Positions 1-50,419 of a DNA stretch of 50,419 nt are shown piece after piece. Source of the DNA: [Mycobacterium] crassicus. GTDB taxonomy: Bacteria; Actinomycetota; Actinomycetes; Mycobacteriales; Mycobacteriaceae. Position numbers and translations under genes: made by a program. The DNA lies in contig NZ_CP084029.1 of NCBI RefSeq assembly GCF_020181615.1, positions 2,274,353 to 2,324,771 on the forward strand. The letters are read 5' to 3'. The notes beneath the pieces were generated by a model. The model worked only from the letters and a program-made list of their open reading frames with translations. It was not told the DNA's origin and made no database searches. Within the stretch, counting starts at the first letter, position 1. Each line of letters opens with the position of its first letter.

Positions 1-94
<94 letters not shown>

Positions 95-105
95 AAGTTG
101 GGCGG

Positions 106-2046
106 CTAAGCGGGGCTGAGCTCCCACCGGCCTTCGCCGAGCAGCTCCAGCACGTGCTGGTGGTGCTGGCGGACGGTGTGCCGGTGGCTGACGCTGACCA
201 GAATGGTGTCCGGCAGCTCGGTGCGCAGCAGGCGGTACAGCGTCAACTCCAGGCCCTCGTCGAGGGCGGAGGTGGACTCGTCGAGGAACGCGGCCTTGGG
301 CCGGGTCAACAGGAGCCGGGCGAACGCCACCCGCTGCTGCTCGCCCGGCGAGAGCACCTTGGCCCAGTCCTCGACCTCGTCGAGCCGGTCGACCAGGTTC
401 GGCAGTGCCACCTTGACCAGCGCCTCCGAGATCTCGGTGTCGGAGACCTCACCGGTGGACAGCGGGTAGCTCACCACCGCGCGCAGATCACCCAGCGGTA
501 TGTAGGGCAGCTGGGAGATGAACATGGTGGCGTTGACCGCATCCGGGCGCCGCAGGGTGCCCGACGCGTACGGCCACAGCTGGGCCAGGCTGCGCAGCAG
601 TGTCGTCTTGCCGCTGCCGGACGGTCCGGCGATCATCAGCGCGTCACCGATCGCCAGGTGCAGGTCGAGTGACTCGATCAGCGGATCGCCGTCCGGGCGG
701 CGCACCTCGACGCCCTCGATCGCCACGGTGCCGTCCGGGCTGGGTTTGACCAGCAGCTCGGGAAGTTCGCGGGCCTGGCGGTCGACCTCAACCAGCCCGT
801 GCAGACGGATGATCGAGGCGCGGTACCCGGCGAAGTTGTCGTAGGCGTTACGGAAGAACGACAGTGAGTCCGAGATGTTGCCGAAGGCGGACGCGGTCTG
901 CGCCACCCCGCCGAACATGATCTGCCCGGAGAACAACCGGGGCGCCTGAATCACCCAGGGCAGCGGCACGATCGCCTGACTCACCGACAGGTTCCATCCG
1001 GCGAACCCGATGGTCCGGTTCACGAACTTCAAGTAGTTGTCGATGATCGCCCTGAACCGGGTGCGCAGTTGGAGGCGCTCGGCGACCTCGCCCCGGTAGA
1101 AGGCGACGGATTCGGCGGCGTCGCGGACCCGAACCAGCGCATAACGGAAGGCCGCGTTGGTCAGCTCGTTGCGGAAGCTCAGCCGGATCAGCGGCCGGCC
1201 GATCCAGAACGCGACGATGGTGGCGATCGCGACGTAGACCAGGACGATCAGGAACATCGCCCGGGGGATGTCGAATCCGAGCACCGTGAGCGTGCCCGAC
1301 AGGTTCCACAGGATGGCCGTGAACGAGACGACCGTGACCATCGACTGGACGGCGCCGAACAGCAGGGTGCTGCCGGTTCCGTTGGCCGGCGCATTCGGGT
1401 TGGCGCCGTTACCCGCGGTGAAGATGTCGATGTCCTGCTGGATGCGCTGGTCGGGGTTGTCGATCGCGCCTTCGACGGCCTCACCGATGATCGGGTCCAG
1501 CGGGTTCTTGATGAAGTGGGCGCGGTAGTAGGCCCGCCCGTCCAGCCAGTCGCCGGTGAGCCGCTCGGTGAGCCAGATGCGCCAGTTCACCATGAAGTGC
1601 TGGGTCAGGTAGATGTCGAGCATCACCCGCGCGACATGCAGCACCGCCATCAGGCTGAAGATGCTGATCGACATCCAAAACCCGTGTACCCCGGACTGTT
1701 TGACCACCTCGTCGCCGCCTGCCGCGCCCTGGAACGCGGTCTGCAGTGAGGAGTACATGTCGTTGCCCTGGTAGCTGAACAGCACGTTGAGCCGAACCGC
1801 GGTGATCACCGACAACAGCAGCACACCAAGCATCAGCCAGACCCGGATGCTGTCGCGCCCGCTGAAGTAGTCGCCGGTGATCGCCCAGAACTGCCGTCCC
1901 CAGCGGGTGCTGACCCGCAATAAGGCGACCACACCCACCACGCACACGGCGCTGATGGTCCAGGCCATCACGATCCACAGCAGCGAATCGGTCAGTGCGT
2001 GCGCCCAGTCGATGGACGGCTTGAACACCTTCGAGTCCACTGCCAT
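106..2046 (-). CDS. BacA/SbmA-type ABC transporter, fused membrane and ATPase domains (Rv1819c-like)
   Basis: This is a 646-residue exporter-fold transporter with membrane and nucleotide-binding domains in one chain. About 430 residues carry several hydrophobic helices. The ATPase domain follows, with a Walker [10 protein letters not shown] near residue 472, a signature LSPGEQQR near 564 and a Walker [12 protein letters not shown] near 586-595. Size and layout match M. tuberculosis Rv1819c, which is reported to import cobalamin and other hydrophilic compounds; the substrate here is inferred from that. I chose the ATG at 2046 because AAGGAG lies six bases upstream. An in-frame start at 2088 would add 14 residues without such a site. 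The gene is divergent from secA2, with about 120 bases between them. Confidence 0.92.
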
Positions 2047-2154
2047 ATCTCCTTCGCCGCCGGAGCCTGATGCCGGCCGGTAGATCAAAATCCCGTGCGA
2101 AACCTACCGCGTAGCGCGGCGCGGCGTCGGATGAGCACCGCCGAAGCAGCCCGG

Positions 2155-2166
2155 TACGGTTGTGCT
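2155..2166 (+). promoter_or_regulatory. Probable leaderless promoter -10 element of secA2
   Basis: TACGGT at 2155-2160 fits the mycobacterial TAnnnT -10 pattern and ends six bases before the GTG at 2167. Transcription would then begin at or next to the start codon. There is no good ribosome-binding site upstream of this GTG, which agrees with a leaderless message. Confidence 0.4.
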
Positions 2167-4521
2167 GTGGCTAACACCTCGAAAACAGTCTCCGGAACCA
2201 CGCGTGCCAAGTCGGGCCGGCTCAGCGGCAAATTCTGGAAACTGCTGGGCGCCAGCACCGAGAAGAACCAGAGCCGCTCGATGGCCGAGGTCAACGCGGC
2301 CGCCGACTTCGCGAAGAAGGCCGCCGGACTCGACGACGACCAGCTGCGCCAGGCCGCACAACTGCTCAAGCTCAAGGATCTGGCGGACGCCTCGGACATC
2401 CCGCAGTTCCTGGCGATCGCCCGCGAGGCCGCCGAACGCAGCATCGGAATGCGGCCCTTCGACGTCCAGCTGCAGGGCGCGCTGCGGATGCTGGCCGGGG
2501 ATGTGGTCGAGATGGCCACCGGTGAGGGCAAGACACTGGCCGGCGCGATCGCCGCCGCCGGTTACGCGATCGGCGGGCGCCATGTGCACGTGGTCACCAT
2601 CAACGACTACCTGGCACGCCGCGACGCGGAATGGATGGGGCCGCTGCTGACCGCGATGGGTGTGACCGTCGGCTGGATCACCGCCGACTCCAGCTCGGCC
2701 GACCGCCGGGCCGCCTACAAGTGTGATGTCACCTATGCGTCGGTCAACGAGATCGGCTTCGATGTACTGCGCGACCAGCTGGTCACCGACGTCGAGGACC
2801 TGGTCTCGCCGAACCCGGACGTCGCGCTGATCGACGAGGCGGACTCGGTGCTGGTCGACGAGGCGCTGGTGCCGTTGGTACTGGCCGGCACCACGCACCG
2901 GGAGACGCCTCGGATGGAGATCGTCGAGCTGGTCGGCCGGCTCACCCCGGGCGAGGACTATGACTCCGACGAGGACCGGCGCAACATCCACCTCACCGAA
3001 GCGGGCGCGCGCAAGGTCGAGAAGGCGCTCGGCGGAATCGACCTGTACTCCGAGGAGCACGTGGTGTCCACGCTGACCGAGGTCAACGTGGCACTGCATG
3101 CCCACGTGATGCTGCAGCGCGATGTGCACTACATCGTCCGCGACGGCAAGGTGCAGTTGATCAACGCCTCGCGCGGCCGGATCGCCGCCCTGCAGCGCTG
3201 GCCGGACGGTCTGCAGGCCGCGGTGGAGGCCAAGGAGGGCATCGAGACCACCGAGACCGGTGAGGTGCTCGACACGATCACGGTCCAGGCGCTGGTCAAC
3301 CGCTATCCCACGGTGTGCGGCATGACCGGAACGGCGTTGGCGGCCGGCGAGCAGCTGCGCCAGTTCTACCAGCTCGGTGTCTCACCGATCCCGCCGAACA
3401 TGCCCAACATCCGCGAGGACGAGACCGACCGGGTCTACATCACCGCCGCCGCCAAGAACGACGCCATCCTCGACCACATCGTCGAGGTGCACGAGACCGG
3501 GCAGCCGGTGCTCGTCGGAACCCACGACGTCGCCGAGTCCGAGGAGCTCTACGAGCGGCTGCGCAAGCGCGGGGTCCCCGCGGTGGTGCTCAACGCCAAG
3601 AACGACGCCGAGGAGGCCACGGTGATCGCCGAGGCGGGCAAGCTCGGCGTGGTCACGGTCTCCACCCAGATGGCCGGCCGCGGCACCGACATCCGCCTGG
3701 GCGGATCCGAAGAGGCTGACCACGACCGGATCGTCGAACTGGGCGGGCTGCACGTGATCGGCACCGGACGCCAACACACCGAGCGCCTGGACAATCAGCT
3801 GCGCGGCCGGGCCGGCCGCCAGGGCGACCCGGGGTCGTCGGTGTTCTTCTCCAGCTGGGAGGACGACGTCGCGGCGACCAACCTCGAGCCGAACAAGATG
3901 CCGACCGAGACCGACGGAGACGGCCGGATCCTGAGCCCCAAGGCCTCCGGGATGCTCGACCACGCGCAGCGCATCGCCGAAGGCAAACTGCTCGACATCC
4001 ACGCCAACACCTGGCGGTACAACCAGCTGATCGCCCAGCAGCGGGCCATCATCGTGGAGCGGCGCAACACGCTGCTGTCCACCCCGGCGGCCCGCGAAGA
4101 GCTCGCCGAGCTGACTCCGCAGCGCTACGCCGAATTGGTCGAGCAGCTCGGTGAGGATGCCGAGGCGAAGCTGGAGAAGATCTGCCGGCTGATCATGCTG
4201 TACCACCTGGACCGGGGTTGGGCCGATCACCTGGCCTTCCTGGCGGACATTCGGGAGAGCATCCACCTGCGTGCCCTGGGCCGGCAGAACCCGCTCGACG
4301 AGTTTCACCGGATGGCGCTGGACGCCTTCGCCTCGCTGGCCGCCGACGCCATCGAGGCGGCGCAACAGACCCTGGAGACCTCCGATTCGATCGAGTCCGA
4401 GCCCGGGATCGACCTGTCCAAGCTGGCGCGGCCCACCTCCACCTGGACATACATGGTCCGGGACAACCCGCTGAGCGACGACACGATGGATGCGCTGAGC
4501 TTGCCCGGGATCTTCCGCTAG
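2167..4521 (+). CDS. secA2: Accessory Sec translocase ATPase SecA2
   Basis: SecA2 is the second SecA motor of mycobacteria. It drives export of a limited set of proteins through the SecYEG channel, beside the housekeeping SecA1. The 784-residue product has the Walker A ATGEGKT near residue 117-123, the DEAD-type box IDEADSV near 222-228, and the helicase-type motif QMAGRGTD followed by [11 protein letters not shown]. It is shorter than housekeeping SecA proteins and lacks their C-terminal zinc-binding tail, as expected for SecA2. The GTG at 2167 is chosen because it follows a TAnnnT element by six bases. In-frame starts at 2095 and 2131 would add sequence without family support. pgsA2 follows after nine bases. 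Confidence 0.95.
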
Positions 4522-4530
4522 GGGGTCGGG

Positions 4531-5130
4531 ATGCCTGTCGGGTCCGGCTCCGATCGACATGACCGGGTGCTCACGGTGCCCAATGTCGTCAGCGTGGCCC
4601 GTCTCGGGCTGATCGGGGTCTTCCTGTACCTGCTGTTGGTGACCCGGGCCGACGGTCCCGCCGTGGCGGTCCTGATGCTCAGCGGTGCCTCCGACTGGGT
4701 CGACGGCAAGCTGGCCCGCCTGCTGGACCAGGCGTCGGCACTGGGCGCCCTGCTCGACCCGGCGATCGACCGGCTTTACATGGTGGCCATCCCGGTCGCC
4801 TTCGGGCTGCGTGGCCTGGTGCCGTGGTGGATCATCGGCACGCTGCTGGCACGCGATGTACTGCTGGCGGCGGTGCTGCCGGCGCTGCGCAGCCGGGGTC
4901 TGACCGCGCTGCCGGTGACCTACGTCGGCAAGGCCGGCACCTTCGCGCTGATGTCGGCGTTTCCGCTGATCCTGTTGGGGCAGTGGGATGAGCTGTGGAG
5001 CCGGGTGGTGGGCTCGGTCGGCTGGGCCTTTTTGATCTGGGGCCTGGGCATGTACCTGTGGGCGTTCGTGCTGTATCTGATCCAGGCCGCGCTGGTGGTC
5101 CGCACGATGCCGAAGGTCACCGGTGTCTGA
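4531..5130 (+). CDS. pgsA2: CDP-alcohol phosphatidyltransferase (PgsA2-like)
   Basis: This 199-residue integral membrane protein belongs to the CDP-alcohol phosphatidyltransferase family, which transfers a phosphatidyl group from CDP-diacylglycerol to an alcohol acceptor. The full family signature is visible: D55, D58, G59, A62, R63, G72, D76 and D80, in the pattern DxxDGxxARx8GxxxDxxxD. Several hydrophobic helices flank it. By position it corresponds to M. tuberculosis pgsA2 (Rv1822), whose acceptor is less certain than those of PgsA1 or PgsA3. A G-rich ribosome-binding stretch precedes the ATG. Its end overlaps the next gene by eight bases, suggesting translational coupling. Confidence 0.9.
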
Positions 5131-6055
5131 CCCCTTCTTCGCGCTCAGCGGCTATGACTCCCGGCAGGGCCGGGGCTCGCACGAGGCCGGCCGGCCGCAG
5201 ACCTTCGCGGTGCCCTCGCTGCTGCGCTCCCTGCTGTCGGAGCATCTCGACCCCGGCTATGCCGCAGCGGCCGCCCGGCGTGACCGAGAGGCGCCGGGCA
5301 CCACCGCCGCCGGCCGGGTTGCGGGATGGGCGTGGGAGGCATTGGCGGCGCTGCTGATCGCCACGGTGTTCGCGGTGGCGGTCGCTCAGGCCCGATCCGT
5401 GGAGCCCGGGGTGCGCGACGCCCAGCGGGTGCTGGCCGCCAACGTGCGGTCGGCCGAGAGCGCGACCGGCAACCTGACCGACAAGCGCGACACCCTGACC
5501 GATCGCGTCGACGACCTGCGCCGGCACCGGTTGGCCGATGACGCGGAGGGCCAACGCCTGCTGGCCGGCCTCGACAAGCTCAGCCTGGAGGGTGCCAGCA
5601 CCTCGGTGACCGGACCGGGCCTGCTCGTCACTGTCACCGACCCGGGCATCGGACGCAATCTCTCGGACGCCTCCAAACAGCGGGTGTCCGGCAGTCAGCA
5701 GATCATCTTGGATCGTGACCTGCAGCTGGTGGTCAACTCGCTGTGGGCCTGTGGCGCCGAGGCGATCTCGGTCGGCGACGTCCGTATCGGTCCCAACGTG
5801 ACGATTCGGCAGGCCGGCGGCGCGATTCTGGTCGACAACAAGCCGATCAGCAGTCCCTACTCGGTGCGGGCCATCGGACCGCCCCAAGAGTTGCGCGACG
5901 CCTTCGACCGGACGCCCGGGCTGTATCGGCTGCGGTTGCTGGAGATGTCCTACGGGGTGGGGGTGCGCGTCGACGGCCGCAGCGGCGCCGACCTGACATT
6001 GCCGGCCGGAGCGGTGCGCGATATCCGGTATGCCAAACAGATCGGGGCCTCATAA
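5123..6055 (+). CDS. DUF881 family membrane-anchored protein (Rv1823-like)
   Basis: The 310-residue product has a cytoplasmic N-terminus of about 65 residues, one hydrophobic segment near 66-90, a polar and probably coiled region, then the DUF881 domain with a recognisable [13 protein letters not shown] start. DUF881 proteins (YlxW/YlxX in Bacillus) lie beside small basic protein genes in cell-division neighbourhoods of Gram-positive bacteria. The same DUF881/Sbp/DUF881 order is kept here, so a role at the envelope or divisome is a reasonable but unproven inference. The GTG start overlaps the pgsA2 stop by eight bases, which implies coupled translation. Confidence 0.88.
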
Positions 6056-6076
6056 CGCAGGCTTGCGTTGGGAGCC

Positions 6077-6451
6077 ATGGAAGTAACAGAGGTCAGGGGA
6101 GACCGGAATGAGTACTGGATGATCGGGATCGTCGCGCTGATAGCCGGCATCGTGCTGGGCCTGGTGCTGCATCCGAGCGTGCCCGAAGTGGTTCAGCCGT
6201 ATCTGCCGATCGCTGTGGTGGCGGCGCTGGATGCGGTGTTCGGCGGCCTGCGCGCCTACCTGGAGGGAATCTTCGACGCGAAGGTGTTCGTCGTGTCGTT
6301 CGTGTTCAACGTGCTGGTCGCCGCGCTGATCGTCTACGTCGGCGATCAGTTGGGGGTCGGTACCCAGCTGTCCACGGCGATCATCGTGGTTCTGGGCATC
6401 CGCATCTTCGGCAACGCGGCGGCGTTGCGGCGACGTCTGTTCGGGGCCTGA
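6077..6451 (+). CDS. Small basic protein (Sbp/DUF1290), polytopic membrane protein
   Basis: This 124-residue protein is almost entirely hydrophobic, with about four membrane segments and a basic C-terminus ending in LRRRLFGA. The segments around QPYLPIAVVAALDAVFGGLR and the VGTQLSTAI loop match the small basic protein family (Rv1824). Bacillus sbp lies between ylxX and ftsA. Its biochemical role is unknown. The start is uncertain: ATG 6077 is preferred because it leaves a short N-terminal tail like the M. tuberculosis protein. TTG 6068 and ATG 6119 are alternatives. It lies between two DUF881 genes in the same operon. Confidence 0.85.
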   Translation: MEVTEVRGDRNEYWMIGIVALIAGIVLGLVLHPSVPEVVQPYLPIAVVAALDAVFGGLRAYLEGIFDAKVFVVSFVFNVLVAALIVYVGDQLGVGTQLSTAIIVVLGIRIFGNAAALRRRLFGA

Positions 6452-6455
6452 CGCC

Positions 6456-7241
6456 TTGGGTAGCGAACCGGCGACGCACGGCCGGCACGAGCTTCCGGAG
6501 GGCGATGCCGGCACCTCGAGGCGGCCGGGCCTGTTCGGGGCCGGCGGCGGCCGCTCCGGTCCACTGTTCGGTGTGCTGGCGATGCTGCTGTGCCTGCTGC
6601 TGGGGGTCGCGATCGTCACCCAGGTGCGCCAGACCGAGTCCGGCGACGCTCTGGAGACGGCCCGGCCCGCTGATCTGCTGGTGTTGCTGGACTCGCTGCG
6701 CCAGCGCGAAGCCGTGCTCAACACCGAAGTCGCCGAACTGCAGCAGACCCTCAACGCGCTGCAGGAGTCCGGTAGCAGCGACCAGGCAGCCATCGAGAAC
6801 GCCCAGTCCCGCCTGGCAGCCCTGTCGATCATGATCGGCACCGTGGGCGCGATCGGGCCGGGAGTGGTGATCACCGTCGAGGATCCGGCCCTCGGCGTCG
6901 CGCCGGAGACGATGCTCGACGTGATCAACGAGCTGCGGGCGGCCGGAGCTGAGGCGATGGAGGTCCGCGACGGCACCAGGGCGGTGCGGATCGGCGTGGA
7001 CTCATGGGTTGCCGGAACCCCCGGCGCGCTGGAATTCGACGGGACGGCCTTGGCTCCGCCGTATTCGGTTCTGGCCATTGGTGATCCCCCCACACTCGCC
7101 GCGGCGATGAACATTCCCGGCGGAGCCGTCGACAGCGTCAAGCGCCTCGGCGGCACGATGGGAGTGCAGCAGGCCGAGCACGTGACGGTGACCGTGTTGC
7201 GGCAACCGAAAGCGCGCCAATACGCTCAGCCTGTCAAGTGA
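6456..7241 (+). CDS. DUF881 family protein, second copy (Rv1825-like)
   Basis: This 261-residue protein has one membrane segment around residues 38-55, a heptad-like region of about residues 75-125 that probably forms a coiled coil, and a C-terminal DUF881 domain beginning [13 protein letters not shown]. The TTG start is only four bases after the sbp stop, so it is likely read from the same message. It is a diverged paralogue of the DUF881 protein at 5123-6055. A structural or scaffolding role at the membrane is plausible from the coiled coil and gene order, but no enzymatic residues are evident. Confidence 0.87.
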
Positions 7242-7269
7242 CCCGACGGCGCAAGGAGCACGATCAACC

Positions 7270-7683
7270 GTGAGCTCGGAAAGTTTAGTTCCATCGGACC
7301 TGCACTACACCGCTGAGCACGAGTGGGTTCGGCGCACCGGCGGGGACACCGTCCGGATCGGGATCACCGACTTCGCGCAGTCGGCGTTGGGTGACGTCGT
7401 CTTCGTGCAGTTGCCCGACGTGGGCACCGAGCTGACCGCCGGCGACGCCTTCGGAGAGGTGGAGTCCACCAAGTCCGTCTCGGACCTGTACGCGCCGATC
7501 TCAGCGACAGTGGTTGCCGTCAACGCCGATCTGGACGCCAGTCCGCAGCTGGTCAACTCCGACCCCTACGGTGCCGGCTGGCTGCTGGACCTTCAGTTGA
7601 CGAGCGGCGACTCCGCGGCGCTGGATCAGAGCCTTTCCGGCCTGCTGACCCCCGACGCCTACCGCGCGACGGTGGCTGAGTGA
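7270..7683 (+). CDS. gcvH: Glycine cleavage system H protein
   Basis: GcvH is the lipoyl carrier of the glycine cleavage system. It shuttles the aminomethyl group from GcvB/GcvP to GcvT and is reoxidised by lipoamide dehydrogenase. The 137-residue product has the normal family length and the lipoylation site VESTKSVSD, with K68 as the modified residue. AAGGAG lies 11 bases before the GTG start. The P protein gene with its glycine riboswitch lies about 3 kb downstream; gcvT is not in the window. The DUF881 gene ends 28 bases upstream. Confidence 0.96.
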
Positions 7684-7859
7684 CGATTGCTAGCCTGCCT
7701 GCCGGGATACGCCGGGTGTTCGCAGACACGATCCCGCGGTGCGGGGCACATTTTCGACCGCTGCGCGGTACGGTCGACTCAACGATCGCGGGTTCTCCCG
7801 CGATGGATTCCCGGCGGATGTGACCAGGTAGCAGGACAGTGGCCAGTGAGGAGCAGCGG
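7684..7859 (+). promoter_or_regulatory. gcvH-garA intergenic leader with a perfect hairpin
   Basis: The interval contains a perfect eight-base inverted repeat, ATCGCGGG at 7785-7792 and CCCGCGAT at 7797-7804, with a TTCT loop. No T-run follows, so it is not a classical terminator. It could stabilise the garA 5' untranslated region or form an operator. A TAGCCT hexamer at 7689-7694 could be a -10 element for garA, giving a leader of about 160 bases. Confidence 0.35.
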
Positions 7860-8333
7860 GTGACGGAGAAGGACAACGACCAGGCAGGCGACGAGGTCAC
7901 GGTGGAGACGACCTCGGTCTTTCGCGCTGATTTCCTGAGCGAACTCGACGCCCCGGCACAGGCGGGCGGCGAGGGTTTGACCTCGGGAGTCGAGGGACTG
8001 CCCGCGGGGTCGGCGCTGCTGGTCGTCAAGCGGGGTCCCAACGCCGGCTCGCGTTTCCTGCTCGACCAGACAGTCACCGCGGCCGGACGGCATCCTGACA
8101 GCGACATCTTCCTCGACGATGTCACCGTCAGCCGCCGTCACGCCGAGTTCCGGCTGGAGGGCAACGAATTTCAGGTCGTCGACGTCGGCAGCCTCAACGG
8201 CACCTACGTCAACCGGGAGCCGGTTGATTCGGCGACCTTGGTCAACGGCGACGAGGTCCAGGTCGGCAAGTTCCGCCTGGTGTTCCTGACCGGCCCGAAG
8301 TCGGGTGAGGCTGAGGCCGGGCCGGGAAGCTAG
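7860..8333 (+). CDS. garA: FHA-domain metabolic regulator GarA
   Basis: GarA is a phosphorylation switch in actinobacteria. In its unphosphorylated form it binds and controls 2-oxoglutarate-dependent enzymes: it inhibits 2-oxoglutarate decarboxylase and glutamate dehydrogenase and stimulates glutamate synthase. PknG or PknB phosphorylation of a TT pair turns it off. The ETTSVF motif is present, giving T17 and T18 here, and the FHA core [19 protein letters not shown] and GSLNGTYVN follows. I selected the GTG at 7860 because GAGGAG lies six bases upstream and it yields the usual length, 157 residues. A GTG at 7839 would add seven. The stop overlaps the start of the MerR gene by one base. Confidence 0.95.
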
Positions 8334-9070
8334 TGACCGCGCCTGACAGCCCTGAACCGGCCGGGATGTCGATCGGAGCGGTGCTGGATCTGCTGCGGCC
8401 GGACTTTCCCGACGTCACGATCTCCAAGATTCGTTTCCTGGAGACCGAAGGGCTGGTGACGCCGCAGCGGGCGGCGTCGGGCTACCGCCGATTCAGTGCT
8501 TATGACTGCGCCCGGCTGCGTTTCGTACTGACCGCACAACGCGACCAGTACCTGCCGCTGAAGGTGATCAAGGCACGGCTGGACGCGGAACCCGATGGGG
8601 CACTCCCGGCGAGCGGGTCGCCCTACCCGGTACCGCGATTGGTGGCCGCCGTCGGCGAGGAGGCCCACAACGGCGCGCCGGCTCCGATACCGCCCAGGCA
8701 GGCCCGGCTGAGCCGGGAGGACGTGCTGGAGCGCTCCGCCGCCGACGACGCGTTGTTGGTGGCGTTGGTCAGATCCGGGGTGATCATCGCCGGGCCGGGG
8801 GGCTTCTTCGACGAGCAGGCCGTGGTCATCTTGCAGTGCGCGCGCGGGCTGGCCGACTTCGGCGTCGAGCCGCGGCATCTTCGGTCGTTCCGCTCGGCGG
8901 CCGACCGGCAGGCCGACCTGGTCGCCCAAATCGCCGGGCCGATGGTCAAAGGCGGCAAGGCCGGCGCGCGCGACCGCGCCGACGACCTGGCACGCGAGGT
9001 CGCGGCGCTCGCGATCGCGTTGCACACGGCACTGCTCAAGTCGGCGGTACACGACGTACTTCACGGCTGA
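8333..9070 (+). CDS. MerR family transcriptional regulator (Rv1828-like)
   Basis: The 245-residue product has an N-terminal MerR winged helix-turn-helix at about residues 12-75, with [14 protein letters not shown] and [10 protein letters not shown] long helical region and a C-terminal effector-like domain follow. No metal-binding cysteines typical of MerR/CueR sensors are seen. The GTG start overlaps the garA stop (TAGTG), so the two are translated from one message. M. tuberculosis Rv1828 occupies the same place. The ligand and target genes are not evident from the sequence; nearby central-metabolism genes are natural candidates but this is inference. Confidence 0.9.
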
Positions 9071-9177
9071 GGACTAGACTTCGGCTCGGCGGGGCGTGGT
9101 GGGGCGATCGGTTGTCCGACCGGGTTTTGCAAGGAGTCGGACTCGGACACAAAGCACATGCGGAGGGCTGACCGGAG

Positions 9178-9672
9178 ATGGGTGAAGTACGCGTAGTCGG
9201 CATTCGCGTCGAGCAGCCGCAGAACCAGCCGGTCCTGCTGCTGCGTGAAGCCAACGGCGATCGTTACCTCCCGATCTGGATCGGGCAGGCCGAGGCGGCC
9301 GCCATTGCCCTGGAACAGCAGGGTGTGGAGCCGGCCCGGCCCCTGACCCACGATCTGATTCGTGATCTCATTGCCGCGCTCGGACATTCGCTCAAGGAAG
9401 TCCGAATCGTCGACCTGCAGGAAGGCACCTTCTACGCCGACCTGATCTTCGATCGCGACATCACGGTGTCAGCACGCCCGTCGGATTCGGTGGCGATCGC
9501 GCTGCGGGTCGGGGTGCCGATCTACGTCGAGGAGTCGGTACTGGCGGAGGCGGGGCTGCTGATCCCCGACGAGAACGACGACGAGAGCGCCGGAGCGGTG
9601 CGCGAAGACGAGGTGGAGAAGTTCAAGGAGTTTCTCGATAGCGTGTCGCCGGACGATTTCAAAGCAACCTGA
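9178..9672 (+). CDS. DUF151 / bifunctional nuclease family protein (Rv1829-like)
   Basis: This 164-residue protein is the same length as M. tuberculosis Rv1829. It has the DUF151 core: the YLPIWIGQ strand, AIALEQQG, the RIVDLQEGTFYADL segment and SARPSDSVAIALR. Plant members of this family show RNase and DNase activity, hence the bifunctional nuclease name; activity in mycobacteria is inferred. The acidic C-terminal tail ends in EFLDSVSPDDFK. It lies between two MerR regulator genes on the same strand, 107 bases after the first. Confidence 0.92.
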   Translation: MGEVRVVGIRVEQPQNQPVLLLREANGDRYLPIWIGQAEAAAIALEQQGVEPARPLTHDLIRDLIAALGHSLKEVRIVDLQEGTFYADLIFDRDITVSARPSDSVAIALRVGVPIYVEESVLAEAGLLIPDENDDESAGAVREDEVEKFKEFLDSVSPDDFKAT

Positions 9673-9903
9673 CTCGGCGCGGCGGCCTCAGCCCCGTCAC
9701 AGATGCGTCTCATCTCCGAGCAGCCATGACGACACGCCCGTCCGAAAGCGGGACGCGCAAAATGCGGACCCCATACTTGAAACCACGGCGGGAACAACTG
9801 CACGGCAGCCCGCCGCAGCGTATGCTCACACCAACTCAGGCAAGAGCAAACGCGGCCACCGGCCAGCCAGTGGCAACGAGCGCGATCGGCGAGAGGAAGC
9901 AGT
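9673..9903 (+). promoter_or_regulatory. Intergenic region upstream of the second MerR gene
   Basis: This 231-base interval holds no convincing gene. A TATGCT hexamer at 9821-9826 could be a -10 element for the MerR gene at 9904, but I find no well-spaced -35. A purine-rich GAGAGGAAG lies just before the GTG at 9904 and can act as its ribosome-binding site. Confidence 0.3.
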
Positions 9904-10542
9904 GTGGGCGAGCAACCGGGGCAGGATCAGCTGGACTTCGCCGGACAGTCCGACTCGGGCTGTGATGTCGAGGTCTCAGTGAAAGCCCCCGCCGGAGGTG
10001 AGCCGGTCCAGGCTGGGCTGTTCCCCGACGACTCGGTCCCCGACGAGCTCATCGGCTACCGCGGGCCCAGCGCCTGCCAGATCGCCGGCATCACCTACCG
10101 CCAGCTCGACTACTGGGCCCGGACCTCACTGGTGGTGCCCTCGATTCGGGGCGCGGCCGGCTCCGGCAGCCAGCGGCTGTACTCGTTCAAAGACATCCTG
10201 GTGCTCAAGATCGTGAAGCGACTCCTGGACACCGGCATCTCCCTGCACAACATCCGGATCGCCGTCGACCACCTGCGTGAGCGGGGTGTGCAGGATCTGG
10301 CCAACATCACCCTGTTCTCCGACGGCACCACCGTCTACGAATGCACGTCGGCCGAAGAGGTCGTCGACCTGCTGCAGGGCGGCCAGGGTGTGTTCGGCAT
10401 CGCGGTGTCGGGCGCGATGCGCGAGCTGACCGGCGTCATCTCCGACTTCCCGGGTGAGCGCGCCGACGGTGGTGAGGCGATCGCCGCACCGGAGGACGAA
10501 CTCGCCAGCCGCCGCAAGTTCCGCGACCGCAAGACCGGCTAG
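9904..10542 (+). CDS. MerR family transcriptional regulator (Rv1830-like)
   Basis: The 212-residue protein has a MerR-type helix-turn-helix near residues 57-115, with AGITYRQLDYWARTSLV, a wing containing GSQRLYSF, and the helix KRLLDTGISLHNIRIAV. A short C-terminal domain follows. It differs from the Rv1828-like regulator at 8333, which has a longer sensor region. The GTG start is preceded by a purine-rich ribosome-binding site. It directly precedes the glycine riboswitch and gcvB. The regulated genes cannot be told from the sequence. Confidence 0.88.
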   Translation: MGEQPGQDQLDFAGQSDSGCDVEVSVKAPAGGEPVQAGLFPDDSVPDELIGYRGPSACQIAGITYRQLDYWARTSLVVPSIRGAAGSGSQRLYSFKDILVLKIVKRLLDTGISLHNIRIAVDHLRERGVQDLANITLFSDGTTVYECTSAEEVVDLLQGGQGVFGIAVSGAMRELTGVISDFPGERADGGEAIAAPEDELASRRKFRDRKTG

Positions 10543-10595
10543 TGCGAGTTCCCGCGAGCGTGCGGGCCAGCGCGTCCGAGTAGACTGGTCGGCGC

Positions 10596-10812
10596 ATCGC
10601 ACCCGCAGCGGGAGAGTCTCGTGGCAGCCAGCCACGGGCGCCGAAGGAGCAATACCTCTCCGTCAACCTCTCAGGCCCACGGACCGCCCGGGATATTGAT
10701 GCCTCTGGAAAGCGGTGCCACGTGCACCCGCCGATGGGGAAAGGCTCCGGCGCCGACTGGCGGTTCGGGCCGAAACTCTCAGGCGCCCTGCGCAGGGTGA
10801 AGACAGAGGGGG
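10596..10812 (+). promoter_or_regulatory. Tandem glycine riboswitch leading gcvB
   Basis: Two glycine aptamers are recognisable in series. The first has GGAGAGTCTCG near 10611, GCCGAAGGAGCAA at 10640-10652 and CTCTCAGG at 10668-10675. The second has GATGGGGAAAGGCTCC near 10733-10748, GCCGAAA near 10770 and CTCTCAGG at 10776-10783, and it closes with GACAGAGG near 10802. These are the conserved cores of the glycine riboswitch family. Glycine binding would be expected to switch on the downstream gcvB. A glycine riboswitch is known at this place in M. tuberculosis. No clear terminator stem separates it from gcvB, so control may act on translation or by an anti-terminator I cannot fold by eye. 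Confidence 0.93.
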
Positions 10813-10853
10813 AGGGCCGACCGTAGGTGCCCGCTACCCCGCAGGAGTCTTCC

Positions 10854-13703
<2,850 letters not shown>

Positions 13704-13811
13704 GCTGCACCGCGCGCAAACGCGCAAAAATAAGCTAAATCTCATTTAAAAAGGGATTTCGGCTTATGGTGACCTCATCCGTTACATGGCGCGGATCACA
13801 AAGGAGAGGTC

Positions 13812-16031
13812 ATGCAGCAACTCACGCTCCGTCCCTACCTGACCGCGGGAATCGCCGTGGCGGGCGCCGGCATCATCGCCGTCACTCCGGTCGCGCCGGT
13901 GATGCCGCTGCCGGCCGTAGCCGGCGCTGAGTTCCACGCGGTGCAGCTGACCGATGCCTGGTCCGATCTGTTCACCCACACCATGGCGAACGTGAACAGC
14001 ATCAATGCCAACACCGACTGGACGGCGATCTCGGGGGTGTTCGGCAAGCTGTTCACCGACCCGTTCGGGGTGATCAGTGCGTTCACCAGCATCACCCCGA
14101 CCGTCACCAGCGACATCTCCGGTCTGCCGGCAACGGTCTCGGTGCAGCTGCCGCCGGGGCTCGAACTGGCGATCGCCAGCATGGGCGCGCAGGCGCTGAC
14201 CTCTCAGGCGATCAGCAACGCCGCGGCGGATATGGCCGGCGGAAACTGGGCCGGCCTGTTCAACGCCCCGGCGTCCATCGCCGACGCCTACCTCAACGGG
14301 GCGCAGAACGTCAGCCTGCTCGGCGGCATCATCAACATTCCGGTGCTCAACGGTGTGCTCGCGCCGGTGCAGAACCTGGAAGTGGACCTCAATCTGGCCA
14401 AGCTGCTGGACGCCCTCGGTCTGAGCAACCTGGATCTGAGCAACCTCAACGTGGGCGAACTGCTGGACCAGCTGGGGCTGGGCACGCTGACCCTGGGTGG
14501 CCTGCTCAGTGAGCTGGGGATCAGCGACGACGGGTTGGGCGACCTGCTGAAGGACGGTCTTGGCATCTCCAGCCTGGGCGGGCTGTTGGGCTTCCTCGGT
14601 CTGGGCAACCTCGGGTTGGGCAGCTTCGGGCTGACCGACGTCTTGAACGGACTGGGCCTCGACACCGGGGTCGACCTGAACAGTCTGTCGCTCAGCAGCG
14701 TGCTGAGCGCGTTCGGTATCGACCCGACGTCGCTGCTGTCGCCGGCCAGCCTGCTGGGACTGCTGGGTCTGGACCCGTCGAATGCGGTGTCGTCGACCAT
14801 GCTCAACAGCGTGCTCGGCTCGCTGGGGCTCGACCCGACCGGCGCGGTGTCGGCCGGGGTGGTGAACAGCCTGTTGAGTTCACTGGGACTGGATCCGAGC
14901 AGCACGATCTCGGCGAGCACGGTGACCGACCTGCTGAACTCACTGGGTCTGGATGCCGGCAGCCCGCTGACGCCGGGCGTGATCAGCAGTCTGCTGGGCG
15001 GGCTGGGGCTCGACCCGACCACGCCGGTGTCGACCACGGTGCTCAACTCGCTGCTCGGTTCGCTGGGGCTGGACACCACGAGCACGGTGTCGGCCAGCAC
15101 GCTGCTCAGTCTGCTCGGGCTGGGGGCGGGCGATGCGCTACCCGGTGGCGGCACCGCGATCAGTTTGCTCAGCGCCGCACTCGGAGGGGTGCTGAGCGCT
15201 TTCGGCGTTCCGGCCGGATCGATAACGGGGCTCGTGTCGACTCTCATCAACAGCCTCGGCCTCCTGGGCATAACGCCCACCGCCCCGTCCATCGGGGGCC
15301 TGCTGGGCGGTCTGTTCACCGCACTGGGTATCACGCCCAACAGCCTGGGTCTCGGCAGCCTGCTGAACGGCCTGGGGCTCTCGACGAGCGGCCTGACCAT
15401 CGGCGGCCTGCTGAACGATCTGGGACTGTCCGGTACCGGTACGACGATCGGTGACCTGCTCGGGAGTCTGGGGCTGAACGGCAGCGGCCTGACCGTCGGC
15501 GATCTGCTCAACGACCTCGGCTCCACGCCCGGTGGGTTGACCATCGGCGGCCTGCTCGGTGACCTGGGCCTCAACGGTGGCGGCCTGACGGTCGGCGGTC
15601 TGCTGAGCGACCTGGGCCTGTCGTCGACCAGCCTGACACTCGGTGGCCTGCTCAGCGACCTGGGCATCGTGCCCGGTCAGGACCTGACAGTCGGCGGAGT
15701 GCTGGAGGCGCTGGGCTTCCCGGCTTCTACCGGTGACCTCTCGCTGAGCGGCCTGCTCGGCGGGCTGGGTCTCGGCGGTCTCGACATCACCGGCCTGCTC
15801 AACGGACTGGACCTGGGCGGCCTGATCAGCGGTCTCGGGTTGGACAACCTGCCGCTGAACCTCGGCGACCTGGTCGGTGACCTGTCGAACCTGAACCTCG
15901 CCGACCTGCTCAACGACCTCGGCCTGGGCAACATCGACCTGGCGAACATCGGCGTCGGCTCGTTCGGCGGGATGATCACCCAGCTGTTCGAGGTGGTGCC
16001 GCAGCAGATCCTGGACGCGCTCGGCGTCTAG
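13812..16031 (+). CDS. Large exported Gly/Leu-rich protein with two classes of tandem repeats
   Basis: I do not recognise this 739-residue protein from the equivalent M. tuberculosis locus. It begins LRPYLTAGIAVAGAG followed by AVTPVAPV, a signal-peptide-like start seen in several mycobacterial secreted or surface proteins. A non-repetitive region runs to about residue 180. Residues 284-437 are 20-residue repeats, five of them uninterrupted (321-420), with the pattern DPxxxVSxxxLxxLLxSLGL. Residues 512-656 are about nine shorter repeats, mostly 16 residues, with the pattern LTIGGLLxDLGLxxGG. The tail ends QILDALGV. There are no cysteines in the repeats and no catalytic motif. AAAGGAGAGGTC precedes the ATG, a strong ribosome-binding site. 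It could be a cell-wall or outer-membrane protein of PE-PGRS-like character, but it has no PE domain. Confidence 0.85.
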   Translation: MQQLTLRPYLTAGIAVAGAGIIAVTPVAPVMPLPAVAGAEFHAVQLTDAWSDLFTHTMANVNSINANTDWTAISGVFGKLFTDPFGVISAFTSITPTVTSDISGLPATVSVQLPPGLELAIASMGAQALTSQAISNAAADMAGGNWAGLFNAPASIADAYLNGAQNVSLLGGIINIPVLNGVLAPVQNLEVDLNLAKLLDALGLSNLDLSNLNVGELLDQLGLGTLTLGGLLSELGISDDGLGDLLKDGLGISSLGGLLGFLGLGNLGLGSFGLTDVLNGLGLDTGVDLNSLSLSSVLSAFGIDPTSLLSPASLLGLLGLDPSNAVSSTMLNSVLGSLGLDPTGAVSAGVVNSLLSSLGLDPSSTISASTVTDLLNSLGLDAGSPLTPGVISSLLGGLGLDPTTPVSTTVLNSLLGSLGLDTTSTVSASTLLSLLGLGAGDALPGGGTAISLLSAALGGVLSAFGVPAGSITGLVSTLINSLGLLGITPTAPSIGGLLGGLFTALGITPNSLGLGSLLNGLGLSTSGLTIGGLLNDLGLSGTGTTIGDLLGSLGLNGSGLTVGDLLNDLGSTPGGLTIGGLLGDLGLNGGGLTVGGLLSDLGLSSTSLTLGGLLSDLGIVPGQDLTVGGVLEALGFPASTGDLSLSGLLGGLGLGGLDITGLLNGLDLGGLISGLGLDNLPLNLGDLVGDLSNLNLADLLNDLGLGNIDLANIGVGSFGGMITQLFEVVPQQILDALGV
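14661..15122 (+). repeat. Coding repeat array A: 20-residue (60-base) units
   Basis: The units begin at residues 284, 304, 321, 341, 361, 381, 401 and 421 of the exported repeat protein. Most are exactly 20 residues; those at 304 and 421 are 17. Each ends in LGL, LGI or FGI and nearly all begin with Asp. DNA identity between units is partial, so the array is old or diversifying rather than freshly duplicated. Confidence 0.85.
15345..15779 (+). repeat. Coding repeat array B: about 16-residue (48-base) units
   Basis: The units start at residues 512, 528, 544, 560, 576, 592, 608, 625 and 643 of the same protein. Six are exactly 16 residues and the last three vary from 14 to 18. The core GGLLxDLGL recurs in nearly every unit. 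About four looser 14-residue units continue toward the C-terminus. Confidence 0.85.
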
Positions 16032-16040
16032 CGGTGGGTC

Positions 16041-16055
16041 GCCGCCGCTGGCGGC
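16041..16055. terminator. Compact hairpin between convergent genes
   Basis: GCCGCC (16041-16046), a GCT loop and GGCGGC (16050-16055) form a perfect six-pair GC stem. It lies within the 25 bases that separate the convergent stops at 16031 and 16057. There is no T-run on either strand, so this would be a T-less terminator of the kind common in mycobacteria, possibly acting in both directions. Confidence 0.45.
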
Positions 16056-16056
16056 C

Positions 16057-18180
16057 TCAGCCCAGCAGGGTGGTCAGGGCGCCGGCCAGTTCGGGGGAGT
16101 TCGCTCCGCGCAGGTTCTGGTAGGTGCCGCCGGACAGCTGGGCAACCGACTGCCAGGTCGCCCGGTCGGCGTCGGCGCCGAAGTCGATGACGTTGACCGC
16201 GACCGGGCGCTCGGGGTCGGTGTTCGCCCGGATGAAGTCCTGCAGTCCGGGGCCATCCAGGGTCCGGTCGGTGTGCGGTCCGGCCGTGATGATCAGCACC
16301 GAATTGCTATGCCCGGCAACGTAACCGGCCAGCGCCTGGGTGTAGACCAGGCGCAGTGTGGTGAACGAAACCGCGCCACCGGACGTCGAGCTCAGGGCGT
16401 CGAGCTCACTGGTCAGGGTCTCCGCCCGGGCCGTGCCGTTCACCTGGTCGTCCAATGGGCCGGCCGAGACCACGTTGCGTCCCTCCGTGCCGTCGAAGGT
16501 CCACAGACCGACGGTTGCGTTCGGCGGCAGGGCCTTGATGCGCTGATCCAGGGCTGCGATCACGTGGGCCAACCGGGTCTTGCCACCCTCGTCGGTGGTC
16601 ATGGACTGATCGAGCATGAGCGTCACCGCCGAACGGCCCGGCAGTGTGGTGAGAGCGTTGGCCAGGGCGGCTCGCGTCGCGTCGTCGCCCACCGCCAAGG
16701 TGTCTGACACCGCCGGGAATGAGGTGACGTCGCTGGTCGGCGCCGTGACACCTTCCACCCGGAATCCGGCCTTGGCCAGTTCGGCCAGCTGGTCGGGCTT
16801 GCGGGCGAATCGGGCGAATTCGCTGGCGGCGCTGACCTGCTCCTGAGACAGCCATGAGCCGGCGAGCAACACGGTCGGGTAGTCGGCAACGGCCACCGGC
16901 CCCGGCGGCAACCAGGAGGCCAGCGTGCCGGCCGGGTCCGACAGCGACTGGCCACGGGTGAACAGTTGCTGCTCGGTGGTCACCACCGCATGTACCGGCG
17001 CGCCCGCCGGATCCCCTTGACGTAGCAGGACGTTCAGCGCTTCGGCCAACGAATTGTCGGTCAGCTTGGGTTGTGCGGCGACCAGTCGGTGCACCGCCCC
17101 GGTCCCCTCGGTGACGGGGGCTCCCTTGGGGGCGGCGGCAGCGGCCACCGCCTCACCGGCCAGGAATGCGGCGTCGCCGTTGCCGCCGATCGGCAGCGCC
17201 AGCCGCAACGGTCCCCAGCCGGCCAAACCGAGCCGGCCCAGTCCGTCCGGCTCAGACTGCAGGTCCGGCAGCGCTGCCCAATTCTGGTGCTGCAGCGCGG
17301 TACTGAGCTCGGGGCGAATCGCCAGCAGTACCGGCGACGTCACCAGCGACCGACTGTCGCTGACGGTTTCTGCGCCGGCGGAAGCCTGCAGTCGGGCCGC
17401 CGAAACCGAGCTGCCCGGCACCCAGAGCGCTGGGCGCTGGCCGAGTTGCGCCGGCCAGTCGCCGATGAATCCGCTCACGACCGCATCGGGATCCACCGGC
17501 TTGACCTGAACCGAAACGCAGCGATCGCCGACCGGCTTAGCGGTCTTGTTGAACCGGTCGGCGAAGCCCTGTAGGTGATCGGCGATAGACGGGTCGGCGA
17601 CGACGGCGACCGTCAGATCGCCGTGTGCGCAGGTCCCAGCCGCGTCGGCGGAGCGATGCGACAGCGAGTTACCGAAGAAACGCCACAGGATCACCGTGCC
17701 GACCAACACGATCACCGCGACGAGGGCGGCGATCACGCCGACGCTGACACCGCGGCGTCCCGAGTCGTTGCGGTGCCGGCGCCACCGGTCGAGGTCGCGG
17801 TGGCCGCCGCGCGGCTCGTCCCGCTCGGGTGCCGAAGATCCTTCATCGACGCGGCCGATGGCACCGAAAGGCCCGGTGCGGTAACGAGATTCCTCGTCGA
17901 GCTCACCGCCGCGACGCATGTATTGCGCCGGGTCCGCGTCGTCAAGGCCCGCGTCGTATCCGGCGTCGTCGTATCCGGCATCGTGATATCCGGCATCGCC
18001 ACCATCGGGAAACGGCTCGTCGTAGAACGCGTCGTGATAGTCGTCGACGTAGTCGTCGTCGTCCGGGTCCCCGAAGCCGTACAGATCGGGCCCGTCGGAG
18101 AAGTGGCTCCCGTCGGGCTCGCCGCCCCCCAGCGGCTCGTCGTCGAAATCGTCCGGACCGGGGAAACTGTGCCTACCCAC
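16057..18180 (-). CDS. Membrane-anchored VWA-domain protein with substrate-binding-like region (Rv1836c-like)
   Basis: The 707-residue protein has an acidic low-complexity N-terminus (about 1-135) rich in Asp, Gly and Tyr. One membrane segment follows near 145-168, and a long extracytoplasmic part. The first extracytoplasmic section resembles a periplasmic-binding fold (start CAHGDLTVAVVADPS). The C-terminal part from about 515 is a von Willebrand A domain, with the metal-site-like LMLDQSMTT near 520. Here the third ligand of the DxSxS site is Thr. It is likely an envelope protein that binds a partner through a metal site; the partner is unknown. It starts at a GTG with GGAGAGGA upstream. glcB lies 69 bases upstream on the same strand. 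Confidence 0.87.
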   Translation of the reverse strand: MGRHSFPGPDDFDDEPLGGGEPDGSHFSDGPDLYGFGDPDDDDYVDDYHDAFYDEPFPDGGDAGYHDAGYDDAGYDAGLDDADPAQYMRRGGELDEESRYRTGPFGAIGRVDEGSSAPERDEPRGGHRDLDRWRRHRNDSGRRGVSVGVIAALVAVIVLVGTVILWRFFGNSLSHRSADAAGTCAHGDLTVAVVADPSIADHLQGFADRFNKTAKPVGDRCVSVQVKPVDPDAVVSGFIGDWPAQLGQRPALWVPGSSVSAARLQASAGAETVSDSRSLVTSPVLLAIRPELSTALQHQNWAALPDLQSEPDGLGRLGLAGWGPLRLALPIGGNGDAAFLAGEAVAAAAAPKGAPVTEGTGAVHRLVAAQPKLTDNSLAEALNVLLRQGDPAGAPVHAVVTTEQQLFTRGQSLSDPAGTLASWLPPGPVAVADYPTVLLAGSWLSQEQVSAASEFARFARKPDQLAELAKAGFRVEGVTAPTSDVTSFPAVSDTLAVGDDATRAALANALTTLPGRSAVTLMLDQSMTTDEGGKTRLAHVIAALDQRIKALPPNATVGLWTFDGTEGRNVVSAGPLDDQVNGTARAETLTSELDALSSTSGGAVSFTTLRLVYTQALAGYVAGHSNSVLIITAGPHTDRTLDGPGLQDFIRANTDPERPVAVNVIDFGADADRATWQSVAQLSGGTYQNLRGANSPELAGALTTLLG
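17950..18003 (-). repeat. 15-base tandem repeat encoding DAGYD-type pentapeptides
   Basis: Three to four imperfect 15-base units encode DAGYH, DAGYD, DAGYD and DAGLD at residues 62-81 of the VWA protein. The exact register and near-identical spelling suggest slippage. The repeat lengthens the acidic cytoplasmic N-terminus ahead of the membrane segment. Confidence 0.7.
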
Positions 18181-18249
18181 GGTGGATGCGTCCTCTCCGC
18201 CTGGTCGGCTGTTCGGCCACGGTGATTTCCACTGAGATCAGGGTTTGGT

Positions 18250-20463
18250 TCAGACGCCCGCCCGGGCCTTGAACTCACGGCGGCGCCGGTGCAGGATCGG
18301 CTCGGTGTAGCCGTTGGGCTGCGAGGTGCCCGACAGGATCAATTCCCGCGCCGCGGCGAACGCGATGCTGGAGTCGAAATCCGGTGCCATCGGCAGGTAA
18401 TTGGGGTCGCCCTCGTTCTGCCGATCCACTGCCGGGGCCATCCGCTCCAGGCTGGACTGCACGTCGTCCTCGGTGATGACCCCGTGCCGCAACCAGTTCG
18501 CCAGCAGCTGAGACGAGATTCGCAGAGTGGCACGGTCTTCCATCAGCGCGACGTCGTGGATGTCGGGAACCTTCGAACAACCCACACCCTGATCGATCCA
18601 GCGCACCACGTAGCCGAGGATCGACTGGCAGTTGTTGTCGACCTCCTCGCGGATCTCGTCGGGCGCCCAGGCCAGCCCCTCCGACAGCGGGATGGTCAAC
18701 AGCGCATCGATTGTCGCGCGCCGCTTTCCAGCCAGTTCCTGCTGCACCTCGGCCACGTCGACCTGGTGGTAGTGCATCGCGTGCAGGGTGGCGGCGGTGG
18801 GTGAGGGCACCCACGCGGTGCTGGCGCCGGCCCGCGGGTGGCCGATCTTCTGGGTGACCATGTCAGCCATCAGATCGGTCATCGCCCACATGCCCTTGCC
18901 GATCTGGGCGTGGCCGGGCAAACCGGTAGCCAGGCCCGCATCGACGTTGTTGTCCTCGTAGGCCAGGATCCACGGCTGGGATTTCATGGTGGCCTTGCGG
19001 ACCATCGGCCCGGCCTCCATCGAGGTGTGGATCTCATCTCCGGTGCGGTCCAGGAATCCGGTGTTGATGAACGCCACCCGGTCGGAGGCGGCCTTGATGC
19101 ACGCCCGCAGGTTGACGGTGGTGCGCCGCTCCTCGTCCATGATGCCGATCTTGAGGGTGGCCGGCGGCAGGCCCAGGAGATCCTCGACCCGGCTGAACAG
19201 CTCGCCGGTGAAAGCCACCTCGTCGGGACCGTGCATCTTGGGCTTGACGATGTAGATCGACCCGGTGCGACTGTTGACCAGCGGCCCGTTGCCGTCGGAG
19301 GCGGTCAGGCCGTGCATGGCGATCAGGCCGGTGAACAGTGCGTCCTGAATGCCCTCGGGCACTTCTGCGTCCTCGGCCCCGGCCGCGCTGAACACAATGG
19401 CGTCGTTGGTCATCAGGTGGCCCACATTGCGGACGAACATCAGGCTGCGGCCCGGCAGGGTGAGCGTGCCCCCGTCAGGGGTGGTGAACTCCCGGTCGGC
19501 CGCCAGGGTGCGGGTGAAGGTCTTGTCGCCCTTGCGGACCTCTTCGGACAGGTCGCCGCGGTTGAGGCCGAGCCAGTTGCGGTAACCGAGCACCTTGTCG
19601 TCGGCGTCGACGGCGGCCACCGAGTCCTCGAAATCCATGATCGTGGTGACCGCGGACTCGAGCACCACGTCCTTGATCCCCGCGGCGTCGGTCGACCCGA
19701 TCGGCGAGGACGGATCGATCAAGATCTCGATGTGCAGCCCGTGGTGGGCCAGCAGCACCGCCGACGGTGACTCGGCGTCCCCGGTGTAGCCGACGAACTC
19801 CGCCGGTCCCGCGACCGTGGTCTGCAGTCCGTCGCCCAGCGTGATCGCCAGCTGGCCGTCGTCGACCGCGAAGCTCTGGACCTCGGTCCAGGCGCCGTTG
19901 GCCAGCGGCACAGCGTCGTTGAGGAACTTGCGCGCGTAGGCGATCACCTTGTCGCCGCGGACTGAGTTGTATCCGGCGGTGTATCCGGCCGGCACCTTCT
20001 CGGCGCCGTCGTCCTCGCTGATCACGTCGGTTCCGTACAACGCGTCGTAGAGCGAACCCCAGCGCGCGTTGGCGGCGTTGAGCGCGAACCGGGCGTTGAG
20101 GACCGGGACGACCAGCTGCGGGCCGGCCTGCACGGCGATCTCGTCGTCGACGCCGGCGGTGGTGACGGTGAAGTCCGCCGGTTCGGGCAGCAGGTAGCCG
20201 ATCTCGGTGAGGAAGGCGCGGTACGCCTCGGTGTCCAGCGGCTCGATCACCCGGTGGCGATGCCACTTGTCGATCTGCGCCTGCAGGTCGGCACGGCGGG
20301 CCAGCAGCTCGGCGTTCTTGGGAGCGAGATCGGTGACGACCTTGTCCACGCCGGCCCAGAAGGTGTCCGGGTCCACGCCGGTTCCCGGCAGCGCCTCGTC
20401 GGTGATGAAGTCGTACAGCACGCGGGCCACCCGCAAATCGCCCACCGACACGCGGTCAGTCAT
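18250..20463 (-). CDS. glcB: Malate synthase G
   Basis: GlcB condenses glyoxylate with acetyl-CoA to malate, the second step of the glyoxylate shunt. The 737-residue product has normal length for the G isoform. The catalytic arginine segment FVRNVGHLM (Arg near 345) and the general-base segment [11 protein letters not shown] (Asp near 643) are intact, as is [13 protein letters not shown]. The start is the ATG at 20463, preceded by GGGAGGAAA; an ATG 15 bases upstream would remove that spacing. It probably has its own promoter and may read into the VWA gene 69 bases downstream. Confidence 0.96.
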
Positions 20464-20512
20464 GGTTTCCTCCCTCATAGCCGATCTACCACCTTACCGG
20501 CCGACAGCGTTG

Positions 20513-21394
20513 CTATTCGCATCCGGCGAAAGCGAGCAGCTGGTCACACCGCTCCAACAGCGCGGCCCGCAGCGGGGTCGCGCGCTGCACGATCGCACTT
20601 TGACAACGGACGTATTCGGCACGGCCGGTCGTGTTTTCGACGGTGATCGGCGAATAGCCATAGCCGCTCAGGTCATACGGACTGGCCCGCATGTCGATCT
20701 CACGCGCAGCCGCAGCCAACTCCAGGCAGTCCAGCAACAGATCAGAGTCGATCAGCGGTCCCAGCTTGTAACACCACTTATAGAGGTCCATGTTCGCGTG
20801 CAGGCAACCCGGCTGCTCCCAATCGATTTGGGTTGCCCGGTGCGGGGTCCCGGCGTTGCGCGGTGCCGCCGCCGGAGTGAAGAACCGAAAAGCGTCGAAG
20901 TGGGTGCAGCGCAACGGTGTCGCCTCGACGACCTGATCCAGCTCGGCCCGGGTCATCCGCAGCGGGACATGATCGTGCCGAACTTCGTCGCCGCGGTACA
21001 GCATCGCCCACTCGTGCAGACCGAAGCAGTTCAGCTGGGCCGGCCGGCCGGCCGTGGCCCGCAACAGACGTGCGATGAAGCTCACGGTTTCAGCCCGCTC
21101 ACGCAGGAAGTTCTCGGCGACCTCGACCCGCCCGTCGGTCACCCGATAATCGCGGCGGTCGGCGTAACCGCGCACCGCCGCCGCCCCGGCCATCGCCACA
21201 CCGAACCCGGGATTCCAGCGGCGCAGCTGCCGTGGCCGCAGGCTGTAGTAGCTGAACAGGAACTTCGGCACCGGGTCGCCGGCGGCGATCCGCTGCAGCT
21301 TCGGGGCCAGGAAGGCGTCCAGTCGCAACCGGTACGCGTCGGCACGGGCCTGCCACTGCGCTGGCTCCAGCGCCGGTTCGGCCAGGTCAAACAC
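20513..21394 (-). CDS. Putative 3-methyladenine DNA glycosylase family protein
   Basis: This 293-residue protein belongs to an actinobacterial family usually annotated as 3-methyladenine DNA glycosylase. I recognise it by the blocks FLFSYYSLRPRQLRRWNPG, FGLHEWAMLYR, THFDAFRFFTPAA, EQPGCLHANMDLYKWCYK and DMRASPYDL. The enzymatic assignment is by family name only; I see no helix-hairpin-helix or AAG-type active site, so the true reaction is uncertain. The GTG at 21394 overlaps the stop of the CNNM gene upstream by eight bases, so translation is probably coupled. An upstream in-frame ATG exists but lies inside that neighbouring gene. Confidence 0.75.
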   Translation of the reverse strand: MFDLAEPALEPAQWQARADAYRLRLDAFLAPKLQRIAAGDPVPKFLFSYYSLRPRQLRRWNPGFGVAMAGAAAVRGYADRRDYRVTDGRVEVAENFLRERAETVSFIARLLRATAGRPAQLNCFGLHEWAMLYRGDEVRHDHVPLRMTRAELDQVVEATPLRCTHFDAFRFFTPAAAPRNAGTPHRATQIDWEQPGCLHANMDLYKWCYKLGPLIDSDLLLDCLELAAAAREIDMRASPYDLSGYGYSPITVENTTGRAEYVRCQSAIVQRATPLRAALLERCDQLLAFAGCE

Positions 21395-22445
21395 GATGTG
21401 TCCCGTCGCGGATAGTCCCGACAACGTCCTCCACCAGGTCCTCGAGGGCCACCATGGCCACCACCGCGCCGTCGTCGGCCACCGCCAGGGCCAGATGGCT
21501 GTTGCTGCGTCGCAGCCACGACAAGGCGTCGGCCAGCGGCAGGGACGCGGGCATTCGGGGCAGCGGCCGGACCGCGGCGATATCGACCACGGCATCGGCG
21601 GCATCGGGGCCGTCTCCCAGCGCCAGGACGTCCTTGATGTGCAGGTAGCCCACGTAGGCGCCCCGGTCGACGACCGGGAACCGTGAGTAGCCGGTTTGGG
21701 CGAAGGCCTTCTCCACGGCCGCCACGGTCGGCCCGCGGCCGACGGCCGCCACCGGGACGGCCCGGATGTGGCCGACCGGCACCGCGACGTCGGCGACCAC
21801 CCGGGTCCGGATCTGCAGAGCGCGGGTCAGCCGGGTGTACTCCTCGACATCGAGCAGTCCGGCCGACACCGATTCGGCGATCATCTCGCTCAACTCGACG
21901 GTGGACACCGTGATCTCCAGCTCGTCTTTGGGCTGCACCCGAAGGGCCCGCAGGATGACGTGGGCGCACCGGTTGTAGAACGTGATGAACGGCCGGGCGG
22001 CCGCCATATAGAGCAGGTACGGCGGGATCAGCAGCATCGCCGCCGTCTCCGGGCCCGCCAGCGTGATGTTCTTGGGCACCATCTCGCCGAACAGCACATG
22101 CAGCGTGACCACGACCGCCAGCGCGACGACGAACGAGACCGTGTGCAGCAGCGCGTCCGGGATGCCCGCCAGCCGGAACGGATGCTCGAGCAGGTCGGCC
22201 ACGGCCGGCTCGCCGATGCGGCCCAGCAGGATCGAACACACCGTGACGCCCAACTGGAAGCCGGCCAGCATCATGGGGAGCTGCTCGCCGGCACGGATCA
22301 CCGTGACCGCGCTGCGCCTGCCCTGTTCGGCCAGTATTTCCAGGCGATCCCGGCGGGCCGAGATCAGCGCAAACTCCGCGCCGACGAAGAACCCGTTGCC
22401 GGCGACCAGCAGCAGTGCCAGCAGCACATTGAGCAGATCACCCAT
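21387..22445 (-). CDS. CNNM/CBS-domain membrane protein, short form (Rv1841c-like)
   Basis: The 352-residue protein has an N-terminal DUF21/CNNM transmembrane domain (about 1-180) with [14 protein letters not shown], and a tandem CBS pair to about residue 345. It ends soon after the CBS pair, so the C-terminal CorC/HlyC domain of the longer paralogue is missing. CNNM/CorC proteins are linked to magnesium or cobalt efflux. The older name hemolysin-like is misleading. Its start overlaps the end of the longer paralogue by eight bases and its own end overlaps the glycosylase-family gene by eight bases. Confidence 0.9.
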
Positions 22446-23784
22446 CGCCGGACCCCAGCTTGGTCAGTGCCAGCATGTCGATGCGCCGGCCGTCCATCCG
22501 CACCACCCGGGCCAGCCATCGCGGGGGGTGCGCGGACAGCTCATCGGGGTCGAACGCGGTCAATTCGACGGTTTCGCCCGCCGCCGGAATGTGGCCGAGC
22601 TCTTGGAGTATCAGCCCGCCGATGGTCTCGTAGGACCCCTCCGGGGCGCGGTAGCCGGTCGCCGCGGCCACCTCGTCGATGCGCAGCAGGCCCGACACCT
22701 GCCAACCGCCGCCGGCCGCCACCACGGCCGGAGTGGCGTCGTCGTGCTCGTCGCGGACATCGCCGACGATCTCCTCGATCAGATCCTCCATCGTAACCAT
22801 GCCCGCGGTACCGCCGTATTCGTCGACCACCAGGGCGGCCTGCTGGCCGTTGGCCCGGATCTGCTCCATGACCGCGTCGCCGTCGAGGGTGGACGGCACC
22901 ACCGCCACCGGCTCGGCGACCGTGGTGACCGGGGTGGTCGCCCGGTCGGCCACCGCCACCGCGAACACCTGCTTGACGTGGACGATGCCGACGGTGGCAT
23001 CGAGGTCCCCGTCGACCACCGGGAAGCGGGAGAAGCCGGTGTCGATGGCAGCCGCGGCCAGGTCGGCAACGGTGTCGCCGGCCTGTAGGCAGACGATCTT
23101 GGAGCGCGGCGTCATCAGCTCGGCGGCGGTCAGGGCGCCGAACCGCAGTGAACCCTCGACCAGGGTGGCGGTGCTGGGGTCGAGTGCGCCGGTACGCGCC
23201 GAGTTACGCACCAGCGAGGCCAGTTCCCGCGGGGAGCGGGCCGAGGCCAGCCGGTCGGCGGGCTCGATGCCCAGCCGCTTCAGGATCAGGTTCGCCGTCC
23301 CGTTGGTCACCTTGATCGCGATGGCGAACACCCGGGAGAACATCAGCTGCGGCCCGGCGACCGCGCGGGCGATCGGCAGCGGGCGCGCCACGGCCAAGTT
23401 CTTGGGTACCAGTTCGCCGAAGACCATGGACAGCGAGGTGGCGATCACCAGGGCCAGGACCAACCCCACCCCGGAGGCGGCGCGGTCACCGAGCCCCAAT
23501 GCCTCCAGTGCCGGGCGCAGCCAGCGGGCCAGCACCGGTTCGGCCAGATATCCGGTGGCCAGCGTGGTGATCGAGATGCCCAACTGGGCGCCGGACAGCT
23601 GAAACGACAGCGTGCGGTGGGCGTCTTGGATGTAGAGGTCGCGGCGGTCGCCGCGGCGTGCGTTGGCCTCTACCGCGCTGCGCTCCAGGGTGGTCAGCGC
23701 GAACTCGGCGGCGACGAATACCGCGGTGCCCAGGGTGAGGACCACGAAGGCCAGCAGGCTGACCACGGTGATGACCAGATTCAT
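22438..23784 (-). CDS. CNNM/CBS-domain membrane protein with CorC_HlyC domain (Rv1842c-like)
   Basis: This 448-residue protein has the full domain set: DUF21 membrane domain (about 1-200, with [18 protein letters not shown]), two CBS repeats (about 215-335) and a C-terminal CorC_HlyC domain (about 350-440, with [20 protein letters not shown]). The family is associated with divalent metal transport and the CBS pair binds adenine nucleotides in relatives. It pairs with the shorter paralogue immediately downstream through an eight-base overlap, so the two may form a heteromeric membrane complex. It begins 24 bases after the guaB1 stop and is probably in one transcription unit with it. Confidence 0.92.
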
Positions 23785-23808
23785 CGGATGCTCATCGCGG
23801 CGTCGGGC

Positions 23809-25485
<1,677 letters not shown>

Positions 25486-25561
25486 TCAAACAGATGAAAA
25501 ATTGATCTTTCTCACAGTCGAATAGTCATGTAAAATCATTTCGTCGTTCAGGGGAGCACAG

Positions 25562-25747
25562 ATGACAGTTAGCTGCAGTCGATCGAGAATCGGCCAGGAG
25601 CGCGTCACGACTCCGGATGCCCTGCGGACCGAGCTGCTTGCCGTGCGCCCACGCATAATCGATAACGCGTCGGAGTGGCGCGGCTGCGATGTCGAAGGAT
25701 ATCTGCAGCGCAAGTTGCACCGCCCCTGGCGCAAACGCGGATCGTAA
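25562..25747 (+). CDS. Weak small reading frame, unknown
   Basis: A 61-codon frame starts at an ATG with GGGGAG five bases upstream, and ends before the palindrome. The product is basic and polar with no membrane segment and no motif I recognise. Third-position GC is lower than in neighbouring genes. It may be a real small gene, a remnant, or chance. I would keep it only as a candidate. Confidence 0.25.
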   Translation: MTVSCSRSRIGQERVTTPDALRTELLAVRPRIIDNASEWRGCDVEGYLQRKLHRPWRKRGS

Positions 25748-25805
25748 CCAGCCCATATCGGATCGACGTTCGGCTGCATCGCCGCGCCCGATACGGATGA
25801 CTTGA

Positions 25806-25818
25806 CTTGTAATACAAG
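25806..25818. promoter_or_regulatory. Perfect 13-base palindrome, operator-like
   Basis: CTTGTA, a central A, and TACAAG form a perfect inverted repeat. It overlaps a TTGACT hexamer at 25802-25807 that resembles a -35 element, although no matching -10 is clear. It could be the operator of a dimeric repressor. The nearest start in the plus direction is the phosphatase-like gene at 26156. Confidence 0.4.
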
Positions 25819-26025
25819 GGAAATCGGGCGGCCCGAGACCTCTCGGCTGAGGGTGCCGACCGGTGCTGAGCTGTGGCGATGCCACGTCGGCGCAGATGAC
25901 GTTCGCCGATGGGCGCACCGGGTATCCATCGGTGATGCCGACCCCCGGATTAGGCGCCGCTCGATGGCACCCCGGCGATGTCGGCGAGGCGCGGCGAACG
26001 CTCGAAAGGCCGAATGATCATCCGC

Positions 26026-26069
26026 GCTGACTGTTAGCTGACTGCAAATGGATGACGCATCGTGATACT
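26026..26069 (+). promoter_or_regulatory. Phased direct repeat and possible promoter of the phosphatase-like operon
   Basis: GCTGACTG occurs at 26026-26033 and again at 26037-26044, an 11-base period that places both on one face of the helix. A TGATACT sequence at 26063-26069 resembles an extended -10 element about 90 bases before the ATG at 26156. The spacing matches that of response-regulator boxes such as the 11-base direct repeat bound by PhoP, and the reverse strand shares CAGC with that box, but the match is partial. Confidence 0.35.
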
Positions 26070-26155
26070 GAGAGTCGGCTGAACTCCGAACGCTTTCGCA
26101 GGTTTAGGCAGCACCCGGCTAGGCGCCACTTCTGACCACTAAAGAGGTACCCACC

Positions 26156-27241
26156 ATGCACGTACGCCAGATCGTGTCCCTCACCGCCGGGGCGGCCCTG
26201 GCCGGCGGTATCACCGCCGTCCCGATCGCTGTGGCCCCGCCGACCACGCGCATGCCCGACATCCAGCTCACCAGCAGCGGAGCACAAGATGTCGTCATCG
26301 ACGTCGTCCGGCACGCCGAGATGATCTCGCCCTACGAGCACCTGCTGACCCCCTCGCCGGCGTTCCCCGGTGCACCGCTCAGCGATGTCGGGCTGCAGCA
26401 GGCGCAGGATGTCGGAGACAAGCTCTTCGCCGAGCTCGGTCCGGTAGCCGGGGTCTTCGCCGGGGAGGGCCTACGCGAGATCCAGACCGCGGCACCGTTC
26501 GCCGCACTCGAACACCTGACCGGCAACGTGCCGATCCTGCCGGGCCTCGACGAGATCGACAGCGGCGTCTACGCCCTCGATCCGATCGAGAGCCTCGGCG
26601 GCCGGCTGGCGTTCCTGACGGTGGGCGCCTGGAGCCTCGGATCGCCGTTCGGGCTGGCGATGATCCCGGTCATGGCCTCCCACGACGCCAACGGCGTGCT
26701 GTTCAACGAGCACTTCACCGGTGCCATCAACACCATCTACGACGCATTGATGGCCAATCCGGTCGTCAGCGACACCGGCGACATCACCGGGGTGGCGTTC
26801 AACAGCGAGGCGTCGATATTCGCCTGGGCGATGATGAACGTCAAGAACCCGGACCTGCCGTTCTTCTTCAACCTCATCGCCCAATCGCACCAGGTCACCA
26901 ACGGGCTGTCCACGGTGTTGCTGCCCAACACCGGCATCGTGCAGATCGAGGGCAACCCCACCGACGGCTGGACGCTGGTCAGCTGGGACGGCCACGACAT
27001 CCCGCAGACCCCGGACCTGCTGAGCGGGCTGTTCGTCGACGCGCGCGATCTGGTCCTGCCGTCGCAGACCGCGATGTGGGACATCTACGAAGCCGTCCTG
27101 GGCGGGGACCAGGCCACGATCTCGGCCACGATCACGGCCGGATTCGAGCAGATCGGTGCGGCGCTGACCCAGTTCCCCGGCGCGGTGCTGCAAACCTTCG
27201 CCGACGCACTGGGTGCCACCGACCTGCTCGCCGGACTCTGA
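26156..27241 (+). CDS. Secreted histidine-phosphatase-fold protein, copy 1
   Basis: This 361-residue protein starts with a hydrophobic stretch (about 5-28) that looks like a signal peptide or anchor. It has the histidine phosphatase layout: the first catalytic segment VVRHAEM (R52, H53), PLSDVGLQQAQDVGDKL, the second arginine block GLREIQTAAPFAA (R107) and a GLDEIDSGVY segment. The usual second histidine segment, normally near an SHA or SHG sequence, reads VAFNSEASI at 213-221, so that histidine is missing. RHG is also changed to RHA. The protein may have altered or no phosphatase activity. AAAGAGG precedes the ATG. The paralogue follows after 16 bases. Confidence 0.82.
   Translation: MHVRQIVSLTAGAALAGGITAVPIAVAPPTTRMPDIQLTSSGAQDVVIDVVRHAEMISPYEHLLTPSPAFPGAPLSDVGLQQAQDVGDKLFAELGPVAGVFAGEGLREIQTAAPFAALEHLTGNVPILPGLDEIDSGVYALDPIESLGGRLAFLTVGAWSLGSPFGLAMIPVMASHDANGVLFNEHFTGAINTIYDALMANPVVSDTGDITGVAFNSEASIFAWAMMNVKNPDLPFFFNLIAQSHQVTNGLSTVLLPNTGIVQIEGNPTDGWTLVSWDGHDIPQTPDLLSGLFVDARDLVLPSQTAMWDIYEAVLGGDQATISATITAGFEQIGAALTQFPGAVLQTFADALGATDLLAGL
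26924..26967 (+). repeat. 44-base identical segment shared by the two phosphatase-like genes, copy 1
   Basis: These 44 bases, coding from LPNTGIVQIEG to TDG, are identical to 28014-28057. Flanking sequence diverges at once. A fully conserved stretch including silent sites suggests recent gene conversion or strong constraint at this segment. Confidence 0.85.
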
Positions 27242-27257
27242 CGGAGGGGGGAGGACC

Positions 27258-28364
27258 ATGCAGACACGCTCGTTGTGGTCGCTGTGCACCGGGGCGGCCG
27301 TGCTGGGTGCCGGCGTCATCGGCATTCCTTCGCCCGCGCATGCGGACGTGACCGTCCGCGCCGCCATCCTGACCAGCGGTGAAGCCCAGGACATCGTGAT
27401 CGACATCGTGCGGCACGGACAGCGGATGCCGCCGTTCAACGACGTGATCACTCCCTCGCCGGACCATCCCGGTCCGCCGCTCAGCGATCTCGGAGTCCAG
27501 CAGGCGCAGGACGTGGCGGCCAAGCTGCATGAACAACTCGGTGATCAGGTCGCGGGGATCTTCTCCGGTCAGGCGGTCCGGGATTTCGACACCGCAGCGC
27601 CGTTCGCCGCCCTCGAGAACATGACGACGCAGGTCCTGCCCGGCCTCAACGAGATCGACAGCGGCATCTACGCGGGCCAGCCGATCGCCAGTCTGTCCGG
27701 CTTCCTGTATCAGTTCACCCCGATGCTGTGGACGCTGTTCGGCCTGGTGCTGGTCCCGATCCCGGGTTCGATCGAGGATCCCAACGGGGTGGTGATGAAC
27801 CAGAACTTCACCGAAGCGGTCGACACGATGTACAACGCCGCCATGGCCAACCCGGTCGAAAGCGACAACGGTGCGATCACCGCCGTGGCGTTCAACAACG
27901 AAGCGGACATCGCGGCCTGGGTGGCGCTCAACGTCAAGAACCCCGACATCTCGCTGCTGTTGCCGCTTACGCTGCAGACGATGTTCGCCAATGACGACGG
28001 ATCTCCGATGCTCCCCAACACCGGCATCGTGCAGATCGAGGGCAACCCCACCGACGGTTGGACACTGGTCAGCTGGAACGGCGTCGCCGTGCCCGCGGAT
28101 CCGGGACTGCTGACGAAACTGATCATGGACGTGCGTGACCTGATCACCACGCCGCAGGTCGCGGCTTGGAACCTCTACCAGGCGCTGCTCGGCGGCGATG
28201 CGACCTCGGTCGGTGATGCGCTGCAGACCGGGCTGCACGACATCAGCACGACGTTCCTCGGCTTCCCCCAGGCGGTGTTCACCGACATCACCGACGCGCT
28301 GTCGAACCTGGGCACCGCCGACGAGACCGGCTCGGCCCTGGGTGATCTGCTGGCCTGGATATGA
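27258..28364 (+). CDS. Secreted histidine-phosphatase-fold protein, copy 2
   Basis: This is a 368-residue paralogue of the preceding gene. It has a clear signal peptide (about 1-29, ending PSPAHA). It has the first catalytic segment IVRHGQR (R52, H53), a second arginine block GQAVRDFDTAAPF (R108) and GLNEIDSGIY. The second catalytic histidine is replaced here too: VAFNNEADI at 210-218. Both copies share NTGIVQIEGNPTDGWTLVSW. The start ATG at 27258 is preceded by a long GGAGG run. Its stop overlaps the start of the hydrolase gene (ATGA). Export to the envelope or medium is expected; the ligand is unknown. Confidence 0.83.
   Translation: MQTRSLWSLCTGAAVLGAGVIGIPSPAHADVTVRAAILTSGEAQDIVIDIVRHGQRMPPFNDVITPSPDHPGPPLSDLGVQQAQDVAAKLHEQLGDQVAGIFSGQAVRDFDTAAPFAALENMTTQVLPGLNEIDSGIYAGQPIASLSGFLYQFTPMLWTLFGLVLVPIPGSIEDPNGVVMNQNFTEAVDTMYNAAMANPVESDNGAITAVAFNNEADIAAWVALNVKNPDISLLLPLTLQTMFANDDGSPMLPNTGIVQIEGNPTDGWTLVSWNGVAVPADPGLLTKLIMDVRDLITTPQVAAWNLYQALLGGDATSVGDALQTGLHDISTTFLGFPQAVFTDITDALSNLGTADETGSALGDLLAWI
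28014..28057 (+). repeat. 44-base identical segment shared by the two phosphatase-like genes, copy 2
   Basis: This is identical to 26924-26967. The two lie 1090 bases apart in direct orientation, so recombination between them would fuse the paralogues into one chimeric gene. Confidence 0.85.
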
Positions 28365-29233
28365 CGATGGACCTGCCTCCCGGGGTGCGCGACTGGCGGG
28401 ACGGTGGCCGGTGGGTGGCGACCGGCGCGGGACGGGTATTCGTCCGGTCAGCCGCAGGCGAGGGGCCGACTGTCGTTCTGCTGCACGGTTTTCCGTCCAG
28501 CTCCTATGATTTCCGCTCGGTCGTCGCCCGGCTCGCCGGCCGGTCCTGGTTGACCATGGACTTTCTCGGCTTCGGCTTGTCGGACAAGCCGCGCCCGCAT
28601 CGATACAGCCTATTGGAGCAGGCCGATCTGGTGCAGCAGGTGGTGGCGGCCGGTACCACCGGTCCAGTGGTGCTGGCCGCCCACGACATGGGCACCTCGG
28701 TCACCACCGAACTGCTGGCCCGAGACATTGACGGCACGCTGCCCTTTGATCTGCGTCGCGCGGTGCTGTCCAACGGCAGTGTGATCTTGGAGCGGGCCAG
28801 CCTGCGGCCGATCCAGAAGGTGCTGCGCAGCCCGTTCGGCGGTGTCGCGGCCCTGCTGACCAATCGGCGCAGCTTCGTTCGCAGCTTCGGCCGGCTGTTC
28901 AGCGCACAGCATCCGCTCTCGCCCGATGAAGCCGCCGCGCAGTGGGCAGTGCTGACCTACAACGGGGGCCATCGGATCGCGCACCTGCTCTCGGCCTATC
29001 TCGACGAGCGGGTGCGCTATGCCCGACGTTGGCACGGCGCGGTGCGCGACTGGCCCAAGCCGCTGGGCTTCGTGTGGGGTCTCGGCGATCCGGTGGCCAC
29101 CACCAATGTGCTCGACGGCCTCCGGGAACTGCGCCCGGCCGCCGATGTCGTCGAACTACCCGGGCTGGGGCATTACCCGCAGGTCGAGGACCCGCAGGCC
29201 TTCACCGACGCGGTGCTGTCGCTGTTGACCTAG
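28361..29233 (+). CDS. Alpha/beta-hydrolase with Asp nucleophile (epoxide hydrolase/haloalkane dehalogenase type; LipZ-like)
   Basis: The 290-residue protein has the oxyanion segment LLHGFPSSSYDF, a nucleophile elbow AAHDMGTS with D109, an acid at D243 (WGLGDPVAT) and a catalytic histidine H271 (GLGHYPQ). An aspartate rather than serine nucleophile is typical of epoxide hydrolases and haloalkane dehalogenases. Overall it resembles M. tuberculosis LipZ (Rv1834), which in that species lies near gcvB, so its place here would be a relocation. The ATG overlaps the stop of the phosphatase-like gene by four bases (ATGA), making a three-gene operon. It has no signal peptide, so it stays in the cytoplasm. 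Its stop overlaps the gnd stop on the other strand. Confidence 0.88.
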   Translation: MTMDLPPGVRDWRDGGRWVATGAGRVFVRSAAGEGPTVVLLHGFPSSSYDFRSVVARLAGRSWLTMDFLGFGLSDKPRPHRYSLLEQADLVQQVVAAGTTGPVVLAAHDMGTSVTTELLARDIDGTLPFDLRRAVLSNGSVILERASLRPIQKVLRSPFGGVAALLTNRRSFVRSFGRLFSAQHPLSPDEAAAQWAVLTYNGGHRIAHLLSAYLDERVRYARRWHGAVRDWPKPLGFVWGLGDPVATTNVLDGLRELRPAADVVELPGLGHYPQVEDPQAFTDAVLSLLT

Positions 29234-30678
29234 ACCGGAACTTCGCTGCGGTCGGCGCTCCACAACGTGTGGAATTTGCCGGGCATGTCCACCCGGCCGT
29301 AGCTGTGGGCGCCGAAATAGTCGCGCTGAGCCTGGGTCAGGGCGGCCGGCAGCCGTTCGGTGCGCAGGCCGTCGTAGTAGGCCAGAGCCGATGAGAAACC
29401 GGGGGCCGGGATACCCAGACTGACCGCCGTGGTCACCACCCGCCGCCAGGAGTCGATGGCGGTCTCCACGGCGCTGCGGAAGTACGGGGCGGCCAGCAGG
29501 CTCACCAGGTCGGGGGAGGTGTCGAACGCCTCTTTGATCCGGTTGAGGAACTTCGCGCGGATGATGCAGCCGCCGCGCCAGATCGTCGCGAGATCCCCGG
29601 GGGTGACGTTCCAGCCGTATTCGGTGCTGCCGGCCTGGATCTGGTTGAAACCCTGCGCATAGGCGACGATCTTGGACGCGTACAGCGCCTGGCGGACGTC
29701 TTCGGTGAACCTGGCGGCATCCCCGGGCTGCGCGCCCAGCGTCCCGGTGGCCAGTCCGGCCGCGGCGCGGCGCTGGGGGACCGAGCCCGACAGCGCCCGG
29801 GCGAACACCGCCTCGGCGATACCGGTCACCGGTACGCCCAGGTCCAGGGCGGACTTGACGGTCCAGCGCCCGGTGCCCTTCTGCTCCGCTTCGTCGACGA
29901 TGATGTCGACCAGTGGTTTGCCGGTCTTGGCGTCGACCTGGCGCAGCACCTCGGCAGTGATCTCGACCAGGTAGGAGTCCAGTTCGCCGGCGTTCCAGTC
30001 GGTGAACACGTCGGCGATCTGCGGGGCCGACAGGCTCAGCCCGTCGCGCAGCAGCTGGTAGGCCTCGCCGATCAGCTGCATGTCGGAGTACTCGATCCCG
30101 TTGTGCACCATCTTCACGAAGTGCCCGGCGCCGTCGGGGCCGATGTGGGTGCAGCAGGGCACCCCGTCGACGTGTGCGGAGATCTCCTCGAGCAGCGGGC
30201 CCAGTGACTCGTAGGACGCCTTGGGGCCGCCCGGCATGATCGAGGGTCCGTTCAACGCGCCCTCCTCGCCGCCGGAGATGCCGGCGCCGACGAAGTGCAG
30301 GCCGCGTGCGGCCATCGCCTTCTCCCGGCGAATGGTGTCGGTGTAGAGCGCGTTGCCGCCGTCGATGATGATGTCGCCGGGCTCCATCGCGTCGGCGAGA
30401 TCATTGATGACCGCGTCGGTGGCCGCGCCGGCCTGCACCATGATCAGCACCCGCCGTGGCTTCTCAAGGGCGGCCAGAAATTCCGGAATCGTCTCGGTAC
30501 GTACGAATTTGCCATCCGAGCCGTGTGCACTCAGCAGGGCGTCGGTCTTGGCGACCGACCGGTTGTGCAGCGCCACGGTGTAGCCATGGCTGGCGAAGTT
30601 GCGCGCGATGTTGGATCCCATGACTGCCAGTCCGGTCACGCCGATCTGGGCGGTGCCAACAACTTCCGACGCGCTCAT
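29230..30678 (-). CDS. gnd: 6-phosphogluconate dehydrogenase, decarboxylating
   Basis: Gnd oxidises and decarboxylates 6-phosphogluconate to ribulose 5-phosphate in the oxidative pentose phosphate pathway. The 482-residue product is full length for the long form. It has the NADP-binding GLAVMGSNIARN, the catalytic segment VKMVHNGIEYSDMQ, SGGEEGAL and the C-terminal all-helical domain. It corresponds to gnd1 (Rv1844c). The stop codons of gnd and the convergent hydrolase share a CTAG at 29230-29233. The blaR-like gene ends 54 bases upstream on the same strand. Confidence 0.96.
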   Translation of the reverse strand: MSASEVVGTAQIGVTGLAVMGSNIARNFASHGYTVALHNRSVAKTDALLSAHGSDGKFVRTETIPEFLAALEKPRRVLIMVQAGAATDAVINDLADAMEPGDIIIDGGNALYTDTIRREKAMAARGLHFVGAGISGGEEGALNGPSIMPGGPKASYESLGPLLEEISAHVDGVPCCTHIGPDGAGHFVKMVHNGIEYSDMQLIGEAYQLLRDGLSLSAPQIADVFTDWNAGELDSYLVEITAEVLRQVDAKTGKPLVDIIVDEAEQKGTGRWTVKSALDLGVPVTGIAEAVFARALSGSVPQRRAAAGLATGTLGAQPGDAARFTEDVRQALYASKIVAYAQGFNQIQAGSTEYGWNVTPGDLATIWRGGCIIRAKFLNRIKEAFDTSPDLVSLLAAPYFRSAVETAIDSWRRVVTTAVSLGIPAPGFSSALAYYDGLRTERLPAALTQAQRDYFGAHSYGRVDMPGKFHTLWSADRSEVPV

Positions 30679-30732
30679 ATATTCGCCTTTCGGTGGTGGG
30701 TGATCGGTTGTGCGGCACGCCGGGCGGCGTGG

Positions 30733-31671
30733 TTAGCCCGCGAAAAGTCGTTGCAGCTCAGTCAGCCACGGTACCGCCAGCGCGATCGTGGGAACCGTGA
30801 GCACCCCGGCAGCGGCGGTGTAAGCGGTGGCCGCCAGTGCGCGACTGTTGCCGCGCCCCGACAACCGCTGCACCCGCAGTACCGTGTTGGGGCCGCCGGC
30901 GGCCAGTGCGCCGGCCGGGGTGGTGGCCGACGCACACGTCACCAGGGCGCGGGCCAGGGGAGGGGCGCCGGCAGCCCGCACGGCGGCGTCGTCGGCAAGC
31001 AGTTCGACCAGCAACCGCACCGCGTCCAGAGCACTGCCGCTCCGCACGAATCGCGGAAACGCGGTGTGCACCGCGGTGAACGCCTCCAGCACCAGGTCGT
31101 GGCGGGCGCGCAGATGCGCCCGCTCATGGCAGAGCAGGGCTGCCAACTCGGTGTCGCTGAGTGCCTGCAGCGCCCCCGAACTCAACACCACCCGGCTGCG
31201 CACCCCGGGCAGGCAGTAGGCCAGTGGTTGCATCACCTGCAGGATTCGCAGCCCGCCGGACCGGGTCGCCGGGTTACTGTCGGCGATGCTGACCAGGTCG
31301 ACCAGCATGCGGTGGCGCGCCCGGCGCTGCCGGGTGCCGATGGCGACCTGCAGTACTGCCAGCGTCAGACGCAGCCCGACCAACACGGTCAGAGCCGAGA
31401 CGACGGTGTAGAAGCTCCACAACGGCCAGCCGAGCCGTTCGATGGAGCCGAGAATCGTGGTGGTGGGCCGGCCGTCCTGGCCCGGCATCAGCAGATGGCT
31501 CGCCGTCGCGACGCCCGCGCTGAAAAACGACAGCACGGCGGCTATCGCAATGGACTGCCAGAGCACCACCGCGGCTCGCGGAGCACGCAATGGCCAATCG
31601 GCGCGCGCCAGCAGGGCGGGTACCGGCCCCACAAGCAGCAGCGCGACGATGGTGAAGGCCAGCGCGGACAC
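30733..31671 (-). CDS. M56-family membrane metallopeptidase, BlaR1-like without a sensor domain (Rv1845c-like)
   Basis: The 312-residue protein has about four membrane helices and the zinc peptidase motif HERAH (H182, E183, H186), preceded by GALQALSDTELAALLC. That is the M56 family core of BlaR1/MecR1. The penicillin-binding sensor domain of classical BlaR1 is absent, as in M. tuberculosis Rv1845c. It is expected to cleave or inactivate the BlaI repressor in response to a signal. It begins 14 bases after the blaI stop on the same strand, an operon. The 3' end carries the 24-base repeat. Confidence 0.92.
   Translation of the reverse strand: MSALAFTIVALLLVGPVPALLARADWPLRAPRAAVVLWQSIAIAAVLSFFSAGVATASHLLMPGQDGRPTTTILGSIERLGWPLWSFYTVVSALTVLVGLRLTLAVLQVAIGTRQRRARHRMLVDLVSIADSNPATRSGGLRILQVMQPLAYCLPGVRSRVVLSSGALQALSDTELAALLCHERAHLRARHDLVLEAFTAVHTAFPRFVRSGSALDAVRLLVELLADDAAVRAAGAPPLARALVTCASATTPAGALAAGGPNTVLRVQRLSGRGNSRALAATAYTAAAGVLTVPTIALAVPWLTELQRLFAG
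30761..30784. repeat. 24-base direct repeat, copy 2
   Basis: This copy lies within codons near the end of the blaR-like gene (LAVPWLT followed by ELQRLFAG). It is identical to 25430-25453. Since this copy is inside an intact gene it is the likely source. Confidence 0.8.
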
Positions 31672-31685
31672 GCTGCAAGTCTCCC

Positions 31686-32102
31686 TCAGGACGTGCGTCG
31701 ATCGCCAACTGGGAGGTCGACGCGATGTTTGGCTTCCAGCTCGTCGAGCGCACGGCGCAGTGCGTCGGCCTCATCCACACCGACGCGTTCGACGAAGTGC
31801 ACCAGGGCGGCCCGACGGTCGCCGGAGTCGGCGGCCTGGTCGAGGGCCTCCACCATCAGGCCGGCAACCAGCTCGTCGCGGGCGCGGACCGGTGTGTAGC
31901 GGTGCGCGCGGTCGTTCCGAATCTGCGAAACCAGATTCTTCTTGGCCAACCGCTGCAGGACGGTCATCACAGTGGTGTAGGCGAGGTCACGCTGCGCCGA
32001 CAGCGCCTCGTGGACCTCGCGCACGGTCTGGGATTCGGGAGCGGACCACAGATGGTCCATCACCGCCCGCTCCAAATCCCCTAAATGGGTCTGCTTGGAC
32101 AT
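31686..32102 (-). CDS. blaI: BlaI-family winged-helix repressor
   Basis: BlaI represses beta-lactam response genes and, in M. tuberculosis, its own operon and others including ATP synthase genes. The 138-residue protein matches the usual length, with the DNA-binding winged helix GDLERAVMDHLW to LAYTTVMTVLQRLAKKNLV in the first 75 residues and a helical dimer domain after it. I use the ATG at 32102, giving the family start MSK; an ATG 12 bases upstream is also in frame. An inverted repeat that fits the BlaI operator lies 48 bases upstream. Confidence 0.94.
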   Translation of the reverse strand: MSKQTHLGDLERAVMDHLWSAPESQTVREVHEALSAQRDLAYTTVMTVLQRLAKKNLVSQIRNDRAHRYTPVRARDELVAGLMVEALDQAADSGDRRAALVHFVERVGVDEADALRRALDELEAKHRVDLPVGDRRTS

Positions 32103-32149
32103 GTCCTGAATCAACTTCCCTGGGCAACAGGCGCCAGCCTACTCCGAAT

Positions 32150-32166
32150 TACTACGTGCCGTCGTA
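32150..32166. promoter_or_regulatory. Probable BlaI operator
   Basis: TACTAC (32150-32155) and GTCGTA (32161-32166) form an inverted repeat with one mismatch around a five-base spacer. BlaI/MecI operators contain TACTA or TACA half-sites of this type. It lies between blaI and the divergent thioesterase gene, so the repressor could control both. Confidence 0.6.
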
Positions 32167-32243
32167 TCGGCAGCTGGGGGTCTGCTGTCGCGGGCGGTCG
32201 ACGCGCACACCGGAGCAGCTGGGCTGTCGTGTACAACCATGAC

Positions 32244-32660
32244 ATGCCTGCCTCCGAATCCATACCCGCCGAGATCGGATCTTTCGACCGAGGGATCGGC
32301 CTGGTCTACACCGAGATCAGCCCGGACGGCGCGCGTGCCAGCCTGGAGTTGACCCCCCAACTGCACCAGCCCGCCGGCATCGTGCACGGCGGTGTGTACT
32401 GCTCGATCATCGAGAGTGTGGCCAGCGTGTCGGCCCACACCTGGCTGAACCGGGACGGCGGCGATGCGGCCGGCACGGTGGTGGGAGTCAACAACAACAC
32501 CGACTTCCTGCGGGCGCTCTCGTCCGGGACCGTGGTCGCGGCGGCCACCCCGATTCATCGCGGCCGTCGCCAGCAACTGTGGCTGGTGACGATCACCGAC
32601 GCTGACCAGCGGATGATTGCCCGCGGCCAGGTCCGGCTGCAGAATCTGCCCGCGGAATAA
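32244..32660 (+). CDS. PaaI-type hotdog-fold thioesterase (Rv1847-like)
   Basis: This 138-residue protein is a single hotdog domain. The catalytic-type segment QPAGIVHGGVYCSIIESVAS and the following VGVNNNTDFLRAL strand are typical of the PaaI/4HBT acyl-CoA thioesterases. The natural thioester substrate is not known. The ATG at 32244 is chosen; a TACAAC at 32232-32237 ends six bases earlier and could give a leaderless message. A GTG at 32229 would add five residues. The stop is four bases from the end of ndh on the other strand. Confidence 0.9.
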   Translation: MPASESIPAEIGSFDRGIGLVYTEISPDGARASLELTPQLHQPAGIVHGGVYCSIIESVASVSAHTWLNRDGGDAAGTVVGVNNNTDFLRALSSGTVVAAATPIHRGRRQQLWLVTITDADQRMIARGQVRLQNLPAE

Positions 32661-32664
32661 GCGG

Positions 32665-34050
32665 TCAGCTGATCGCGCGCTCGACGCCCCGCTGCGCCTC
32701 GGCTGCCAGCACCTCGAGCTGTTCGAGGCGAGTCCGGGCGAACGCCTGCTGCTCGGTGATGGTCAGTTGGCCGCGCCGCGTGCTCAGGAACGTCACGTTC
32801 CAGGACAGCAGTGTGCTGACCTTGTTCTTGAACCCGACCAGATAGACCAGGTGCAGCATCAGCCAGGCCAGCCAGGCCAGGAAGCCACCGAATTCCAGCG
32901 GCCCGATCTTGCTGACCGCGGAGAACCGGGAGACGGTGGCCATCGAGCCCTTGTCCAGGTACTGGAACGGTTCCCGGTCGGCCGGGTTGGCTCCGCCGAG
33001 CTCGGCCTTGATGGTGCTCGCAGCGTGCTTGGCGCCCTGGATGGCGCCCTGCGCCATACCCGGGACCCCGTCGACAGCGGCCATGTCGCCGACGACGAAG
33101 ACGTTGGGGTGGCCCGGAATCGACAGGTCGGGCTGCACCTTGACCCGTCCGGCGCGATCGAGTTCGACCGAGGACTGTTCGGCGAGGTCGCGGCCCAACG
33201 GGCTGGCCGACACGCCGGCGGACCAGACCTTGCACTGCGATTCGATGCGCCGGATGGTGCCGTCGGCGTCCTTGACGGTCAGACCGTTGCGGTCGACGTC
33301 GGTGACCATGGCGCCGAGCTGAATCTCCACGCCCATCTTCTGCAGGCGCTCGGAGGCTTTGATGCCCAGCTTCTCGCCCATCGGCGGCAGTACGGCCGGG
33401 GCGGCGTCGAGCAGGATCACCCGCGCCTTGGTCGAGTCGATATTGCGGAACGCGCCCTTGAGCGTGTAGTTGGCCAACTCGGCGATCTGCCCCGCCATCT
33501 CGACACCGGTGGGACCGGCGCCGACCACGGTGAACGTCAGCAGCTTCTCGCGCCGGGCGGCGTCGCCGGACCGCTCGGCCTGCTCGAACGCGCTCAGGAT
33601 CCGGCCCCGCAGTTCCAGCGCGTCGTCGATGGTCTTCATGCCGGGCGCGAACTCTGCGAATTGGTCGTTGCCGAAGTAGGACTGACCGGCGCCGGCCGCG
33701 ATGATCAGGCTGTCGAACGGGGTTTCGTAGGTGTGGCCGAGTACCTCGGAGGTGACGAACTTGCCGGCCAGGTCGATGTGGGTGACGTCGCCGAGCAGCA
33801 CCTGCGCGTTGCGCTGGTTGCGCAGCACGACGCGGGTGGACGGCGCGATCTCTCCTTCGGAGAGGATCCCGGTCGCGACCTGATACAGCAGGGGCTGGAA
33901 CAGGTGGTGGGTGGTGCGGGCGATCAGCTTGATGTCCACGTCGGCCCGCTTGAGCTTTTTGGCCGCGGTCAACCCACCGAAGCCGGATCCGATGATGACG
34001 ACCTGGTGGCGTCGGCTCTGCGGCGCAGTGACTTCAGGCTGGGCATTCAT
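32665..34050 (-). CDS. ndh: Type II NADH dehydrogenase
   Basis: Ndh is a single-subunit, non-proton-pumping NADH:menaquinone oxidoreductase on the inner face of the membrane and the main NADH entry to the mycobacterial respiratory chain. The 461-residue product is close to the 463 of M. tuberculosis. It has the FAD-binding VVIIGSGFGGLTAAKKL near residue 17, the NADH-binding VVGAGPTGVEMAG near 172, and a hydrophobic segment at about 390-415 that helps membrane attachment. GGAGCAA precedes the ATG. The urease genes that precede ndh in M. tuberculosis are absent here. Confidence 0.96.
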   Translation of the reverse strand: MNAQPEVTAPQSRRHQVVIIGSGFGGLTAAKKLKRADVDIKLIARTTHHLFQPLLYQVATGILSEGEIAPSTRVVLRNQRNAQVLLGDVTHIDLAGKFVTSEVLGHTYETPFDSLIIAAGAGQSYFGNDQFAEFAPGMKTIDDALELRGRILSAFEQAERSGDAARREKLLTFTVVGAGPTGVEMAGQIAELANYTLKGAFRNIDSTKARVILLDAAPAVLPPMGEKLGIKASERLQKMGVEIQLGAMVTDVDRNGLTVKDADGTIRRIESQCKVWSAGVSASPLGRDLAEQSSVELDRAGRVKVQPDLSIPGHPNVFVVGDMAAVDGVPGMAQGAIQGAKHAASTIKAELGGANPADREPFQYLDKGSMATVSRFSAVSKIGPLEFGGFLAWLAWLMLHLVYLVGFKNKVSTLLSWNVTFLSTRRGQLTITEQQAFARTRLEQLEVLAAEAQRGVERAIS

Positions 34051-34168
34051 GGGATGGAGTTGCTCCTCAAACGGCGACTGCGTTCACAGATACGCTAGTC
34101 GACCCGCTTGGCGGTCACCGCATTCGCTGGTTGTGGGATTAGCCACTCCGGGCCCCTTCCCGTCACGG

Positions 34169-34840
34169 TCAGGCGAATTGAGCCAGTGCGCCGTGGCTGA
34201 CGTGCAGGGTCTGGCCGGTGATGTGCCGGGCCGAGGGTGTAGTCAAAAACACTGCCAGACGGGCGATTTCGGCGGACACCGTGGGCGGGGTGCTGGTCAG
34301 ACCGTCGTAACCCGGCCGGGTGCCGGCGCCGGAGGCGACGACGTTGACGGTGATCCCGCGGGTCCCGAACGTGGTGGCCTGTCCGGTGGTCCAGTTCGAC
34401 AGGGCAGCTTTGATCGCCGCGTCGGCGCCGCCGTCGCGCGGGTTCTCCGGCATCACCGAGATGATCGAGCCGCCCGATCGCAGGTGGTCGCCGACGGTCG
34501 CGACGGTCAGCACCGCCGAGAGCACGGTGGCGTCCAGGGCGCTGCGCCATGCCGAGGCCTGGTCGGCCAGCGTGTAGGCGCGCGGGTCGCCGCCCTGCCA
34601 TCGCGGCGCCGGGACGTTGACGATGGTGTCCAGGTGGTGCGGGAACAGGCTGCGGGCCTGCTGCAGGCTGGCCGGGTCGGAGGTGTCGCAGACCACGGCG
34701 TTGGCGTCGAGTTCTTTGGCGGCAATCTCCAGCTCCGGGCCTCGCATACCCGCCAGCGTCACCTTGTGTCCGGCCTCGCTGAAGCCTTCTGCGACCGCGC
34801 GACCCAGTTCGGTGTCACCGCCTGTGACCAGCACATCCAT
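34169..34840 (-). CDS. Short-chain dehydrogenase-like protein lacking the catalytic Tyr (Rv1856c-like)
   Basis: The 223-residue Rossmann protein starts MDVLVTGGDTELGRAVA, a modified form of the SDR cofactor motif. The family YxxxK is degenerate: the region DAAIKAALSNW keeps the lysine but has Ala where the tyrosine should be. A C-terminal SDR tail (ITGQTLHVSHGAL) is present. It may be a reductase using another acid, or a non-catalytic binding protein. It is divergent from modA, with 159 bases between, containing a palindrome at 34872-34883. Confidence 0.83.
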   Translation of the reverse strand: MDVLVTGGDTELGRAVAEGFSEAGHKVTLAGMRGPELEIAAKELDANAVVCDTSDPASLQQARSLFPHHLDTIVNVPAPRWQGGDPRAYTLADQASAWRSALDATVLSAVLTVATVGDHLRSGGSIISVMPENPRDGGADAAIKAALSNWTTGQATTFGTRGITVNVVASGAGTRPGYDGLTSTPPTVSAEIARLAVFLTTPSARHITGQTLHVSHGALAQFA

Positions 34841-34871
34841 CGGTCGGCCCTCCTCGTGTTCGCAGCTATGT

Positions 34872-34883
34872 TACTGGACAGTA
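34872..34883. promoter_or_regulatory. Palindrome upstream of the SDR gene, operator-like
   Basis: TACTG, GA, CAGTA is a perfect inverted repeat, 31 bases before the SDR start and 116 before modA. The size suits a TetR-type or similar operator. No regulator gene is adjacent, and the identity of the binding protein is unknown. Confidence 0.35.
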
Positions 34884-34986
34884 GCCGGTTTGCGGGCATG
34901 GGGCGGAACTCGACGCAGACACGATCGGGCCACGGTCCGGGTGCTGGGCGTGCAACGGACACCGGACAGCACCGGGCCGGTTTCGA

Positions 34987-34999
34987 TATTGTGCGAGCC
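34987..34999 (+). promoter_or_regulatory. Possible leaderless promoter element of modA
   Basis: TATTGT at 34987-34992 ends seven bases before the ATG at 35000, and there is no ribosome-binding site. Transcription would start at about the first codon. Confidence 0.35.
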
Positions 35000-35755
35000 A
35001 TGCGGCGAACCTGGGCGGTATTCGGAGCGTCGTCGATCATGCTGGCGGCGGCCCTGGCGGGTTGCAGTTCGGGATCAGAAACGCCGTCCATCACGGTGTT
35101 CGCGGCCGCATCGTTGAAGCCGGCGTTCACCGAGATCGCCGAGCAGTTCAAGACCGATCACCCCGGCATGGACGTCGACTTCAACTTCGCGGGCTCCTCG
35201 GACCTGGCCACCCAGCTGACCCAGGGCGCCGGCGCAGACGTGTTCGCCTCGGCCAACACCGCGCAGATGAACAAGGTCGCCCAGGCCGGCCTGCTCGACG
35301 GCCCCGCGGTGCCGTTCGCCACCAACACGCTGGTGATCGTCACCCGACCCGGAAACCCGGACGCGGTGCACTCTTTCGCCGATCTGACCCGGCCCGGACT
35401 CATCGTGGTGGTCTGCCAGCCGCCGGTGCCGTGCGGAGCCGCGACCCGCAAGGTGGCGGACAGCCTCGGAGTCACGCTGGAGCCGCTCAGTGAGGAATCC
35501 GACGTCACCGACGTGCTCAACAAGGTCATCACCGGCCAGGCCGATGCCGGCGTGGTCTACCGCACCGACGCGATCAACGCCGGCGACAAGGTCACCACCG
35601 TCGAGTTCCCCCAGGCCGCCGAGGCCGTCAACACCTACCCGATCGCGCTGCTCTCCGGTGCGCCGCAGGCCGGGCCGGCCCGCGCGTTCATCGAATTGGT
35701 CACCGGCGAGGCTGGGCAGAAGGTGTTGGACGCCGCCGGCTTCGGTAAGCCCTGA
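35000..35755 (+). CDS. modA: Molybdate ABC transporter, substrate-binding lipoprotein
   Basis: ModA captures molybdate outside the membrane and delivers it to ModBC. The 251-residue product has a lipoprotein signal with the lipobox LAGC (C22), followed by SITVFAAASLKPAFTEIA, the FNFAGSSDLATQL segment that holds oxyanion-binding serines, and GADVFASANTAQM. The ATG at 35000 gives a correct signal peptide. A long upstream in-frame extension covers the divergent gene region and is not real. modB follows after six bases. Confidence 0.95.
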   Translation: MRRTWAVFGASSIMLAAALAGCSSGSETPSITVFAAASLKPAFTEIAEQFKTDHPGMDVDFNFAGSSDLATQLTQGAGADVFASANTAQMNKVAQAGLLDGPAVPFATNTLVIVTRPGNPDAVHSFADLTRPGLIVVVCQPPVPCGAATRKVADSLGVTLEPLSEESDVTDVLNKVITGQADAGVVYRTDAINAGDKVTTVEFPQAAEAVNTYPIALLSGAPQAGPARAFIELVTGEAGQKVLDAAGFGKP

Positions 35756-35761
35756 TCGCCG

Positions 35762-36553
35762 GTGGCAAGCCGGCCCAATGACCTACCGGGCTGGGTCTAT
35801 GTGCCCGCCGCGATCGGTGCCGCGTTCGTGGTGCTGCCGCTGGTGGGGATCGCCGCCAAAGTCGACTGGCCGCACTTCTGGTCGCTGATCAGTAGTCCCT
35901 CCGCCACGACCGCTCTGGCGCTGAGCCTGCGGACCGCTGCCGCCAGCACGGTGCTGTGTGTGTTGTTCGGGGTGCCGATGGCGATGGTCCTGGCACGCAG
36001 CCGGGCACGGGTGGTGCGCCTGCTGCGGCCTCTGGTGCTGCTGCCACTGGTGCTCCCGCCGGTGGTGGGCGGAATCGCCCTGCTGTACGCCTTCGGGAGG
36101 CTCGGGCTGCTGGGCCGCTACCTGGACGCGGCCGGGATCCACATCGCGTTCACCACCACCGCCGTGGTGCTGGCACAGACCTTCGTGTCGCTGCCGTTCC
36201 TGGTGATCGCGTTGGAAGGCGCGGCCCGCACCGCCGGCGCCGACTACGAGGTGGTGGCTGCCACCCTGGGCGCGCGGCCGAGCACCGTCTGGTGGCGGGT
36301 GACGTTGCCGCTGCTGGCCCCGGGCCTGATCTCCGGGGCGGTGCTGGCGTTCGCGCGGTCGCTGGGGGAGTTCGGTGCGACGCTGACCTTCGCCGGTTCC
36401 CGGGAGGGCGTCACCCGGACCCTGCCGCTGGCCATCTACCTGCAGCGGGTGACCGACGCCGACGCCGCGGCGGCCATGTCGCTGCTGCTGGTGGCGGTGG
36501 CTGCAATCGTGGTGCTGGGTCTGGGCGCCCGTCGGCTGGCCGGCGTCTGGTGA
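35762..36553 (+). CDS. modB: Molybdate ABC transporter permease
   Basis: ModB forms the membrane channel for molybdate. The 263-residue product has about five or six membrane helices. It has the EAA loop that contacts the ATPase: [20 protein letters not shown] followed by [12 protein letters not shown]. It starts at a GTG six bases after modA, and its stop overlaps the modC start (GTGA), so modA, modB and modC form one operon. Confidence 0.95.
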
Positions 36554-37668
36554 CGGCGATGGCGCACGGACTGACGCTGCACGCGGTGGTGGCCTCGCGT
36601 GGTCTGGATGTCCGGCTGACCGTCGCGCCGGGCGAGGTGCTGGCAGTCCTGGGACCCAACGGTGCCGGCAAATCCACCCTGTTGCACGTGATCGCCGGGC
36701 TGCTGCAGCCCGAGCAGGGGCTGGTGCGGGTCGGCGACCGGGTGCTGACCGACACCGAGACCGGCGTGCACGTGGCCACCCGGGACCGCCGGGTGGGGCT
36801 GCTGCTGCAGGAGCCACTGCTGTTTCCGCACCTGAGCGTGGCGGCCAATGTGGCATTCGGCCCGCACAGCCGCCGCCGTCGCCTTGGTGTCCGGCAGACG
36901 CACGCCCGCACGGTCGCGGCGCCGTGGCTGCGTGCGGTGGACGCTGAGGAACTGGCCGAGCGCAGACCGCGCCGACTCTCCGGCGGTCAGGCGCAGCGGG
37001 TCGCGATCGCCCGCGCGTTGGCCGCCGAGCCCGAGGTGCTGCTGCTCGACGAACCGCTGGCCGGGCTTGACGTCGGGTCGGCGGCCACGGTGCGCACGGT
37101 GCTGCGTGACGTCGTCACCGCCGCCCGCCGCACCACCGTGCTGGTCACCCACGACCTGCTCGATGTGTTCGCGCTGGCCGACCGGGTGCTGGTGCTCGAG
37201 GCCGGGCGAGTCGCCGAGATCGGCTGCACCGCTGAGGTTTTGGCTACGCCGCGCAGCCGATTCGGGGCGCGGGTCGCTGGGCTGAACCTGGTGGCCGGGG
37301 TCGTCGACGGTGCCGGCACGCTGCGCACCGACTGGGGGGACACCTGGTACGGCACCGCCGCCGACGATCTGCCCACGGGACGGCCGGCGGTCGCGATCTG
37401 CACGCCGCAGGCGGTTGCCGTGTACCGGCAGCCGCCGTCGTCCGGTAGTCCGCGCAACCTGGTCGAGGTGGGAGTGGCCGGGGTGGAGGCCCGCGGCAAC
37501 GCGATTCAGGTGCGGGGCACCGAGCAACCGGACGGGTCGCCCGGATTGGCTGCCGACATCACCCCCGACGCGGCGGCCGAGCTGCGGCTGGCCCCCGGGG
37601 AAACGGTGTGGTTCGGAATCAAAGCGCAGGAAGTGACGCTGCGCGCGACACACCCTGGCATGACGTAG
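36550..37668 (+). CDS. modC: Molybdate ABC transporter ATPase
   Basis: ModC hydrolyses ATP to drive molybdate import through ModB. The 372-residue product has Walker [10 protein letters not shown] (about 35-43), the signature LSGGQAQR (143-150), Walker B VLLLDEP (163-169) and the switch histidine in [11 protein letters not shown]-terminal molybdate-binding TOBE-type domain follows from about residue 295. The GTG at 36550 overlaps the modB stop by four bases; an ATG at 36559 is an alternative. Length is close to M. tuberculosis ModC. Confidence 0.94.
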
Positions 37669-37705
37669 CTTGCGCAGCGGGGGCTAGACGGTAGATTTTT
37701 CTGCC

Positions 37706-38569
37706 ATGAAGCAGGTGGACCAGATCTCAACGGCCGACAAGGGTATTCGCGCGGTGGCTGCAACGGCGTGGGCCGCCGCGATCGCCGGTGTGCTGGCGTT
37801 CGGCGCGGCGTCGCCGGCCTACGCCGACCCGGTGCCGCCGCCACCGCCACCGCCGGCCACCGCGGACGCCCCGCCGGCCGAACCGGGTACGCCGCCGGGA
37901 GAACCGATTGCGCCGGCGCCGGCCGCCGAGCCGGCCGCACCCGAGCTGGGTCGGGTCGACGACACCGCCGGAGGGTTCAGCTTCGTTCTGCCGGCTGATT
38001 GGGTGCAGTCCGACACCAGCCACCTCGAATACGGTTCGTCGCTGCTGAGCAAGAAGACCGGTGAGCCGATGCTGCCGGGGCAGCCCGCACCGGTGGCCAA
38101 CGACACCCGGATCGTGCTCGGAAAGCTGGACCAGCGGTTGTACGCCAGCGCCGAGACCGACAACGCCAAGGCTGCCACCCGGCTCGGGTCGGACATGGGC
38201 GAGTTCTTCCTGCCCTACCCCGGAACCCGCGCCAACCAGGTGAGCGCTCCGCTTGCCGGAGGCGGTCTGACCGGCAGCGCGTCGTACTACGAGGTCAAAT
38301 TCACCGACCCGGCCAAGCCGGTCGGCCAGATCTGGAGCGGCGTCATCGGCGTGCCGCCGGCCAGCGGCACCGGCCCGCAGAGCGAGCGGTGGTTCGTGGT
38401 GTGGCTGGGGACCGCCAACAACCCGGTGGACACCGGCGCGGCGATCGCGCTCGCCGAGTCCATCCGGCCGCTGGCTCCGCACCCGGCCGAGCCGGCTCCA
38501 GCTCCTGTTCCGGCTCCGGCTCCGGCCCCGGCCCCGGCCCCGGCCCCTGCGCCTGCTCCGGCGCCTTGA
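37706..38569 (+). CDS. apa: Alanine/proline-rich secreted antigen Apa (fibronectin-attachment protein)
   Basis: Apa is a secreted, O-mannosylated antigen of mycobacteria that binds fibronectin and host lectins. The 287-residue product has a signal peptide ending SPAYA (cleavage after about residue 40). A proline-rich linker follows. The folded core runs from about [11 protein letters not shown] to [10 protein letters not shown], and the C-terminal tail has about ten Ala-Pro repeats. It is shorter than the 325-residue M. tuberculosis protein, mainly in the Pro-rich parts. A TAGATT at 37692-37697 lies eight bases before the ATG. It lies 37 bases after modC; the old name modD came from that position only. 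Confidence 0.93.
38504..38566 (+). repeat. Ala-Pro codon repeat at the end of apa
   Basis: Six-base GCTCCG/GCCCCG-type units encode the alternating Ala-Pro tail of Apa. The tract is slippage-prone and likely to vary in length between strains. Confidence 0.75.
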
Positions 38570-38617
38570 TCGTCGGCTGACCTCCTTCGGTCGGCTCCGC
38601 AGCTGCGGCAGAACCGC

Positions 38618-38629
38618 TAGCCTGGCGAC
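38618..38629 (+). promoter_or_regulatory. Possible leaderless promoter element
   Basis: TAGCCT at 38618-38623 fits TAnnnT and ends six bases before the ATG at 38630. Confidence 0.35.
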
Positions 38630-38944
38630 ATGACTGCGCAACTGCATGTACTGGCGGCGACGGAGTTTCTCGCGGAGCGTTCGACGACGCTGACCAGTGT
38701 GGGCTGGATCGGTTACATCATCATCGGTGCGATCGCAGGGTGGCTTGCCGGCAAGATCGTCAACGGCGGCGGCCGCGGAATCTTGATGAATATCGTGATC
38801 GGTGTCGTTGGTGCATTGATCGGTGGTTTCCTGCTGAGCTTCTTCCTCAACACAGCCGGTGGCGGCTGGTGGTTCACCCTGTTCACCGCGACCCTGGGGT
38901 CGGTCGTACTGCTGTGGCTGATGGGGCTGGTAGCCAAACGCTGA
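38630..38944 (+). CDS. GlsB/YeaQ/YmgE family small membrane protein (Rv1861-like)
   Basis: This 104-residue protein has three hydrophobic helices and the glycine-rich signature GAIAGWLAGKIVNGGGRGILMNIVIG of the transglycosylase-associated (YeaQ/YmgE) family, here split as GAIAGWLAGKI and GRGILMNIVIG. Members are stress-related membrane proteins; the transglycosylase name is historical. Function is otherwise unknown. It is a separate unit between apa and adhA. Confidence 0.9.
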   Translation: MTAQLHVLAATEFLAERSTTLTSVGWIGYIIIGAIAGWLAGKIVNGGGRGILMNIVIGVVGALIGGFLLSFFLNTAGGGWWFTLFTATLGSVVLLWLMGLVAKR

Positions 38945-38977
38945 CGCGCCGGTCTGCGCCGCGCGCAGAATGTTGTC

Positions 38978-40006
38978 ATGGGCGCGCGGGTCCCCGGTAC
39001 GAGCATGAGGGCCTGGCGCGTGCACCGTCCGGGTCCGATCGGCGGGGCGCCACTGAGCCGGGTCACTACCGCGGTGCCGCGACCGGAACCGTCGGAACTG
39101 CTGGTGGCGGTACACGCCTGCGGCGTGTGCCGCACCGATCTGCACGTCGCCGAAGGCGATCTACCGGTACATCTTGCCGGGGTGACGCCCGGCCATGAGG
39201 TGGTCGGTGAAGTGGTCGAGGTGGGCGCCGAGGCCGGCGCCGGGTTCGGTGTGGGGGACCGGGTCGGCATTGCCTGGCTGCGGTACACCTGCGGAACCTG
39301 TCGATACTGTCGCCGGGGCGATGAGAATCTGTGCCCGCAATCCCGCTACACCGGGTGGGACGCCGACGGCGGTTATGCGGAGTTCGCCACCGTTCCAGCG
39401 GCGTTCGCTCACCATCTGCCGAGCGGCTACAGCGACAGCGAATTGGCGCCGTTGCTGTGCGCAGGCATCATCGGCTATCGCTCGCTGCTGCGCGCCGACC
39501 TGCCGCCGGGCGGACGGCTCGGGATCTACGGGTTCGGTGGCAGTGCGCATATCACCGCCCAGGTCGCGTTGGCACGCGGCGCAGAGGTGCATGTGATGAC
39601 GCGCGATTCGCGGGCCCGGGAATTGGCGCTGGAGTTGGGTGCGGCCTCGGTGCAGGGAGCGGCAGACCCGCCGCCGGTACCACTGGACTCGGCGATTCTC
39701 TTTGCGCCGGTGGGTGAGCTGGTGCTGCCGGCCTGTCAAGCACTGGATCGGGGCGGTACCTGCGTGATCGCCGGGATCCACCTCAGCGACATCCCGCCAC
39801 TGAACTATCAGCGGCACCTGTTCGGGGAACGCCAGATTCGGTCGGTGACGTCGAACACCCGCGAGGACGCCCGGAACTTCCTGGACTTCGCCGCGACGCA
39901 CCACATCGCTGTGACGACCCCGGAGTATTCCCTGGGCGACGCCGACCGCGCGCTGGCGGACCTGGCGGCGGGCCGGATCGCAGGTGCGGCCGTGCTGCTG
40001 GTCTGA
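38978..40006 (+). CDS. adhA: Zinc-dependent alcohol dehydrogenase AdhA
   Basis: AdhA is a medium-chain, zinc-dependent alcohol dehydrogenase. The 342-residue product has the catalytic zinc segment [14 protein letters not shown] and GHEVVGEV, the structural zinc cluster [15 protein letters not shown], and a cofactor domain containing [17 protein letters not shown]. Physiological alcohol is not known. ATG 38978 is used; ATG 39005 would give MRAW as the start and is also reasonable. It lies 33 bases after the small membrane protein gene. Confidence 0.93.
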
Positions 40007-40023
40007 GCGGGGCTGATGCGGGC

Positions 40024-40788
40024 TCAGGACAAGTGCCACACCAGAGCGGCAGCCAGTGCGCCTACCCCGTTGAGCGACCAGTGCAGTGCGATCGGCGCGA
40101 TCAGGCTGCCGCTGCGCCGGCGCAGCCAGCTGAACACGAATCCGGCGGCGCCGGTGGCCAACACCGCCAGTGTCACGCCGGCCAGCATGCCGACGAACCC
40201 ACCGCCGAACAGCCGGGTGAAGCCCACGTTGCTGCTGGTCAGGCCGAGCGAGGTGGCGATATGCCACAGTCCGAACAACAGCGAGCCGGCCGCGGCCACT
40301 CCGCGGAATCCCCAGGCTCGGTGCAGCGCGCCGTGCAGTGCGCCGCGGAACGCCAATTCCTCGGGGATGACGGTCTGCAGCGGAATGATGAGCATCGACG
40401 CGACCAGTGCGCCGGACAGCGTCGCGTAATGGTTGTTCAGGAACATCGGCCGGGTCCAGGGCAGCAGCGCGCCGACCGCGATGGCGCACACCACGATCAG
40501 TACGGCGGCCGCGGCATAGCCGACCCCGGACTTCCAATGGGCGCGGCCCAGGCCGAGTTCAGCCCAGCTCAGGCCGTTGCAGCGGACCAAGACCACCAGA
40601 CCGACGGCGGTGGCCGGAACGGTGGCGACGGCAGCCCAGGGCGTGGTGAAGTGCGCGACCAGATTGGCCAGCGCCAGTACGACGACGACGATGGCGACGT
40701 CGACGAAGGCGCGGAACTGATGCAGTGCCGAGAGTTGTGACACCAGAGGGTGGTGGCCCCCGGGCGCTGCGAGGTCATGGCAGGACAT
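40024..40788 (-). CDS. CPBP-family intramembrane metalloprotease (Rv1863c-like)
   Basis: The 254-residue protein has about seven or eight membrane helices and the three motifs of the CPBP (CAAX prenyl protease-like, Abi) family: EELAFRG, FGLWH and HWSLNG. The bacterial substrates are mostly unknown. TAGACT (40797-40802 on the reverse strand) ends eight bases before the ATG, a possible leaderless start. It is convergent with adhA, 17 bases apart. Confidence 0.9.
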   Translation of the reverse strand: MSCHDLAAPGGHHPLVSQLSALHQFRAFVDVAIVVVVLALANLVAHFTTPWAAVATVPATAVGLVVLVRCNGLSWAELGLGRAHWKSGVGYAAAAVLIVVCAIAVGALLPWTRPMFLNNHYATLSGALVASMLIIPLQTVIPEELAFRGALHGALHRAWGFRGVAAAGSLLFGLWHIATSLGLTSSNVGFTRLFGGGFVGMLAGVTLAVLATGAAGFVFSWLRRRSGSLIAPIALHWSLNGVGALAAALVWHLS

Positions 40789-40866
40789 TGGTCGGAAGTC
40801 TACTCGCGACCACGGCCGGAGGGCGCTGCGTCGTTTCGGTCGACCCGGCGCCCGCCCAGCGCCGGA

Positions 40867-41277
40867 CTACTTGGGCCCGTGGGTCTCGCACAGCACCCGC
40901 GCCGGGTCGCCGGTGGCCGTGTTCTGGCTGACGACCTTCCCGTTCACGGTGACGGTGCAGGTCAAAGCGCCGGGACCGGCGCTCTGCGCGCTCAGCGAGT
41001 AGGAGGCCGGACTGGCCGCGTTCGTCATCGAGCCGGTCAGCTGAATCGACCACGGCAGCGTGACGTTGGTGGCATGTGCCTGACCGTTCTGGACCTGGTA
41101 GGTGACGTAGCCGGCGACGCCCGTACCGGTGAGGTCATAGCGGACCGGAACCTTGGTGTTGTCCGGCGTGGCTCCGGCTGAGCCGGCACCGGCGACGGCG
41201 GCCGATGCGATGAGGACGCCGGCCAGCAGCGACATCGCCCTGCGGGGTGTCCGGACCGGTGACGGGTGAACAGTCAT
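40867..41277 (-). CDS. Orphan MmpS-like exported protein
   Basis: The 136-residue protein has an N-terminal hydrophobic segment (about 15-36) and an extracytoplasmic beta domain. The domain matches the MmpS pattern: VRYDLTGTGVAGYVTYQV, NVTLPWSIQLTG, and TCTVTVNGKVVSQN ending VLCE, with two cysteines that could form a disulfide. MmpS proteins normally sit beside an MmpL transporter and act as its accessory; no mmpL gene is present here. The ATG at 41277 is used; an upstream in-frame ATG would add an arginine-rich tail. Confidence 0.8.
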   Translation of the reverse strand: MTVHPSPVRTPRRAMSLLAGVLIASAAVAGAGSAGATPDNTKVPVRYDLTGTGVAGYVTYQVQNGQAHATNVTLPWSIQLTGSMTNAASPASYSLSAQSAGPGALTCTVTVNGKVVSQNTATGDPARVLCETHGPK

Positions 41278-41282
41278 GGCGG

Positions 41283-43688
41283 TCACCTTATCCCGCCGTC
41301 GTCTCCGACAGCGCCCGTTCGCCACGTCCAGTCGGTGATACGCGGGTCGTCCGCACCGTGTTCGCGGGTGTAGAGCCGGGCGGCCAGCCGGGCATCGGCC
41401 ATCCGCTGACGCAGCACCGCGCTGCGATCGCCCAGTCCCGCAACCCGATCGATGACGTCCATCACCAGGTGGAAGCGATCCAGGTCGTTGAGCATGACCA
41501 TGTCGAACGGCGTCGTGGTGGTGCCGCGCTCGCGATAGCCGCGCACGTGCATCTGGTCATGGTTCGCCCGGGAATAGGTGAGCCGGTGGATCAGCCAGGG
41601 ATAGCCGTGATAGGCGAAGATCACCGGCTTATCCCGGGTGAACAGGGCGTCGAACTCGTTGTCCGGCAAGCCATGTGGGTGTTCGGTCGCCGGCTGCAGC
41701 CGCATCACGTCCACGACGTTGACCACTCGCACGGCGAGGTCGGGCAGCTCGGAACGCAGGATGTCGGCGGCCGCCAGGGTTTCCAGGGTCGGGATGTCTC
41801 CGGCGCAGGCCAGCACCACGTCCGGTTCGCCGGTGGTGGTGCCGGCCCACTCCCAGATACCCAGACCCCGGGTGCAGTGCGCCACCGCCGCGGGCATGTC
41901 CAGGTATGCCAGCGCCGGCTGCTTGCCGGCGACGATCACGTTGACGTAGTCGCGGCTGCGCAGGCAGTGGTCGGCGACCGAGAGCAGGGTGTTGCCGTCC
42001 GGCGGAAGATAGACCCGCACCACCTCGGGTCGCTTGTTGGCCACCAGGTCGATGAAGCCGGGGTCCTGGTGTGATGCCCCGTTGTGGTCCTGCCGCCAGA
42101 CATGGGAGGTCAGCAGATAGTTCAGCGAGGCGATCGGCCGGCGCCACGGCAGCTCGCGGCTGACCGCCAGCCATTTGGCGTGCTGGTTGAACATCGAATC
42201 GACGATGTGCACGAAGGCTTCGTAACAGTTGAACAGCCCGTGCCGGCCGGTGAGCAGATAGCCCTCCAGCCAGCCCTGGCACAGGTGTTCCGACAGCACT
42301 TCCAGGACCCGGCCGTCGGGGGCCAGGTTGTCGTCACCGGGGGCCGTGTCCGACAGCCAGACCCGGTCGGTGGTCTCGAACACCGCGGCGAGCCGATTGG
42401 AGGCCGTCTCGTCGGGGCCCATCAACCGGAACCGGTCGCGGTTGCGGTCGATGACGTCTCGCAGGAAGGTACCCAGCACCCGGGTGGCCTCGTGTACTTC
42501 GGCGGCGGGCTGAGGCACCGGCACGGCGTAGTCGCGGAAGTCCGGCAGGTCCAGGTCGCGCAGCAGCAGACCTCCGTTGGCGTGCGGGTTGGCGCTCATC
42601 CGGCGATTCCCGCGTGGTGCCAACACCGCCAGCTCCGGCCGCAGCCGGCCGGATTCGTCGAACAGTTCGGTCGGCCGGTAGCTGCGCAGCCAGTCCTCCA
42701 GCTGTGCGCGGTGCCCGGGGTCGGTGCGGGTCTGCGCGAGTGGCACCTGATGTGCCCGCCAGGTGCCCTCCACCTGTTGGCCGTCCACCCTTGCCGGCCC
42801 GGTCCAGCCCTTCGGGGTCCGCAGCACGATCATCGGCCACACCGGCCGCATCGTGGTGTCGTCGGCGCGGGCGGCCTGCCGGATCGCCGCGATGTCGTCG
42901 AAGGCGTCGTCGAGGGCGGCTGCGAGCAGCTGATGCACGACGGCCGGGTCGTCACCGGCGACGGTGATCGGCCGGTACCCGTAGCCGCGCAGCAGCGACT
43001 CCAATTCCGAATGCGGGATACGGGCCAGCACGGTCGGATTGGCGATCTTGTAGCCGTTGAGATGCAGGATGGGCAGTACCGCACCGTCGATGGCCGGGTT
43101 GAGGAATTTATTCGAATGCCAGCCGGCGGCCAGCGGCCCGGTCTCGGCCTCGCCGTCGCCGATGACGCAGGCCACCACCAGATCCGGGTTGTCGAACGCC
43201 GCGCCGAATGCATGCACCAACGCGTAGCCGAGCTCGCCGCCCTCATGGATGGACCCTGGCGTCTCGGCCGCGGCGTGGCTCGGGATTCCGCCGGGAAACG
43301 AGAACTGCCGGAACAGCTTTCGCATGCCTTCGGCGTTCTCTCCGATGCCGGTGTAAACCTGGCTGTAGGTGCCTTCCAGATAGGCGTTGGCCACCAGTGC
43401 CGGTCCGCCGTGGCCGGGCCCGGTGACGAAGATGACGTCGGCGTCCCGGTCGCGGATGATCCGGTTCAGGTGGGCGTAAAGCAGATTCAGCCCGGGCGTG
43501 GTGCCCCAGTGCCCCAGCAGCCGCGGCTTGACGTGCTCGGCCTGCAGCGGCTCGGTCAGCAGCGGATTGTCCAGCAGGTAGATCTGACCCACCGAGAGAT
43601 AATTGGCGGCGCGCCAGTAGGCGTCGAGGCGCGCCAGATCGGTGTCGGAGAGCGTCGGCGGTACCGGCGGCGCGGTCTCAGCACTCAT
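41283..43688 (-). CDS. xfp: Xylulose-5-phosphate/fructose-6-phosphate phosphoketolase
   Basis: Phosphoketolase splits xylulose 5-phosphate or fructose 6-phosphate with phosphate to give acetyl phosphate and a smaller sugar phosphate, using thiamine diphosphate. The 801-residue product is full length. The N-terminal domain has [34 protein letters not shown] and the ThDP motif [19 protein letters not shown]. The middle domain has [10 protein letters not shown] and [16 protein letters not shown]. The C-terminal domain ends near RITDWTW. It is not a usual neighbour in M. tuberculosis. No phosphotransacetylase or acetate kinase gene lies within the window. The start ATG at 43688 is divergent from the CoA-transferase. 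Confidence 0.95.
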
Positions 43689-43733
43689 CTGTGCGATTGT
43701 CCGCGTCGAGCCCGAACCGCGGCAACCGTTCAT

Positions 43734-43745
43734 TACTCTGGCAGG
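43734..43745 (+). promoter_or_regulatory. Possible leaderless promoter element of the CoA-transferase
   Basis: TACTCT at 43734-43739 fits TAnnnT and ends six bases before the GTG at 43746. The GGCAGG just before the GTG is a poor ribosome-binding site. Confidence 0.4.
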
Positions 43746-46118
43746 GTGCTGCTGGAATCGCTGCGGGTCCTGGATCTGGCCGGCGGTGACGCCGATGCGG
43801 TCACCCGACTGCTTGCCGACCTCGGCGCCGATGTGCTCAAGGTGGAGCCCCCCGGCGGAAGTCCGGCGCGCACCGCCCCTCCGCTGCTGAACGGCGTGAG
43901 CATCTCGTTCGCCCTGCACAACGCCAACAAGCGAAGCGTCACGTTGAACGCGGCCGACGAGGGCGATCGGCGCCGTTTCGACGAGTTGGCGGCCGGTGCC
44001 GACATCGTCGTGGACAGCGGCCGGCCGGGCCGCGCCGCCGACTTCGGGACCTCGTGTGCCGCGTTGGCCGACCGGTTTACCCACCTGGTGACGATGTCGG
44101 TCACCGACTTCGGGACCACCGGGCCATACTCGGACTGGCAGGCGACCGACGCTGTGCTCTATGCGCTGTCCGGCGCGCTGTCCCGATCCGGGCCCACCAC
44201 CGGGAACCCGGTGTTGCCGCCCGACGGGATCGCTTCGGCGACCGCTGCGGTACAGGCCGCCTGGGCGCTACTGGTCGCCTACTACAACCGATTGCGTTGC
44301 GGCACCGGGGATTATCTGGACTTCTCCCGGTTCGATGCTGTGATCACCGTGCTCGACCCGATCTTCGGTGCGCAGGGGCAGGTCGCCGCGGCCCGTCGCG
44401 GGGTCACCCGCTGGCGCGGCCGGCCCAAGAACCAGGACGCCTACCCGATCTATCCGTGCCGGGACGGCTATGTGCGACTGTGCGTGATGTCGCCGCGCCA
44501 ATGGCGTGGCCTGTGGGCCTGGCTGGGGGAGCCCGCCGAGTACGCCGACCCCAAATTCGGGGTGATCGGTGAGCGGTTCGCGGTATGGCCGCAGATCAGC
44601 ATGCTGGTACGCGACCTGTTCGCCGACCAGGACATGGCCGACCTGGTCGCGGCCGGGCAGGCTCGCGGGGTGCCGATCGCCGCGGTGGGCGACCCGGCTG
44701 CGGTGCTGGCCGGTGACCACTTCACCGCGGCCGGGGCGGCGACCACCGCCGAACTGGCCCCGGGACTGCGCGCCGTCATACCGACCGGCTACTACGTGGT
44801 CGACGATCAGCGGGCCGGCTTCCGGACGCCCGCCCCGGCCCTCGGTGACGCCGAAATCGGTTGGCGAACCGAGCCGTCGCCGGTTCCGGCGCCTGATGCT
44901 GCGGTCGGAGCGCGGCCGTTCGCGGGGGTGCGGATCGTCGACCTGGGTGTGATCGTGGCCGGCGGCGAGACCAGCCGGCTGTTCGGCGACTTGGGCGCCG
45001 AGGTCATCAAGGTGGAGAGCGCGGCCTACCCCGACGGGTTGCGGCAGACCCGTGCCGGATCGGCGATGAGCGAATCGTTCGCCTGGACGCACCGCAACAA
45101 CCTCGGTCTGGGCCTGGACCTGCGCAGCTCGGCCGGCTCGGGGATCTTCGGCCGGCTCGTCGGCGCCGCCGACGCGGTATTCGCCAACTTCAAACCGGGA
45201 ACGCTTGCCGCCCTGGGTTTCTCCTACGACGCCTTGCGTGGTCTCAATCCGCGGGTGGTGCTCGCCGAAAGCAGCGCCTTCGGCGAGACCGGGCCGTGGA
45301 GCGCCCGGATGGGCTACGGCCCGCTGGTGCGGGCCACTACCGGAGTCACCGCATTGTGGACGGCGCCCGACAGCGCTGAGGCCGACACCGATCGTCACCC
45401 CTTCTACGACGCGACGACCGTCTTCCCTGATCACGTCGTCGCCCGGGTCACCGCGATCGGGGCGCTGGCGGCACTGATCGCGGCCCGACGGACCGGTGTC
45501 GGTGCCCACGTGCACGTTTCGCAGGCCGAGACCGCGGTCAACCAGCTCGACACCAGCTACGTCGCGCGGGCAGGGGGGCCCTCGGTGGTGCCGGACACCT
45601 CGATCGATCTGGTCTGCCCATGCTCGGGCGACGACGAATGGTGCGTGGTCTCGATCCGATCGGACGCCGAATGGAGCAGTGTCACAGCGATTCTCGGTGA
45701 TCCGGAGCTGACCTCAGATCCGCGCTTCGGTACCGCTGCGGAACGCTACGAGCACCGCGCGGCACTGGTGGCGGAGCTGAGCCGGCACACCCGCTACCGA
45801 ACCCCCGCGGATGTCGGTGAGCTGCTGCAGACAGCCGGGGTGGCGGCCGGGCCGATGAACCGGCCGCCGGACATCGCCGAGCACCCACAGTTGACCCACC
45901 GCACGGTGTTCGCGGACATGACCCACCCGCTGATCGAGCACCCGCTGCCGGCCGAAACCGGGCCCGCCCCGTTCCGCAACATCCCGGCGGCGCTGCAGAG
46001 GCCCGCGCCGTTGCCCGGTCAGGACACCCGGGTGATCTGCCGCAGGGTCCTCGGTCTCGAGGACGCTGAAACGGACCGGTTGATCGCGGACGGGGTGTTG
46101 TTCGCGACCGGCGATTAA
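43746..46118 (+). CDS. Fused double family III CoA-transferase (Rv1866-like)
   Basis: This 790-residue protein has two CaiB/BaiF-type CoA-transferase domains in one chain. The first starts [13 protein letters not shown] and runs to about 385; the second starts [20 protein letters not shown] near 395. Each has a candidate catalytic aspartate, in [12 protein letters not shown] and [16 protein letters not shown]. Family III enzymes normally dimerise as interlinked rings, so the fusion may be a tethered pair. Substrates are unknown. The GTG at 43746 is supported by the TAnnnT element upstream and by the N-terminal alignment of the domain. Confidence 0.9.
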
Positions 46119-46132
46119 CGCGGCACGGGCGA

Positions 46133-47365
46133 TCAGACGGACAGTTCGCCCAACGGTGCCTGCGGATCGGCCAGCCGGTCGGGGTCGACGGGCGCCTGGG
46201 AGCGGATCAAGGCCTTGATGTCGTCGAGGCCCTCCCAGATGTTGACGTTCATCCCGGCCAGCACCCGGTCGTCGTCGCCGAGCCAGAAACTGGTGTACTC
46301 GCGGCCGGTGACGTTGCCGCGGAACACCACTCGGGCGTAGTGCGGCGCATGGCCGACGTATTCCATGCCGAGGTCGTATTGGTCGGTGAAAAAGTAGGGC
46401 AGCGCGTCGTATACGGCGGACTCGCCGAGCATGCCCGACACCGCGACTGCCGGCTGATTGAGGGCGTTCGCCCAGTGCTCGGTTCGGATGCGGGTGCCCA
46501 GCAGCGGATGCTGTGCCGCCGCGATATCGCCGACGGCGTAGATGTCGGGATCACTGCTGCGCAGGCCCGCATCCACCAGTACGCCGCCGTCACCGATGGC
46601 AAGGCCGGCCTGCTGGGCCAATTCGATGTTGGGCTGGGCGCCGACGGCGACCAACACCGCGGTGGCACTGACCTGCGAGCCGTCGCCCAGGCGTAGGCCG
46701 GTGGCGGCCCCGCCGGCGGTGGTGATCTCGGCGACGGCCGATCCCAGGCGCAGGTCGACACCGTGGGCGCGGTGCAGGTCGGCGAAGACGGTGCCGTTCT
46801 CCGCGCCGAGGCTGGCCAGCAGTGGCAGCGCAGCGGACTCGACCACCGTGACGTCGACGCCGCGCTGCCGAGCGCCGGCGGCCACCTCCATACCGATCCA
46901 TCCGGCGCCCACCACCGCCAGCGAGGCACCGGCGGCCAGTGCGGAATCCAATGCCGACGCGTCGTCGACCGTGCGCAGATAGTGCACGCCGTCGGCGTCC
47001 GCGCCCGGGATCGGCACCCGCCGCGAGCGCGAACCCGTGGCTAACAACAGCTTGTCGTAGCCCAGGCTGGTGCCGTCGGCCAGACCGACGGTGTGAGCGG
47101 ACGGGTCCAGGCCCACTGCGCGGGTACCGATCCGCAGGTCGACGTCGTGGTCGCGGAACCACTCGTGAGCGTTCACGGTGAAGTCGGCGAGCGTCTTCTT
47201 GCCCGCCAGAAACTCCTTGGACAGCGGCGGACGCTCGTAGGGCAGATGTTGTTCCTCGCCGACAAGGACGATCTTTCCGTCGAAACTCTTGTCGCGCAAT
47301 GCCTCTGCGGCCTTGGCGCCGGCCAGGCCGCCGCCGACGATCACGAATGTGGTGGATGCTGACAC
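46133..47365 (-). CDS. FAD-dependent ferredoxin-reductase-like oxidoreductase (Rv1869c-like)
   Basis: The 410-residue protein has the FAD-binding FVIVGGGLAGAKAAEAL at the N-terminus, the PYERPPLSKEFLAG segment, the NAD-binding LAVVGAGWIGMEVA near 150, and the second FAD site IYAVGDIAAA. A C-terminal reductase domain follows. This set is typical of NAD(P)H-dependent ferredoxin or rubredoxin reductases that supply P450s and oxygenases. No partner oxygenase is adjacent. The GTG at 47365 is preferred because CGGAG lies upstream; it gives the length of the M. tuberculosis protein. Confidence 0.92.
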   Translation of the reverse strand: MSASTTFVIVGGGLAGAKAAEALRDKSFDGKIVLVGEEQHLPYERPPLSKEFLAGKKTLADFTVNAHEWFRDHDVDLRIGTRAVGLDPSAHTVGLADGTSLGYDKLLLATGSRSRRVPIPGADADGVHYLRTVDDASALDSALAAGASLAVVGAGWIGMEVAAGARQRGVDVTVVESAALPLLASLGAENGTVFADLHRAHGVDLRLGSAVAEITTAGGAATGLRLGDGSQVSATAVLVAVGAQPNIELAQQAGLAIGDGGVLVDAGLRSSDPDIYAVGDIAAAQHPLLGTRIRTEHWANALNQPAVAVSGMLGESAVYDALPYFFTDQYDLGMEYVGHAPHYARVVFRGNVTGREYTSFWLGDDDRVLAGMNVNIWEGLDDIKALIRSQAPVDPDRLADPQAPLGELSV

Positions 47366-47427
47366 GGGGTTCTCCGCTCTACGCGACGTCACCCGCCACA
47401 GTACCGGCGATCGCGGTGTGCGCTAGG

Positions 47428-48063
47428 TCAATCGGACAGACGTGCACGTACGTCCGCGTCAGCGGAGTAACGCACCAGCGCTGCGGCAAGCTCGGCATTG
47501 CGCCCCAGCGACAGTGCGCCGAGTTCGGTTGCGTCGCCTGGCAAGCCGAGATCGCGAGCGGCGGCCAGCGCGCGGTCGTCGAAAGTGGACCGGGCCCACG
47601 GCCAGACGTCCTGGACCTCGCGGAGAAAGATCTCCGCCCCGGTGTCACCGATTCCCTTGAATTCGTTGAGCAAGGTGGCGGCCGCCTCGACGTCGCGGCC
47701 ACAGCGCTCGGCCAGCAGGCGCAGGTCCCCGCGATACTCCTGCTGAACCGTCTCGGCGATGTCGACCAACCGATCTGCGGAACTCTCGTCGTAGTGGCGG
47801 TAGTGGGCGCGGGCCATCGCTTGGAGCATGGTGCGCCGATCGGCGTCGAGGACCTTGTGCGGGGTACGCAGTCCACTCTTGAACAGCTCGCGGGCGGCAC
47901 GGGCCGCGATGGCGGCGTCGATCGGCTCATTGGCCAGCATGCACAGGATCAGCAGCTGGAACAACGGCATCGGCTGGTTGCGTAACCGGATGCCGGCCTC
48001 TTGGGCATAGGTGCTGCCGGCGCGTCGCAGTAACCGCCGCACCAGATCTCTGTGATCGTGCAC
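47428..48063 (-). CDS. HhH-domain endonuclease III-like protein (Rv1870c-like)
   Basis: The 211-residue protein is predominantly helical with a helix-hairpin-helix segment FKGIGDTGAEIFLREVQ near 135. This resembles endonuclease III and other HhH-GPD glycosylases. The usual catalytic lysine after the hairpin glycines is replaced (GDTGAE), so I see no standard glycosylase/lyase centre. The iron-sulfur cysteines of Nth are absent. It may bind DNA without cutting or use another mechanism. The start is a GTG with TATACC six bases upstream, a possible leaderless promoter. Confidence 0.82.
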   Translation of the reverse strand: MHDHRDLVRRLLRRAGSTYAQEAGIRLRNQPMPLFQLLILCMLANEPIDAAIAARAARELFKSGLRTPHKVLDADRRTMLQAMARAHYRHYDESSADRLVDIAETVQQEYRGDLRLLAERCGRDVEAAATLLNEFKGIGDTGAEIFLREVQDVWPWARSTFDDRALAAARDLGLPGDATELGALSLGRNAELAAALVRYSADADVRARLSD

Positions 48064-48137
48064 AGCGTGGGTATACCCGCGTGCACCGCGCAGGAAACAC
48101 GCGATCGCTGTGTTGATGGTGAGGCTCTGAGCGTGCC

Positions 48138-49376
48138 CTACTGACGTGGCGCCAGACGCCGCAACTGGGTGACGTGCTGCGGTGACAGCTCGGCGAGCTC
48201 GCGGACCCCGAGCAGCCGCATGGTGCGCCGGATCTGCTCGGCGAGGATGTCGATGACCCGGTGCACGCCGGCCTCACCGCCGGCCATCAGGCCATAGAGA
48301 TAGGCCCGCCCGATCAGGGTGCATCGAGCGCCCAGTGCCAACGCCGCGACGATGTCGGCGCCGGACATGATGCCGGTGTCCAGCAGGACCTCGGTGTCGC
48401 GCCCGACTTCCCGTGCCACCTCGGGCAACAGCGCAAAGGGCACCGGCGCCCGGTCGAGTTGACGGCCGCCGTGGTTGGACAACACGATGCCGTCGACACC
48501 GAGGTCGACCACGGCGCGGGCGTCGGCGAGGGTCTGAATGCCCTTGACGACGAACCGGCCCGGCCATTGGGACTTGACCCAGGCCAGGTCGTCGAAGGTC
48601 AGGCTCGGGTCGAACATGGTGTCCATGTACTGCGCGACGGTGCCCGACCATCGGTCCAGTGAGGCGAAGGCAAGCGGTTCGGTGGTGAGCAGGTCGAACC
48701 ACCAGGCCGGGTGGACTGCGGCGTCGGCCACCGTACGCAGCGTCAATGCCGGCGGGATGGCCATGCCGTTGCGGGTGTCGCGTCGTCGCGCCCCGGCGAC
48801 CGGGCAGTCGACGGTGGCCAGCAGGGTGTCGTATCCGGCGTCGGCGGCGCGGCGCAGTAGCGCCATCGACCGGTCGCGGTCGTGCCACATGTAGAGCTGA
48901 AACCATCGGCGGGCGCGCGGCGCGGCCGCGGCGACGTCTTCGATCGAGGCGGTCCCCAGTGTCGACAGCGAGAACGGGATTCCGGCGGCCTCGGCGGCCC
49001 GGGCGCCGGCCAGCTCGCCGGCGCTGTGCATCAGCCGGGTGAATCCGGTCGGTGCGATCGCGAACGGCAACGCCACCGGCGCCCCGAGCACGTTGCGGCT
49101 GGTGTCGACGCCTGAGACGTCGCGCAGGATCGCCGGGTGAAATTCGATGTCGCGGAAGGCCTGTCGAGCCCGGGCCAACGAGATCTCGTCCTCGGCGGCT
49201 CCGTCGGTGTAGTCGAAGGCGGCTTTGGGGGTGCGCCGCTTGGCGAGTAGGCGCAGGTCCTCGACGGTCAGGGCGGCATCCAGGCGCTGCGCTGTTCGGT
49301 TCAGCCGTGGCCGGCGGAATCGGATCAGCGGCGCGAGGTCACGGATTCTGGGGAACCGCCGTTGCATCGCCGACAT
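48138..49376 (-). CDS. lldD2: L-lactate dehydrogenase, FMN-dependent, quinone-linked
   Basis: LldD2 oxidises L-lactate to pyruvate, passing electrons to the quinone pool; it supports mycobacterial growth on lactate. The 412-residue product is of the FMN-dependent alpha-hydroxy-acid oxidase family. It has an FMN-contact K278 (FVVKGI), catalytic H302 in SNHGGRQLD, substrate-binding Y-containing FQLYMW, and the phosphate loop [13 protein letters not shown]. The ATG at 49376 has AAGGAG six bases upstream. The DUF1810 gene is divergent, 47 bases away. Confidence 0.94.
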
Positions 49377-49423
49377 CGCTGACTCCTTCACTCCTCGCCA
49401 CGAACTGTGCCACGGTTGGTGTC

Positions 49424-49891
49424 ATGGCCGGGCATCTCGAGCCATTCGGACTGCAGCGTTTCGTCGACGCCCAGGATCGCGTCTACGACACGGTGCTCGC
49501 CGAACTGCGCAGCGGCCGCAAGCGCAGCCACTGGATGTGGTTCATCTTTCCGCAGCTGGCCGGCCTGGGCTCCAGTGCGACGGCGCAGCGCTACGGCATC
49601 GCGTCGCTGGCGGAGGCCCGCGCCTATCTGGCCCATGACCTGCTCGGGCCACGGTTGCATGAGTGCGCACGGTTGATCACCGCGGTGCCCGGCCGATCGA
49701 TCGAGGAGGTACTGGGCTGGCCCGACGAGCTCAAACTGCGTTCCTCGATGACGCTGTTCGCGCGGGCCTGCGCGGATCATGCGGGCGCGGACTGTCCGGG
49801 CGGCAGCGACTTTCGCGCGGTGCTGGACCGCTACTTCGCCGGGGCGCAGGATCCGGTGACCGTGGACCGACTGGTCGCCGAACCCGACTAG
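49424..49891 (+). CDS. DUF1810 family protein (Rv1873-like)
   Basis: This 155-residue cytoplasmic protein matches the DUF1810 family, with FVDAQDRVYDTVLAELRSG, KRSHWMWFIFPQLAGLG and DELKLRSSMTLFA. A structure is known for the M. tuberculosis member but its biochemical function is not. Some family members occur with ADP-ribose-related genes, which does not settle the role here. The stop codon overlaps that of the deaminase on the opposite strand through a shared CTAG. Confidence 0.92.
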   Translation: MAGHLEPFGLQRFVDAQDRVYDTVLAELRSGRKRSHWMWFIFPQLAGLGSSATAQRYGIASLAEARAYLAHDLLGPRLHECARLITAVPGRSIEEVLGWPDELKLRSSMTLFARACADHAGADCPGGSDFRAVLDRYFAGAQDPVTVDRLVAEPD

Positions 49892-50379
49892 GAGTCGCCG
49901 CGGCGCTGGTAGCGGGCGCGAAACAGCGCCTTCAAGTCGTCTTCGAATTCTGGTGCCGGTCCGTCGACCACCACCTTGGGTGCCACGGCGGTGATCGGCA
50001 GTGGGGCCACCGGTGCGGTCGGCACGTTCAGCTCGGTCAGCCATTCGGTGAGTTGGGCCACCGAGGATGCGTAGACGATTCGGCCCAATCCGACCCACGC
50101 GTGCGCCGCCGCACACATCGCGCAGTGCTCACCTGAGGTGTAGACGGTGGTCCGGACCCGGCGGTCCGGGGCCAGGTTGGCCACCGCCCACTGGGCGATG
50201 GCGAACTCGGGATGGCGGGTGGCGTCACCGTCGCCGGTCCGGTTGCGGTCCTCGAAGAGGACGGTGCCGTCGGCATCGACCAGCACCGAACCGAACGGGG
50301 CGTCGCCGTTTTTCACCGCCTCGCCGGCCAACTCGACGCAGCGGGACAGATATTCACGGTCGGCGCGGCTGACTGCCAT
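49888..50379 (-). CDS. Zinc-dependent nucleoside/base deaminase, CDA fold
   Basis: The 163-residue protein has the deaminase zinc site: H56 and E58 in RHPEFAI, and C86 and C89 in EHCAMCAAAH. The fold is that of the cytidine/guanine/tRNA-adenosine deaminases. The HPE form and EHCAMC in place of PCxxC make guanine deaminase or a broad purine/pyrimidine deaminase more likely than tRNA adenosine deaminase, but the substrate is not settled. TAGACT (50388-50393 on the reverse strand) ends eight bases before the ATG. The window ends 40 bases beyond, in GC-rich sequence with no visible gene. Confidence 0.9.
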   Translation of the reverse strand: MAVSRADREYLSRCVELAGEAVKNGDAPFGSVLVDADGTVLFEDRNRTGDGDATRHPEFAIAQWAVANLAPDRRVRTTVYTSGEHCAMCAAAHAWVGLGRIVYASSVAQLTEWLTELNVPTAPVAPLPITAVAPKVVVDGPAPEFEDDLKALFRARYQRRGDS

Positions 50380-50419
50380 ACGGCCGAAGTCTACGGCGCG
50401 CGCCGGGCCAGGCCCGGCG

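Follow-up and report, generated by a model that had tools for sequence, protein, structure and literature searches.

A Leu/Gly repeat protein beside mycobacterial gcvB, from a patchily distributed family, with conserved ends and a variable center

The repeat gene and its neighbors

The window, by which we mean the whole 50,419-nucleotide stretch of DNA that was analyzed, comes from a Mycolicibacter-group mycobacterium and encodes a Leu/Gly repeat protein between gcvB and a convergent gene. The gene, its parts, and its neighbors are arranged as follows.

10827..13703, + strand: gcvB, glycine dehydrogenase, the left neighbor (Pfam GDC-P)
13800..13809, + strand: Shine-Dalgarno-like AAAGGAGAGG, just 5' of the start codon (from the sequence)
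13812..16031, + strand: Leu/Gly repeat protein open reading frame, 739 aa, ATG start (ORF call, orthologs, constraint)
13812..13928, + strand: leader-like segment, residues 1-39 (LRPYxTAG...AVAGA), common to paralogs and GjpA-family proteins; cleavage site placed by eye
13947..14411, + strand: N-terminal domain, residues 46-200, predicted helices and strands (AF2; homology with four long paralogs)
14382..14660, + strand: irregularly spaced core units, residues 191-283 (lag and core analysis)
14661..15122, + strand: 20-residue array, residues 284-437 (lag 20)
15123..15344, + strand: stretch between the arrays, residues 438-511, with cores at 460, 478, and 501 (core analysis)
15345..15779, + strand: 16-residue array, residues 512-656 (lag 16; TRF period of 48 bp)
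15780..16028, + strand: conserved C-terminal region, residues 657-739, with a predicted strand (709-718) and helix (721-736) (AF2; ortholog comparison)
16057..18180, - strand: solute-binding/VWA-like protein, the convergent right neighbor (Pfam SBP_bac_11, 25.4 bits; cut-off 25)
18250..20478, - strand: malate synthase G, glcB (Pfam)

The frame looks protein-coding and under constraint, with a whole-gene pN/pS of 0.22 between two orthologs (L084 and L085). Its G+C content (0.678) is near that of the window (0.687), so nothing about its composition suggests a recent foreign origin. By eye the N terminus is leader-like, being hydrophobic at about residues 9 to 24 and carrying AVAGA at 35 to 39. 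This agrees with the signal-peptide-like start of the original prediction, and the protein is probably exported. For the right neighbor, VWA models in Pfam reached 20.4 bits against a cut-off of 27. At the far left, positions 1 to 92 of the window are a run of C (92 bases at 95% in the TRF report), which may be an artifact of sequencing or assembly.

Both predicted repeat arrays are real. Self-identity in residues 284 to 437 peaks at lag 20 (0.455 versus 0.144 in shuffled sequence, z 10.9) and again at lag 40, and that in residues 512 to 656 peaks at lags 32 and 16 (lag 16: 0.473 versus 0.195, z 8.5), each array being compared with 300 shuffles. They had been described as two distinct repeat classes; we find that both are built on one 11-residue core, [ST]hxxLLxxLGL, with differing linkers. 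When aligned on this core, the 20-mer consensus VLNSLLGSLGLDPTSTVSAG and the 16-mer consensus of the TINGG type, TIGGLLNDLGLSGGGL, differ in linker length. Core starts lie 20 apart across residues 314 to 414, with a 17-residue step on each side, and 16 apart across residues 501 to 613, followed by a 17-residue step; outside the arrays the core recurs at spacings of 14 to 34. Residues 191 to 739 contain 28 matches to the expression [LIVM][LIVMF]xx[LFMI]G[LIVFSM] (mean 2.6 and maximum 8 in 1000 shuffles), a count that is descriptive because the expression was written after this protein had been inspected, and residues 1 to 190 contain none. The 515 residues from 191 to 705 comprise 147 Leu, 108 Gly, and 36 Asp, together with 3 Glu, 2 Lys, and no Arg. 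At the DNA level, TRF reported the 16-residue array at a period of 48 bp with 69% matches, and again at 96 bp, along with a small 15-bp array located at 14594-14633; it did not report the 20-residue array. With DNA repeats this diverged, or unseen by TRF, the arrays did not arise by fresh slippage.

No recognized family accounts for the protein, as originally suggested. Neither Pfam nor NCBIfam gave a match over cut-off, and a PDB sequence search gave none. When Pfam was searched at E values up to 10, only DUF348 (PF03990) was listed, at residues 604 to 624; its 19.1 bits fall below the 24-bit gathering cut-off, and we reject membership. PE-PGRS proteins are Gly-rich mycobacterial proteins thought to be exported, and UniRef gives that name to some orthologs, for which no Pfam domain is listed. 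The window protein is likewise Gly-rich; it differs by its Leu/Gly core, and the same Pfam search returned no PE or PGRS match. We therefore reject a PE-PGRS identity for lack of the PE domain and PGRS repeats, which suggests that the label is wrong for those UniRef members. The protein likewise falls short of the score for the GjpA family (NF033942, "outer membrane porin GjpA"): an NCBIfam search with the window protein gave no hit at E values up to 10, and in a genome search with NF033942 the protein scored 24.1 bits, over GjpA positions 1 to 58, against a curated cut-off of 100. Judged by these sequence searches, the Leu/Gly repeat family is uncharacterized and has no domain model.

Distribution and variation at the gcvB site

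Orthologs match in 25 of 396 genus genomes at E 1e-30, the window's own included; these searches scored two candidates per genome and thus register presence, not copy number. In 24 of the 25 the gene is flanked by gcvB and the VWA-like gene within 1.5 kb. The predicted insertion beside gcvB is borne out in that the site is occupied in some mycobacteria only (24 of 396 genomes). The gene runs with gcvB in 19 of the 24 and against it in five (G030, G205, G207, G355, and G403; loci L015, L096, L097, L100, and L103). Two genomes have two side-by-side copies at the site: G085 (L094/L108) and G146 (L095/L107). The exception among the 25, G298 (L104), has a 166-aa frame that matches residues 89 to 239 only, in a flank without gcvB or the VWA-like gene. 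Named carriers include Mycolicibacter sp. MYC017 and MYC123 and M. acidiphilus, as well as M. terrae and others by source name. The VWA-like gene itself was present in all 60 genus genomes searched. Of 30 loci around it (from 30 of the 60 genomes), four carry the repeat gene. Among the 26 loci without a match, about 90 bp or less separates gcvB from the VWA-like gene in three, other DNA lies between the two in 12, and gcvB does not appear in the flank covered in 11.

The gene comes in two lengths. A long form of 737 to 755 aa (739 in the window) occupies the site in six of the 24 genomes, and a shorter form in 18 (13 were read, at 518 to 610 aa; the other five have open frames measuring 548 to 619 aa); for seven of the 24 (G016, G022, G089, G094, G242, G348, and G387), length and strand come from separate locus reads. 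Cores counted with a similar expression number 23 to 28 in long forms and 10 to 16 in shorter ones. The original prediction proposed searching mycobacterial genomes for the GGLLxDLGL-type repeat, and repeat number does differ between species. By position and protein, MYC017 corresponds to G308 and MYC123 to G366; because the two encode the same repeat protein, they do not count as separate cases. M. acidiphilus L035, P0011, P0013, and P0014 also have the long form.

The N- and C-terminal regions are conserved, and the center varies between species. Among 28 sequences compared with the window protein segment by segment, the short form P0001 is the closest over residues 46 to 283 (223 of 238 identical; 216 of 238 for the long form L087, from MYC123) and matches 99 of 115 residues over 625 to 739, where L087 is closer (106 of 115). 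P0001 is without most of the arrays, and 27 of 154 residues are identical in the 20-residue array. Across six aligned long forms, many LLxxLG positions are invariant. No segment of any pair computed reaches a pN/pS of 1; to L084, L085, and L086 the ratio is 0.68 to 0.78 in the 20-residue array versus 0.34 to 0.39 in the N-terminal domain.

Synonymous divergence among long forms is mosaic. To L087 (G366), dS is 0.22 and 0.19 in the N and C flanks versus 0.70 and 0.58 in the arrays, where the MYC017/MYC123 units may be aligned out of register. To M. acidiphilus (L035) the flanks stand at 0.50 and 0.52 versus 0.23 in the 20-residue array; the 16-residue array, at 0.53, is not below the flanks. 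Trees of the flanks group the window protein with MYC017, and trees of the arrays group it with M. acidiphilus. No single segment rejected the other tree (AU 0.094 to 0.148). Concatenated flanks rejected the array tree by AU (0.048), with no rejection by SH (p 0.42), and concatenated arrays rejected the flank tree by AU (0.029), with no rejection by SH (p 0.39). We regard this as modest evidence that the central arms have recombined between backbones; out-of-register alignment of repeats could contribute to the pattern.

Paralogs, GjpA-family genes, and ligase-like neighbors

The gene is not a one-off. Besides the orthologs elsewhere, there are four long paralogs in the same genome (4.87 Mb in one contig), arranged as two neighboring pairs (L002/L003 and L006/L009), and shorter proteins that match the window protein mainly over the leader. 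Like the window protein, the long paralogs have the leader, the N-terminal domain, and the LLxxLG core, over about 530 to 590 residues. An HMM of the mature N-terminal domain (residues 44 to 200) finds all four at E 3.9e-27 to 1.9e-18, and the core expression matches 8 to 14 times in each (shuffle means 1.4 to 1.6, maxima 6). Their cores are mostly 14 and 18 apart, whereas those of the window protein are 20 and 16 apart. In three of the four the strongest signal is a 32-residue super-period (z 6.2, 8.0, and 11.2), and L002 peaks at 14 (z 5.0). Paralog L009 has matches in 19 of the 396 genomes, and 17 of these also belong to the 25 with an ortholog of the window gene. These comparisons indicate that the window gene is one member of an uncharacterized, patchily distributed repeat-protein family.

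Nine genes of the genome exceed the NCBIfam GjpA cut-off. The eight GjpA proteins extracted are 354 to 395 aa, about half the length of the window protein; they have the LRPYxTAG... leader in common with it and may be weakly alike in parts of the N-terminal domain. A comparison of the mature N-terminal part with a GjpA profile built from eight of the nine gave a probability of 90.7% (E 1.3e-6), versus 0.1% and 0.4% for two reversed controls. Searched with the N-terminal domain HMM, the GjpA proteins were marginal: the best reached E 7.5e-4 and the second 0.011, and three of the eight, at E 0.31 to 0.45, did no better than the best reversed decoy (0.23).

The long paralogs sit at two other sites, beside fatty-acyl-AMP-ligase-like genes. 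Six of the seven closest ligase-like matches (56 to 100% identity to the query, itself one of the seven) have a GjpA-family or long-paralog gene within 2.5 kb. Random placement of seven gave a mean of 0.13 adjacent and a maximum of three in 20000 trials; this significance is overstated because the seven were picked by identity once the adjacency was known, such a site had supplied the query, and genes in clusters do not count independently. Among all 12 ligase-like matches, six are within 2.5 kb. The window gene has no such neighbor, the nearest ligase-like gene being 79 kb away. The clusters of ligase-like and GjpA or paralog genes lie at 3.70-3.74 and 4.59-4.67 Mb of the genome (G000; L069, L070, L113, and L114). 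By eye, similar ligase neighbors adjoin the paralog pair of G016 (L110) and, in G022, one pair out of two (L112). Large Gly-rich, leader-bearing proteins also adjoin GjpA or paralog genes: one in the same genome (L115, 4909-7512) matches Pfam PGRS (PF21526), a second of 2139 aa (L070, 894-7316) has no match, and a third (L116, 8407-11010) was judged by eye.

Predicted structure and interpretation

The AF2 model of the window protein (47 sequences: 44 of the 120 listed among 259 homologs found, the window protein, and two loci) has a mean pLDDT of 60.8 and a pTM of 0.32. In 10-residue means, pLDDT is 68 to 83 for residues 51 to 160, 60 to 74 for 161 to 200, 43 to 69 in the arrays, 67 to 68 in the C-terminal strand, and 78 to 80 in the C-terminal helix. 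The original prediction envisaged a solenoid or an amyloid-like stack. AF2 places one helix of 7 to 10 residues in each array unit, at low confidence, which lends no support to the amyloid-like stack; a solenoid may still apply. Apart from the C-terminal strand, strands of at least three residues occur only in the N-terminal domain, which makes these its likely partners. The 518-aa ortholog P0010, modeled with 111 of the 120 listed homologs, reached a mean pLDDT of 71.9 and a pTM of 0.40, with 75 to 90 over residues 51 to 200, 73 to 83 in the strand at 488 to 497, and 84 to 89 in the last helices; two further strands appear at 300 to 304 and 383 to 387. Foldseek searches of the PDB with the two models, each folded as a whole chain and of low to middling confidence, returned nothing at E 0.001.

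We tentatively favor, at somewhat less than even confidence, an exported protein of the cell envelope in which a repeat arm can be exchanged on a fixed base. The leader would take the protein across the cytoplasmic membrane. Based on the two AF2 models, the base probably consists of the N-terminal domain (46 to 200) folded together with the C-terminal strand and helix, both ends being conserved. Residues of about 200 to 700 would form the arm, a chain of [ST]hxxLLxxLGL units, each predicted to be a short helix plus linker. Species differ in this arm: repeat number changes, and the center can be shorter and of different sequence. Recombination may move arms between backbones, as the mosaic divergence modestly suggests. 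Because the arm is rich in Leu and Gly and almost without positive charge, we think that it is not an enzyme but either packs into or onto the lipid-rich outer envelope or acts at the envelope surface, as a spacer or by binding something.

Three other readings draw on the same observations. The variable center between conserved ends, the mosaic pattern, and the higher pN/pS of the 20-residue array would also suit a surface adhesin or antigen in which selection, either for binding partners or for escape from immunity or phage, drives variation of the arm. We consider this unlikely, though a serious contender, given that pN/pS stays below 1 in all segments of all pairs and that Pfam and NCBIfam show no known adhesin domain over cut-off. 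The low AF2 confidence in the arrays means that the arm may be partly disordered, and together with the empty Foldseek search it could point to a low-complexity secreted protein whose arm has no fixed fold and whose repeats drift. However, the invariant LLxxLG positions in six long forms, pN/pS below 1, and DNA repeats that are not fresh slippage products make such drift rather improbable.

The shared leader, the profile match of the N-terminal part, and the nine GjpA-family genes in the genome raise a further reading, a GjpA-like protein that forms channels in the outer membrane, with its repeats lining or extending the pore; that GjpA forms channels we presume from the family name. We judge this quite improbable, because the NCBIfam search was empty and the NF033942 score far under its cut-off, the N-terminal domain HMM was marginal on GjpA proteins, and AF2 gives short helices and no barrel.

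Returning to the envelope protein with a base and an arm, a broader proposal can be made, which we regard as doubtful yet worth stating. The Mycolicibacter group and some related mycobacteria may have an undescribed modular envelope family, with a fixed N/C base and a helical Leu/Gly arm swapped between species as a cassette at one fixed site next to gcvB, whose wider membership would, with fatty-acyl-AMP ligases, build or modify a lipid layer of the outer envelope. If true, mycobacterial envelope research would gain a family with a defined repeat core, length variants, and sites lacking the gene, along with a connection at the genome level between proteins bearing the leader and lipid-activating enzymes.
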